48,191 nt of DNA from Thermoproteota archaeon (GTDB lineage Archaea > Thermoproteota > Thermoprotei_A > EX4484-217-1). Below the pieces are notes generated by a model that saw only the letters and a list, made by a program, of their open reading frames with translations, searched no databases and had not been told where the DNA came from. A program made the position numbers and the translations under genes. The DNA lies in NCBI GenBank assembly GCA_029258915.1, contig JAPDJU010000011.1:1-48191 (forward strand). Reading direction: 5' to 3'. The stretch's first letter is position 1, and each line of letters starts with the position of its first letter. This document shows, one piece after another, positions 1 to 48,191 of this stretch.

Positions 1-111
1 TGAGAAAACAGCTTTAGAAAGCTTTGATCCAACTTTTTCTTTTAAACCTAGTAAAACTAGAAGATACCCTAAACCTATGAGCAAAAATATTTTTGCAACA
101 CTTTCAAGCAT
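1..111 (-). CDS. AEC-family (auxin efflux carrier-like) transporter, N-terminal fragment cut by window edge
   Basis: An open frame of 37 codons starts at the ATG in 111-109 and runs off the left edge without a stop. It begins MLESVAKIFLLIGLGYLL, then a short Leu-rich stretch and KEKVGSKLSKAVFS. A first hydrophobic helix followed by a Lys/Gly loop and LSK-VF is the typical N-terminus of AEC/Mem_trans permeases, which export or import organic acids through ten membrane helices. Only the first helix is visible. The upstream bases carry a weak GTGATA before the start. Family placement rests on this short pattern alone; another membrane protein is possible. Confidence 0.55.
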   Translation of the reverse strand, partial: MLESVAKIFLLIGLGYLLVLLGLKEKVGSKLSKAVFS

Positions 112-262
112 ACATTATCACGCAGTAGCCGCATTGAATGTAGAGAGATTTAAACTAAACCATTATTTAACTACATTGCTTCATAATCTAATGTGACTAT
201 GTAGGTTAAGTTTTAATAATATCTGTAAAAAACTGTGTAAAGCACTTATCGCTTCGGAATAT

Positions 263-1453
263 TTATTCTGCTGCACTTATCGTTTTTATCAATATGTTTT
301 TTCCATCTAATGTTATGGTTACCATATAGCTCCATATTCTTATTTCTGCCCGGTTATTTTCTACTGTCACTTTTGCTTCTATGTTTCTTAGTGCTTCTAT
401 GAACGTGTTATAGAATTCTTTAGCATCATTTAAAGTATCCCATGTTATGTTCCAATACAATATCCATGCTTTATTATTACGATATAGTATTACCAGGTCT
501 CCATTCCATCCTTCCGCAGCTTTCATGGCTTCTTCTAGGTTTATTTTTGAAGCTAATACTAGTAATATGTAGTACTCTCCCATAGCATTTACATATACTT
601 GGTCTCCTGTAACATTTATTGTTAAGGTTACTTCTATGGGCTCTTCTTTTCTCAAATATTTTTCCGGATGTATTATTTGCTCCGTTGTTTGAGGAGGATG
701 CTGGTATGCTTCATTTACTATAGTCCACCCTCCTTTAACGTAGAGCTGTTTTACGAAATTTTCCCCATAAATGTACGGGAATGATTGTAAGGCTATGTAT
801 GGGTTATTTAACGGTATAGTTGGTCGTGGTCTCGGAGGTATTCCCGTTAGATTACAGTACATGTCTGCTGTTAAGTCCGCATCTCCCTCGATTAAGGCTA
901 GTACTGCTAGTTTTGAGTCTAATGTTTCAGGGTATTCTGGTTTAAAATAGTGATATTGGAGAATATGGGTTAGTTCATGTGCTAACGCTCTTTTAGCTGT
1001 TGGATCTTTTACATTGAAGTTCTCCTTTACAATATATAGGGTATATGCTGATGTAGCTGCCATAAACGATGCTGTCCACTGTTTTTCCATTTCAACAATA
1101 CTGAAGTCTGGTGGTACCAGGAACGTTAACTTGTAAACTATCTCTTTATACAGCATTTCTTTCGATGGTGTTGGAGGAGGACCCCAATGTTTTAAAACCC
1201 ATTCCCTAGTAATCACAACTACGTTAGTTTCTTCCGGGAATTTCAGATCTCTAATATCTTCAACATATAATTTAACTTCATTAACTAGCTTAACTATCTC
1301 TCTATCAGCTTCTACAGCTTGAGGATAAAGGATAGGGCTAGTATATCTTAATATAAAAACAGTAATGGCTAAAGTTATGATGAATATTAGTATTGTGGTC
1401 AAATGTTTTCTTAACAAATTAGCTAACCTAACATCATTTTCTTTCTCAGCCAA
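263..1453 (-). CDS. Membrane-anchored zinc metallopeptidase (HExxH, gluzincin-like)
   Basis: The 396-residue product has one N-terminal membrane helix (about residues 17-36) and a large domain that should face outside the cell. HELTH at residues 159-163 is an HExxH zinc site, and E189 in the segment LIEGDADL is a good candidate third zinc ligand, the gluzincin arrangement. The C-terminal third (about 280-396) is beta-rich and ends in alternating hydrophobic strands. The start codon is TTG (TTGGCT), a start context seen again elsewhere in the window. The gene is divergent from the XPB helicase, 123 bp away. I infer a cell-surface protease; the substrate is unknown. The exact peptidase family cannot be fixed by eye. 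Confidence 0.7.
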   Translation of the reverse strand: MAEKENDVRLANLLRKHLTTILIFIITLAITVFILRYTSPILYPQAVEADREIVKLVNEVKLYVEDIRDLKFPEETNVVVITREWVLKHWGPPPTPSKEMLYKEIVYKLTFLVPPDFSIVEMEKQWTASFMAATSAYTLYIVKENFNVKDPTAKRALAHELTHILQYHYFKPEYPETLDSKLAVLALIEGDADLTADMYCNLTGIPPRPRPTIPLNNPYIALQSFPYIYGENFVKQLYVKGGWTIVNEAYQHPPQTTEQIIHPEKYLRKEEPIEVTLTINVTGDQVYVNAMGEYYILLVLASKINLEEAMKAAEGWNGDLVILYRNNKAWILYWNITWDTLNDAKEFYNTFIEALRNIEAKVTVENNRAEIRIWSYMVTITLDGKNILIKTISAAE

Positions 1454-1576
1454 CTATTTTCTTAGTAGGAAGCTAGGTTTAAGCGTTAACATTCCTGACA
1501 TTAAACATGTATATCATACTGTTAACCGTTAAATATTCTGCTAACATATTTTAGAAAGAATATAGGGTTAGATACT

Positions 1577-3190
1577 GTGTTGCTGTTTAGAGTACGCTGG
1601 GTCACTGCTTTAGATTTTAAAAAGCTTATGAATGTTTCCGACTATGTTAGGTATGATCCTAAGCTTGGTTTTAATATTTACAGGTTAAACCCTGTTAAAG
1701 CTGCTAAATACGGTTTAGAAAACACTATCAATTTCCTTTCAAAATACGGAGTTTACATTCCTGAAAACATTAGAAAAATAATCAATGATGTTTCTAAGAA
1801 CAATGTAGATGTTTACATTACTTTTGAAGGAGCGGATCTAGCTATTTACAGTACTAAGGAGTTTTTAAACGAAGCTAGGGGAAGAAATCTTATCGTCTGG
1901 GATAGAAAATACGGCGTTTGGAAAGCTAAACCATTAAACCTACATAAAATACTACATTTAGCTTCAAACATGAATTTTAAACATAAAACATCTTTTAAGC
2001 TAAACTATAAGCTGTCTTTTAAACCGAAACTCGAAACTACATTAAGAGAATACCAGGTGGAAGCTTTTAAGAAGTGGGTTGAGAATGAGTGTAGAGGGGT
2101 TATAGTTTTACCTGTAGGTTCAGGTAAGACGCTTATAGGACTTAAAGCAATAGAGTATTTGGCCGTAAAAACAATTATCCTAGTTCCAACAATAGATCTC
2201 CTACATCAATGGAAAAATGTTTTGACAGAAAAACTAAGAATATCGGAAAACATGGTAGGTATTTTCGGTGGCGGTAAGAGAGAAATTAGAGAAATAACCG
2301 TTATGACATATGATTCAGCATATATAAACCTAGATAAGTATCCCACATTTTTCGGACTAGTTATTGCGGACGAAGTTCACCACGCTGTTGCCCAAAACTA
2401 TAGGAAATCTTTCGAACTTATAACGGCTCCTTACCGTTTAGGTTTAACAGCAACACCGTTTAGAACAGATGGACTACATAAATACTATGGTGAAATAGTC
2501 GGAGAAATAATTTACAGTTTAAAACCTGAAATACTTCAGAAAAAAGGGTATTTAGCAAAACATGTTGAAGAAAAAATATACATTGAACTTTCCAGGGAAG
2601 AATTGGAAGAATACGTTGAACTAATGGAGAAGTATCTTAGGTTCTGTGAAAAGAAAATTCCTGGAATAAAAGATCCCAGAGAAAGGTTTAGAAAAGTATT
2701 GGAACTTGCAGCTAAAGACCCTGAAGCACGTGAAGCTCTTAGAGCCAAGAACAAAGCTAGGCAAATAGCTTTAAGTGCTGAAAGGAAAATCAGAATCGTT
2801 GAAAATCTCTTAGAGAAAAACCCTGAAGAAAAAATAATCATTTTCTCAAGATACACCGATATTGTGAGAGAAATTTCCAGAAGATTCCTAATACCTAGAA
2901 TACTCCACGACACACCTAAAGATGAAAGAAAAGAAATCTTAAGAATGTTTAAAGAAGGCAAAATCAGGATTATAGCTACAGCGATGGCCCTAGATGAGGG
3001 TGTCGACGTACCTGACGCTTCAATGGCAATAATTATTAGCGGTACAGGCAGCCATAGAGAATATGTTCAAAGACTAGGTAGAATTCTTAGACCTAAAAAA
3101 CATGTAGCTAAACTGGTTGAAATAATAACTAAGAAAACAATAGAACCTCATCTGGCCTGGAGAAGAAGGAGAGAAGAAATTTTCGAATAA
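1577..3190 (+). CDS. xpb: XPB-type superfamily 2 DNA helicase
   Basis: Archaeal XPB (537 aa) is an ATP-dependent 3'-5' DNA helicase/translocase thought to open DNA for repair together with Bax1. An N-terminal damage-recognition-like region (about 1-150) precedes helicase domain 1 with LPVGSGKT (178-185), DEVH (266-269) and TAT (292-294). A Lys/Glu-rich thumb-like insert (about 325-400) follows, then helicase domain 2 with ALDEGVDVP and QRLGRILRP. Length and order match the family. Where studied XPBs carry the RED motif, this protein reads RTD (297-299). The start is GTG, and an ATG 51 nt downstream is an alternative. It ends one base before the convergent bax1 gene. Confidence 0.93.
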   Translation: MLLFRVRWVTALDFKKLMNVSDYVRYDPKLGFNIYRLNPVKAAKYGLENTINFLSKYGVYIPENIRKIINDVSKNNVDVYITFEGADLAIYSTKEFLNEARGRNLIVWDRKYGVWKAKPLNLHKILHLASNMNFKHKTSFKLNYKLSFKPKLETTLREYQVEAFKKWVENECRGVIVLPVGSGKTLIGLKAIEYLAVKTIILVPTIDLLHQWKNVLTEKLRISENMVGIFGGGKREIREITVMTYDSAYINLDKYPTFFGLVIADEVHHAVAQNYRKSFELITAPYRLGLTATPFRTDGLHKYYGEIVGEIIYSLKPEILQKKGYLAKHVEEKIYIELSREELEEYVELMEKYLRFCEKKIPGIKDPRERFRKVLELAAKDPEAREALRAKNKARQIALSAERKIRIVENLLEKNPEEKIIIFSRYTDIVREISRRFLIPRILHDTPKDERKEILRMFKEGKIRIIATAMALDEGVDVPDASMAIIISGTGSHREYVQRLGRILRPKKHVAKLVEIITKKTIEPHLAWRRRREEIFE

Positions 3191-3191
3191 A

Positions 3192-4415
3192 CTACTTCCC
3201 CATAATTTCCAAAATCCTTCTATAGGGTAAAATAGGCCTACCCTGCCTTAAACTATAGTATATTATGGGTATTTTTAATTTAGAAACGTACGGTTTAAGT
3301 TTCTCGTCAGCTAAAACAATAATGTTTCTTCTAAACTTAACTACTTCAGCTAGTTTAAACATTTTCTTTTCAACATATTCTTTCCTCCAGAAACCAACTA
3401 TCTCAACAAGGAACTCTACACCTTCTTTTTCAATTTTGAAATCCGGAATATAGAGAACATCACCTAAAGCTACGGGTTCAGGTTCTCTAACAACATTAAG
3501 TCCTATAGCTTTAAGAGTGTAATATATTCTCTTTTCAACTTCACTATCGAAAGCAAGTTGTGGCTTAAGATTTTCTGGAACCTTAAGTTCAGGTTGAAGC
3601 TTATCTGAGAGAACTCTAATGTTTAAAACCTTCCTTCTAAAATGGGTTTTAGCGTAAACAAACCATTTGTCAAGGTTTTTAAGTGTTGGAATAATTTTGC
3701 TAACAAGAATTGATAATCTAGAACCATATTTCGTAGGTTTTCCGAAAACCCCGTGTGGGCCTTCAACGCTAACATGTAGGGTTTTTTCTTTTCTAAAATA
3801 CTTAATATCGTATATCAGCCCGTAAAACTTACATATTCTACCAATTTTCTTAGCAAGTCCAGCTAAAACCCTTGAATCACCTTTACACTTAACATAAACC
3901 TTAGAGCTATTAATGAAAACAGTATCTAGGGTTTCGAAATTATATAGTGAAACAACATCTCCAACACTAGGTTTTCTAACCCTAGTTAGAGGCATGTTTG
4001 AAATGTCATCAGCCCACATAACAGCTTCAATACTAGGTATTTTCAACTCCTTAGAAATAGCTTCAATAAACTTACCCCTAACATCCGAAGAAACAAAGCC
4101 ACCAAATCTCTCATTAACTATTCTGAAAACTCTGACCCTAACATCTCTAGGGTTAACAACATGTTTTAACCCAACAATTTTAGGCTTATAGAAGTAAGAC
4201 ATAACCTTCTTTAAACCACCGAATAACCTATCATCTTTAACAGCAGCCCTTAATTCATCCCACATAATATCTCCAAAACACTTACCAACCCAGCCTTCAT
4301 AAAAACCAATAACAGCCTCAACAACGCTACGATCCTCTAAAGAAGAAAGATAAACAGGCTCAAAAACACCCTTCCCAACAGCCTTCAACCTTAAATAACG
4401 CCTACCATAAGTCAA
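3192..4415 (-). CDS. bax1: Bax1 (DUF790) nuclease, XPB partner
   Basis: This 407-residue protein matches the Bax1/DUF790 family, a structure-specific nuclease that binds XPB and together with it is proposed to make archaeal repair incisions. The N-terminus (RRYLRLKAVGKG, then FEPVYL) is typical. The C-terminal nuclease domain has an early Glu in FDSEVEKRIYYTL, then YIPDFKI, then FLVEIVGFW followed by a lysine-rich stretch, the PD-(D/E)xK pattern. It is convergent with xpb, with one base between the two stop codons. In most archaea the two genes are adjacent and usually lie in the same direction, so this orientation is unusual. The family call is firm. Confidence 0.9.
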   Translation of the reverse strand: MTYGRRYLRLKAVGKGVFEPVYLSSLEDRSVVEAVIGFYEGWVGKCFGDIMWDELRAAVKDDRLFGGLKKVMSYFYKPKIVGLKHVVNPRDVRVRVFRIVNERFGGFVSSDVRGKFIEAISKELKIPSIEAVMWADDISNMPLTRVRKPSVGDVVSLYNFETLDTVFINSSKVYVKCKGDSRVLAGLAKKIGRICKFYGLIYDIKYFRKEKTLHVSVEGPHGVFGKPTKYGSRLSILVSKIIPTLKNLDKWFVYAKTHFRRKVLNIRVLSDKLQPELKVPENLKPQLAFDSEVEKRIYYTLKAIGLNVVREPEPVALGDVLYIPDFKIEKEGVEFLVEIVGFWRKEYVEKKMFKLAEVVKFRRNIIVLADEKLKPYVSKLKIPIIYYSLRQGRPILPYRRILEIMGK

Positions 4416-4604
4416 TTAAACACCCACACTCATTACGTTAGCCTAAGCTATCCTTAATAATTACATTAATTAAAATCATTCGCCTTACCTGAAACTGACA
4501 TCTAACATTTAAACTAATGTTTTCTAAAGCATTTCCTCATATTTTTAGGACATGTTACCTTAGAATTCGAAATCTTTTTCTTTTTAGATAGAGATGAACT
4601 ACTT

Positions 4605-4985
4605 ATGAATTTGAAAGATTTAATGGAGTTCCAAAAAGAGTTCGATAAACGTCATGGATGGGATTGGAGTAAAGCAGGTAAAAAGGAACGTCTAGAAAAC
4701 TTAAATTATTTAGCTATAGCATTAGCGGGTGAAGTAGGGGAGTTCTGCAATTTAGTGAAGAAGGTTACAAGGAAGTTTAAGAGTAAAGGAGAGCTTCCTT
4801 CCGAGGAAGAATGGAAAGAAATGAAAGAAGAACTGGTAGATATCTTCATATATGTTATCAAAGGTGCGGCTGAACTTTTCAACATGGACTTGGAAGAAGA
4901 ATACTTTAGGAAAATGAAGCTTAACGAAGAAAGGTTTAAGGAGTTCAAATCAAATGAGCTCAAAAACAAGAAAACTTGCCGTTAG
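4605..4985 (+). CDS. MazG-like nucleotide pyrophosphohydrolase
   Basis: This 126-residue all-alpha protein carries the metal-binding pattern of the MazG/dUTPase-like superfamily: ALAGEVGEF in one helix and, about 40 residues on, KEELVDIFIYV. These give the ExxE and ExxD pairs that hold Mg2+. Such enzymes hydrolyse NTPs or dNTPs to the monophosphate and pyrophosphate and clear non-canonical nucleotides. A single MazG domain of about 110 residues is the normal archaeal size. The Lys/Glu-rich ends are probably exposed. The gene starts with ATG and is divergent from bax1 (189 bp apart), so a shared repair or nucleotide-hygiene context is possible but not shown. T-rich sequence follows the stop. 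Confidence 0.82.
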   Translation: MNLKDLMEFQKEFDKRHGWDWSKAGKKERLENLNYLAIALAGEVGEFCNLVKKVTRKFKSKGELPSEEEWKEMKEELVDIFIYVIKGAAELFNMDLEEEYFRKMKLNEERFKEFKSNELKNKKTCR

Positions 4986-4998
4986 CCTTAATTCCCTA

Positions 4999-5015
4999 TT
5001 TTTCACATGTCTTTT
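4999..5015 (+). terminator. T-rich stretch after mazG-like gene
   Basis: A run of five T (4999-5003) and a second run of four (5012-5015) begin 13 nt after the mazG stop. Archaeal RNA polymerase commonly terminates at such U-rich tracts without a hairpin. This is position plus composition only. Confidence 0.35.
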
Positions 5016-5150
5016 CCTCCAACATTGCAACGAACACACTAACATAAGAGAATTAAAAATGTTTTTATTTCCATGTATATAGGGTTTTTCCATTATAATT
5101 AGCATATTAAGGTGAAATATCTAGAATTCAAAGACAATGTGATTGAGTGT

Positions 5151-5176
5151 ATTATGTGTTACATAATGTATAAAAA
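5151..5176 (+). promoter_or_regulatory. Palindrome and TATA box of the amidohydrolase gene
   Basis: ATTATGT (5151-5157) and ACATAAT (5161-5167) form a perfect 7-bp inverted repeat with a 3-nt spacer. It ends two bases before a TATA-box-like TATAAAAA (5169-5176). The usual archaeal spacing of about 25 nt puts the transcript start near 5195-5200, practically at the start codon of the next gene, which suggests a leaderless or nearly leaderless mRNA. The palindrome occupies the BRE position, where a bound repressor would block TFB. The regulator is not known. Confidence 0.55.
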
Positions 5177-5199
5177 TGGTAAGGTGAATGTTAGGTTAG

Positions 5200-6585
5200 G
5201 TGCGATCATTGGCTGATATTCTTATTGAAGGTGGTTTTGTTATAACAATGGATTCTGAACGTAAGGTTATAAGAGATGGCGGAGTTGTAATAGATAAAGG
5301 CAGAATAGTTTTTGTCGGTAAAAAGAATGAAGCAAGAAGAAAGTTTAGAGTAAAGAAAATTATTGATGCCTCAAAATGCGCTATAATCCCCGGATTAATC
5401 AACGCTCACACCCATTTATTTCAGTCATTGCTACGTAATCTTGGAACAGACATGGAGCTTCTTGACTGGTTAAAAACATCTATTCACCCTGCAATATCAT
5501 GTTATAGTGAAGGAGATGTTCGTATAGCAGCTTTTTGGGGAATTATTGAAAACATAAAATCAGGAGTTACATGTATTATTGAAAACCACTATGGTGCAGG
5601 ATATTATGAAACAATACTTGACGCAATGATAGAAACAGGTATAAGAGGATGCTTAGCACGGGGAATTTATGAAATTAATGTTGTAGATGAGCTTAAGGAA
5701 AAACCTGATGAAGCTATAGCAAGCACTGAAAGACTAGTTAAGAGATACCATGGTGCTGCTAATGGAAGGATAATGGTAGCTGTTGCTCCAATGCATCCAT
5801 GTTTTGCAAGTAAAGAATTATTACTGAAGGCCAAGGAGCTCTCAGACAAATACGGTATATTGTACCATACCCATACTGCAGAGTCGAAAAGAGACCAGGA
5901 ATTAAACGTTAAAACTCATGGTAAAACAGATGTAGAACTACTTCACGAACTGGGAATACTTAGCCCTAAATACCATGCAGTACATGCAGTATGGGTTTCC
6001 GAGAAAGAAATAAAATATTTAGCAGAAACTGGAGCCCATGTAATACATAACCCTGTTAGTAACATGTATTTAGCATCAGGTATTGCTCCTATTCCGGAAA
6101 TGTTGAAGGCAGGTATTAATGTTGCTTTAGGAACAGACGGATCTGCAAGCAACAATACTCAAGACATGCTACAAACTATGAAGTTTGCCGCATGTCTACA
6201 TAAAGTTAGTAAGCTTGACCCTTTAGCTCTTACTGCTTGGGATGTTCTTGAAATGGCTACTATTAATGGAGCTAAAGCTTTAGGTTTAGAAAAAGAGCTA
6301 GGTTCTCTAGAGGTTGGAAAGAAAGCCGACATAACAATTATTAATCTAGATAAACCCCATATTAAACCTATACATGACCCTGTAGGTTCAATAGTTTACT
6401 GCGCTAACTGCAATGATGTTGAAACAGTAATTATTGACGGTAAAATAGTTATGGAAAACCGGAAAATACTAACACTAGATGAGAAATCATTTGCAGAGAA
6501 AGCAGAATCAGGAGCATACAATATTAAAGAAAGAATAAAGGAAAGATTCAACATCGAATATCCTTTCGAAAAACACATGATTTAA
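5200..6585 (+). CDS. Amidohydrolase, MTA/SAH deaminase / SsnA-AtzB-like
   Basis: The 461-residue product is a metal-dependent hydrolase of the nucleoside/base deaminase and chlorohydrolase group. After a small N-terminal beta segment comes GLINAHTH with metal ligands H70 and H72. A later HTHTAES supplies the third histidine region, HAVW a further one, and GTDGSASNN the catalytic aspartate. Candidate substrates are 5-methylthioadenosine/S-adenosylhomocysteine, guanine-type bases or related compounds; the motifs do not separate these. The listed start is GTG. A TTG nine nt later (TTGGCTGAT) lies six nt after AGGTG and copies the TTGGCT starts of two other genes here, so it may be the real one. 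An upstream palindrome suggests specific regulation. Confidence 0.8.
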   Translation: MRSLADILIEGGFVITMDSERKVIRDGGVVIDKGRIVFVGKKNEARRKFRVKKIIDASKCAIIPGLINAHTHLFQSLLRNLGTDMELLDWLKTSIHPAISCYSEGDVRIAAFWGIIENIKSGVTCIIENHYGAGYYETILDAMIETGIRGCLARGIYEINVVDELKEKPDEAIASTERLVKRYHGAANGRIMVAVAPMHPCFASKELLLKAKELSDKYGILYHTHTAESKRDQELNVKTHGKTDVELLHELGILSPKYHAVHAVWVSEKEIKYLAETGAHVIHNPVSNMYLASGIAPIPEMLKAGINVALGTDGSASNNTQDMLQTMKFAACLHKVSKLDPLALTAWDVLEMATINGAKALGLEKELGSLEVGKKADITIINLDKPHIKPIHDPVGSIVYCANCNDVETVIIDGKIVMENRKILTLDEKSFAEKAESGAYNIKERIKERFNIEYPFEKHMI

Positions 6586-6682
6586 CATAGTATTAGTCCA
6601 TGAAATATTATTAGCTCCCATGCCTGTAATGCTAAAGTTCCATTTTCCACATAGGTAGCTGATATTACATGGATATTATTTA

Positions 6683-6765
6683 GTTCTTGAAGAACCTATG
6701 TAGTTTCTATAGAAACATTGTTTATTGCTCCTATCTCACACTATAAGCAAGCTATAAGGCTTATA
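6683..6765. repeat. Three inverted repeats in a convergent intergenic region
   Basis: GTTCTTGAAGAAC (6683-6695, odd-centred) and GTTTCTATAGAAAC (6703-6716) are two self-complementary blocks whose centres are about 20 bp apart. A third pair, TATAAGC (6742-6748) and GCTTATA (6759-6765), brackets the stop of the DMT transporter. ACATAGG (6651-6657) can also pair with CCTATGT (from 6695). The region separates two convergent genes, so these could be bidirectional termination or mRNA 3'-end structures, or a paired protein site. No gene is seen in 6586-6760. Confidence 0.5.
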
Positions 6766-7615
6766 TGAAGTTTAGTAGTATTATTCCTAATATTGTAAGT
6801 AATATTCCGATAACATGTTTTCTACTTAGCTTCTCTCTTAACGCGATTCTTGAGAAAATAGGTGTTAAAGCTGGTGCTGCAGCTGATATTGATGCTCCAG
6901 CAGCTGCCCCTATAATTTCCACTGCTTTAAGCAATGAATAATATCCTGTAACTAGTCCGAAAGTTCCCCCTGCCGTAAGGAATAATATATGTTCTCTTCC
7001 ATATTTCCTAACATTTCTCAAAGCTATTGGTGCTAGCATTAATGCTAGAAAAATCCCTCTCGAAAACTGGAGTTCTGCTGCTGAAAAGTTTTGAAGAGGG
7101 ATTTTAGCTATAGCAACATAGAAACCCCATATAATAGCACACAGAATAGCTGCTAAAAACCCTAAAAGCTCCCCTTTGGGGATGGTTAGGTATATTGTGA
7201 AGACACCTGAGAGGATAAGAAGTAACCCTAAAATTAGAGGAAGTGAAACAGTTTCTCCCATAAGGGAAACTGAGAAAATAAGTGTAAAAACAGAATATGT
7301 ACTGGTTAGAGCTAAAGCTAAGGAGGGCCCTATTATCTTAATAGACAAAATGAAAAGACTATCTCCAACAACATTCCCTAAAAATGCAAGAATAAAACCC
7401 CAAAATAAATAGTTCAGACTCATGTTTGGAAGCATGTTACCTGTAAAAGCAACGTAGAAAATATAGGCTACAGGAAGAGAGAGAATAGCTCTAATAGAAT
7501 TAGCTTCTAAAACACTAACACTCTTACTGCCAAGCCTATAAAATACGGGAGAAAGAGCAAAGGAGATAGCAGCTAACACACCATAAAAAACACCTAAAGA
7601 AACCATGGAAACCAC
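6761..7615 (-). CDS. DMT superfamily (EamA) transporter
   Basis: The 284-residue protein is almost entirely hydrophobic and shows about ten membrane helices in two similar halves, the EamA/RhaT layout. The N-terminal half includes SNSIRAILSLPVAY-like text after EA, and the second half has EILGIILLNF-like closing helices. Gly/Ala/Ser-rich segments such as IIGAAAGASISAAAPAL resemble the conserved penultimate helices. Family members export amino acids, nucleobases or other metabolites, and the substrate cannot be read from sequence. M4 is an alternative start. It is convergent with the upstream amidohydrolase and divergent from the OB-fold gene; no operon partner is visible. Confidence 0.85.
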   Translation of the reverse strand: MVSMVSLGVFYGVLAAISFALSPVFYRLGSKSVSVLEANSIRAILSLPVAYIFYVAFTGNMLPNMSLNYLFWGFILAFLGNVVGDSLFILSIKIIGPSLALALTSTYSVFTLIFSVSLMGETVSLPLILGLLLILSGVFTIYLTIPKGELLGFLAAILCAIIWGFYVAIAKIPLQNFSAAELQFSRGIFLALMLAPIALRNVRKYGREHILFLTAGGTFGLVTGYYSLLKAVEIIGAAAGASISAAAPALTPIFSRIALREKLSRKHVIGILLTILGIILLNFI

Positions 7616-7710
7616 TGTTTCAACAGCTTAAACACTTAAGTAAATTAAACTTATCCTCAAATACTCTAAATAATATATAATGCTCAATGGAACATGGAAA
7701 TTCTTATATC

Positions 7711-7718
7711 TATATAAA
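7711..7718 (+). promoter_or_regulatory. TATA box of the OB-fold gene
   Basis: TATATAAA lies 66-73 nt before the listed ATG of the OB-fold gene. The implied transcript start near 7740 leaves a leader of about 45-60 nt with no clear Shine-Dalgarno sequence. Confidence 0.4.
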
Positions 7719-7783
7719 GCTCTAAAATCAACTATTATGATACTAAGAGAATAAGTAGTTGTTTAGTAAACTAATTTATAGAA

Positions 7784-8095
7784 ATGGTCTTAACTTGGAT
7801 GGGATTAATGAAAGTTAAAGATGTAAAATCTGGAATGAATGACATAAACCTTATTGTAAGAGTTGTGTCTGTAAGTAAACCTAGGAAAGTAATGACAAGA
7901 TATGGTGAAGCAATGGTTGCAAGCGCTCTTGTAGCTGATGAAACAGGAGAAATTACCTTAACTCTTTGGAGAAACCAAGTAAACATTGTTAAGCCAGGTT
8001 ACATGATAAAGATTGAAGGAGCTTTCGCGAAAAAGTTTAGAGACAAATTAGAGCTAAATGTTGGTAAAAGAGGGAGAATAACCGTAGTAAGGTAA
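7784..8095 (+). CDS. Single OB-fold ssDNA-binding protein (crenarchaeal SSB/RPA-like)
   Basis: At 103 residues this is one OB fold, resembling the N-terminal domain of Sulfolobus-type SSB. It has the KVKDVKSGMNDINLIVRVV opening strand, VADETGEITLTLW with a binding-face tryptophan, and VKPGYMIKIEGA followed by a basic tail KFRDKLELNVGKRGR. Such proteins bind single-stranded nucleic acid during replication or repair. There is no acidic C-terminal tail, unlike Sulfolobus SSB, so it may be a stand-alone accessory OB protein. The start is uncertain: ATGs at 7784, 7799 and 7808 are in frame, and MKVKDVKSG (7808) would begin exactly at the fold. A winged-helix regulator gene follows 150 bp later. 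Confidence 0.75.
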   Translation: MVLTWMGLMKVKDVKSGMNDINLIVRVVSVSKPRKVMTRYGEAMVASALVADETGEITLTLWRNQVNIVKPGYMIKIEGAFAKKFRDKLELNVGKRGRITVVR

Positions 8096-8188
8096 CAAGG
8101 AATAAACGCGGAACATCGTTAGTGCAGGCTAGGCTAACATTACTGTAGCTTAGCTTACAATAAGTTAAAGAGACTGGTTGTTTTTCCT

Positions 8189-8235
8189 CCTCAAATGTGA
8201 TATATTTGTTGAGCCGAATAGACATATTTGAGGTG
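8189..8235 (+). promoter_or_regulatory. Long inverted repeat that can mask the Shine-Dalgarno of the HTH regulator
   Basis: CCTCAAATGTG (8189-8199) pairs with CATATTTGAGG (8223-8233) over 11 positions with a single G-U pair in RNA, leaving a 23-nt loop. The 3' arm contains most of GAGGTG (8230-8235), the Shine-Dalgarno sequence for the GTG start at 8246. If transcription starts upstream of 8189, the stem would hide the ribosome site. As DNA, the same repeat could be an operator for autoregulation. Confidence 0.55.
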
Positions 8236-8245
8236 TTTATAAGCA

Positions 8246-8902
8246 GTGTCTAAGCTAAGCGAGGAAGAACTTAACGTTTTATTTAACGCATTAAGCCATG
8301 AAGTACGTAGAAAAGTTGTTAAGGTTCTCAGTGAGAAGGGAAAAGCAACATACAGTGAGCTTATGAATGAAGTCGGTATAAGCGATTCAGGCACTTTCGC
8401 TTTCCATCTCAGGAGAATGAGATATTTAGTTAATAAGGATAGGTATGGTAACTATTTTCTCACAGACCTAGGTAAAATAGGCTATGAAATACTCGTAAAC
8501 ATAGGGAAACCTAAAGAAGCAGTTGAAGAAAGGAAGGAGAAAGAAGAATACGAGTCTATAATTGAAATTATTTCAGATAGACTATACTGTTTTCTATCCA
8601 AAGATCAATTAGAAAAGCTTAGAAAAGAAAACAGGAAGCTGCTGTTGAAAGATATTTTAGCGTTAGTTATAGACAAAAATGTAACGCCAGACTTATTCAA
8701 AGACGTAGTATTAGAAATAGATGATACAGCAGTTGTACATGCGCCTAAACACTTACTTTTAGCTGTTGAATCAAGGTGTAAAGATGTGCTATATGTAAAG
8801 GAGTATGAAAATAAACCTCCTCAAAGAGATGAAGTATTATCGAAGACAATGCTAAGTATTTCCAGGTTTTTAAAAAGAGTCTTAGGAATAGAGGAAGATT
8901 AA
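8246..8902 (+). CDS. Winged-helix (ArsR-like) transcriptional regulator
   Basis: The 218-residue protein has an N-terminal winged helix (about residues 5-85): FNALSHEVRRKVVKVLSEKGKATYSELM, a recognition region with SGTFAFHLRRMRYLV, and a wing ending YFLTDLGKIGYEIL. This is the archaeal ArsR-like type found with ABC-2 exporters. A charged linker (about 88-105) leads to a helical C-terminal domain of unknown ligand. The GTG start is supported by GAGGTG ten nt upstream. The next genes on the same strand are an ABC exporter operon, and two inverted repeats lie between, so control of that operon is the natural inference. The repeat over its own leader suggests autoregulation. Confidence 0.8.
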   Translation: MSKLSEEELNVLFNALSHEVRRKVVKVLSEKGKATYSELMNEVGISDSGTFAFHLRRMRYLVNKDRYGNYFLTDLGKIGYEILVNIGKPKEAVEERKEKEEYESIIEIISDRLYCFLSKDQLEKLRKENRKLLLKDILALVIDKNVTPDLFKDVVLEIDDTAVVHAPKHLLLAVESRCKDVLYVKEYENKPPQRDEVLSKTMLSISRFLKRVLGIEED

Positions 8903-8998
8903 AAACTATAAAATATTTTCAGAAAAACATGCTCATGTAATTTAGTTTTCCAGAGATCTCTTTACAACATATTCGCATTGGAAAAGTATAGTCTATGA

Positions 8999-9022
8999 TT
9001 TTGTGGAGACATCTCCACAAAA
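8999..9022. promoter_or_regulatory. Perfect 24-bp palindrome upstream of the ABC exporter operon
   Basis: The arms TTTTGTGGAGA (8999-9009) and TCTCCACAAAA (9012-9022) are exact reverse complements around CA. This is too long for chance in a short intergenic stretch and looks like a dimeric regulator site. It lies 97 nt after the stop of the winged-helix gene and 86 nt before the ABC start codon. The GTG at 9003 falls inside it, an argument against that start. Confidence 0.65.
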
Positions 9023-9045
9023 TGAAACACGAGTGTATTGGTTTT

Positions 9046-9073
9046 TTAAACAAACAATCTTATATTTGTTTAA
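9046..9073. promoter_or_regulatory. Inverted repeat surrounding the TATA box of the ABC exporter operon
   Basis: TTAAACAAA (9046-9054) and TTTGTTTAA (9065-9073) are exact reverse complements. The spacer runs into CTTATATT (9059-9066), a likely TATA box. It would start transcription near 9085-9090, just before the GAGGAG ribosome site (9092-9097) and the ATG at 9108. A protein on this repeat would exclude TBP. Confidence 0.55.
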
Positions 9074-9107
9074 TCTCTTTCCGTTAAGGATGAGGAGTAA
9101 GTGGAAC

Positions 9108-10106
9108 ATGAGATATGCTGTTGAAGCTGTAAGGATTGTGAAAAAATATGTTACTAAAAAGAGAAAGGGGTTTTTCAAAAGCGAGACTGAAGTAGTTGAA
9201 GCATTGAAAGGTATATCTTTTAAAATAAGGTATGGTGAAGTAGTTGGCCTGCTTGGACCTAACGGTGCAGGTAAAACAACTACAATAAAAATAGTGTCTA
9301 CATTGCTTCTACCTGACTCAGGTAAAGTGTTTGTAGACGGAGTTGAGGCTTTTAAAAACCTATCCTATGTTAGGGAGAAAATAGGTATAATGTTAACCGT
9401 GGAGAAAGGGTTTTTCCCTAAACTTACTGGTCGTGAAAACCTCATATATTTCGGAACACTGTACGGGTTAGAAAGAAAGCTGCTTGAGAAAAGAGTAAAC
9501 TATCTTTTAGACCTACTTGAACTTAAAGAACTAGGTGGATCAGATAAGCTTTATGAAGAATTTTCTTTAGGAATGAAAGCTAGGCTAGCGTTTGCAAGAG
9601 CATTACTGAAAGATCCGCCGATAATTTTGCTTGACGAACCAACATTAGGCTTAGACCCTGTAAGTGCAAGGAAAATAAGGAGAATAGTTAAAGACCTTGC
9701 ACATAAGGAAGGTAAGGCTGTTCTATATACAACACATAACATGTTTGAAGCTGAAATCGTCTGCGATAGAATATTGCTTATAAATAAAGGTGTTATAGTT
9801 TCTGAAGGAACACCTGAAGAGCTTAAAAACAAAATACCTAAACTTAAAGTTATCAGAGCAGTTTTACATGGCGGAAACATGGAAAAGCTTTCAAAACTTA
9901 TCAGTAGTTCTCTAAATTTAAAACCGGAAATTAAAATTGTTGAAAGAGGTTTAGAAGTAAAATTAGCTATAAAAAACCCTGAAGAAATTTTAAATGACCT
10001 GTTAAAAATTTTCAACTTAGCGAACGTTGATGTCGTTAGCCTCAATATTGAGGAGCCAAGTTTAGAAGATGTTTTCATATATTTTGCTAAAGGTGTCATA
10101 GAATAA
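9108..10106 (+). CDS. ABC-2 type exporter, ATP-binding protein
   Basis: This is a typical single nucleotide-binding domain of an ABC-2 exporter. It has Walker A LGPNGAGKTT, the signature FSLGMKARL (the SxGM form usual in this group), Walker B with IILLDEPTLGLDP, and an H-loop in TTHNMFEAE. A C-terminal accessory domain of about 90 residues ends EPSLEDVFI, as in CcmA/NatA-like ATPases. I chose ATG 9108 because GAGGAG sits ten nt before it and the TATA box at 9059 precedes it. The frame stays open to a GTG at 9003, but those 35 extra codons cross the palindrome and promoter. The stop overlaps the next ATG by one base, so the operon is tight. Confidence 0.9.
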   Translation: MRYAVEAVRIVKKYVTKKRKGFFKSETEVVEALKGISFKIRYGEVVGLLGPNGAGKTTTIKIVSTLLLPDSGKVFVDGVEAFKNLSYVREKIGIMLTVEKGFFPKLTGRENLIYFGTLYGLERKLLEKRVNYLLDLLELKELGGSDKLYEEFSLGMKARLAFARALLKDPPIILLDEPTLGLDPVSARKIRRIVKDLAHKEGKAVLYTTHNMFEAEIVCDRILLINKGVIVSEGTPEELKNKIPKLKVIRAVLHGGNMEKLSKLISSSLNLKPEIKIVERGLEVKLAIKNPEEILNDLLKIFNLANVDVVSLNIEEPSLEDVFIYFAKGVIE

Positions 10107-10915
10107 TGTTAAAACGCTTCATTAGCCTGGTTAGAGCAGAATACATGTTTGTAGCTGCCGAAATTATTAGGAGAAAAACTATTTTATTCGCACTTATCTT
10201 ATGGCCATACATTATAATGGCTTTTATAGTTTTACTAGGAAGCAGTATGGGTACTATGAGTTATTTTCAGCAGAAAACAGGGGCGAACCCTATACTGTTT
10301 TTTATAACTGGAAGTTTTCTCCTAATAGTTTCGCTAATATTTTTCGATGAAATATCGTCACGTTTCTGGTATGATGAATTCATAGGAACTCTGCCCTACA
10401 TTATGATTGCACCTACATCTAAAACTATGTTGGCTCTTGCTATGGGGTTCCCGAGGCTTATAATCAATATTTTAGTGGGTTTATCTTCTCTCATACCAGT
10501 ATATTTTATACTTAAAAGCTTTCCAGGGTTAGTAGAAGCATTAATTGTTATTGCTCTTTCAATATTTAGTGCACTAACTTTCTCAACACTTGCTATAATT
10601 TTTTCATCACTAGTTCTAATTTCAGGTGGTGGATGGAGGGTTTTAAGTATTATTAGACCATTAATAATGCTTATTTCGGGCGTATTATATCCTAGGTTTT
10701 TACTTCCTCTAACCATAAAGTTTTTTACAATAATTTTTCCTTTAGCTAATAGTGTTGAAGCTATCCAGCTATTTTTAGTTCAAGAAGGACTGACAGCTTA
10801 CTCTCTAATGTTACTTGGACTGGCAACAGCTTTAGCCTTACTATATGCTCCAGTATCTATTAGAAGTCTAAGAATCTGGGAACATAGGATTTTAATTAAA
10901 GGTGCTAAAACATGA
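10106..10915 (+). CDS. ABC-2 type transporter permease
   Basis: The 269-residue protein has about six membrane helices and the ABC-2 permease layout: a first helix after a short cytosolic N-terminus (FALILWPYIIMAFIV), a middle helix pair, and a C-terminal helix before a basic tail. It begins on the last base of the ATPase stop (TAATG) and overlaps the following permease by four bases (ATGA), so all three should be translated together. Two different permeases with one ATPase suggest a heterodimeric channel. Substrates of this family range from drugs and peptides to lipids and polysaccharide, and nothing here fixes the choice. Confidence 0.85.
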   Translation: MLKRFISLVRAEYMFVAAEIIRRKTILFALILWPYIIMAFIVLLGSSMGTMSYFQQKTGANPILFFITGSFLLIVSLIFFDEISSRFWYDEFIGTLPYIMIAPTSKTMLALAMGFPRLIINILVGLSSLIPVYFILKSFPGLVEALIVIALSIFSALTFSTLAIIFSSLVLISGGGWRVLSIIRPLIMLISGVLYPRFLLPLTIKFFTIIFPLANSVEAIQLFLVQEGLTAYSLMLLGLATALALLYAPVSIRSLRIWEHRILIKGAKT

Positions 10916-11742
10916 CAGCATTATTTAATAGGTTAGTTGAAGCTGCTAGAATAGCATGGGTTTCCTTTAAACTCTACACAGTATCCGATATTATCCGTGG
11001 TAAAAGTGGAATAATTAGCTTAGCCGGTATTTCTCTTTGGCTAATACTGATAATCCTACCTGTAAGCCTTTTCGCTAATCCTCAAATAGGTCTAGGTAGA
11101 GTAGCAGCCTTTATTTTTGGAGGAATACTTGTTTTCAACGTTTACTCTGTAGCTACATGGGATTGGGCTTGGGAGATAAGGAAACTGATAAACTATAATG
11201 TTTTAGAACATCTTATTGCGAGCGGTAAAAGCCCATTAATGGTTTATTTAGGGCTTATACCAGTATCTCTAATATGGCTTTTAATGATCATTATCTTAGG
11301 TTACGGTGTTGTAAATGTTTTCGTTGCACAACCTGAAATAGTTATTTCAGATTTGAAATTGCTTATACTAGCATTCACGCTTCTCATAATAGTTGTTTTA
11401 AGCTATGCGCTTGTTTTAGCTTCAACAATACTGATAAGCGGGACTTCGGGAGCAATAGTAGAAATATTTTCGTGGGTCCTGCCTTTAGCTACAGGGGGTT
11501 TCATACCATTATCACTCATGCCTGAGTCTTTAAGAACCTTAGCATTACTTACCCCATTCAGCTATCCAGCAGAGCTTCTCAGAAAAGCATTAAACATATA
11601 TGAGCCCATATTACCTACAAACACCATGTTTATCATAGGATATATTTACGGTTTAGCATTTCTCACATTCTCTATAACTCTTTTCAAACTTGGCATAAGA
11701 AAAACGCTGAAAGAAGGATTGAAAACGCTTTCCGCATGGTAG
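10912..11742 (+). CDS. ABC-2 type transporter permease, second subunit
   Basis: This is a second six-helix permease of 276 residues with the ABC-2 hallmarks, including a long helix ending LISGTSGAIVEIFSWVL, then PLSLMPESLRTLALLTPFSYPAELLRKAL, the usual segment before the last helix. It overlaps the first permease by ATGA and closes the operon. It is only distantly similar to its partner, consistent with a heterodimer. A T-run lies near 11842 before the convergent peptidase gene, and nothing else is seen in the 194-bp gap. With the ATPase and the upstream winged-helix gene it forms a likely regulated efflux unit. Confidence 0.85.
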   Translation: MTALFNRLVEAARIAWVSFKLYTVSDIIRGKSGIISLAGISLWLILIILPVSLFANPQIGLGRVAAFIFGGILVFNVYSVATWDWAWEIRKLINYNVLEHLIASGKSPLMVYLGLIPVSLIWLLMIIILGYGVVNVFVAQPEIVISDLKLLILAFTLLIIVVLSYALVLASTILISGTSGAIVEIFSWVLPLATGGFIPLSLMPESLRTLALLTPFSYPAELLRKALNIYEPILPTNTMFIIGYIYGLAFLTFSITLFKLGIRKTLKEGLKTLSAW

Positions 11743-11936
11743 TCCTCATTCACAATCACATAAAATGCTACGATTTGAACTTTTAACATGTCAGCTATGA
11801 CTAATAACAGGTAAGCGGTTAAATTTAAAATATAATAAATTGTTTTTAAAGGTGGATACATAGATTTTCGCTATACCATGGCACTATTTACGACTAGAAG
11901 TGTAAGTCAGGGTTTTGGCGTAAACTCCTACACATG

Positions 11937-13703
11937 TTAGCTCTTTAACTGTTTCTCTAGAAATACCAGGGCTGGAAGCAATATTTTTATAGCATCATCC
12001 ATTGTAGCTATGAAGTGCCCCATGTCTGGTATTATATGTGCTTCAAATGTTTTACCTAGCTCCAGAAGTTCATTCATATATCGGAGTATAGGTTTTAACG
12101 GGGTTCTTGTATCGTTTTGCGGATGTATAATGCATAAGGGTGCAGTTACCTTATTTACATATGTTATTGGAGATCTTTCCTTGAAGAGATTCCTTCTGTT
12201 TGCAAATAGTACTTCTATGAATTTTCTAAATATGGCGTCGCTAAGGTCGTACATTTTTCCCCAATCGACAATACCTGCACCTGCAACACCACATTTCCAT
12301 AAGTTAGGGTGTTTACCTACAGCCAAAAACGTCATATATCCTCCATAGCTATAGCCCATTATTGCAACACTATTTTCGTCCACTATATTATTTTTAACAC
12401 CCCAATTTCTAGCATGAACAACATCCAGTAGGTCTCCTCCACCTGGATCACCAATGTCTAAAATTCTAAATTCTTCACCATAACCTGTAGAGCCCCTGAA
12501 GTTAGGGGCTAAAACATGGTATCCTAACGTCACCAATGAGGCTATGGAGATGCTCCATACATCCCCTACTTCAGCCCATGGCCCCCCATGTACATAAATT
12601 ACGCTGGGGCCAGGTTTTGATGCTGCTTTACTTTCTACAACATACATTGGAATTTCAAGACCATCAAAAGACCTGTATCTTACATGTTTTACTTCTCCTA
12701 TTTTCTCTTCTAGTTCTTTAGGCAAAGTATTGTTTATTACTATGTTTGATTCTTTAGATTCTAAGCTTATTTCAAATACTTTAGGAGGGGTTGAAAGACT
12801 AGAGACCGCTACGAAAACTTTGCTTTCTAAGAAGCCGGGTATTCCATGTATTGTTCCTGAAGGTGTTGGAACTTCTTTGCCGTCTATGAAAAGTTTTGAT
12901 CTACCATTCTTCCTACCTATAGCCCATATTTTACCGTCATCTAACCATCCGTAAGCATCATGCTCTACAGGGTTGTAAATATCGTAATCTCTATGGGTAA
13001 ACTCTACTTTCTTTACAGCATTATTTTCGGGACTGCAAAGGTATAGCCTATTTGTTCCTTCAAAATTGCTTTCAAATAGTATGCTTTCCTCTTTAACTCG
13101 AGGAGTTTTGTTTTGAGAACCTGGCTTAGGTGTATATGCTTTAAATTCGCTTGTTTCAAGACTGTAAGTGAATATTTCAAATGTTTTAGGGTCTTTTCTA
13201 AGATTACCATAGCCTACTATGTACTTGTCGTTTACATCTGTTACGAAAGCTAAGGTTTCAAGTTTAATGAGCTTCTCCCATGAACCATCTTTTTTAGCTA
13301 AGTATATTGCAATATCTTCTGCTGTAGCTGCTGTAAAAGCTGCTCTAAAACCGTCAAATGAAATGCCAAATATTCTCATAGGTGGAGTATCTACTAAAAG
13401 CTTTTCTACCCCACTAAGTACGTTTACGTAAAATACTTTGTGAAGCTCTTTACCTTTAGCTACATCCCTGGTAAATATGATGTATGGGGAAGTTTTTACC
13501 GGAATAGCGACACTATGAATAGGTTCTGTAGTAAGCTTTTTAAGCTCCTTAGTAGCTAGGTCCATGGACCATAAACTTCTGATACCCTCTTCTGTTGATA
13601 AGTAAACTAGGTTATTTTGGCTAATACCTAAGGTAGTATATATGGGTATTTTAACTAAGATCTCTAAAGTTTTAATTATGTCTGAAATACTTGAAGAACC
13701 CAT
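11937..13703 (-). CDS. S9 family prolyl oligopeptidase / acylaminoacyl-peptidase-like serine peptidase
   Basis: The 588-residue enzyme has the two S9 domains: an N-terminal beta-propeller (about 20-320) with repeated WSMD- and IWAIGRKNG-like blades, and a C-terminal alpha/beta hydrolase. The triad is visible as S452 in GYSYGGY, D531 in HPQNDTRTPL and H563 in DMGHF; the oxyanion region reads YVHGGPW. Such enzymes cleave short peptides or remove acylated N-terminal residues. No signal peptide is present, so it should act in the cytosol. Length fits archaeal acylaminoacyl peptidases. It is convergent with the ABC operon. The family call is secure; exact specificity is not. Confidence 0.9.
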   Translation of the reverse strand: MGSSSISDIIKTLEILVKIPIYTTLGISQNNLVYLSTEEGIRSLWSMDLATKELKKLTTEPIHSVAIPVKTSPYIIFTRDVAKGKELHKVFYVNVLSGVEKLLVDTPPMRIFGISFDGFRAAFTAATAEDIAIYLAKKDGSWEKLIKLETLAFVTDVNDKYIVGYGNLRKDPKTFEIFTYSLETSEFKAYTPKPGSQNKTPRVKEESILFESNFEGTNRLYLCSPENNAVKKVEFTHRDYDIYNPVEHDAYGWLDDGKIWAIGRKNGRSKLFIDGKEVPTPSGTIHGIPGFLESKVFVAVSSLSTPPKVFEISLESKESNIVINNTLPKELEEKIGEVKHVRYRSFDGLEIPMYVVESKAASKPGPSVIYVHGGPWAEVGDVWSISIASLVTLGYHVLAPNFRGSTGYGEEFRILDIGDPGGGDLLDVVHARNWGVKNNIVDENSVAIMGYSYGGYMTFLAVGKHPNLWKCGVAGAGIVDWGKMYDLSDAIFRKFIEVLFANRRNLFKERSPITYVNKVTAPLCIIHPQNDTRTPLKPILRYMNELLELGKTFEAHIIPDMGHFIATMDDAIKILLPALVFLEKQLKS

Positions 13704-13787
13704 TTTAGATTCCCCTAAAACTAGTACCTAATTCTATAGCGTTTTATTCTTTAAAACATATCTTTCTGATAAAGTTTAGACTGATAA

Positions 13788-14645
13788 GTGGTGTTAAGTG
13801 TGGTTCTCTTCCCTATTGATAAGAGTGATAGAAAGGAAATCGGCAGGACAGGAGAATATGTGTCTGCTATTGGTTTAGGGACTTGGGCTATTTGAAACTA
13901 TAGCAGGGCTAGGGAAGCTTTTATTTACGCCATAGAGCACGGTATTGACAATATTGATACTGCTGAAATGTATGATGCTAGAAGAGCTGAAGAATTTGTT
14001 GGTGAAGTTTTGAAAATTGTAGGTAGAGGTAAGGTGTTTGTTACTACGAAAATTCTTCTCAAACACCTGGCTTCAGAGAATAAAGTGTTGAAAGCTGCCA
14101 AAGCAAGTTTGAAAAGGCTAGGTGTTTCGGAAGTAGACTTATTCCTAATACATTGGCCTAACAGCTGGTTAACCATAGAAGAGCAAGCAAGAAATTTTGA
14201 AGCAGTCTATTTAAAAGGTCTGGCAAGATATATTGGTGTAAGCAATTTTAACCTATCAGAACTTAAAAAAGCCATAGAAGCTACACGTAAAGCGGAAATA
14301 GTAGTAAACCAAGTATATTACAGTGTTCTTAACAAAAGCATTGAAAAAGACCTGCTACCATATGCTATAAAATCTGGAATAACGATCCAAGCATATACAC
14401 CTTTAGAGAAAGGAGCAGTAATTTCAAACAAAACAATAAGGAAAATAGCTGAAAAAATAGGGAAAACACCAGTACAAGTAACATTAAACTACCTAATTTC
14501 AAGGCCAAGAACAATACCTATACCGAAAACGGAAAGGAAAAACCATGTTGAAGAAATATTAGGGTCGATGAGATGGAGATTAAGCGAAAAAGACATAGGA
14601 ACTTTAGAAGAGCTAAGTAAATGGTACCGTAAGTGGATCCTATGA
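13788..14645 (+). pseudogene. Aldo/keto reductase with in-frame TGA
   Basis: From GTG 13788 (or 13800) the frame reads VLFPIDKSDRKEIG, then YVSAIGLGTWAI, then TGA at 13893-13895, and continues in the same frame as NYSRAREAFIYAIEHG, DNIDTAEMY and on to the stop at 14645. The whole would be about 285 residues, the normal AKR length. The catalytic tetrad is all there: Asp in NIDTAEMY, its Tyr, Lys in FVTTKI and His in FLIHWP. A single change (GGA, CGA or AGA to TGA) would explain the stop. Translation from the inner ATG at 13968 would lose the catalytic Asp and the first two strands. The alternatives are a fresh pseudogene or a sequence error; recoding is unlikely because TGA ends several neighbours. 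Confidence 0.75.
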
Positions 14646-14655
14646 CATAATAGCT

Positions 14656-15882
14656 TTACCTTGCTTCTTCCTCGCCATTGCTTCTTCTATATATGTGTAG
14701 TAGTATAAGTAGTGAAGGAGCTATTAAGATAATCCATAAGCTCCAATAGAGAAATACCGGGTTAAACCCGTATAGGTCTACTAAGTACCCTGTTGTAGTA
14801 TTTAACATAAAGGAGCCAAACGATCCCATAGCATTTATTATACCTATTGATAACGGTATAATCTTTTTACCAATTAGGGCGGATGGAACTGTTGTTATTA
14901 GTTGAGCATCTATACCATAGACTAATAACCCTATAGCTGCTAACGCTATTCCAGCATAAACCATGCTATATCCAGCTAGAACAGGGAAAACATATAGTAT
15001 AGCTGCTGTTAATGGGATCGACAATAATAGAGGTTTAACTTTCTCTCTACTGCGATATCTATCAAGCGCAAAACCATATATTATCATCCCCAATGCACCT
15101 GACATGGGATATATTGAAGCAGTTATCGACGATATTGCGGTTGAACCCGATATCGTATACAGGTATGATGGTAGATACACTATGACTGCCTGCAGCACCC
15201 CTGTTGTTAAGAGATATGCGATTGCTAGAAACAGTATTGGTTTCCAGTATTTGACTAGATCCTTCGACATAGTGTAATTTGCTAGAGATTCTTTTTTATA
15301 AAACACTTCTACGCTACATTTTGTCTGTCGTCTTAGTACAAGTACGGAAATGGGGCCTAAGACCATCAATATTAGCCCATTCACTATAAATCCATGCCGC
15401 CAACCTATAACTGATACTACATAGCCTGTAATAATCCATGTAATAGAACTTCCCAACGCCCAGCTTGTATTAAAGAAGCCCATATATCCTCCAAGCCTTT
15501 CTCTTTCAAACATAACAGTTAGTACCCTGATAAGAGACACCCATGCAGTAGACTGGAAATAGCCGTTAAGAAGCCATAAGACCATGAAGCCCATTACATT
15601 ATTTACATAGCCAAACAGTATGTTTGCTAAACTGGAAAGTATTGCTCCAGCAAATAGGAGAAGCCAGGGTCCTTTTCTTGTAACAATATATCCATTTACC
15701 ACCTGTCCTAAAGAGTATACTAAGGCAAATAATCCAGCTATAACCCCCATTATGTAGTAGTCAAGCCCTAACTCCGCTATGCCATAAGGGAATGCTATTG
15801 AATAATTTACTCTACACAGGTAGAATAGTACGTAAATAAGCCATGAAACTGTAATTAGTAAAGCTGGGACTTTCTGAGCCAA
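14656..15882 (-). CDS. MFS transporter, OPA (organophosphate:phosphate antiporter)-like
   Basis: This is a 408-residue carrier with twelve membrane helices. The opening VLFYLCRVNYSIAFP matches the YxxRxN signature of the GlpT/UhpT/UhpC-like OPA branch, and the cytosolic loop GYIVTRKGP follows helix 2 where MFS motif A sits. FDRYRSREKVKPLLL-like text in the central half marks the second copy of that loop. Likely substrates are sugar phosphates or organic anions, but this is inference. The start is TTG (TTGGCTCAG) with GGATG upstream; no ATG is in frame there. The gene is intact although both neighbouring genes carry stop codons. Confidence 0.82.
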   Translation of the reverse strand: MAQKVPALLITVSWLIYVLFYLCRVNYSIAFPYGIAELGLDYYIMGVIAGLFALVYSLGQVVNGYIVTRKGPWLLLFAGAILSSLANILFGYVNNVMGFMVLWLLNGYFQSTAWVSLIRVLTVMFERERLGGYMGFFNTSWALGSSITWIITGYVVSVIGWRHGFIVNGLILMVLGPISVLVLRRQTKCSVEVFYKKESLANYTMSKDLVKYWKPILFLAIAYLLTTGVLQAVIVYLPSYLYTISGSTAISSITASIYPMSGALGMIIYGFALDRYRSREKVKPLLLSIPLTAAILYVFPVLAGYSMVYAGIALAAIGLLVYGIDAQLITTVPSALIGKKIIPLSIGIINAMGSFGSFMLNTTTGYLVDLYGFNPVFLYWSLWIILIAPSLLILLHIYRRSNGEEEAR

Positions 15883-15922
15883 CTTTATTCATCCTTATCT
15901 AAATAAGTAAGATATTAACTAG

Positions 15923-16357
15923 TTAAAAATAATTAAGATAAAGGAAATACATGGGAAGTTTCCACTTCTCCTTACCGGCTAACTTCTTCCTATAGCTTTT
16001 AATGTTTTGGAACTATTTTAGCTGTTTCAACAGTTCTTTGAAATCGTTTAACCATACTGTTACAGTATCTACCTTAGGTATTTTATTTAAAATCTCCAAT
16101 ATTAACCGCTTATATAGATACTCTTTCCCTTTAGCTACATAAATGTCTTCTATTTCTAAACTATTCACATGTAAATGACATATTATGAAACCTTTAACCT
16201 CTCCTCCATCTTCAGCTATTAGGCATATTTCAGGAAAACCTTTAACATGCCATAGCGTATGTTCTCTAATATCCCCTATATTTTCACCGGGATACTTTCT
16301 AGCTAACAAACCAGCAACACGGTCTACATCAGCTAAACTCATTTTTCTTATCTTCAA
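15923..16357 (-). pseudogene. GNAT family N-acetyltransferase with in-frame TAG
   Basis: The open part (16357-16013, 114 codons) begins MKIRKMSLADVDRVAGLLARK and runs through EVKGFIICHLHV and IEDIYVAKGKEYLYKRL, the strand-4/acetyl-CoA region of GNAT. It stops at TAG (16013-16015) after VWLNDFKELLKQLK. The same frame then continues FQNIKSYRKKLAGKEKW and ends at 15923. That gives 144 codons, the usual GNAT size, and the extension looks like the expected last strand (GF-type loop). The nucleotide-binding Q/RxxGxG/A loop is weak (VAKGKEYL). I infer a recent nonsense mutation; a shortened functional protein cannot be excluded. Confidence 0.6.
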
Positions 16358-16520
16358 ACATTACACTCCTCAACTTAATAGTTAAAGAACTACTATTTCT
16401 TTTTTAGGTAAGCAGAAGCGAGAAAGTAATTAGCCTATAAGAAGTAAAGAGTAAAAATTATCTTAGCCTAGAAATTCTAAATGTACTATGTAAGATCAGA
16501 TTATGACTTAAAATAGAGAG

Positions 16521-17214
16521 GTGTATTTACGGACTTTACAGAGTAAACTATTAGACTCTGTAAATAGGTTTTCAAGGTTTATTCAGAGAAAAGTGCATGG
16601 TATCCCTAGAGACCCATCTTATGTTTATAGTTTACTTGCATCTAAAATTCTTAAGTCCATATATGCTAATGTATCTGATGAAGTTAATAGTAAAGTTGGA
16701 ATATGGGGAAGAGTTTTAGATGTTGGATGTGGAACTGGAAGCCTCATAGTAAACATCCTTGAGAAAAATAAAGTATATGCTATAGGGTTAAACATATCGA
16801 AGGCCATGATAGAGAATGCTGTTAAAAACATTTTAAACATAGAAGAAAAGAACATGAAGACCTAATCTTAGGCGATGCTCATAAACTACCGTTCAGAAAC
16901 AATAGCTTAGACCTCATAGTAAGTACTGGAACATTACACCACTTAAGGAACTTAAAAGAATTTTTCAAAGAATGTGAAAGGGCATTAAAAGAAAAAGGAG
17001 AAGCATGGCTCTATGAGTTCTAATATGACGTTAAACCGCAAGAACTTAGAGAAGCAGCTAAGCAGTGGAAAAATCTAAGAGAATCTTAAAATTCGCAGCT
17101 CTCACACATGGCATACCGAGAAAAGAATATGAGAAAGGATTTGTCAGAGAAGCCTTAAACAAAGCAGTACATAATTATGAGAAATTAGATGGTATAAAAA
17201 TAAAGATGTTGTAG
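16521..17214 (+). pseudogene. SAM-dependent methyltransferase broken by frameshifts and a stop
   Basis: The first frame (GTG 16521) gives a class I methyltransferase start with the SAM-binding motif I, RVLDVGCGTGSLIV, and IGLNISKAMIENA. It ends at 16865. The fold resumes one frame over from about 16850 with DLILGDAHKLPFRNNSLDLIVSTG-like motifs II/III, reaches TAA at 17021 in GEAWLYEF, continues in frame as YDVKPQELREAAKQWK, and shifts again near 17070 to read LKFAALTHGIPRKEYEKG to a stop at 17214. Two shifts and one stop make a working protein very unlikely. Each piece is in correct order, so decay is recent. Confidence 0.8.
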
Positions 17215-17234
17215 GAATTGCTGATTAAGGGCTT

Positions 17235-18545
17235 CTATTTTTCTAATTTCAAAACTTGAGCGTAGCCGGCTAAGTCTAGGAAGCCATTGCCACTGATGTT
17301 TGCAACTATTACTTTTTCTTCACCTGTTTCTTTGGCTTTTAATGCTTCATCTATTGCTGCTTTTATAGCATATGATGATTCAGCGGCGGGTATAAAGTTT
17401 TCTAAACCCGTAACTAAAGCTCCAGCTTTTAATGCTTCTTTCTCCTTATAAGCTACTACTTTAACTATTTTCTTGTTCACTAGGTAGCTAAGTATAGGTG
17501 ATGAAAAGTGATGTCTCAAACCTTCAGCTATAATGGGAGGTACTTCTGTAGTTACACCTAAAGTATACATTTTATATAATGGTCCTTCAGTATCAGGTGC
17601 TAATAGATCATAGCGGTACTCGCCGTTAATTTCGGGAGCACAAACATCTGATCTAACGGCAATAAACTTGTAGTTTTCTTTACCCTTAATTACATCATGT
17701 ACAAACGGCAGTGTTAACCCTAAAAAGTTGCTTCCAGCACCTACACAGCCTATTAGAACATCGGGTGTTTCATCTATTATTTCAAGTTGTTTCTTTACTT
17801 CTAAACCTATTATTGTTTGGTGTAATACGACGAAGTTGAAGAAACTGCCTTTAACAACATATGTTTTAAACTTAGATTTCTGAGCCCATTCCGCTGCTTC
17901 TTTAGCGCATATTTCTAAGTCTCCAGGATGTTCAGGGTTAACGCTATAGTATTTTCTTCCAATTTCAGTTTCAGGGCTTGGTGAAGGCGTGAATTCCGCG
18001 CCGCAAAGCTTCATAAACGTTCCTCTTAAAGGAGCAGACTTGTATTTTGAACGCACCATGAAAATTTTAGCTTTAAACCCCATAGCTCTAGCTACAGCTG
18101 CAACAGCTGATCCTGTTTGTCCAGCACCTGTACTGCTAACAATGAATTCGAATCCTTCCTTTTTAGCATAGTATATTTGAGGAATAATAGTGTTTAGTTT
18201 AAAACTTCCTGTTGGTAGTGTGTCTTCTCGTTTGAAATATATTCTGGCAGGAGTTCTTAAGTATTCTTCAAGTCTCCTAGCCCTATACAGTGGGGTTGGC
18301 CTACCAACTCTAATATAGTATTCTAAAACCTCATCAGGAACCCTTACTCTAGCTACAGGAGCATATTCTTGCCATAAAGCTTCTTTAGTCCAGCTGCTTT
18401 CAAACATTTTCAAAACTTTTTCTCTACAAGGTTTCTCTCCTATTTTAGGAATAGGATCTGGCAAAGGTTCTGGCAGGCTTGGTAATATGTTAAGCCAGAA
18501 TTTAGGTATTTCATTTACAGGCAAAGTTATTCTATCATAAATCAT
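17235..18545 (-). CDS. TrpB2-like PLP-dependent enzyme lacking the catalytic Glu
   Basis: The 436-residue protein follows TrpB2 (the archaeal second type of tryptophan synthase beta chain) over its whole length: GRPTPLYRARRLEEYL, YFKREDTLPTGSFKLNT with PLP lysine K116, PEHPGDLEICAKEA, VLHQTIIGLE, the phosphate-binding GCVGAGSN, and PAAESSYAIKAAIDEA. Three diagnostic positions differ. The usual ETGAGQ(H/W)G reads SSTGAGQTG, so the catalytic Glu is Ser138. GSHK is GSFK, and the final SGHGHFD is SGNGFLD. A standard indole-plus-serine reaction is therefore doubtful; a PLP lyase or dehydratase role is possible. No trpA or other trp gene is nearby. It is divergent from an Lrp-type regulator. Confidence 0.85.
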   Translation of the reverse strand: MIYDRITLPVNEIPKFWLNILPSLPEPLPDPIPKIGEKPCREKVLKMFESSWTKEALWQEYAPVARVRVPDEVLEYYIRVGRPTPLYRARRLEEYLRTPARIYFKREDTLPTGSFKLNTIIPQIYYAKKEGFEFIVSSTGAGQTGSAVAAVARAMGFKAKIFMVRSKYKSAPLRGTFMKLCGAEFTPSPSPETEIGRKYYSVNPEHPGDLEICAKEAAEWAQKSKFKTYVVKGSFFNFVVLHQTIIGLEVKKQLEIIDETPDVLIGCVGAGSNFLGLTLPFVHDVIKGKENYKFIAVRSDVCAPEINGEYRYDLLAPDTEGPLYKMYTLGVTTEVPPIIAEGLRHHFSSPILSYLVNKKIVKVVAYKEKEALKAGALVTGLENFIPAAESSYAIKAAIDEALKAKETGEEKVIVANISGNGFLDLAGYAQVLKLEK

Positions 18546-18683
18546 TTATGGCACCCATGATTAGATTATGTAATTGCGTAAATATAAAAAAGTTGCCCTA
18601 AACATTTGACATAAAATGCAAACAGTTATTAGTGTAAAAGCTTTAAAATATGTTTAAGAAAATAAAAACTTGCGGTATAAGCT

Positions 18684-19133
18684 ATGAGCTTAGACGATAG
18701 AGACTATTTAATCTTGAAAAATATAAGCAAGTCTCTCAAGATATCGTATAAAGAACTTTCAAAAATAACGAACATTCCTGAAACAACTATAAGATATAGG
18801 GTTCAGAGGTTAAGAGCGCAGGGAATACTTAAAGACTATGCTGCGATAATTTCTGAAGAAAAACTCGGCTACAATGTTACAGCTATAATTAACATAAGAA
18901 TATACGGTAGGCCTATAACAAAAGAAATAACTGATAAAATATCTAGTTTAAAACAAGTACTTTTCCTATACGTCGTTACAGGAGACCGTGACATAGTAGC
19001 TTTAGTTAAATGCCGTGGAATAAATGAACTAGGATATATAATAGAGAAAATACATGAAATTAAAGGCGTTGAAAGAACGACAACGAGTATTGTTCTTAAA
19101 AAGCTTAAGGAATGCTATGAAATACCATTATAG
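18684..19133 (+). CDS. Lrp/AsnC family transcriptional regulator
   Basis: This is a 149-residue Lrp/AsnC protein. The N-terminal helix-turn-helix (about 5-50) reads DRDYLILKNISKSLKISYKE, then TNIPETTIRYRVQRLRAQGI. The C-terminal RAM/ligand domain has KDYAAIISEEKLGYNVTAI, VVTGDRDIVALVKC and IHEIKGVERTTTSIVLKKLKE. The length is standard. Such proteins form octamers and sense amino acids. It is divergent from the TrpB-like gene (138 bp), with AT-rich TATA candidates for both genes between them (TTTATATTTA region near 18585; TTTAAAAT near 18642), so it probably controls that enzyme in response to an amino acid. This is inference from position. Confidence 0.9.
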   Translation: MSLDDRDYLILKNISKSLKISYKELSKITNIPETTIRYRVQRLRAQGILKDYAAIISEEKLGYNVTAIINIRIYGRPITKEITDKISSLKQVLFLYVVTGDRDIVALVKCRGINELGYIIEKIHEIKGVERTTTSIVLKKLKECYEIPL

Positions 19134-19187
19134 ATAAAACACAACGCTTAAAGGATTGAAAAGTATGTTATAAAAAAAGCATTAAAC

Positions 19188-20441
19188 TTAAGATAGTGGT
19201 GTCGGCTTATATCCTAATATCCTTGAGATAAGCAGTGTACATGCATTGTCTCCTGAAACGTTAGTTGCTGTTCTCAGAGCATCCGATATAGGATCGACAA
19301 CTAACATTATAGCAATACCTTCTAGCGGCAGACCGAATGTAGATAGCATTATAGCTAACATTATGGGTCCAGCACCTGGTACAGCAGCGCAGGCAGCTGA
19401 AACTATAACTGCCATAGTCATTAGTAGGAATGCTTGGTGAGCGCCTATTGTAATTCCGAACAGCTGCGCAATAAACAGTGTAGATAAGGCTTGATAAAGC
19501 GCGGTACCATCCATGTTTACTGTAGCTCCTATTGGTAGTGTTAACCGGAATATTTCATCTCTTACACCCATACGTTTAGCAGCAGCCATGTTGTAAGGTA
19601 GTGTTACTGCGCTGCTTCTAGTAGAGTAAGCGACTAAGAATGGCTCTGATTGTTCTTTATAGTATTTTAGCGGATTAAGCCCTGCTAGGAAAACTATTGG
19701 CGTATATACGAAGAGTACGTGGACAGCTGTGAGGCTATATTGGGCAGCAAGGAATTTGCCGTAAGCTCCTAGCATTGCTGGACCATAAGTGCTTATAAGC
19801 CATACAGCATATCCGAAAACAGCTACAGGAGTATACCACATTATTACTCTTAGCGTTCTTATCATAAGATCAGACATTATGTCAAAGAATTTTGCTATAG
19901 GTCTACCCCTATCACCTAAAAGTACTATACCAATACCTAATATTATAGCTATTAATATTAATGTAGGTGCGCCTTTCACTGTGAACAAGTGATAAAGCTC
20001 CGGCTTAAAGAAGTACAATATCAGTTCTTGTGGAGAAAGAGGCTTCGGTGGCGTATACTCCTTGGGCAAAGGTAGTGTAACACCCTCACCGGGTCTAAAA
20101 ATCGATGCCGCCACTATACCTAGTCCAGCAGCTATATATGAGGTAATTACGTATAGTATTAGGATAAGTCCTAGTGTTTTACCCAATCTTCTTAAATCAG
20201 CTATTGTACATACCGCTGCAGTTATAGTGAACAATATAACTGGCGGTATAATGATCTTTATTAGCCTAACGAGAATGTCGCCTAGCACTTTAAACCATGA
20301 AGCATATGCTGGCCTAATTTCCTCAGGTACTGTGTAAAGAATAGCGAAACCCATAGTAAGGCCTACGAGGAAGCCTATGGCTATTAGTATGACCAGCAAA
20401 TATCTTCTAAAAACACTAGGTCTAGACAAGGGAAACCCCAT
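19188..20441 (-). CDS. DAACS family dicarboxylate/amino acid:cation symporter
   Basis: This is a 417-residue GltPh/DctA-type carrier. Hairpin 1 has the Ser-rich STRSSAVTLPYNM, helix 7 carries GATVNMDGTALYQA (the NMDGT cation/substrate site), hairpin 2 contains AVPGAGPI, and helix 8 reads DALRTATNVSGDNA with the Arg that in GltPh binds the substrate's second carboxylate. Uptake of glutamate, aspartate or C4-dicarboxylates driven by Na+ or H+ is expected. A second, more GltPh-like paralogue lies at 26800. The serine motif here (SSAVTLP instead of SSSGTLP) differs, which may shift substrate choice. No partner gene is in operon with it. Confidence 0.9.
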   Translation of the reverse strand: MGFPLSRPSVFRRYLLVILIAIGFLVGLTMGFAILYTVPEEIRPAYASWFKVLGDILVRLIKIIIPPVILFTITAAVCTIADLRRLGKTLGLILILYVITSYIAAGLGIVAASIFRPGEGVTLPLPKEYTPPKPLSPQELILYFFKPELYHLFTVKGAPTLILIAIILGIGIVLLGDRGRPIAKFFDIMSDLMIRTLRVIMWYTPVAVFGYAVWLISTYGPAMLGAYGKFLAAQYSLTAVHVLFVYTPIVFLAGLNPLKYYKEQSEPFLVAYSTRSSAVTLPYNMAAAKRMGVRDEIFRLTLPIGATVNMDGTALYQALSTLFIAQLFGITIGAHQAFLLMTMAVIVSAACAAVPGAGPIMLAIMLSTFGLPLEGIAIMLVVDPISDALRTATNVSGDNACTLLISRILGYKPTPLS

Positions 20442-20516
20442 TATTGAGTTTTATGCAAAAGCCCAGATAAACATTACTGTATATATGCGCAAACTGATAT
20501 TTTTCAGCTTAATTAT

Positions 20517-20548
20517 AAAACCAATTATTATAAAATAAAATTGGTTTT
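20517..20548. repeat. 10-bp inverted repeat beside the TnpB relic
   Basis: AAAACCAATT (20517-20526) and AATTGGTTTT (20539-20548) are exact reverse complements around a 12-nt AT-only loop. The repeat lies between the start of the symporter gene and the left edge of the TnpB relic. It could be a leftover subterminal hairpin of an IS200/IS605 element or a transcription signal; the sequence does not decide. Confidence 0.4.
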
Positions 20549-20560
20549 TATCAGCGTTAA

Positions 20561-21102
20561 GGGATAAGGCGCTATCCTAAACAGTGGAGATATGCTAAGG
20601 GGATCAGGGAAGCTATTAGAAAGCATGGTAAGAGAATAAGGAATATAGTCGATGATTCATGTCATAAGATAGCAGAGGAAATAACAAATACAGCACTAGA
20701 GCATAGAAGCCTAATTGTCGTGGAAAGCCTTAAATATATAGGAGTTAATGGTAGGAAGGTTAATAAGAAGCTATCATTATGGGCTTACCGTAAACTGATG
20801 TCATACATAGAGTATGAATGCTTGGAGAAAGGAGTACCGCTAGTAAAGGTTAATTCTAAGAGAACATCAAAACTATGCCCAAGATGTAATGGTAAGTTAA
20901 CATCCCTCAAAGGTAGAATCGTGGTAGGTGTGATTTCATAGGGAATAGAGATGTTATTGCATGTTTCAACTTAATTTCAAGATGCGGGGTGCTTGGGGTT
21001 GCCCTGAAAGCCCCCAACCCGGATGCAAAACCAAGAAGGAATGAAAAACATCATAAAATCCGAACCCCTATGGCTCTACATAGCTTTAATGGTGATCTCT
21101 AG
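20561..21102 (+). pseudogene. tnpB: IS200/IS605-family TnpB, C-terminal relic with frameshift
   Basis: An in-frame stop at 20558 is followed by YPKQWRYAKGIREAIRKHG, NIVDDSCHKIAEEI, IVVESLKYIGV (with the RuvC-like catalytic Glu), and NSKRTSKLCPRCNG (the first zinc-finger CxxC). The frame then breaks near 20915-20928 and resumes one frame over as CDFIGNRDVIACFNLISR, the finger's second half and the last RuvC Asp (GNRD), followed by APNPDAKPRRNE and a stop at 21102. The N-terminal half of TnpB, the RuvC I Asp and any tnpA are absent. TnpB is the RNA-guided nuclease ancestor of Cas12. This copy cannot be active. Confidence 0.85.
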
Positions 21103-21140
21103 TTTCCATTACTTGCTCACTAGGTCAGGCAGGGAGGGGG

Positions 21141-21201
21141 CTAGGGGGAACCGTGATGAACAGTCCTACGGAGACCTAAAAGACCGTAGGCGAAGAACTG
21201 T
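21141..21201 (+). ncRNA. Possible omega-RNA / right-end remnant of the TnpB element
   Basis: Directly after the TnpB relic the sequence turns GC-rich. CTAGGGGGAACCGTG (21141-21155) is followed by a strong hairpin: ACAGT + CCTACGG (21160-21171) pairs with CCGTAGG (21184-21190) and, after six bases, ACTGT (21197-21201). TnpB guide RNAs are encoded at the 3' end of tnpB and the right end of the element, so position and structure fit. A similar CTA(A)GGGGGAA box recurs in the insertion at 29144-29369. Expression is unknown. Confidence 0.45.
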
Positions 21202-21221
21202 ACGGCATATACGCTGTATCT

Positions 21222-21341
21222 ATGTTAAGAAGCAACTTATTTGTAAGAATCGAGGATAAGGAGTTAAGAATTATTAGAGCAGATTTACTATCAATAGAAG
21301 AATTTAACGAGCCTACAGTGTATTTTACAATGGAGCAGTAA
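21222..21341 (+). CDS. Short ORF (39 codons), possible gene remnant
   Basis: ATG 21222 to TAA 21341 encodes a compact acidic/hydrophobic peptide with segments LFVRIEDKELRII and LLSIEEFNEPTVYF. The composition looks like normal protein rather than random frame. No Shine-Dalgarno is obvious and the 5' side abuts the TnpB-element remnant, so it may be the tail of a host gene cut by the insertion. I do not recognise a family. Confidence 0.25.
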   Translation: MLRSNLFVRIEDKELRIIRADLLSIEEFNEPTVYFTMEQ

Positions 21342-21376
21342 TGTTTGCCGCTTTAGCATCAAAGTTTTAAAAGTAA

Positions 21377-22207
21377 GTGAAATGTAAAATAGTGTATGGG
21401 TTTATGAAAATGTCTAAGCTTCTAGAGCTATATCCTAAGGATGTTTTGGGATCCTTATTTACTGATAATCCCTTTGTTGCCGAGTTAGCTTTAAAAAGCA
21501 GCTTCCCATGTTCTGCTGAGGGATTGTCATTTGTCTCCAGCATCATGTCAAACTTTGGTATTCACATTTTAGCGCTAAATTTAACGTGTAAAAAAGAGCT
21601 ACAATACATGGTTTTTTTCATTGATTATTCTAGAGCAAAAATTAAACCAGAAAAGCTTATAGAAGAGCTTAGAAAACATCCGAACATATTGAGCATAAAG
21701 TATAAAACTAAAGTATTAGACGAAAAAATAATCAGTGCTTTTGCAATTCCAACATTTAGTCTAGGGGCACATAGAGCACTTATTCTAGATGTTGAAGAAT
21801 TTAGTTTAGTTCTCGAGAAAATAAAGGAAGTTTATGGAACAGGAGGCGAAGCAATGTTGTACTATATAGGTAAAATACTAGGTGAGATAGCAGGTGAAAA
21901 ATATAGGGGAAAGCGCATTACAGAGAAGTTCGTAATAGAGGATTGTCTAGCTTTTCAAGCGTTTGGATGGGGTATAGTTGAAGTGGAATACATAGATGTA
22001 AAAGCACAGGTAGTGTCGCTAAAAGTATATAATTTGTTTGAAAGCATTACAGTTAAGGGGAAAAAGAAGAAACCTAATTGTCACTTCATAAGAGGGTATT
22101 TGAATGGTATTTATTCAAGGTATTTTAATAAGGAAGTTGAAGTCATAGAAACAATGTGTATCGCTAAAGGCGATCCATATTGTAGATTCATAGTAAGACC
22201 AAAGTAA
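21377..22207 (+). CDS. V4R-domain protein (4-vinyl-reductase-like sensor)
   Basis: The C-terminal part (about residues 135-276) is a V4R domain: GGEAMLYYIGKILGEIAGE, a central beta segment with FGWGIVEVEYID, then CHFIRGYLNGIYSRYF and the closing ETMCIAKGDPYCRF, the hallmark end with a conserved Cys pair. V4R domains bind small hydrophobic ligands or metals and occur in regulators and bacteriochlorophyll-type enzymes. The N-terminal part (about 1-120) is alpha/beta and looks like a small ligand domain (ILALNLTCKKELQYMVFFIDY), with no DNA-binding helix recognised. Start codons GTG 21377, ATG 21404 and ATG 21410 are all possible. The role is probably sensory; the target is unknown. Confidence 0.75.
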   Translation: MKCKIVYGFMKMSKLLELYPKDVLGSLFTDNPFVAELALKSSFPCSAEGLSFVSSIMSNFGIHILALNLTCKKELQYMVFFIDYSRAKIKPEKLIEELRKHPNILSIKYKTKVLDEKIISAFAIPTFSLGAHRALILDVEEFSLVLEKIKEVYGTGGEAMLYYIGKILGEIAGEKYRGKRITEKFVIEDCLAFQAFGWGIVEVEYIDVKAQVVSLKVYNLFESITVKGKKKKPNCHFIRGYLNGIYSRYFNKEVEVIETMCIAKGDPYCRFIVRPK

Positions 22208-22254
22208 GTACCTCATGTACTTCTTTTCAAGCAGTGTTCTATGTTCAATTTAAT

Positions 22255-23457
22255 CTATTGTATTGCTCTTTCTTTTTCAAGATCCTCAATTTCTTTATTA
22301 CTCATGCCTAGTACCTCTTTCAGTATTTCTCTAGTGTGTTGTCCTAGTAGTGGTGCTGGTCCCTGTACTTTACATGTTGATGGGGTTATTTTTATTGGTG
22401 AGCCAACTATTTTAACTTTCCCTACTCCTGGCTGGGTTATTTCAACAACCATTTCTCTGATTTTAGCTATGTGTTCATCTTCACATACATCTCTTATACT
22501 GTAGATTGGTGCGCATGGTATTTTATGTTTAAGTAGTGTTTCAACTATTTCGCTAACGTTTCTTTTTGAAGTCCATTCTTCAACTACTTTCCTTACCTCT
22601 CTATGGTTTTTCACTCTTTTCTCGTTAGTGTTGAATTTTTCATGGTTAATTAGCTCAGGTTTACCTACAGCATTACAGAATCTTTTCCACATATCATCGT
22701 TACCTACGCCGATAACAACCCAGCCGTCTTTAGCTTTAAAGGAGTCGTAGGGGTATACGAATTCATATCTATTACCTATTCTTGTCGGTATCTTTTTTTC
22801 TACAAGCCACATTTCATTGTATGCTTCACAAGCAGCCATAACTGAGTCAACCATGGCAACATCTATTCTCTGCCCTTCACCTGTAACTTCTCTCGCCCTT
22901 AAAGCAGCAAGTATTGCAATACAACAGTATAGTCCGGCTAAAATATCCGCTATAGCTGTGCCAACTCTTGTAGGTGGTGTTTCAGGCCAGCCGGTAATGC
23001 TCATAATACCTCCCATAGCTTGGGCTATAAGATCATATGCTAACCTATCCCTGTATGGGCCGTATTGGCCGAAACCTGAAATAGAAGCATATATTATACG
23101 TGGATTAACTTTCTTTAACACATCATAGCTTAGCCCAAGTTTTTCCATAGTGCCTGGCTTAAAGTTTTCCACTACTACATCAGCTTTCTCAACCAGTTTA
23201 AGAAATAATTCTTTGCCTTTAGGGTTTTTAAGATTAATAACGATGCTTTTCTTACCTCTATTAATGTTTATAAAGTATGCACTCTGATCCTTAATGAACG
23301 GTGTAAAAAACCTAGAATCATCACCAACCCCTGGTTTCTCAATTTTAATTACCTCAGCCCCTAAATCAGCTAAAATCATAGTACAAAATGGTCCAGCAAG
23401 AACCTTTGTTAAATCTAAAACCCTAATTCCATGAAGAGGCCCCTTAGCATCAGCCAT
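22255..23457 (-). CDS. CaiB/BaiF family (class III) CoA-transferase
   Basis: This 400-residue protein is a class III CoA-transferase, which moves CoA between acyl-CoA and a free carboxylic acid. It opens with GIRVLDLTKVLAGPFCTMILADLGAEVIK split by the usual loop, has NRGKKSIVINLKNPKG, VENFKPGTMEKLGL and SGFGQYGP, and the catalytic Asp D171 in GTAIADILAGLY. The C-terminal swap region ends LGQHTREILKEVLGMS. GGTGATAT precedes the ATG, and a TATA-like TTTTATAAG lies upstream. It is divergent from a TAXI-TRAP carboxylate importer, so it may activate an imported organic acid; the acid is not identifiable. Confidence 0.88.
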   Translation of the reverse strand: MADAKGPLHGIRVLDLTKVLAGPFCTMILADLGAEVIKIEKPGVGDDSRFFTPFIKDQSAYFININRGKKSIVINLKNPKGKELFLKLVEKADVVVENFKPGTMEKLGLSYDVLKKVNPRIIYASISGFGQYGPYRDRLAYDLIAQAMGGIMSITGWPETPPTRVGTAIADILAGLYCCIAILAALRAREVTGEGQRIDVAMVDSVMAACEAYNEMWLVEKKIPTRIGNRYEFVYPYDSFKAKDGWVVIGVGNDDMWKRFCNAVGKPELINHEKFNTNEKRVKNHREVRKVVEEWTSKRNVSEIVETLLKHKIPCAPIYSIRDVCEDEHIAKIREMVVEITQPGVGKVKIVGSPIKITPSTCKVQGPAPLLGQHTREILKEVLGMSNKEIEDLEKERAIQ

Positions 23458-23789
23458 AATATATCACCAAGATAAAACTATAATCTTATAAAATGAAATG
23501 CTGTTCTATAAACTTTTAGCATAACCTAAGCTGTAGAAGTTAAGGGTAACACAGCGATCTTAAACTGAAACAGCTGACGTGTACTCTCCATGAAAGCTTC
23601 TATGTCTACTTCTTTACTACTTTTGTCTTAAAGATTTAATGTTTAAACATGTGGTTTTCTTGCTGCTTTATAAGGTGCATATGAAGAAGTTAGGTATGTT
23701 TATTCAATATATACGGCAATCGTCTAATTAACATTTAAATCAATAAACTTATACCATAATCATGCTATCATCTTCACGAGGTTATTATC
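23458..23789. other. 332-bp divergent intergenic region, no gene seen
   Basis: Six-frame reading shows no supported gene. The left edge has the CaiB ribosome site and a TTTTATAAG TATA candidate on the minus strand near 23483-23491. The right edge has AACTTATACC near 23745 and CGAGGTT before the GTG of the TAXI gene. Nothing else stands out. Confidence 0.5.
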
Positions 23790-24827
23790 GTGTATAAGGG
23801 CATAAGTAAAACCTCTCTTATTGTATTGTTAGCAGTTGTAGTAATAGTAGCGATAGGTGCTCTGGTTTGGCTTACTACAACACCGCCAACGCCTACACCA
23901 ACTCAGCCTGTTCATTTAAAAATAGCTACATACAGTGCAGGTAGTAGCTGGTATATGATTGGAACAGCTATGGCTAAAGTACTTGAAACAGTTTTACCCG
24001 AAGGTTCAAGTATCGATGTAGTGCCTGGGCCGGGAACTATAGGTAATATTCCTTTAGTTTCCGCAGGAGATGTTGACTTAGCTATAACAATGGACACATA
24101 TGCTTACTTTGCCTACGAAGGTATTGAACCGTTCGAAGAACCTGTAACTAACATTAGAATGGTTGTTAATAGGTTAGCACCATATTTCCTACTAATAGCT
24201 GTTAGAGAAGACTTCGCTAAAGCCAACAACATTAACACAGTTGACGATGTTGTTGAAATGATTAAACAAGGTAAACCAGTAGTAATAGTTACTGGTCCTA
24301 AAGGAAGCATAGACGAATACGCTACCAGAATCACATTTGAACTCTACGGGGTAACATATGATGATATTAAAGCAGCTGGTGGGGACGTAATATTTGGTAA
24401 ACCCGAAAGCTTTAGAGTTGAAGTTATGAAGGATGGTAGGGCCCAAGTATTTAGCGACGTATGTACCTATAAGCATCCATTATGGCTTGAACTAACAGCC
24501 ACAGTTGATGTAGTTTATTTACCGTTAAAAGATAAAGTTATTAGTGGTTTAAGTGAAAAATACGGGTTCTCACCATACACTGTTGAGAAAGGTACGTTTA
24601 AAGGTATGGATGCTGATGTAAAAACTATTGGTATTTGGGCATCTCTTATCTGTAGAGCAGACCTACCTAAAGACGTAGTTTACGTAATAACTAAAACACT
24701 AGTTGAAAATAAGGACCAGTTAGCTGAACTATTTGCAGGTTTAAGCAGATTCGATGTTGAACATGCACATGAATCCCCAGTACCGCTGCATGAGGGAGCA
24801 CAAGAATATTTTAAAGGGAGCTCATGA
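23790..24827 (+). CDS. TAXI family TRAP transporter substrate-binding protein
   Basis: The 345-residue protein has an N-terminal membrane segment (about 9-28: SLIVLLAVVVIVAIGALVW), a Thr/Pro linker (TTTPPTPTPTQP) typical of archaeal anchored binding proteins, then LKIATYSAGSSWYMIGTAMAKVLE, the TAXI (TRAP-associated extracytoplasmic immunogenic) opening. VSAGDVDLAITM and GKPVVIVTGPKGSIDEY follow. It should capture a carboxylate (2-oxoglutarate or glutamate type in studied members) outside the cell and pass it to the fused permease 20 bp downstream. Start GTG has CGAGGTT about ten nt upstream. There is no lipobox Cys, so the helix itself is the anchor. Confidence 0.88.
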   Translation: MYKGISKTSLIVLLAVVVIVAIGALVWLTTTPPTPTPTQPVHLKIATYSAGSSWYMIGTAMAKVLETVLPEGSSIDVVPGPGTIGNIPLVSAGDVDLAITMDTYAYFAYEGIEPFEEPVTNIRMVVNRLAPYFLLIAVREDFAKANNINTVDDVVEMIKQGKPVVIVTGPKGSIDEYATRITFELYGVTYDDIKAAGGDVIFGKPESFRVEVMKDGRAQVFSDVCTYKHPLWLELTATVDVVYLPLKDKVISGLSEKYGFSPYTVEKGTFKGMDADVKTIGIWASLICRADLPKDVVYVITKTLVENKDQLAELFAGLSRFDVEHAHESPVPLHEGAQEYFKGSS

Positions 24828-24847
24828 AGGAAAACTGTTAGGTAGAA

Positions 24848-26728
24848 ATGGTCTCGAAAAAACTATTGACACGAAGTAATCTAGTGTATGTAGTGGCAGT
24901 ATCGTGGGCTCTCTTCCAACTTTACGCACTTATCTTTTTAATTGACATTTTACTTTTAAGGATAGTTCATGTAACTTTTGCCTTAATTCTCGCATACCTG
25001 ATTAAACCTTTAAGAAAACCTTTCGACAGAATCATTGACCCTATACTTATAGTTTTAGCTATAATTACATGCGGCTACTATGCGTCAATAATTGATTTAA
25101 TAGCTGAAAGAATACCCTACGTAACTCCTTTAACAACATATGATCTAATATTTGGCTCTCTACTGATAGCTCTTACTGTAGAAGCTGTAAGGAGAGCTGC
25201 TGGTAAAATTTTAGCCTTATTTATAACAGTATTTATCCTATACTGGCTATTTGGCCCCCTACTGCCTGGAATCATACATCACGATCTTAGCCCTAGACTA
25301 ATTTTTGAACAAATTAGCTTAAGTACTGCCGGTATACTTGGCTTCCTAACATACATTTCTTCAACATTCGTTTACCTATTCATTCTATTTTCAGCTCTAC
25401 TTTACGGTACAGGTATAGGCAGGTTCTACATTGACTTAGCATTAGCAAGTGTTGGTAAAACTAGAGGAGGAGGCGCTAAAGCAGCTATAATAGCTAGTTC
25501 ACTTTTCGGCACTATTTCAGGAGCATCAGTATCTAACGTATTAGCTACAGGTACTTTTACAATCCCGTTAATGAAGAAGCTAGGCTATAAACCGGCACTT
25601 GCAGGAGCTGTTGAAGCTATAGCTTCAACTGGAGGCCAGTTAATGCCTCCAATAATGGGTGCTGCCGCATTCATAATAGCTGAAATTCTAGGTGTAGACT
25701 ACCTTTACGTATGTATTGCCGCTGCTGTTCCAGCAATTCTCTACTACATAGCTTTATTTGTAACAGTAGATTTAATAGCTCAGAAAGACGGTTTAGTAGG
25801 GGTTAAGCTGAGCTCCTTTGGCTGGAGAAGCATAGTTAAAAACTCTTACCTACTCATACCTCTCATAGTTTTAATTTACAGGCTAGTAGCTATTAAGGCT
25901 CCGTTAAGAGCTATTTTAGACTCTATCATGGTTACAATTGCTCTAATAGTAATTAAAACGCTAATTATTGAAAGGAAGCCTAGAAACTTAAAGCTAATTT
26001 TCGACTCGCTACGTGACGGCAGTGTTAACGCAACAACTGTCGCATGTATTTTAGCAGGTATAGGTATTGTCGTAGGCGTTATTACTATGACGGGGTTAGG
26101 TTTGAAAATAACTAGTGGAATAATCTATGCTTCACAAGGAAATCTTGCATTGATCCTTATTTTAACCATGGGCACATGTCTACTGTTAGGTATGGGTATG
26201 CCTACAACAGCAGCATACATTTTAACAGCTTCTATTGCAGCACCTCTACTAATCGGGTTAGGGTTTAGTAAGTTAGCTGTACACTTATTCATATTTTACT
26301 TCGCAATCCTATCAGCTATAACACCCCCAGTTGCTGTAGCAGCATATGCTGCTAGCGCATTAGCAGGGTCTAACATTTATGAAACAGGTTTATTAGCGTT
26401 TAAACTAGGATTAGCAGCATATATAATACCCTACATTTTCCTAACCTACAATGACCTAATCCACCCGTCAATACAGACAATAGTTTACTTTACACTAACA
26501 CTGTTAGCGCTAACATCACTATCAATAGCTGTAACAGGGTATTTGAAAGGAAAACTAAGTGCTCCATGGAGAATAGCGTTTATAGCATTGACACCAATAA
26601 TACTAATGCCTCAGCCAATGCTGAGCATAGCTGGAACCATAATTTTTGCAGTACTAGTTGTAAGTAGAATATTTAAGTTTAAACAGCTACGCCGCTCTCC
26701 CACATACAGCTCTAAAAAGCCACCCTAG
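24848..26728 (+). CDS. TRAP transporter fused permease (DctQM, TAXI type)
   Basis: This 626-residue membrane protein joins the small (DctQ-like) and large (DctM-like) TRAP subunits, as TAXI systems do. The first four helices (about 1-110) correspond to DctQ. The rest holds the DctM core with GTISGASVSNVLATGTFTIPLMKKLGY and GQLMPPIMGAAAFIIAEILGV (first half) and GMGMPTTAAYILTASIAAPLL and ITPPVAVAAYAASALAG (second half). It couples solute uptake to a Na+ or H+ gradient. It forms an operon with the binding protein. The length is typical and no break is seen. The downstream gene is convergent. Confidence 0.9.
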   Translation: MVSKKLLTRSNLVYVVAVSWALFQLYALIFLIDILLLRIVHVTFALILAYLIKPLRKPFDRIIDPILIVLAIITCGYYASIIDLIAERIPYVTPLTTYDLIFGSLLIALTVEAVRRAAGKILALFITVFILYWLFGPLLPGIIHHDLSPRLIFEQISLSTAGILGFLTYISSTFVYLFILFSALLYGTGIGRFYIDLALASVGKTRGGGAKAAIIASSLFGTISGASVSNVLATGTFTIPLMKKLGYKPALAGAVEAIASTGGQLMPPIMGAAAFIIAEILGVDYLYVCIAAAVPAILYYIALFVTVDLIAQKDGLVGVKLSSFGWRSIVKNSYLLIPLIVLIYRLVAIKAPLRAILDSIMVTIALIVIKTLIIERKPRNLKLIFDSLRDGSVNATTVACILAGIGIVVGVITMTGLGLKITSGIIYASQGNLALILILTMGTCLLLGMGMPTTAAYILTASIAAPLLIGLGFSKLAVHLFIFYFAILSAITPPVAVAAYAASALAGSNIYETGLLAFKLGLAAYIIPYIFLTYNDLIHPSIQTIVYFTLTLLALTSLSIAVTGYLKGKLSAPWRIAFIALTPIILMPQPMLSIAGTIIFAVLVVSRIFKFKQLRRSPTYSSKKPP

Positions 26729-26799
26729 CCTCTAAAAGTTCGTTTCATTAGGAGCGTATGGGTCTAAAAGAAAGTGGGTTAAAAAACTTATTTGAGCTA

Positions 26800-28077
26800 T
26801 TAGCTGCTTCTGCTCCACACCCCTGAAGTTAAGTCTATTTCGCCTTCTGTCTTCGCAACAATTATTGTTCCAGTTAGGTCTCCTGTAACGTTAACCATTG
26901 TTCTACCCATATCTAAGATAACATCAATACCTGCAATCATGCTGTAAGCTAGTGCTACAGCTGGGTCTGTTAAAGGCAGTCCTACAGCTTCAAGTACCAT
27001 AGCTAACATTATGAGGCCAGCGCCGGGAACTCCAGCTGTACCTATTGATGCTAGAACAGCTGTTAACACTATAATGAACTGTTTATCGATACCTAACGGT
27101 ATTCCTAAAGCATTAGCTATGAATATCGTACATATTGCCTGGTACATTGCAGTACCGTCCATGTTTATAGTGGCTCCTAATGGCAGTGTGAAGGAATACA
27201 CGGACCTGCCTATTCTGAAGTTTTGATCTGCAACAGTCATTGTTACTGGTAGAGTTCCTGAACTGCTTCTCGTTACAAACGCCGTTAACATAGCTTCCCT
27301 AGCTCCCTTCAGGAAAGTAAGAATGCTTAGTTTGAAAGCCCCTAAAACACCGCCGTAAACAAGGAATATATGTATAAACAATCCTACGTATAACGCTATA
27401 ACAACTATGGCTAATGGCCCTAAAACCCCTGGCCCATATTTAGCAACAACATATCCTATTAAAGCAAATACACCTATAGGGGCGTACTGAAGAACTCCTC
27501 TAACTATCTTATATATACATTCAGCTAAACCGTCAAATATTTGGTAAACAGTGTTAGCAGCTGCTCTTACTCTCTCTATCCTACTTTCTCTTAAATAGGC
27601 TATGGCAATTCCCAACACTATTGCGAAGAATATTATCTGCAAAACCTTCCCTTGCATTAAAGCTGCAAACGGGTTTGTCGGTATTATGTTTAAAAGTACT
27701 TCAACCATTGATGGCGGCGGTTTCACAGTTACTTCTTTAGCTTCTCCAGCCAACTGCAAGCCAACACCTGGTCTGAAAACATTAGCCATAGCTATACCAA
27801 TAACTACTGCAACAGCTGAGGTAACTAGGTAATAGACTATTATTTTAATACCAACCTTACCTAACCTAGCCGGCGAAATACTTGCAGCACCAATAACCAA
27901 TGAGAACAGAATTATTGGTGCTACAATCATTTTTAATAATCTAATAAACAGGTCGCCGAGAGGCTTTATAGCGGCTATAGGTTCACCAATTATTGCGCCG
28001 ATAATAATGCCCAGAACGAAGCCGATTAGTATTTTGTAGATAACAGGGTACTCAAGGTACCTCTTAAACCAGCTCAT
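26800..28077 (-). CDS. DAACS family glutamate/aspartate or dicarboxylate symporter (GltPh-like)
   Basis: This symporter of about 425 residues is close in motif to GltPh of Pyrococcus. It has [12 protein letters not shown] in hairpin 1, [14 protein letters not shown] in helix 7, [10 protein letters not shown] in hairpin 2, and helix 8 [20 protein letters not shown], which carries the GltPh residues for the amino group (Asp) and the side-chain carboxylate (Arg). Na+-coupled aspartate/glutamate uptake is the best guess. The open frame reaches an ATG at 28098, but AGGTG lies 8 nt before the inner ATG at 28077 ([12 protein letters not shown]), so I use that start. It is convergent with the TRAP operon and a paralogue of the 19188 gene. 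Confidence 0.9.
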
Positions 28078-28308
28078 GCAGAAACACCTACTAAACAAAA
28101 CTCTGTAGACACTGTTAAAAAATCTTTACTTTAAACCACTTGTGCAGAAGTCTATCAAATATGTACTGCTCACATCAATAACTAGGACACCACGGTAACA
28201 TGGGATTGTAAATGAATAGGCAGAATAGGCGAAGTAGATTCTCTTTTCTTATATTGTATTTGAAAAGTTGTCTTAAACAAGAATATTCCATTTTAGAAAA
28301 TATTTAAT

Positions 28309-29644
28309 TCAATATATACAGTGTTTTTTCGCATATAAGTACATTGTTACAATGTTTTCTATTGGTGTTTCAGGCTGCGGTGAGTGTGTAGGTGCGAGAA
28401 TTAGGCCTCCATTTTTCCCACATTCTTGAAACGTTTTCTTAACAACACTTTTAACTTCTTCTACCGTGCCGAAAGGTAGTGTTGTTTGAACAGATATTGT
28501 ACCGTGGAGGGTTAGTTTATTGCCTCATTTCTTTTTCACATATGCTGGGTTTATGCATTCAGGCTGTATAGGGTTTAGTATTTGAACACCTATTTCTATT
28601 AAGTCATCCACTATGGGCTCAATGTATCCGTCGCTATGGTAGAATATGTAAACACTGTTTTTAGAATGCTTTTTTATTTCATGTATGAGCATTCTCATAC
28701 GTGGTTTAAAGTATTTTCTCCAAATAGCCTGTGAAACAATCATTGTTGTTTGCATACCGAAATCGTCGCCTAACTGGACAATGTCTACACCCATATCTAT
28801 GAAGTATTTTGCTTCACGAATCCTATAGTCTAATAGTCTATCTAGTAGTTTGTTAGCGAATTTAGGGTTCCCATATAAATCCATTATGAACAGGTTAAAT
28901 CCTCTTAAAGCCCATGCTTGCTCAAATAGGCTACCCCATGAATGGGCTCCCACAACGTATTTGTCCCTATATTTTTTAACAGCTTTTTCAGCTTCAACAT
29001 ATCTTGAAGGATCATCAGGGTCTGGGAATTCGTAACTATCTAAGTCTATTTCTGATAGTAGATGGTAGACTATTTGCTTATTTGAGTACTTAGGATATTT
29101 TGGGAACTTCAGAAACACTGCATTTATATTTCTCTTTTACATTATGAGTGATGAAACCGTTAGGCTTTGCCGATGACAGCCCTCTCCCGCACCCCGTGGT
29201 GTGCGGGGATGTAGCCCCCAATAAACCACCAACCGGAGATGAGGCGGCTAAGGGGGAAGCCCGTGCAAACCCTCAAAATACCCATAGTTACCAAAAGATA
29301 ATGCACGGGCAACCACGTATCTCCAATGCAGCCTATCCGATGTTGGCTCATATCTTACACCTCACTCATCTTCGAAAAGGTTTTTCACTCAGCTGTTTAA
29401 GGTAGTTGTCGAAAGGCAAGCCTACATATTTTGCTTTCTTCTTGAAATCTTCTGAAACACCTCTTTCAACATGTCTAAGATCTATTCCTAAATAGTTTAG
29501 AATAGCTTCCCTATTGTTTATACCGAAATATTCTATTAGCTTAGCCCATGTATCTGAGCGGAAACGTCCCTCAGGTTCATCTAAGGGAACTCTATCTGGC
29601 TCTACATGTTCAAGTGTTTTAAACACTCTTTCCCTATGATCCAT
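28309..29644 (-). pseudogene. UroD/MtaA-type methyltransferase gene disrupted by an insertion and a TGA
   Basis: The N-terminal piece (ATG 29644; MDHRERVFKTLEHVEPDRVPL) is a clear uroporphyrinogen-decarboxylase-family start of 92 codons and stops inside the end of an inserted element. The gene resumes one frame over at about 29136 with INAVFLKFPKYP and then ANKLLDRLLDYRI, VDIVQLGDDFG, YIFYHSDGYIEPIV and NPIQPECINP. It reaches TGA at 28525-28527 and continues in frame as GNKLTLHGTISVQTTLPFG to a stop at 28309. Without the breaks it would be about 360 residues, the normal size for MtaA/CmuA-like proteins that methylate or demethylate corrinoid cofactors. The corrinoid protein gene lies 22 bp upstream in the same direction. 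Confidence 0.82.
29144..29369. mobile_element. 226-bp GC-rich insertion in the uroD-type gene, probable IS200/IS605 right-end remnant
   Basis: The block is far more GC-rich than its surroundings and sits where the methyltransferase frame breaks. It is bounded by ATGAGTGA (29144-29151) and its exact complement TCACTCAT (29362-29369). Inside are two strong hairpins: CCCGCAC (29186-29192) with GTGCGGG (29201-29207), and GCCCGTGCA (29259-29267) with TGCACGGGC (29302-29310). On the plus strand it carries AGCCCCCAA and CTAAGGGGGAAGCCCGTG (29248-29265), close to AGCCCCCAA and CTAGGGGGAACCGTG at the TnpB relic near 21 kb. I infer a tnpB-less remnant keeping the tnpB tail and guide-RNA region. The end repeats could be coincidental. 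Confidence 0.6.
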
Positions 29645-29666
29645 AGCGTCTTAGCCTCTAATCTCT

Positions 29667-30371
29667 TCAATCCTTTAAACCTAACAGTTTTTTACAAACC
29701 CTTACAGCTTCAACAGCGTCTTTCCCGTAGCCGTCAGCTCCAACTTCTTTAGCGAAAGATTCTGTAACAGCCGCACCTCCAACAACTATTTTCACCTTAT
29801 CTCTTAGCCCCTTGCTTTTTAAAGCATCTATTACGTGTTTTATTTCATCAATAACTGTTGTTAGTAGAGCAGACATACCCAATATGTCTGGCCTATATTT
29901 TTCAACTGCTTCAACAAATTTTTCCGCAGGAACATCTACACCTAAATCTATTACCTCGAAACCAGCTATTCTAAGCATTGTCGCTACAATGTTTTTACCT
30001 ATATCGTGTAAATCACCTTTAACAGTTCCAATAACAACAGTACCCAGCCTCCTACCAGCTTCCCCTACACTCAGCCTTGGCTCAATAATTTCACTCATAA
30101 TCTCCTTAAATAGCTGACCTGAAACAATAAGTTCGGAAAGGAAAAACTCACCCTCCTCAAACTTTTCACCAACAACACCCATAGCAGGTCTCAAAGCCTT
30201 CTCTACAACATCTAAAGGATCAATATGTAACTCATCAACAGCCCTCTTAACCAGTCTCTTAGTCTCGTCAGAATCAAACTCTAAAAACCTCTCCTTAATA
30301 TCTTCAAGTATCTTCCCCTCAACCAAACCATAACCCACCGTAAAACCCGATACTACCCTAATTAATATCAC
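29667..30371 (-). CDS. Corrinoid (B12)-binding methyltransferase protein, MtbC/MttC-like
   Basis: A helical cap domain (about 20-105; ETKRLVKRAVDELHIDPLDV, GEKFEEGEFFLSEL) precedes the Rossmann B12-binding domain with the base-off ligand motif D120-L-H122-D-I-G125 in GTVKGDLHDIGKNIV, then LGVDVPAEKFVEAVEKY, GMSALLTTV and VVGGAAVTESFAKEVGADGY. Such proteins carry methyl groups between a substrate-specific methyltransferase and a second enzyme. Its neighbour, the UroD-type methyltransferase, is broken. Start: GTG 30371 is the longest, but GGTGGG six nt before a TTG at codon 16 suggests a shorter protein starting near VEGKILEDI. No substrate-specific MtbB/MtaB-type gene is in the window. Confidence 0.9.
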   Translation of the reverse strand: MILIRVVSGFTVGYGLVEGKILEDIKERFLEFDSDETKRLVKRAVDELHIDPLDVVEKALRPAMGVVGEKFEEGEFFLSELIVSGQLFKEIMSEIIEPRLSVGEAGRRLGTVVIGTVKGDLHDIGKNIVATMLRIAGFEVIDLGVDVPAEKFVEAVEKYRPDILGMSALLTTVIDEIKHVIDALKSKGLRDKVKIVVGGAAVTESFAKEVGADGYGKDAVEAVRVCKKLLGLKD

Positions 30372-30471
30372 TATTCCACTAAAACCTTATGCTAACTTTT
30401 TAAGCATATGCTTAGTTATCACTAAAAACTATGGCTAGGATGTAGGGCAAGCACTCACATCTTCTTTTAAC

Positions 30472-31305
30472 TTAAAGTTTTCTACAGATTACCATGAAGT
30501 GTTCGCTAGTTCCGGCAACGCTTGGATGGGTACATGTTTTTAGATGGGTTTCCCACCACACTTTCCATGATTCAGGGTATTTTTTAAAGAGCCTATTTAA
30601 TTCTCTTCTATGCCATGTCGCTAAACCTTCAAGACCAACTGTTTCAAGGATTTGTAGTTTTCTTTTTCTAAGCGACTCCTCCAATTCTTCTAATAAGTAG
30701 AAATAACATGGAGCAAAACCGTATTCACCATAGTAATTACCTGTGTCTCTAATTTCCTGAAAATAGTTAAGTTTTATACGCTCCGGGAAATTAACTAACC
30801 CGCCTATTAAAGCAGCTAATCTTCCAATCACAGAGATAAATATTGGAGCATTTTTCTTTGCAACTCTAACCAGCTCGTCAATAGCTTTTTCCCTTCTCTC
30901 CTCAACTACAATATGGGATAAGGCCCCACCTAAACATAGCACAGCATCGAACGTATTGTCTTCAAACATAGATAAGTCATCTATAGAACCTTCTATAATC
31001 TGCTTTACCCTACTTTGAACCCTTGCCTTCCTAATCTGCTTCTTAGCAATTTCCAACAGTTTTAGCGTTAAATCAAGTAAAACAACATTATAACCCATTT
31101 TAGCAAGCTCAACAGTATATCTTCCAGGACCCCCACCAGCATCTAAAACCAAGCCTTTCTTTGGAAGATACTTTTTAAGAAAATACATTGTAGTATCAAA
31201 TTCTAACCTATGATAAGGATCCCTAACAAGCCTCCTCCACTCTTTTACACCTAGCTCAGAATAATACTTCCTAACCAACTCCTTAAAACACACATCATTT
31301 TCCAT
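30472..31305 (-). CDS. Class I SAM-dependent methyltransferase
   Basis: The 277-residue protein shows a complete SAM-binding fold: motif I GLVLDAGGGPGRYTVELA, an acidic end of strand 2 in NVVLLDLT, IIEGSIDDLSMFEDNTFDAVLCLGG (motifs II and III), and VRVAKKNAPIFISVIGR. The C-terminal 100 residues (GNYYGEYGFAPCYFYLLEEL, then WHRRELNRLFKKYPE) are the variable substrate region. Likely a small-molecule methyltransferase; the substrate is not known. The gene stands alone between the corrinoid protein and the sugar ABC operon, with an inverted repeat over its promoter region. It is intact, unlike the methyltransferase relic at 16.5 kb. Confidence 0.85.
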   Translation of the reverse strand: MENDVCFKELVRKYYSELGVKEWRRLVRDPYHRLEFDTTMYFLKKYLPKKGLVLDAGGGPGRYTVELAKMGYNVVLLDLTLKLLEIAKKQIRKARVQSRVKQIIEGSIDDLSMFEDNTFDAVLCLGGALSHIVVEERREKAIDELVRVAKKNAPIFISVIGRLAALIGGLVNFPERIKLNYFQEIRDTGNYYGEYGFAPCYFYLLEELEESLRKRKLQILETVGLEGLATWHRRELNRLFKKYPESWKVWWETHLKTCTHPSVAGTSEHFMVICRKL

Positions 31306-31325
31306 ATTTTACAGCTACAATAAAT

Positions 31326-31357
31326 CAATACTTAAACTTTACAGATTAAAAGTATTG
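31326..31357. promoter_or_regulatory. Inverted repeat in the methyltransferase promoter region
   Basis: CAATACTT (31326-31333) and AAGTATTG (31350-31357) are exact reverse complements with a 16-nt spacer. They lie 21-52 nt upstream of the methyltransferase start, where the TATA/BRE elements should be (GTTTAAGT on the minus strand at about 31332-31339). It is a candidate operator. Confidence 0.45.
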
Positions 31358-31435
31358 CTTCAATTATTAGAACATCTGCTGATGAGTTAAGTACAAGAGA
31401 CTTGCATTATAACCTCGTACATGAAGTTAGGCATG

Positions 31436-32509
31436 CTAAGGATTTATTGTACATATTCTTTTTCCATTGCTATTAAATAAATGCAGTTTCTTTACATAAA
31501 TCCTTACTTCATCGCCGTCTCTTATGTTTTCTTCAGCTAAAACTCTCATTGATATTTCATTAAGAATATTTACTTTAGCATATCTTCTAGAACCGACATA
31601 CTCTACAAGAATAACTTTCCCTATAAAATGAGCATTTTCTAAGCTGGTACTTGCAATAGCCTCGTCGGGTCTTATACCTACATATACTATGTTACCATGT
31701 TTCGTTATATAGCCTTTAACATTTAAAGTATCTATTAGTGGATGATCTATCTTAAGCTTAAATAGGTTCATAGGTGGGTCGCCTATGAAGCCAGCTATAA
31801 ACACGTTAGCCGGTTTTCCGTATAGTTCTTCAGGAGGCCCTATTTGCTGAGCTATTCCGCTTTTTAAAATCATTATACGGTCTCCTACAGCAAAAGCATC
31901 TGCTTGATCGTGGGTTACAAGAATAGTTGTTATCCCTAAATTTTTCTGCAATTCTCTAACAAATTCTCGAGCAGTAATTCTAATTCTTGCATCTAAATTA
32001 CTAAAGGGCTCATCTAGCAAAAGTACGTTAGGCTGTTTTACAAGGGCTCTAGCTACTGCCACACGCTGTTGCTGACCTCCAGACATGTGTGCTGGTTTTC
32101 TATAAAGTAAATCACTTATTTCTAGAGCTTCTGCAACCTCTCTAACACGTTTATCGATTTCGTCTTTAGGAAGCTTTTTTATTCTTAAAGGAAAGGCTAT
32201 GTTATCGTAAGCAGTCATATGGGGATATAGTGCCCAATTTTGAAATACCATTCCAATATTTCTATCCCTAGGTTCAACATAAATGCCTTCATTTGCATCG
32301 ACAACAACCTCATCGCCTATTATAACTCTACCTTTTGTTGGAACTTCAAGGCCAGCTATAATTCTTAACAACGTTGTTTTACCTGAACCCGAGGGTCCAA
32401 GAACTACGAAGAATTCTCCAGGCTTTATTTTTAAGCTAACATTTTTTAACGCTACCACATTTGGTGGAAAAACTTTCGTAACATCATCTATAATTATCCC
32501 TGCAGCCAT
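31436..32509 (-). CDS. Sugar ABC importer ATP-binding protein (MalK/UgpC family)
   Basis: This 357-residue ATPase has GPSGSGKT (38-45), a Q-loop in NIGMVFQNWALYPH, signature MSGGQQQRVAVARAL, Walker B LLLDEPFSNLDA and switch His in LVTHDQADAF. A C-terminal OB/TOBE domain (about 240-357; YVGIRPDEA, VEYVGSRRYAKVNI) is typical of the MalK/CUT1 branch. It energises uptake by the two permeases encoded just upstream (25 bp away). It is the last gene of the operon, and the order binding protein, permease, permease, ATPase is the normal archaeal one. With TrmB and TreT nearby, trehalose or maltose is the likely cargo. Confidence 0.92.
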   Translation of the reverse strand: MAAGIIIDDVTKVFPPNVVALKNVSLKIKPGEFFVVLGPSGSGKTTLLRIIAGLEVPTKGRVIIGDEVVVDANEGIYVEPRDRNIGMVFQNWALYPHMTAYDNIAFPLRIKKLPKDEIDKRVREVAEALEISDLLYRKPAHMSGGQQQRVAVARALVKQPNVLLLDEPFSNLDARIRITAREFVRELQKNLGITTILVTHDQADAFAVGDRIMILKSGIAQQIGPPEELYGKPANVFIAGFIGDPPMNLFKLKIDHPLIDTLNVKGYITKHGNIVYVGIRPDEAIASTSLENAHFIGKVILVEYVGSRRYAKVNILNEISMRVLAEENIRDGDEVRIYVKKLHLFNSNGKRICTINP

Positions 32510-32534
32510 TACGCATTCACCTTAATGAAAAATA

Positions 32535-33413
32535 TTATTTCTTCATAGCCCATCCTCTAAAACCACCCATATAGTATTTATTAAATATTATATACACTAT
32601 TAAGGGAACTATCATGGCAAGAACAGAGCCTGAAGACAATAACCCCCAATCTATTTGGTACTGGCCTTTCAATCTCGGAAGCATTTGGGTTATAACCATT
32701 TTATTAGGGTCAAATATAAGCATTAAGGCAAAGAAGAAATCATTCCATACCCATGCGAACTGCAGTACTGATGCCGATATAATACCAGGTAACGATATGG
32801 GAAGAACTATTTTAAAGAATATTTGCCTATTGGTTGCTCCATCGACTCGTGCAATTTCCTCTAATTCTTTTGGAAGCATTGAGAAATAGTTTCTTAAGAA
32901 GAAGGTTATCCATGGAATACCCCATGACGAATGTATTAGTATTAGTCCAAGATATGTGTTTAATAACCGCATGTTGTTAAGCATAAAGAAAATAGGTATA
33001 ATAGTCATTTGTTGGGGTGCAGCCATAAGAAATAGCATTGTAACAAACAGGTAATTCTTTATAGGGAAACTAAAACGTGCAAAAGCATATGCTGCTAAAG
33101 CAGCTAACATAACAGGTATTATCGTACTTGGAACAGCTATTATAAAGGAATTCATGAACCCACGTAGTAGTGAAAACATAGGGTTGAAAAGTGCGTCAAC
33201 ATAGTTTTTAAGAGTAGGGGTAAACGGCGAAACACTCCACCAACCACTAACTACTTCACTAAAAGGCCTTATAGATGTCATGAATATACCTATGAAAGGC
33301 AGAACCCACAATACGCCAATAGTCCAAGCGACAATATTAGCTATAAGCCATTTTAACGGCGACCCTAAAAGTCCTCCACGATACCCTTTCAATAGCTTTC
33401 TTTTAGCGCCCAC
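32535..33413 (-). CDS. Sugar ABC importer permease (MalG-like)
   Basis: The 292-residue permease has six membrane helices. The inner EAA loop reads ELEEIARVDGATNRQIFFKIVLPISLPG, the contact point with the ATPase. The N-terminal RGGLLGSPLKWLIANIVAW and FMTSIRPFSEVVSGWW segments are standard for the MalG half of CUT1 sugar importers. It ends close to the MalK-like gene and starts one base after the MalF-like stop. Translation is probably coupled. Substrate choice is set mainly by the binding protein and MalF-like subunit. Confidence 0.9.
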   Translation of the reverse strand: MGAKRKLLKGYRGGLLGSPLKWLIANIVAWTIGVLWVLPFIGIFMTSIRPFSEVVSGWWSVSPFTPTLKNYVDALFNPMFSLLRGFMNSFIIAVPSTIIPVMLAALAAYAFARFSFPIKNYLFVTMLFLMAAPQQMTIIPIFFMLNNMRLLNTYLGLILIHSSWGIPWITFFLRNYFSMLPKELEEIARVDGATNRQIFFKIVLPISLPGIISASVLQFAWVWNDFFFALMLIFDPNKMVITQMLPRLKGQYQIDWGLLSSGSVLAMIVPLIVYIIFNKYYMGGFRGWAMKK

Positions 33414-33414
33414 T

Positions 33415-34329
33415 TCATTTACCTCTGGTAATCATTCTTACCCAAATAACTACTACTGGCAAAATGACTATGGTTAAAATAGTTGCTACAGTAGCAGCCA
33501 TAGGGTAGTTTTGAACTCTGGCAAAGTAGTCATACATGAGTAAAGCTAAAACCATTGAAGCGCCGCCAGGACCTCCTAATGTTGATGCGTAAACTATGTC
33601 GAATATTTTTAAATCCCATAAAATAGTCATTGCAATAACAGTTATTGTAACAGGTTTTAACTGAGGTACAATAATTTTAAACAGTATTGTTTTAAAATCC
33701 GCTCCATCAACTACAGCTGCTTCAATGGTTTCCTTGGGTATGGATGCTAAACCAGCTGAGTATATTGTCACAGTAAAACCAGTCCATAACCATACAGAAC
33801 CAAGTATTAGGGAAAACAATGCTGTATTCGGATAAATAGTCCAGCTCCTAGCTGCCCATTCTAACCCTGTTATTTTCAAAAATAAATTTACAACACCTAA
33901 GTCTTTATCAAACGAAAACTGTATTAGCAAGCCGCCAACTATCATTGGAATAACCATTCCAAGGAAAATAAAGGACCTAATAATAGATCCTCCTTTCACA
34001 TGTTGAAAAAGTGTTGCTAATAAAAGTCCAAGTATTATTGTTAAAGGGAGGTGTAAGGCGATCCATATAATGTTATGTATTATAGCTCCCATAGGGAAAG
34101 ATAGTGTTTCAAGTCCATGGCGATTAATAAATTTAAAACTTAAAAGAACTTCATAATAGTTTTCGGCGCCAATAGGTTTACCTTTAGTTATATCTATACC
34201 TGGAACAGGGTTTATATTGAAACTTAAAATAATAGTTGCTACTATAGGATATATAACAAAGATAATTATAAGAATAAAACTAGGAATTAAAAAAGAAAAT
34301 TTACTTAATATAGAGCCTCTAGCTTTCAT
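33415..34329 (-). CDS. Sugar ABC importer permease (MalF-like)
   Basis: The 304-residue protein has six membrane helices and the EAA loop IPKETIEAAVVDGADFKTILFKIIVPQLKP. The first helix (FLIPSFILIIIFVIYPIVATIIL) and the periplasmic loop with PVPGIDITKGKPIGAENYYEVL are characteristic of CUT1 MalF/UgpA-type subunits. It lies 20 bp after the binding-protein gene and one base before the MalG-like gene. It lacks the large extra periplasmic domain of E. coli MalF, as usual in archaea. Confidence 0.9.
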   Translation of the reverse strand: MKARGSILSKFSFLIPSFILIIIFVIYPIVATIILSFNINPVPGIDITKGKPIGAENYYEVLLSFKFINRHGLETLSFPMGAIIHNIIWIALHLPLTIILGLLLATLFQHVKGGSIIRSFIFLGMVIPMIVGGLLIQFSFDKDLGVVNLFLKITGLEWAARSWTIYPNTALFSLILGSVWLWTGFTVTIYSAGLASIPKETIEAAVVDGADFKTILFKIIVPQLKPVTITVIAMTILWDLKIFDIVYASTLGGPGGASMVLALLMYDYFARVQNYPMAATVATILTIVILPVVVIWVRMITRGK

Positions 34330-34349
34330 GGTGTTTTTACCGTTTAATA

Positions 34350-35639
34350 TTATTCCTTAGGGAAGTTTTCTGCAAGTGTATTTAATACTTCATCTAATTT
34401 ATCTGGTTCTACCCATAGCAGCTTAAGTTGATCCCAGAACAATTTCTGCCAATCACCACCAACAGTATCATCTAAGTCCGGCATTGGAACCATTTCTTTA
34501 AGCTTCATGAAAACACTTTGCATAGGTGCCCAATGGTCCTCAATACCTACTTTTAACCATGTAGCGAATTTACCTGCTTTAGTCCCTGCATGTACTCTCT
34601 GTCCTTCAGTAGCTAACCATTTTGCAAGCAATAATGCTTCTTCAGGGTGCTTAGTATACTTCGGAACAATAATGTAGTCTGTACCCATCACAACACCTTT
34701 ACAGCCCGGCAGCGGGAAGGAACTTATATCCTCAGGATCTTCAACCATACCTGTAATCCAAGTACCCATGAAGTATATTGCATAGTCTCCCCGCCACCAT
34801 AGTTCAAGAGCTCTAGTCCATTCAATAGGTTCACTGAAGTAGCCATTTTTAATTAGCGGTACCAAGTAGTCTTCAAACACCTTTCTTGCTTCAGGGTCAG
34901 TGAACATTACTTCTCCATTAATAAGTTTAAGCTGTAACTCAGGCCCGCCAAATGTTATAATGAAATGTTCTGTTACATCACTTATAGGCCATCCAACACC
35001 GTTACCTGTTACAATGGGTGGCCCGCCAAGTATGTCTTTAAGCTTGTCAAGCAGGCTAAGGAATTCATCCCATGATTCTGGAGGTTTCAGTCCATATTTC
35101 TGGAAGAATGACTTCCTATACCAGAAACCTGGCTTCGCCCAAGCTGTAAAGGGTAAGCCGTATATTTTATCCTCCGATGTAACAGGGTCAAATATTCCCT
35201 TAACATATTCCTCAGTGTTAACTTGTCCACTTAAATCGTAAAGATGGCCCTGTTCGCCCATCTTCTTAACCCACCAACCCCATGCAGTAAATATAACGTC
35301 TCCTGGAGCCATACCTGCTTCGAACTGCGGCGGGGCTATTGAAGCAAGGTCTTCAGCTCTATAAATCCTATATTCAACCTTAATGTTTGGATATTCTTTC
35401 TCGAAAGCCTTTAAAGCCTCCATGAAAGCCTCCATTTCCGCCCCAGCCCATGGACCTACAACTATTAAGGTCACAGGAGGTTTAACAGGCGACGGGGATG
35501 GTGTAGTTACAGGCGTTGTTATAGTTACTGTAGTTGTCACTGTTATAGCAGCACCCATACCAGCAGCATAGCCTATACCAATACCTATTACTAACGCAAT
35601 TATAATAGCAGCAATGAGTTTAATTACTTCTGGTTTCAC
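34350..35639 (-). CDS. Sugar ABC importer substrate-binding protein (family 1)
   Basis: The mature part follows family-1 solute-binding proteins: VTLIVVGPWAGAEMEAFMEAL, NIKVEYRIYRAEDLASI, GDVIFTAWGWWVKKMGEQGHLYDLSG, FTAWAKPGFWYRKSFFQKYGL and a C-terminal LAKWLATEGQRVHAGTKAG. Trp-rich stretches are expected for stacking against sugar rings. An N-terminal helix (KPEVIKLIAAIIIALVIGIG) and a Thr/Pro-rich linker tether it to the membrane. The frame stays open to GTG 35666, but GGTGGGG lies seven nt before the GTG at 35639, which gives a clean signal segment, so I prefer that start. First gene of the importer operon; a palindrome lies 51-65 nt upstream. Confidence 0.88.
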   Translation of the reverse strand: MKPEVIKLIAAIIIALVIGIGIGYAAGMGAAITVTTTVTITTPVTTPSPSPVKPPVTLIVVGPWAGAEMEAFMEALKAFEKEYPNIKVEYRIYRAEDLASIAPPQFEAGMAPGDVIFTAWGWWVKKMGEQGHLYDLSGQVNTEEYVKGIFDPVTSEDKIYGLPFTAWAKPGFWYRKSFFQKYGLKPPESWDEFLSLLDKLKDILGGPPIVTGNGVGWPISDVTEHFIITFGGPELQLKLINGEVMFTDPEARKVFEDYLVPLIKNGYFSEPIEWTRALELWWRGDYAIYFMGTWITGMVEDPEDISSFPLPGCKGVVMGTDYIIVPKYTKHPEEALLLAKWLATEGQRVHAGTKAGKFATWLKVGIEDHWAPMQSVFMKLKEMVPMPDLDDTVGGDWQKLFWDQLKLLWVEPDKLDEVLNTLAENFPKE

Positions 35640-35689
35640 GAATTTTCCCCACCAGAAAATTATCACTATTCAGTAGAAAATTATTCTGC

Positions 35690-35704
35690 AGACCTAATAA
35701 GTCT
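35690..35704. promoter_or_regulatory. Candidate TrmB operator before the sugar importer operon
   Basis: AGACCTAATAAGTCT is a 15-bp palindrome with one mismatched pair. On the minus strand it reads AGACTTATTAGGTCT, whose core ACTTATTAGGT resembles ACTTATAAGT in front of trmB. It overlaps the most TATA-like bases (CTTATTA) upstream of the binding-protein gene, so occupancy would block transcription. Confidence 0.5.
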
Positions 35705-35787
35705 ATCTATGTGCATACCAATAAGGAACAATGTACAGCAGTAAACATGTAAAAATTCATTATTAAAGATAAGTTAAAAGTTATGTT

Positions 35788-36828
35788 TTAGGAGAACATT
35801 ATTTCAATATATCTTGCTTCAACATCTTCCATAGAAGCTCCAAGACCACCGACGAGAATTTCTTCACCACCCTTAGTTTCAATAGTAAATGTTCGAATAA
35901 ATCCATCAACCTTTGTCTCTTTTACGTAGCCTTCAACTTCTACTGGCTCATTTAGTTTAACCTTATATCCCTTCACCTTAACCCATGCATTATATCCCAG
36001 CCTCATACCGTCATCTATTAATACTATTGAAAGCCAATGATGTGTTGTTTTATATGGTATATTTGGTGAAACATTAAATTCCTTTATTCTCTTAGCGCTT
36101 CTCCAGTAGCCATGGTAGAATGTTTCATTTACTAGTAGAATAAGTTCCCATTCTCTTGTAAACAGCGTATATGTTTTTCCAAATACAATTGCGTTAGATA
36201 AATCTGTTTCAATAGCGTTTATAATTCCTGTAGGAAACGTTCTTACATCAACGTTATTAAGGTTAAAGAGCTTTTCCAAAGCTTTTGAACCTGTCGGACT
36301 GAATGTAAGCGTTATTGTGAAAATAGCTGACGGATCTCTTAACAGTTTCATATATAAGGTATCTAATAGTTTATTAAGTATATTTTCTGAAATAGTCATG
36401 AACCCATCTACGTCCATGTTACTTAACATATCTTTAGCTCTTTCAATACTCATTTCAAGACTTCTGGATAGCCATATGAGAGGTCTTTCATATTTCACTG
36501 AGCTGTATAGCTTATTTAACTTATTAATAACCTTCTTATTTAATGCTAATATGTCTTCAACATATTTTCTAACGTAATAATTTAAAGCAATACGTGGCGG
36601 AATAGCTTTATATATTCTAGGCCTTCCTGTTTTAACCTCTATAAGACCTTTACTTATTAGGGAATTAAGTACATCGTATATTCTTGGTAAAGGTATTCCG
36701 GCTTTCGAAGAAATTCTTGGAGCTGTAGATTCACCTAACGTTAATAACGCTAAGTATGCTTTTCCTTCATAACCTTTTAACCCTATGAACTCTAAAAACT
36801 CTAAAACTTCTTTATTCACTCTGTCCAT
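35788..36828 (-). CDS. trmB: TrmB family sugar-responsive transcriptional regulator
   Basis: The 346-residue protein has the TrmB layout: an N-terminal winged helix (about 5-80) reading LEFLEFIGLKGYEGKAYLALL, STAPRISSKAGIPLPRIYDVL and ISKGLIEVKTGRPRIYKAIPP, then a helical linker and a C-terminal sugar-binding domain with TFSPTGSKALEKLF and a beta-rich end (VEVEGYVKETKVDGFIRTF). In Thermococcales TrmB represses the trehalose/maltose importer and is released by sugar. GGTGGTGAT sits four nt before the ATG. It is divergent from treT and lies directly upstream of the importer operon on the same strand. A palindrome ACTTATAAGT lies in its own promoter. Confidence 0.92.
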   Translation of the reverse strand: MDRVNKEVLEFLEFIGLKGYEGKAYLALLTLGESTAPRISSKAGIPLPRIYDVLNSLISKGLIEVKTGRPRIYKAIPPRIALNYYVRKYVEDILALNKKVINKLNKLYSSVKYERPLIWLSRSLEMSIERAKDMLSNMDVDGFMTISENILNKLLDTLYMKLLRDPSAIFTITLTFSPTGSKALEKLFNLNNVDVRTFPTGIINAIETDLSNAIVFGKTYTLFTREWELILLVNETFYHGYWRSAKRIKEFNVSPNIPYKTTHHWLSIVLIDDGMRLGYNAWVKVKGYKVKLNEPVEVEGYVKETKVDGFIRTFTIETKGGEEILVGGLGASMEDVEARYIEIMFS

Positions 36829-36847
36829 ATATCACCACCAAATATAC

Positions 36848-36857
36848 ACTTATAAGT
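36848..36857. promoter_or_regulatory. Perfect palindrome in the trmB-treT divergent promoter
   Basis: ACTTATAAGT is fully self-complementary and contains TTATAA, a plausible TATA box for trmB about 20-29 nt before its ATG. Its core matches the palindrome at 35690-35704. A TrmB dimer bound here would shut off its own gene; the effect on treT, 93 nt away, is less clear. Confidence 0.5.
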
Positions 36858-36949
36858 AGTAAATTGGTAGAAAAATAGATAAGCTTCCTTCTAGATAGCA
36901 TGTTCTGTACATATATCAAGATATTGTTTTAAGAGGGATAAAAATTATT

Positions 36950-38185
36950 ATGATAGTTTCAGGTTTGCCTAAACGTAATATAAGGGACTATAGACATATA
37001 GCTGGAGACGAAATTGTAGAGAAAATTCTCAGCATAGCTGATGAACTAAAAGGACACAGTATTACCCATGTTAATTCAACACCTTTCGGAGGAGGCGTAG
37101 CAGAACTACTATATTCAATAGTACCGTTGCTAAATTCTATTGGAATAAAGACTATATGGGAGGTTATTGAAGCTTCCCGAGAATTCTTTAGCATAACAAA
37201 GAAAATTCATAACGCATTACAAGGAGCTGAAGTGTGTTTAAGCGATAATGAAAAGCAGTTATACCTAGATATCAACAGGGTTAATGCTGAAAAACAATTA
37301 CGCTTAAATACAGACATAATTATAGTTCATGATCCTCAGCCCTTAGCTCTACGTAAATTTCTAAACGACGACCACAAATGGGTTTGGAGATGTCATATAG
37401 ACCTTAGCTCCCCACATAGGAGCATGTTAAAATTTATATCTGAACTTCTTAAAGGATACGATGCTTCAATATACCATATGGAAGAATATATTCACCCGGA
37501 CATACCTACACCAAAGAAGTTTACCATACCTCCTTCAATAGATCCATTAAACGATAAAAATAGAGAACTTACCTATTCAGAAATAGTTAAAATACTAAGT
37601 AAATTTGATGTTGACCCGGAAAAACCCATAATAGTTCAAGTAGCTAGATTTGATCCATGGAAAGACCCTATTGGAGCTATCGACACTTATAGGCTTGTTA
37701 AAAACAGAATACCTAACGTCCAACTACTACTAATAGCCAATATGGCATATGATGATCCTGAAGGATGGATTTACCTTGAAAAAGCAATTAGACATGCTGG
37801 TGAAGATAAAAACATTTACTTTCTAACAAACCTTATCGGCGTAGGTCCTCTTGAAGTAAATGCTTTTCAAAGAGCAGCAAATGTCGCTATACAGCTTTCA
37901 ATTAAAGAAGGATTCGGACTTGCAGTAGCTGAAGCTTTATGGAAGAAAACACCTGTTGTTGCTAGACCTAGTGGCGGTATAAAAATGCAGGTTATAGATG
38001 GTTTGACAGGGTATTTAGTACGTAGCGTAGGAGAAGCAGCAAATAAAATAATATACTTACTTAAAAACCCTAATACCGGAAGAAAACTAGGAGAAAACGG
38101 ACACAAGCTCGTTAAAAAGAATTTTATCGTAACAAGACATATAGAAAACTACATAGAAATGCTTAAAAACCTATTCAATGTTTAA
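36950..38185 (+). CDS. treT: Trehalose glycosyltransferring synthase TreT
   Basis: The 411-residue GT4 glycosyltransferase matches TreT (about 412 residues in Thermococcus). The N-terminus has YRHIAGDEIVEKI and ITHVNSTPFGGGVAELLYSIVPLL, the middle has VWRCHIDLSSPHRSML, and the C-terminal nucleotide-sugar half has VARFDPWKDPIGAIDTY and the EX7E motif from E320 to E328 in KEGFGLAVAEAL. TreT reversibly joins glucose from ADP- or UDP-glucose to glucose; in vivo it can split imported trehalose into glucose and NDP-glucose. The clustering with a sugar importer and TrmB supports that role. GGGATAA precedes the ATG. A GalT-like gene follows 90 bp on. Confidence 0.9.
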   Translation: MIVSGLPKRNIRDYRHIAGDEIVEKILSIADELKGHSITHVNSTPFGGGVAELLYSIVPLLNSIGIKTIWEVIEASREFFSITKKIHNALQGAEVCLSDNEKQLYLDINRVNAEKQLRLNTDIIIVHDPQPLALRKFLNDDHKWVWRCHIDLSSPHRSMLKFISELLKGYDASIYHMEEYIHPDIPTPKKFTIPPSIDPLNDKNRELTYSEIVKILSKFDVDPEKPIIVQVARFDPWKDPIGAIDTYRLVKNRIPNVQLLLIANMAYDDPEGWIYLEKAIRHAGEDKNIYFLTNLIGVGPLEVNAFQRAANVAIQLSIKEGFGLAVAEALWKKTPVVARPSGGIKMQVIDGLTGYLVRSVGEAANKIIYLLKNPNTGRKLGENGHKLVKKNFIVTRHIENYIEMLKNLFNV

Positions 38186-38275
38186 TACCTTACACTTTCT
38201 AAAGCAATTAAATCCATAATTTCCATGTAATTACCTGTTAGCTAGGGTTCAAAATGTGAAGAAAGGTAAAGTATA

Positions 38276-39319
38276 ATGAGTGCAGGCAGTCTTGAAATAA
38301 GAGTTTCACCTTTTAACCGAAGCAGAGTGAGCATAATAGCCATAGGTAGGAAGCTTCGCTTCAAACAATATAGAGAGAAAGTGTATGTTTCTGCTAAACA
38401 GTTTTGCCCTTTTTGCCCAGGAAATGAAGAATACACTCCACCAGCTATTCTCGTACTAACTAAAGAGATGACATTTAAAAAAGACAGCAATGGTTTTAGA
38501 GTTAGAAATTGGCTTGTAAGAATTTTCCCTAACGAATACCCAGCATTAAGTAGAAACATTAACGTTAGAGCCGGGAAAAACAAGTATACAGCATATGGCT
38601 ACCATGAGGTTATAGTAGAAACGCCTCTACACGAAGAAGATATGTACCTTGAAAAAACAGAGCATACATACTATGCTTTCCTAGCTTTAAGAAAAAGAAT
38701 TAAAGAAATAATTAACGATCCTAATATTGAAAATATTTTGGTTATAAAGAATTCAGGGTTTAAAGCAGGGGCAAGCATTAAACACCCTCACCTACAATTA
38801 TTCGCTACTACATTTACACCTCCCATTATCGCTAATGAGATTAAAGGGTTTAAAGAATGTATGGAGAAACATGGCAAATGCCCTCTATGTGAAATAGTAG
38901 AAAAACAATCACCTAGAACAGTGCTGGATACAAAATATTTTAAAGTAGAAACAAGATACGCGCCTCAACAACCATACGAGCTCATAATCATACCCAAAAA
39001 ACATGAGAAAAACATGTTAAAAACGAGTAATGAAGAACTAAAGGATTTAGCATGGATACTGAACAGTATTGTAAAAACGTTAAAACATGTCTTAAAGAAA
39101 AATAGTATAAACTATAACTACTGGATACATATGGTTTTCAAAAACATAGGAGAATACCATTGGCATATAGAATTACAACCTCTAATCGAAACATGGGGAG
39201 GCTGCGAGAAAGGTAGTGGAGTCCACATTGTAACAGTAAAACCTGAAGACGCCGCAAACAAACTTAGAAAAAACCTTAAAAGAATACTGCAAGGCTGTAG
39301 AAGTCATAGAACAGTATAG
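38276..39319 (+). CDS. GalT-like (HIT superfamily) hexose-1-phosphate nucleotidyltransferase
   Basis: The 347-residue protein has the two-half GalT fold. N-terminal zinc ligands are in FCPFCPGN (44-47), followed by RIFPNEYPALS. The catalytic HPHLQ (170-174, nucleophile H172) follows a KNSGFKAGASIK loop. A second CPLC (202-205) and a closing YHWHIELQP complete it. GalT exchanges UMP between UDP-glucose and galactose-1-phosphate; related archaeal and plant enzymes act on ADP-glucose. HPHLQ rather than HPHGQ suggests a different acceptor. Its place after treT suggests it recovers glucose-1-phosphate from the NDP-glucose TreT releases. AAAGGT lies 9 nt before the ATG. Confidence 0.83.
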   Translation: MSAGSLEIRVSPFNRSRVSIIAIGRKLRFKQYREKVYVSAKQFCPFCPGNEEYTPPAILVLTKEMTFKKDSNGFRVRNWLVRIFPNEYPALSRNINVRAGKNKYTAYGYHEVIVETPLHEEDMYLEKTEHTYYAFLALRKRIKEIINDPNIENILVIKNSGFKAGASIKHPHLQLFATTFTPPIIANEIKGFKECMEKHGKCPLCEIVEKQSPRTVLDTKYFKVETRYAPQQPYELIIIPKKHEKNMLKTSNEELKDLAWILNSIVKTLKHVLKKNSINYNYWIHMVFKNIGEYHWHIELQPLIETWGGCEKGSGVHIVTVKPEDAANKLRKNLKRILQGCRSHRTV

Positions 39320-39493
39320 CCTAAAAACCATCAGACATTGCACGCAATAGCACGCATTACAAATAACATAAAACTAAATCTTTTCATACTAAAAATAAGC
39401 AAGTAAGAAGAAAAATAAACGTAAACTCATAATTAATACTCTTACCATCAGCTTTTATCATTAAGATGTTTGAAAAAGAAAAAATGTTTAGAT

Positions 39494-40852
39494 TTATGCT
39501 CCATAATATGTAAACATTACGAAGTCTCCTACACCTGTCTTTTCAATAATACCGTATCTTGTTACCCATCCGCCAGCTCCATTAGCTCTTCTTACAGCTC
39601 TACCGTCGAAGCCTGCTATTTGGCCGTTAACTATAGTGTATGCTGCATATTTTCTAATAGGATCAACGATTACGACGTTAGCTCTAGCACCGGGCGATAG
39701 ATTTCCTAGCTCCTTAACCCACCATTCCTGCCCTGTTCTTTCAGCTAATAGTTTAGCCGGGTTATACGTCATTGTTGCTACGGCATCTACTAGGCTTAGT
39801 ACGCCTTTTTCTGCAAGTTCAAGTATTGCAGGTATGTTGTCTCTAGTATCTCCGAAACCTTTCATTGTAGCGTCTGCTTCGCCATCAGATATTAGTATGT
39901 TTACTATACCTTTCTTTAATGCTTCATAAGCAACTTTCTGGGCTTCAGGATCCATGAATACTGCGTCTCTAAGGCCTCTAGCCGTTGTTAAATGTGTTGT
40001 AACGAATTCAACAGAAACATTAGGTTTCTTAGCTAACTCAACAATTCTCTCCATATTTCCAACAGGGTCTCCGTGGGAACCAAAAGCAACAGCTGTTGCA
40101 TGCCCTAAATGTACCGGTCTCTTACCTGCAATATCAACAACTCTTTCAGCATGGTCTGGACATTGAGTGTGACTCATGAAATGCATTTTTACTCTATGAG
40201 CTATTTCTATAACTGCATCTAAGCCTTCATCACTTAATATGAAGTGTCCCATATGGTCTTTAATGGCTACAGCTAGAGAAGCTGTACGTACAACAATTCT
40301 ATTTCTTGAAATTTTGGTTAATGCTTCTTCTTCATCCATTTCTCCTTTAAGAAACCTTATCTTATCTTCTACGGAAGCTCTTGGAGCAAGTAATGCTGGA
40401 GCTCCTATAAAGCATCCAACGTTTAAAGGTAATCCTCTATCAACTTCAGCACCTAGAAGGGAAGGAGCCATCAGGGTGTTTCCGGCTCCAGCAGTTAACA
40501 CTACGGTATCTCCATGGGCGACAGCGCTATATGCGGGAGCAGTAGTTACTTCAAATAGATCATAAATATGCATATGAATATCTATCAAACCTGGAAATAC
40601 GTATAATCCTTTAGCATTAATTATTGCATCTCCTTTTTCAGGAACAATCTCGTCTCTAACTTCTTCAATTTTACACCCTCTTATAGCAACATCTTTAATA
40701 GCATCTATCTTGTTAGCGGGATCTATAACTCTACCTCCCTTAATTATTAACCTTCCCGTAGGCTTAATTACTTTCAATGGGTCGTAGAGTTTGTTTTCCT
40801 TAACAGATGCCAGCATATTAGGAAGTTGGGCTACTTTAACTCTATAAGACAC
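39494..40852 (-). CDS. Dihydroorotase-like amidohydrolase/deacylase
   Basis: This is a 452-residue metal-dependent hydrolase. After an N-terminal beta segment (RLIIKGGRVIDPANKIDAIKD) comes FPGLIDIHMH with the HxH metal pair, then IVVRTASLAVAIKDHMG, HFMSHTQCPDHAERVV and VHLGHATAVAFG with further His ligands, ILISDGEADATMKGF with the catalytic Asp, and a C-terminal beta segment (SPGARANVVIVDP). It resembles amidohydrolase/deacetylase family proteins that act on cyclic amides or N-acyl compounds. Start GTG has GGGTGA nine nt before it. It is divergent from an unusual duplicated membrane protein with a closely similar leader (GGTGA-TTCTTGTG), so the pair may import and hydrolyse one compound. Confidence 0.8.
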   Translation of the reverse strand: MSYRVKVAQLPNMLASVKENKLYDPLKVIKPTGRLIIKGGRVIDPANKIDAIKDVAIRGCKIEEVRDEIVPEKGDAIINAKGLYVFPGLIDIHMHIYDLFEVTTAPAYSAVAHGDTVVLTAGAGNTLMAPSLLGAEVDRGLPLNVGCFIGAPALLAPRASVEDKIRFLKGEMDEEEALTKISRNRIVVRTASLAVAIKDHMGHFILSDEGLDAVIEIAHRVKMHFMSHTQCPDHAERVVDIAGKRPVHLGHATAVAFGSHGDPVGNMERIVELAKKPNVSVEFVTTHLTTARGLRDAVFMDPEAQKVAYEALKKGIVNILISDGEADATMKGFGDTRDNIPAILELAEKGVLSLVDAVATMTYNPAKLLAERTGQEWWVKELGNLSPGARANVVIVDPIRKYAAYTIVNGQIAGFDGRAVRRANGAGGWVTRYGIIEKTGVGDFVMFTYYGA

Positions 40853-40901
40853 AAGAAGTCACCCATGAAAGGATAGGTTATAAAAATATTTTATGTTTTG
40901 T

Positions 40902-40943
40902 TATCTATATGTAAATCAATATAATCCCTATAGTATATAGATA
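40902..40943. promoter_or_regulatory. Inverted repeat in the amidohydrolase/membrane-protein divergent promoter
   Basis: TATCTATAT (40902-40910) and ATATAGATA (40935-40943) are exact reverse complements 24 nt apart, in the middle of the 211-bp divergent region. Because the region is extremely AT-rich, chance matches are more likely than elsewhere. Its central position would allow one regulator to control both genes. Confidence 0.4.
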
Positions 40944-41021
40944 TAAGTTAAGGAATTTATTTGAATATTTTAAAATAAAAGAAAAAGAAGTAATAAAATT
41001 TATTTAATTTTCTAAGAAAGG

Positions 41022-41057
41022 TATAAATAATTTTATTTGATATTCACCATTAGGTGA
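41022..41057 (+). promoter_or_regulatory. TATA box and small hairpin over the ribosome site of the duplicated membrane protein
   Basis: TATAAATA (41022-41029) predicts transcription from about 41046-41050. TCACC (41044-41048) and GGTGA (41053-41057) form a short hairpin with an ATTA loop. The 3' arm is the Shine-Dalgarno sequence for the GTG at 41064. Depending on the exact transcript start, this hairpin may or may not be in the mRNA. Confidence 0.45.
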
Positions 41058-41063
41058 TTTCTT

Positions 41064-42275
41064 GTGAGTAAACATAAGGAAATTATTGTTTCGCCTGAGG
41101 AACTAAGAGCAGCTATTATGGGATATATTATTGCGTTAGCTATAGGTTTTGCTCTTTACGCATTAATGGTAACTTTGCCCACTGGAGAATATTGGCTACC
41201 TTACGGAGAAGTTGCTGCTAAAGCTGTAACAGACGCGTTCTATAGGTTTATATGGTTTATTGAGGATATGACTGAAGCACAATTCTATGCAAGTGTTCCT
41301 GCAGGCATATTTCTCTGCGTTTTCGGTTTTATAGCCTGGTATTTTGACAAGGTAAAGTCTAAGTATGCAGGTTTCTCAATAAGTTACGGTACCGGATTGT
41401 GGCCATGGGTTTTCGTAGCTCAAACCTTAGGCCTCTTTGTCTCAGTTTACGTATGTAATTACCTTGAAGTATTAGCACACACTGATTTCGGCTGGGTACC
41501 AACATTTGTCCCTTTCGTAAGCATACCGCCAGCAGTTATTTTCGTATATGGTAAAGGATGGAAAAACGTTCTAACAGGAGCAGTACTTGGCGGGATAGTA
41601 GGTTTCCCGATAGCATGGTTTGTTATAGACAAGTTGCTTAGACCTTGGGAACTACCTGCAGTTATAGGTAATGTTACAGGAATGTGGGTTGGAACAATAG
41701 CTGTACTTGAAATCTGCAGATACCTGCCATGGATGAAGCTTCCCTCAAGCTCTAATCCTTCAAAAGAAGAAAAGAAAGATCCACCACAAATAACAATAAC
41801 AGTTACATGGTTCTTAAGAAGAGTATTAGCTGACTTCACTGAGGCACAGTTTTGGGGTAATGAAATAGCAAGTTTAGGCATGATATTTGGAGCTATACTA
41901 AGCTGGTTCCTTGATCCAAAACATATAGCGTATGCTTCAGTACTATTCCCAGCAATATTTGCATCGCAAGTTGTAGGTTCCGCTACAGGCATACTACTTT
42001 ACCTTAAATGGTGGAAAATAAAAGGATGGTACCCAACATTTGTACCAGTAGTCAGCGTAGGGCCAGCAGTTGTACTAACATTCGGCGGAAGCATCCCGAT
42101 GATCCTCGCAGGAGGAATCCTAGGAGGAATAATAGGACCAGTAATAGCAGACCTAATAATAAGATCGCTTCCAAAAGGATGGCACCCAGTGATAGGCAAC
42201 ACATTCTCAATGGCCTTTACAACAGCACTAGTAGTCTCAGTAATAAGATTCTTCTGGGCATATGGCCTAGTATAA
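41064..42275 (+). CDS. Multi-pass membrane protein with internal tandem duplication, putative transporter
   Basis: The 403-residue protein has roughly ten hydrophobic segments. Two halves are clearly related: DMTEAQF (68-74) and DFTEAQF (257-263); WVPTFVPFVSIPPAV (144-158) and WYPTFVPVVSVGPAV (322-336); LTGAVLGGIVGFPIA (170-184) and LAGGILGGIIGPVIA (348-362); LPAVIGN (197-203) and WHPVIGN (373-379). A charged linker (about 224-242) separates them. Such twofold repeats are typical of transporters, and the conserved Asp/Glu/Gln and Pro/Gly positions would be functional. I do not recognise a named family. It is divergent from a dihydroorotase-like amidohydrolase, which suggests a transported amide or cyclic ureide; that is inference. 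Start GTG follows AGGTGA. Confidence 0.75.
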   Translation: MSKHKEIIVSPEELRAAIMGYIIALAIGFALYALMVTLPTGEYWLPYGEVAAKAVTDAFYRFIWFIEDMTEAQFYASVPAGIFLCVFGFIAWYFDKVKSKYAGFSISYGTGLWPWVFVAQTLGLFVSVYVCNYLEVLAHTDFGWVPTFVPFVSIPPAVIFVYGKGWKNVLTGAVLGGIVGFPIAWFVIDKLLRPWELPAVIGNVTGMWVGTIAVLEICRYLPWMKLPSSSNPSKEEKKDPPQITITVTWFLRRVLADFTEAQFWGNEIASLGMIFGAILSWFLDPKHIAYASVLFPAIFASQVVGSATGILLYLKWWKIKGWYPTFVPVVSVGPAVVLTFGGSIPMILAGGILGGIIGPVIADLIIRSLPKGWHPVIGNTFSMAFTTALVVSVIRFFWAYGLV

Positions 42276-42290
42276 AACAAAGTTCATACC

Positions 42291-42300
42291 TTTATTTTTC
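42291..42300 (+). terminator. T-rich stretch after the duplicated membrane protein
   Basis: TTTATTTTTC lies 15 nt after the stop of the membrane protein and could act as an archaeal U-tract terminator. The remaining 240 bp to the next gene contain no ORF. Confidence 0.35.
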
Positions 42301-42496
42301 TAAAACAAAACCATAAACAACATAGAATACATTAAATAGTTAATGAAAATATCCAGGAAACGAACACTTAAGTTTCTATAGCATTCTTAATGAATATGAT
42401 GCTAATTATGTATGTAGTGCAAACAGTCCCTCAATTCTTTTAAGCTATTACATAGTTTACCTGCGAGAACAATAATTAGAACTATGTTTCGATAGC

Positions 42497-42540
42497 TTTA
42501 TATAAAATAGCATTGTTTTTATTTCTCATAAAAAGGAGGA
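42497..42540 (+). promoter_or_regulatory. TATA box and strong Shine-Dalgarno of the small PH-like gene
   Basis: TTTATATAAA (42497-42506) is a near-ideal archaeal TATA box. The expected start at about 42530 is followed by AAGGAGGA (42533-42540), four nt before ATG 42545. This is the strongest ribosome site in the window and suggests high expression. Confidence 0.6.
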
Positions 42541-42544
42541 ATTT

Positions 42545-43006
42545 ATGTTGGAGGAAATTTTAGGGGGTTTAGAGAGCTTAAATATTTTTAAAGGTATTTG
42601 GCGTGGCTATGCATTCTATGTAACTAGCGAAAGGATAATTGGAGCTAAAATGAAGAAAAGGAGAAGAGAGCTTTTAAAATTCCTTATGGGTTGGAGAGGA
42701 AGCATTAAGAAGAGTCTTAAGCCTTTCGAATGGAGAAGTAAATCAGTTAAAATACCTAGGTTAACAGGTGAAGATGCTTTTAACCTCCTAGAAGATCTTA
42801 AGGAGAGAATAGATTTTAATGTAAGGAAACATGAAATCCAGGAAGTAGAGTTAAAAAAACCGGGAATACTAAGATCGGGACATATTAGAATAAAAACGGT
42901 CACGGGGAAGGAGTATAAAGTAAAAATAGTTGCAGGGTGTAAAGAAGAATACGAATATCTTAAAAAGATTCTACAGGAATTCTGCCCTGAAAAACTGAAA
43001 ACTTAA
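42545..43006 (+). CDS. Small protein with bacterial-PH-like pattern, function unknown
   Basis: This basic protein has 153 residues and no membrane helix. YAFYVTSERIIGAKMKKRRRELLKF resembles the strand-turn (TxxRII) of bacterial PH-like domains. The rest alternates charged helices (LTGEDAFNLLEDLKERIDF) and strands ending GHIRIKTVTGKEYKVKIV, then a last helix KEEYEYLKKILQEF as in PH folds. Such domains bind membranes or proteins. The gene stands alone with a strong TATA box and AAGGAGGA. I cannot assign a function; the PH assignment is a pattern guess. Confidence 0.6.
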   Translation: MLEEILGGLESLNIFKGIWRGYAFYVTSERIIGAKMKKRRRELLKFLMGWRGSIKKSLKPFEWRSKSVKIPRLTGEDAFNLLEDLKERIDFNVRKHEIQEVELKKPGILRSGHIRIKTVTGKEYKVKIVAGCKEEYEYLKKILQEFCPEKLKT

Positions 43007-43324
43007 CCAAGCTTCAGCAGCATGTCAGTCAAGTAGCTAAGTAATACATCATAACTCTAACTGCTTATTCTTAGTTAATTTAAGAAATTATTTTACTTAT
43101 CTTAAATTTAAAAGTATATTTTGAATTCTTTTGTATAACTAAACGTATTTATCACTTAGTATTAGCAGTAATTTACAATGTTTGGCTGTCGCATATGGTG
43201 CGGCTTGAAGCAATATAGTTTTCTAAATTTTTCAGAGTTTTAGTAGTACAAGAAGAGAAATTAAAGTAGCGAAGTTAGAATGATGAACATGCTCATTAGA
43301 TAACTAGGTTTAGTTCTTTTCTAA
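43007..43324. other. 318-bp convergent intergenic region, no gene seen
   Basis: No frame looks coding. AATTTAAG (43077-43084) and CTTAAATT (43101-43108) form an 8-bp inverted repeat with a 16-nt spacer, and CGCATATGGTGCG near 43193 is a minor hairpin. The flanking genes converge, so these may be 3'-end structures. Nothing else is evident. Confidence 0.4.
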
Positions 43325-43786
43325 CTATAGTAAATCTCTAAGACTCTTAATCTTAAACTTAGGGTTTGCCTCCTGAACAATTTTCTTAAATTTATCCATA
43401 GCAGTTAATTCGTGAATATCGCTATCTTCAGTCACTAAGATGTCAGCACAGTTAATAGCTGATGAGAGGATGAGGCAGTCTATGAAGTCGTTTAGTATAT
43501 TTCTTAGCTTAAACGCTACTAGTAATATTGGAGTATCATGGATTGGTACTTTACGTATCCTGTCATCACGCACTATAGCTCTTATCCCTGCAGTTACTCT
43601 TGCTGGAGTAAGTAGTCCGGAAGCTACGTATTTAGCTCCTTTAGCTGAAATCTCGAATAATGAAATTTCACTAATAAGTATTTTATATCCTTCTCTAATC
43701 AACTTAATGACACTGTTTCGAGGAATCTCCTTAACAGATATTCCTACTGCTGGCAAAAAGTAGGTGGTGTCTAGTAGTAGCTTCAT
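43325..43786 (-). CDS. vapC: VapC-type PIN-domain toxin
   Basis: This is a 153-residue PIN domain, a probable Mg2+-dependent RNase toxin. Acidic active-site residues appear in order: D6 in KLLLDTTYFL, Glu in ISEISLFEIS, Asp in NDFIDCLILSSA and the last acidic group in ILVTEDSDIHEL. The start overlaps the antitoxin stop by four bases (ATGA), the classic vapBC coupling. Archaeal VapC toxins cut tRNA or rRNA; the target cannot be predicted. The length is normal and nothing is broken. Confidence 0.88.
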   Translation of the reverse strand: MKLLLDTTYFLPAVGISVKEIPRNSVIKLIREGYKILISEISLFEISAKGAKYVASGLLTPARVTAGIRAIVRDDRIRKVPIHDTPILLVAFKLRNILNDFIDCLILSSAINCADILVTEDSDIHELTAMDKFKKIVQEANPKFKIKSLRDLL

Positions 43787-44019
43787 GATTCAGCTTCCTT
43801 AGAAAGTTCTTTCCTAAACCTATGGAAATCTTCAAGCGAAATTTCAATTTCAGGAGGTTTTTCTAAAACATCTTCTAAGGTCGGTATAGGCTCCACTATT
43901 AACCTTCCATTCTCAACCCTATAAATAACCTTCATATGTGGTTTAAGACCAAGCTTTTCCCTAATACTTTTAGGAGGAAATAGCTCACCCTTAGAACCAA
44001 CCCTACCTTCAACACTCAC
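43783..44019 (-). CDS. vapB: VapB-type AbrB-fold antitoxin
   Basis: The 78-residue protein has an N-terminal AbrB swapped-hairpin domain (EGRVGSKGELFPPKSIREKLGLKPHMKVIYRVENGRL-type pattern, split over residues 4-42) that binds DNA, and an acidic C-terminal tail (LEKPPEIEISLEDFHRFRKE) that should wrap around the toxin. Start is GTG 44019. A set of four direct repeats lies upstream at 44028-44096 and brackets the TATA box, a good candidate for autoregulation by VapB or the VapBC complex. Confidence 0.88.
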   Translation of the reverse strand: MSVEGRVGSKGELFPPKSIREKLGLKPHMKVIYRVENGRLIVEPIPTLEDVLEKPPEIEISLEDFHRFRKELSKEAES

Positions 44020-44027
44020 TTAGTACA

Positions 44028-44096
44028 CCGAGTAAACAATACAAATTCCGAATATATATTAATTTCCGAGTAAACAACATAGTAACCGAGTATATC
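44028..44096. promoter_or_regulatory. Four direct repeats at about 19-bp spacing in the vapBC promoter
   Basis: CCGAGTAAACAA (44028-44039), CCGAATATAT (44048-44057), CCGAGTAAACAA (44066-44077) and CCGAGTATATC (44086-44096) start 20, 18 and 20 bp apart, close to two DNA turns, so all copies face the same side of the helix. An AATATATATT TATA-like block lies between copies 2 and 3. Copy 1 overlaps the expected transcript start. This is best explained as an operator array for the AbrB-fold antitoxin. Confidence 0.7.
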
Positions 44097-44185
44097 AACT
44101 CCTAATAAAACCACACCTTAGTACTGTTAGTTTTATTGGAACTAAGAAGCTATGTATCGCCGCTGTTTATGTCTATTTCTTAGTT

Positions 44186-47100
44186 CTACTTCCTCTTGAT
44201 AACGTATATTATTATACCTATGAGCGCAACGGATAGTAGAAGTATGGCTAGTGTTTCGGTGGAGATCTTTAGGATTTTCTCGGTGACAGCGGGTGTTGTG
44301 GTAGTCTCTGGCGCGGGCTTAGCTAGCTCGATGTATACTAGTTCGTCTTTTAACTCGTATTCTGATAGATCTACTTCTCCAATTTCCTTACCATACATGT
44401 CTACTAGGTAGGCGCGTCCTTCGAGTGGTAGTTTACCTTTACCCCATGCTACATAAATTACTTTGTTCTTGAATTTGAATTCAGCTAGGAATGGGTTCTT
44501 AGAGATTATTCTGGCTTCATTAAAGCCATCTATCATTTTAATTAACGTTTTGTACGCGTAAAATGCTGGTTTTCTTCTACCATCTACGTCTATTAGACAT
44601 GAGTGTTTTAGCCCTTCTGGGAAGTACTCCTTAGCTTTAAGCTCGGATGGGGAAACCTTAGCTATACCTTTTGCTAATGCGTAAACGTAGCTTTTAACTA
44701 AAGCTTCTGCGACTTCTTCTTCGCTTCTTTCAAGCTTTTTCTCCATTCCACCGAACTGTGATTCAGTAACCCATATCTCAATGTTTTTAAGTCCTAGTTC
44801 CTGTAGAATCTCCATTAACCTATCTACTTCCAAGTAATCTACGTAGCTATGGTAGCTTAGGAAGTCGAATTTTAAACTGTTCTCCTTTAAGAAACTTAAA
44901 TACTCCCTATCAGGGCCGATAAAGGAGGATGGGGAAACCTTACACTCACTACAAGCTTCCTTAATAGCTTCATAAGCTTTAACATAGTATTCTTTATATG
45001 TTTCTAGGCTCCATTCAGGTCTACTATGGATTTCATTCATAATCTCATAATGTCTAACTGGGAATTTTAGTTCAGACATATCGTTTACTCCGTCGCCATC
45101 ATAGCGTTCGACAACTTCTTTAACTCGTCTAGCGAATTCGTCTGGAGGTATTTCGGGGAATGGGAGATCTATGATTACGTGAAGTATTATTCCAGCTTTC
45201 TGACATGCCATAACCTGGTTATCCATTGGCTTAAAGTCTGGGTTTAATATGTCGAAGCCTGCTCTCTTCCATGTTACACCCAGCTCTGCCATTGCTTTGA
45301 AATCTATACTTTCCAGCCCTCCGCCTCCAAACCTGCCTTTAACTGCTTCTCCGTAGCTTCTCTCAACACTTGGTACTTTCTCTAACTCAATCAACGGTAG
45401 TTTTTTAGGAAGCTCTTTTGGAGCACCTTTAGCTTCAGCAATCCATGGCTCGAATGGTCTTAGAAATTCTGGAACCTCCCCGCCCTCAACGTATTCAATA
45501 AAGCCTTCTCTTACAAGTTTCTCCGGTTTAGGGGCTGGTTCCACAAATCTAGTCGGTATTCTCGCTAAAAACGAATAGTGTATATCGCAACCAACCATAG
45601 TCCAAATGTATTTACCATCAAACTTTATTCCCCAAGGATGTAATTGAAAGTTATCATAGTAGTAAAGGCTGACAAACTCTAAGTACTCATCTGGTGGTTG
45701 CTCACCATACTTAGGCAATCCATGATAGATGAATATACCGTATAAGTCTGTTATGAACAGGTATTTTCCATCGTAAAACACGTAGTGAGGACCTCTCAAC
45801 ATTGGTTCTTTTGGTTTTATAATTAAATCAGGCTCTGAATCATTAGTTAGCTTTGAAATGTTAAAGTAGACTAAGACTCTTGAGTTTATATGTTGAGCAA
45901 CAAATAACATGTCCTTATATATGAATACGTGAAATGGCTCTATTATTGGCTCTCCAGCTGCTTTCGTTAATACAACATCTGGTTCTTGATTATCTCTAGT
46001 TGGCATAGACTTCCAAACTAATACCATGCTATGGTATCGGTCGGAAGATACTGCTGCTAACTTTCCATCTTTACAAGATATACCACTTGCTGCACCACCG
46101 AAAATAACACCGTACTTACCAATCTCTTTTATCGTAATATCTGGTTCTCTTGGCTCATCTGGTATTTCATTATATATTCCAATTGTTCCTCCTTTCTCAA
46201 TTACACATAAATGTTTGCCATCACTACTAACATCAACACCACCTAAACCGCCACCCATTGGCCCTCCAAGGTACCAATCAGCATACTGATAGTTCTCTCT
46301 TGGCAGTTCGTTAAATACCGCTACGTATTCTTGGCCGCAAACAAACATTTTATTATCCACTATTTCTAAGCCGTACTTTGGATTTCTCGGCCATACGGCT
46401 CCGCCAATTATGTAGTCTGCACTTAATCCATTTTCAAGCTTTGATAAATTATAGATTAGAACAGCTGAGCTATAAAACCCTTTATCCAATACTATTAGCC
46501 AATCATCAGTTGCTTCTATTCCTCTTGGTACTGCTAAAGCATCTTTACTTGGAACCTGTTTTGCATATGTTTCTTCAAAACTTCTCCTACCAATAACATA
46601 CTTGGCAAGCATTCCGTTCTCAAACTTATCCTTTTCAAAAACCAGCACCCTGCCAAAATCATCAGTTATGAATAAGTACTTACTATTTGATGCTACATCA
46701 TATACTCTATTACCATATATCCTACCTCTCGGATCTTCAACTTGCTCTTTACATTCAAAGTCTTTATATCCTATAACAAAATCGGCAGGTGCATGGTCTC
46801 TCAGGTTTTCTTTCTTCCATATTAAAACCCTATTTGCAAACACTTCAGAAACGTAAACATATTTATCATCAACATCTATTCCTACGGGACCGCAAAAAGT
46901 TGTTCTTGAACACTTGCTAACACCTTCTTCACCTAACACTATATAGTCTTCTCGTTTGATCTCGAACTTTTCATCTTTTGATAAGGGGATTTTTTTGAAT
47001 ACTACTACAGTATCATGCTTAACAACATATAGCCATTTACCATCCCATGCAATATCTCCAATTTCTCCTAGTGGAAAATCAATATCTACTTCGGCGAAAT

Positions 47101-47644
47101 AAGGGTCACCGATTACTAAATCTGGTTCTTCATAGTTTTTAGTTGGTATGTGATTGTAGATTAAAATCCTTCCATTAACACCGTCTGCTATAAATAAGTA
47201 TTTACCATCCGTTGCTATACCGGTAGGCGATGTTAAACCATTTCTCTTCTTGCTTGGTATTCTAGTGTAAAAATCTGGTTGACCTAACACTATTTTCGGT
47301 TTTAACCCTTTATTATTAGTTATGTTTTCCAAATCGTAAACTAATACTCTATAGTTATTACTATCTGCTATGAATAAATATTTACCATCTGTTGCAACAC
47401 CATCCGGTGCAAGATTGTCAAAGTTTAAGTCGTTAGGACCAGCAACATATGTTGGCCACTTAGGTGTCATAGCAACCATGTCAATAACTGGTTTATCGGG
47501 TAGTAATTTTTCATACTGTTCCTCCTTCAACCAACCGGTTTCAGGCTGAACACTTAAGATAACATTGCTGTTTACCATTTGAGGCATATATGATAACAGT
47601 AAAACGATAACTACTAAGCTAAAACATATCTCCCTTCTATACAT
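44186..47644 (-). CDS. Large cell-surface protein: beta-propeller repeats plus glycosidase-like domain
   Basis: The product of about 1150 residues has a signal peptide (CFSLVVIVLLLSYMPQMVNS), a long NHL/propeller region (about 60-690) with repeats such as GVATDGKYLFIADSNNYRVLVY, and a (beta/alpha)8 glycosidase-like domain (about 790-1050). Clan GH-A acidic residues are at E875 in YEIMNEIHS and E965 in WVTESQFGG (numbered from the longer start). A beta domain, a Thr-rich linker (ETTTTPAVTE) and a C-terminal membrane helix with a KRK end follow. It should sit on the outer face and bind or cut sugar chains. The frame opens at TTG 47656, but GGGAGAA before ATG 47644 favours that start. Confidence 0.8.
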   Translation of the reverse strand: MYRREICFSLVVIVLLLSYMPQMVNSNVILSVQPETGWLKEEQYEKLLPDKPVIDMVAMTPKWPTYVAGPNDLNFDNLAPDGVATDGKYLFIADSNNYRVLVYDLENITNNKGLKPKIVLGQPDFYTRIPSKKRNGLTSPTGIATDGKYLFIADGVNGRILIYNHIPTKNYEEPDLVIGDPYFAEVDIDFPLGEIGDIAWDGKWLYVVKHDTVVVFKKIPLSKDEKFEIKREDYIVLGEEGVSKCSRTTFCGPVGIDVDDKYVYVSEVFANRVLIWKKENLRDHAPADFVIGYKDFECKEQVEDPRGRIYGNRVYDVASNSKYLFITDDFGRVLVFEKDKFENGMLAKYVIGRRSFEETYAKQVPSKDALAVPRGIEATDDWLIVLDKGFYSSAVLIYNLSKLENGLSADYIIGGAVWPRNPKYGLEIVDNKMFVCGQEYVAVFNELPRENYQYADWYLGGPMGGGLGGVDVSSDGKHLCVIEKGGTIGIYNEIPDEPREPDITIKEIGKYGVIFGGAASGISCKDGKLAAVSSDRYHSMVLVWKSMPTRDNQEPDVVLTKAAGEPIIEPFHVFIYKDMLFVAQHINSRVLVYFNISKLTNDSEPDLIIKPKEPMLRGPHYVFYDGKYLFITDLYGIFIYHGLPKYGEQPPDEYLEFVSLYYYDNFQLHPWGIKFDGKYIWTMVGCDIHYSFLARIPTRFVEPAPKPEKLVREGFIEYVEGGEVPEFLRPFEPWIAEAKGAPKELPKKLPLIELEKVPSVERSYGEAVKGRFGGGGLESIDFKAMAELGVTWKRAGFDILNPDFKPMDNQVMACQKAGIILHVIIDLPFPEIPPDEFARRVKEVVERYDGDGVNDMSELKFPVRHYEIMNEIHSRPEWSLETYKEYYVKAYEAIKEACSECKVSPSSFIGPDREYLSFLKENSLKFDFLSYHSYVDYLEVDRLMEILQELGLKNIEIWVTESQFGGMEKKLERSEEEVAEALVKSYVYALAKGIAKVSPSELKAKEYFPEGLKHSCLIDVDGRRKPAFYAYKTLIKMIDGFNEARIISKNPFLAEFKFKNKVIYVAWGKGKLPLEGRAYLVDMYGKEIGEVDLSEYELKDELVYIELAKPAPETTTTPAVTEKILKISTETLAILLLSVALIGIIIYVIKRK

Positions 47645-47863
47645 AATTTCTCCCAAAATTGATCTAATTACCTTTTTCTAAAAATTCTTTTTTATCCGCA
47701 TCTTAAATCAAAACAAATCCTAAAATATGGTAAATGTTTTAGCAGGTATTTGCACTAGGACGATAATAATACTATGATGCTATCTAAATAGAACGGGTAT
47801 ACGGGAATAGGCGGTAGAATTATTACGTATTTCCCTTAACTTAAACTTGTTTGGTGGTTTCCC

Positions 47864-48109
47864 GTGACAGTTATTGTTGATGTTGAAAGTAGAGGTGCTA
47901 GAGAGTTAAGTGGTGGTTTTAAGGTTTCAGGTAGGAAAGTGAATTTATGGGTTAGAATTTACGATACTGAGTACGGGAGGAAAGCTAGAATAACCATATC
48001 CTTCCATGACGGTACAAGATGGATTAACACTCCTCCAATATGGCTTAACAAAAACCTATGTGAAGAACTTTCCCTAAGACTAAGAAAAATATCTGAAAAA
48101 CTAACGTAG
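47864..48109 (+). CDS. Hypothetical 81-residue protein
   Basis: GTG 47864 follows TTTGGTGG at a good distance. The protein is mostly beta in pattern: MTVIVDVESRG, VNLWVRIYDTEYGRKARITISFHDG, then TPPIWLNKNLCEELSLRLRKI as a closing helix. Alternating hydrophobic residues and a neat start context make it a real small gene. I recognise no family. It is divergent from the surface protein (about 220 bp apart), with no ORF between. Confidence 0.6.
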   Translation: MTVIVDVESRGARELSGGFKVSGRKVNLWVRIYDTEYGRKARITISFHDGTRWINTPPIWLNKNLCEELSLRLRKISEKLT

Positions 48110-48191
48110 ACTAGCTAAAACAATTATGCTTAAATTCACTATAAGCCGAATTCTTTCTCCACCTAAAACCTACTCTTAAACTTTTCAAATC

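Follow-up and report, generated by a model that had tools for sequence, protein, structure and literature searches.

To our knowledge, amide uptake in bacteria and archaea is poorly known, and AmiS/UreI is the main named candidate for it. Urea transporters (UT) are homotrimers that conduct urea. Each chain has a first half, Pa and T1a-5a, and a second half, Pb and T1b-5b, with opposite orientations (PMC4357013); 10 transmembrane (TM) helices and two P helices have been described (PMC10541013). In dvUT the residues E187 and F190 belong to the So filter (PMC4357013). What makes a urea channel work is the removal of urea by urease (PMC2868824), and UT-B was also reported to conduct formamide, acetamide and other urea analogues (PMC12839047). 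UreI and AmiS form a six-helix family of another fold (PMC2868824); AmiS/UreI is a small membrane protein found beside amidases, for which amide uptake has been proposed (PMC10392092).

The window analysed here, a stretch of 48,191 nucleotides, is contig C9 of the 1.6-Mb genome of a Thermoproteota archaeon. It carries a gene for a 403-aa membrane protein and, on the opposite strand, a gene for an enzyme of the amidohydrolase superfamily, with the following features.

41064..42275, + strand: 403-aa membrane protein with a GTG start (open reading frame); unnamed family, predicted UT-like fold
41094..41174, + strand: extra N-terminal TM helix, residues 11-37, outside the repeat and the UT plan (model helix, hydropathy)
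41235..41717, + strand: first half, residues 58-218, half-helix Pa and T1a-T5a (model helices, repeat alignment, positive-inside fit)
41271..41285, + strand: TEAQF motif of half a (E71, F74), proposed pore/filter position (conservation; alignment with UT Q-x-x-F by hhalign, not significant alone; spacing of dvUT E187/F190)
41802..42260, + strand: second half, residues 247-399, half-helix Pb and T1b-T5b, inverted relative to the first (model helices, repeat alignment, positive-inside fit)
41838..41852, + strand: TEAQF motif of half b (E260, F263), proposed pore/filter position (conservation in relatives)
39494..40852, - strand: 452-aa amidohydrolase-superfamily enzyme, partner of the membrane protein (PF01979, E 9e-13; identity to enzymes of the bacterial neighbourhoods)
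40859..40863, - strand: Shine-Dalgarno GGTGA of the amidohydrolase gene (sequence)
41022..41029, + strand: TATAAATA, likely archaeal TATA box of the membrane protein gene, as read from the sequence
41053..41057, + strand: Shine-Dalgarno GGTGA of the membrane protein gene (sequence)

The membrane protein consists of two related halves

The two halves of the 403-aa protein were 33% identical in BLASTP (53/161, 82.8 bits, E 1e-24), and their Smith-Waterman alignment scored 208, against 41 +/- 7.6 in 1000 shuffles (z = 22). Half profiles built from 80 relatives aligned with each other at 99.9% probability (E 5e-36). An earlier note on this DNA had reported that D(M/F)TEAQF, PTFVP-VS--PAV, GG-I-G and P-VIGN occur in both halves in the same order, and this observation was confirmed. 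In the T/S-E-x-x-F motif of half a, E71 was present in 78/80 and F74 in 74/80 relatives; in half b, E260 was present in 77/80 (D in the remaining 3) and F263 in 80/80. Four charged residues located within or close to the membrane half-helices, R252, R253, D257 and E267, were found in all 80 relatives, and H374 in 77/80.

Nothing above noise was obtained when the 403-aa protein was searched against Pfam, NCBIfam and PDB sequences, and the 80 relatives gave sub-threshold, chance-level matches against Pfam. Two candidates, Pfam ThrE for the family (33 members, best E 7e-4) and photosystem I subunit XI for the 403-aa protein (E 0.014), were rejected as matches of TM-helix composition. The family appears as 'hypothetical protein' in those annotated plasmid records that were inspected, and no description of it was found in searches of the literature library used; it is unnamed and has no Pfam or NCBIfam model. 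The statement that the protein belongs to no named transporter family thus holds at the level of sequence and profile, but not for the predicted fold, which is the known one of UT.

Relatives are bacterial and the gene was likely transferred

The family was opened by tblastn on plasmids; patterns from the single sequence were too specific for the genome contigs. Six bacterial relatives with 36-40% identity were obtained from plasmids, their alignment yielded 276 candidate bacterial stretches in genome contigs, and 80 loci kept from these made up, together with the 6 plasmids, a set of 86 bacterial loci. The relatives belong to Bacillota, Rubrobacter, Actinomycetota and Pseudomonadota, including Clostridium, Tissierella, Bacillus timonensis, Lachnospiraceae, many Actinomycetota and many Pseudomonas, and a relative from Paenactinomyces shared about 50% identity with the window protein.

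Among 229 genomes of the class to which the archaeon belongs, only that of the host has the membrane protein. The host apart, 398 genomes sampled from the phylum gave no convincing match once weak matches with E above 1e-3 had been discarded. In the tree the window protein grouped with the Bacillota set with 100/99 support, on a long branch. Since no archaeal relative was found, the gene was likely transferred from bacteria; both this direction and the age of the transfer are what we infer. We think it unlikely that the contig is a contaminant: the best relative of the gene at 38276 comes from the same genus (54%), the GC3 of the gene pair fits the window, and the contig also carries an archaeal-type XPB-like helicase and a Thermococcales-type TreT.

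Other genes of the window were recorded as well. A PIN-domain protein (PF01850) is encoded at 43325-43786 (-), and a 1156-aa protein at 44186-47656 (-) shows NHL/beta-propeller-like repeats, a second part that is glycosidase-like by eye and a C-terminal anchor-like helix; no relative of it was found in the 20 nearest genomes. Two paralogues of DctA/GltP-type dicarboxylate or amino acid symporters lie at 19188-20441 and 26800-28098, with a fused TRAP permease at 24848 near them.

The predicted fold is that of urea transporters

The AlphaFold2 model made with the 80-row alignment had a pLDDT of 94.3 and a pTM of 0.93; a single-sequence model had a pLDDT of 42, and nothing was read from it. The model contained 11 TM segments, namely the N-terminal TM helix, Pa with T1a-T5a and then Pb with T1b-T5b, where T3 of each half is a short, broken helix (149-162 and 327-340) that we took to cross the membrane. 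Inside loops held 12.3 K/R per sequence and outside loops 1.8, which fits the inverted topology.

When the model was compared with 350,542 PDB chains by Foldseek, ranks 1-5 were all UT (UT-B, dvUT, UT-A and zebrafish UT) with probability 1.00, TM scores of 0.48-0.52 (query) and 0.54-0.61 (target), an E-value of 3e-3 and an rmsd of 6-7 A, and from rank six onward the TM score was about 0.15. The viral structure library gave no match to the model. The comparison of a predicted structure, which the note had put forward as a check, therefore led to the UT fold and to no other, and this fits its idea of a carrier for an amide or ureide.

At the sequence level, a set of 29 true UT proteins was used for comparison. 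Full-length hhalign against UT gave a probability of 0.5%, which is not significant, and its only local alignment paired the TEAQF segment with the GQ-x-x-F segment of UT. PF03253 was absent among the matches listed for the 80 members (first 25 families, E up to 10). Repeat-unit profiles aligned with UT in collinear register with a probability of 3.6% (P 0.012 local, 0.007 global), and the controls, reversed UT and MFS, gave P 0.12-0.75. The E-x-x-F of both halves has the same spacing as E187/F190 of dvUT, an equivalence that rests on a non-significant alignment. The filter Thr of UT T5 (LPxxTxPF) is absent in the new family, and the conserved H374 lies near that place.

These alignments are suggestive, not proof, of a remote homology to UT, and for this reason a UT-like fold is claimed here and not membership of PF03253. 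The fold, as modelled, is supported by computation, and the protein probably works like a UT.

Relatives of the membrane protein recur beside C-N hydrolases

Genes in the 86 loci were predicted by a weighted call, clustered and identified by Pfam; longest-ORF calling misses the focal gene in GC-rich genomes, and an HMM survey that depends less on gene calling was also carried out. In this survey a C-N hydrolase was found within 2.5 kb in 75/86 loci and within 400 bp in 71/86. The clusters used to build the HMMs had been recognised by their closeness to the focal gene, so these counts are not blind. Distance served as the internal control: hydrolase clusters accounted for 53% of adjacent genes against 0.6-1.8% at positions 3-5. 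Pseudomonas contributed 35 of the 86 loci; with loci collapsed at the genus level, the link was seen in 25/31 groups. Recurrence of the homologues beside hydrolases, for which the note had proposed a survey, was thus borne out.

The hydrolases came from six unrelated families, namely nitrilase-type (CN_hydrolase), amidase, asparaginase, amidohydrolase (Amidohydro_1), M20 and acetamidase/formamidase. The first five were the commonest non-regulatory neighbours by Pfam, and acetamidase/formamidase (FmdA_AmdA) stood beside the membrane protein in 2 loci. No surveyed hydrolase was nearby in 11/86 loci, from Mycolicibacterium/Mycobacterium, Actinoplanes-type genomes, some Arthrobacter/Paenarthrobacter and Saccharopolyspora; 2 of the 11, as in Saccharopolyspora, have a gene of the arginase family, whose enzymes are likewise C-N hydrolases. 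The family, its repeat, its predicted fold and its gene linkage are all supported by computation.

In Pseudomonas locus L043 (4945-6891) and about 27 other Pseudomonas loci, a 648-aa FAD enzyme is encoded two genes upstream of the membrane protein, in an array of FAD enzyme, nitrilase-type hydrolase, membrane protein and asparaginase-like gene. The FAD enzyme is tryptophan 2-monooxygenase-like (PDB 4iv9, E 1e-29), shows no visible signal peptide and is predicted to be cytoplasmic; the array is possibly an amide-forming and amide-cutting cluster.

The archaeal pair also exists in bacteria

The position of the amidohydrolase gene given in the note, 211 bp away on the other strand with a divergent start, was correct, and PF01979 (E 9e-13) supported the class of the enzyme. 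The very amidohydrolase family of the window was recovered from bacteria as well: the window enzyme clusters with 13 bacterial enzymes encoded near membrane protein homologues in Rubrobacter, Clostridium, Tissierella, Bacillus and Lachnospiraceae, which upholds the proposed pairing. It was 51-55% identical to the 10 of these 13 that were aligned, with the HxH (H93, H95), K198, H228, H248/H251 and D323 invariant. Eleven loci have the order PucR regulator, amidohydrolase, M20 deacylase, membrane protein, and in 2 Rubrobacter loci the amidohydrolase follows directly downstream of the membrane protein. Against NCBIfam equivalogs the window enzyme scored at best 81 bits with a cut-off of 371, far under the cut-offs for dihydroorotase, hydantoinase and allantoinase, and PDB dihydroorotases aligned mainly with its N-terminal part.

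The spacer between the two divergent genes has 19% GC. An Rfam search gave no match. The near-identical leaders that the note had pointed out are present (GGTGAcTTCTTGTG and GGTGAtTTCTTGTG, each made of GGTGA, a spacer and a GTG start), but they carry no weight as a signal: they are ordinary Shine-Dalgarno sequences with a start codon, and such motifs precede 14/34 genes of the window. The inverted repeat that the note had placed between the genes amounts to the two divergent leaders face to face or to weak arms in the AT-rich spacer, and needs no special explanation.

Proposed function and alternatives

The membrane protein stands nearly always beside a C-N-cutting enzyme and has a UT-like predicted fold, so an import-and-digest pair for amides is probable. 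We regard the protein, with fair assurance, as a facilitator of UT fold, of an unnamed family, that supplies a cytosolic hydrolase with small neutral amides or ureides. Transport itself, its direction, the substrate and the oligomeric state we infer. The protein would be channel-like, with two inverted halves of a half-membrane P helix and five TM helices each and one extra N-terminal helix. A small neutral amide or ureide would enter the cell through it down its gradient, and the cytosolic amidohydrolase encoded alongside would cut the C-N bond, trapping the nitrogen and maintaining the gradient, just as urease maintains that of urea channels. Elsewhere the same channel family would serve nitrilase-type amidases, amidases, asparaginases, acetamidase/formamidases or M20 deacylases. 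By analogy, the logic of urea channel and urease with an amide hydrolase in place of urease is the simplest account.

The same scaffold could instead hold an active amide carrier coupled to protons or sodium, as might be expected from the invariant R252, R253, D257 and E267 and the nearly invariant E71 and E260 in or near the membrane half-helices. However, the sole solved fold that matches is that of passive channels, and among the matches listed no ion-coupled carrier exceeded a TM score of 0.25, so we consider active transport unlikely. Quite unlikely, too, is that the protein releases or conducts a product, ammonia or acid, and does not import the amide. The partner enzymes do yield ammonia or an acid, and UT-B conducts ammonia too (PMC12839047). 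The monooxygenase-like enzyme upstream in Pseudomonas, being predicted cytoplasmic, may moreover form the amide inside the cell, so the inward direction proposed here is tentative. Against product release, M20 deacylases need not release ammonia, ammonia passes membranes largely unaided and has its Amt channels, and the UT fold has an amide-sized slot.

If the protein transported nothing and acted as a sensor in the membrane or as an assembly factor in hydrolase operons, its gene might likewise lie near those of enzymes, and a LacI- or PucR-type regulator is often nearby; but the protein has no signalling domain, those regulators are soluble, and the symmetric transporter-type fold is predicted over the whole length, which makes such a role very improbable. 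Nor do we give appreciable weight to an accidental pairing in the archaeon, in which the link drawn by the note would be coincidence. The genes are divergent here and do not form one operon, and only a single class genome has the membrane protein, yet the same two families adjoin in 13 bacterial loci.

Taking the facilitator reading further, we lean, somewhat less firmly, towards an undescribed UT-fold channel family that is widespread in bacteria and present in at least one archaeon, adapted to amides or ureides other than urea and partnered with C-N hydrolases that differ between lineages, the archaeal pair being a transport-and-hydrolysis module that moved across domains. If the protein is a UT-fold amide channel, the urea-transporter fold would extend beyond urea, many pathways that rely on amidases or nitrilases would gain a named uptake step, and E71, F74, E260, F263 and H374 would be clear residues to probe.

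Comparison with known systems

The partner enzyme shares PF01979, the HxH and the conserved Lys/His/Asp metal-site residues with the dihydroorotase/hydantoinase/D-aminoacylase group of the amidohydrolase superfamily, but it falls below all NCBIfam equivalog cut-offs and forms a separate subgroup.

The likeness to AmiS/UreI lies in a membrane protein beside amidases for which amide uptake is proposed. With 11 TM segments in the model and no Pfam match, the new protein falls outside UreI/AmiS. On the Rhodococcus and Prescottella plasmids (L011, L014) the new membrane protein with its amidase lies a few genes from AmiS/UreI with a second amidase; the two are therefore distinct families.

With UT/SLC14 (PF03253; dvUT, UT-A, UT-B, Yut), the new family shares the predicted fold of two inverted halves of a P helix and five TM helices, an E/Q-x-x-F motif in a putatively equivalent place at the P helix of each half and a gene neighbourhood that includes a hydrolase for the likely cargo. 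It differs in having no significant sequence or profile similarity, in its extra N-terminal helix, in LPxxxHPxIGN in place of the UT LPxxTxPF and in its link to amide hydrolases, and true UT and the new family co-exist in Pseudomonas and Bacillus genomes.
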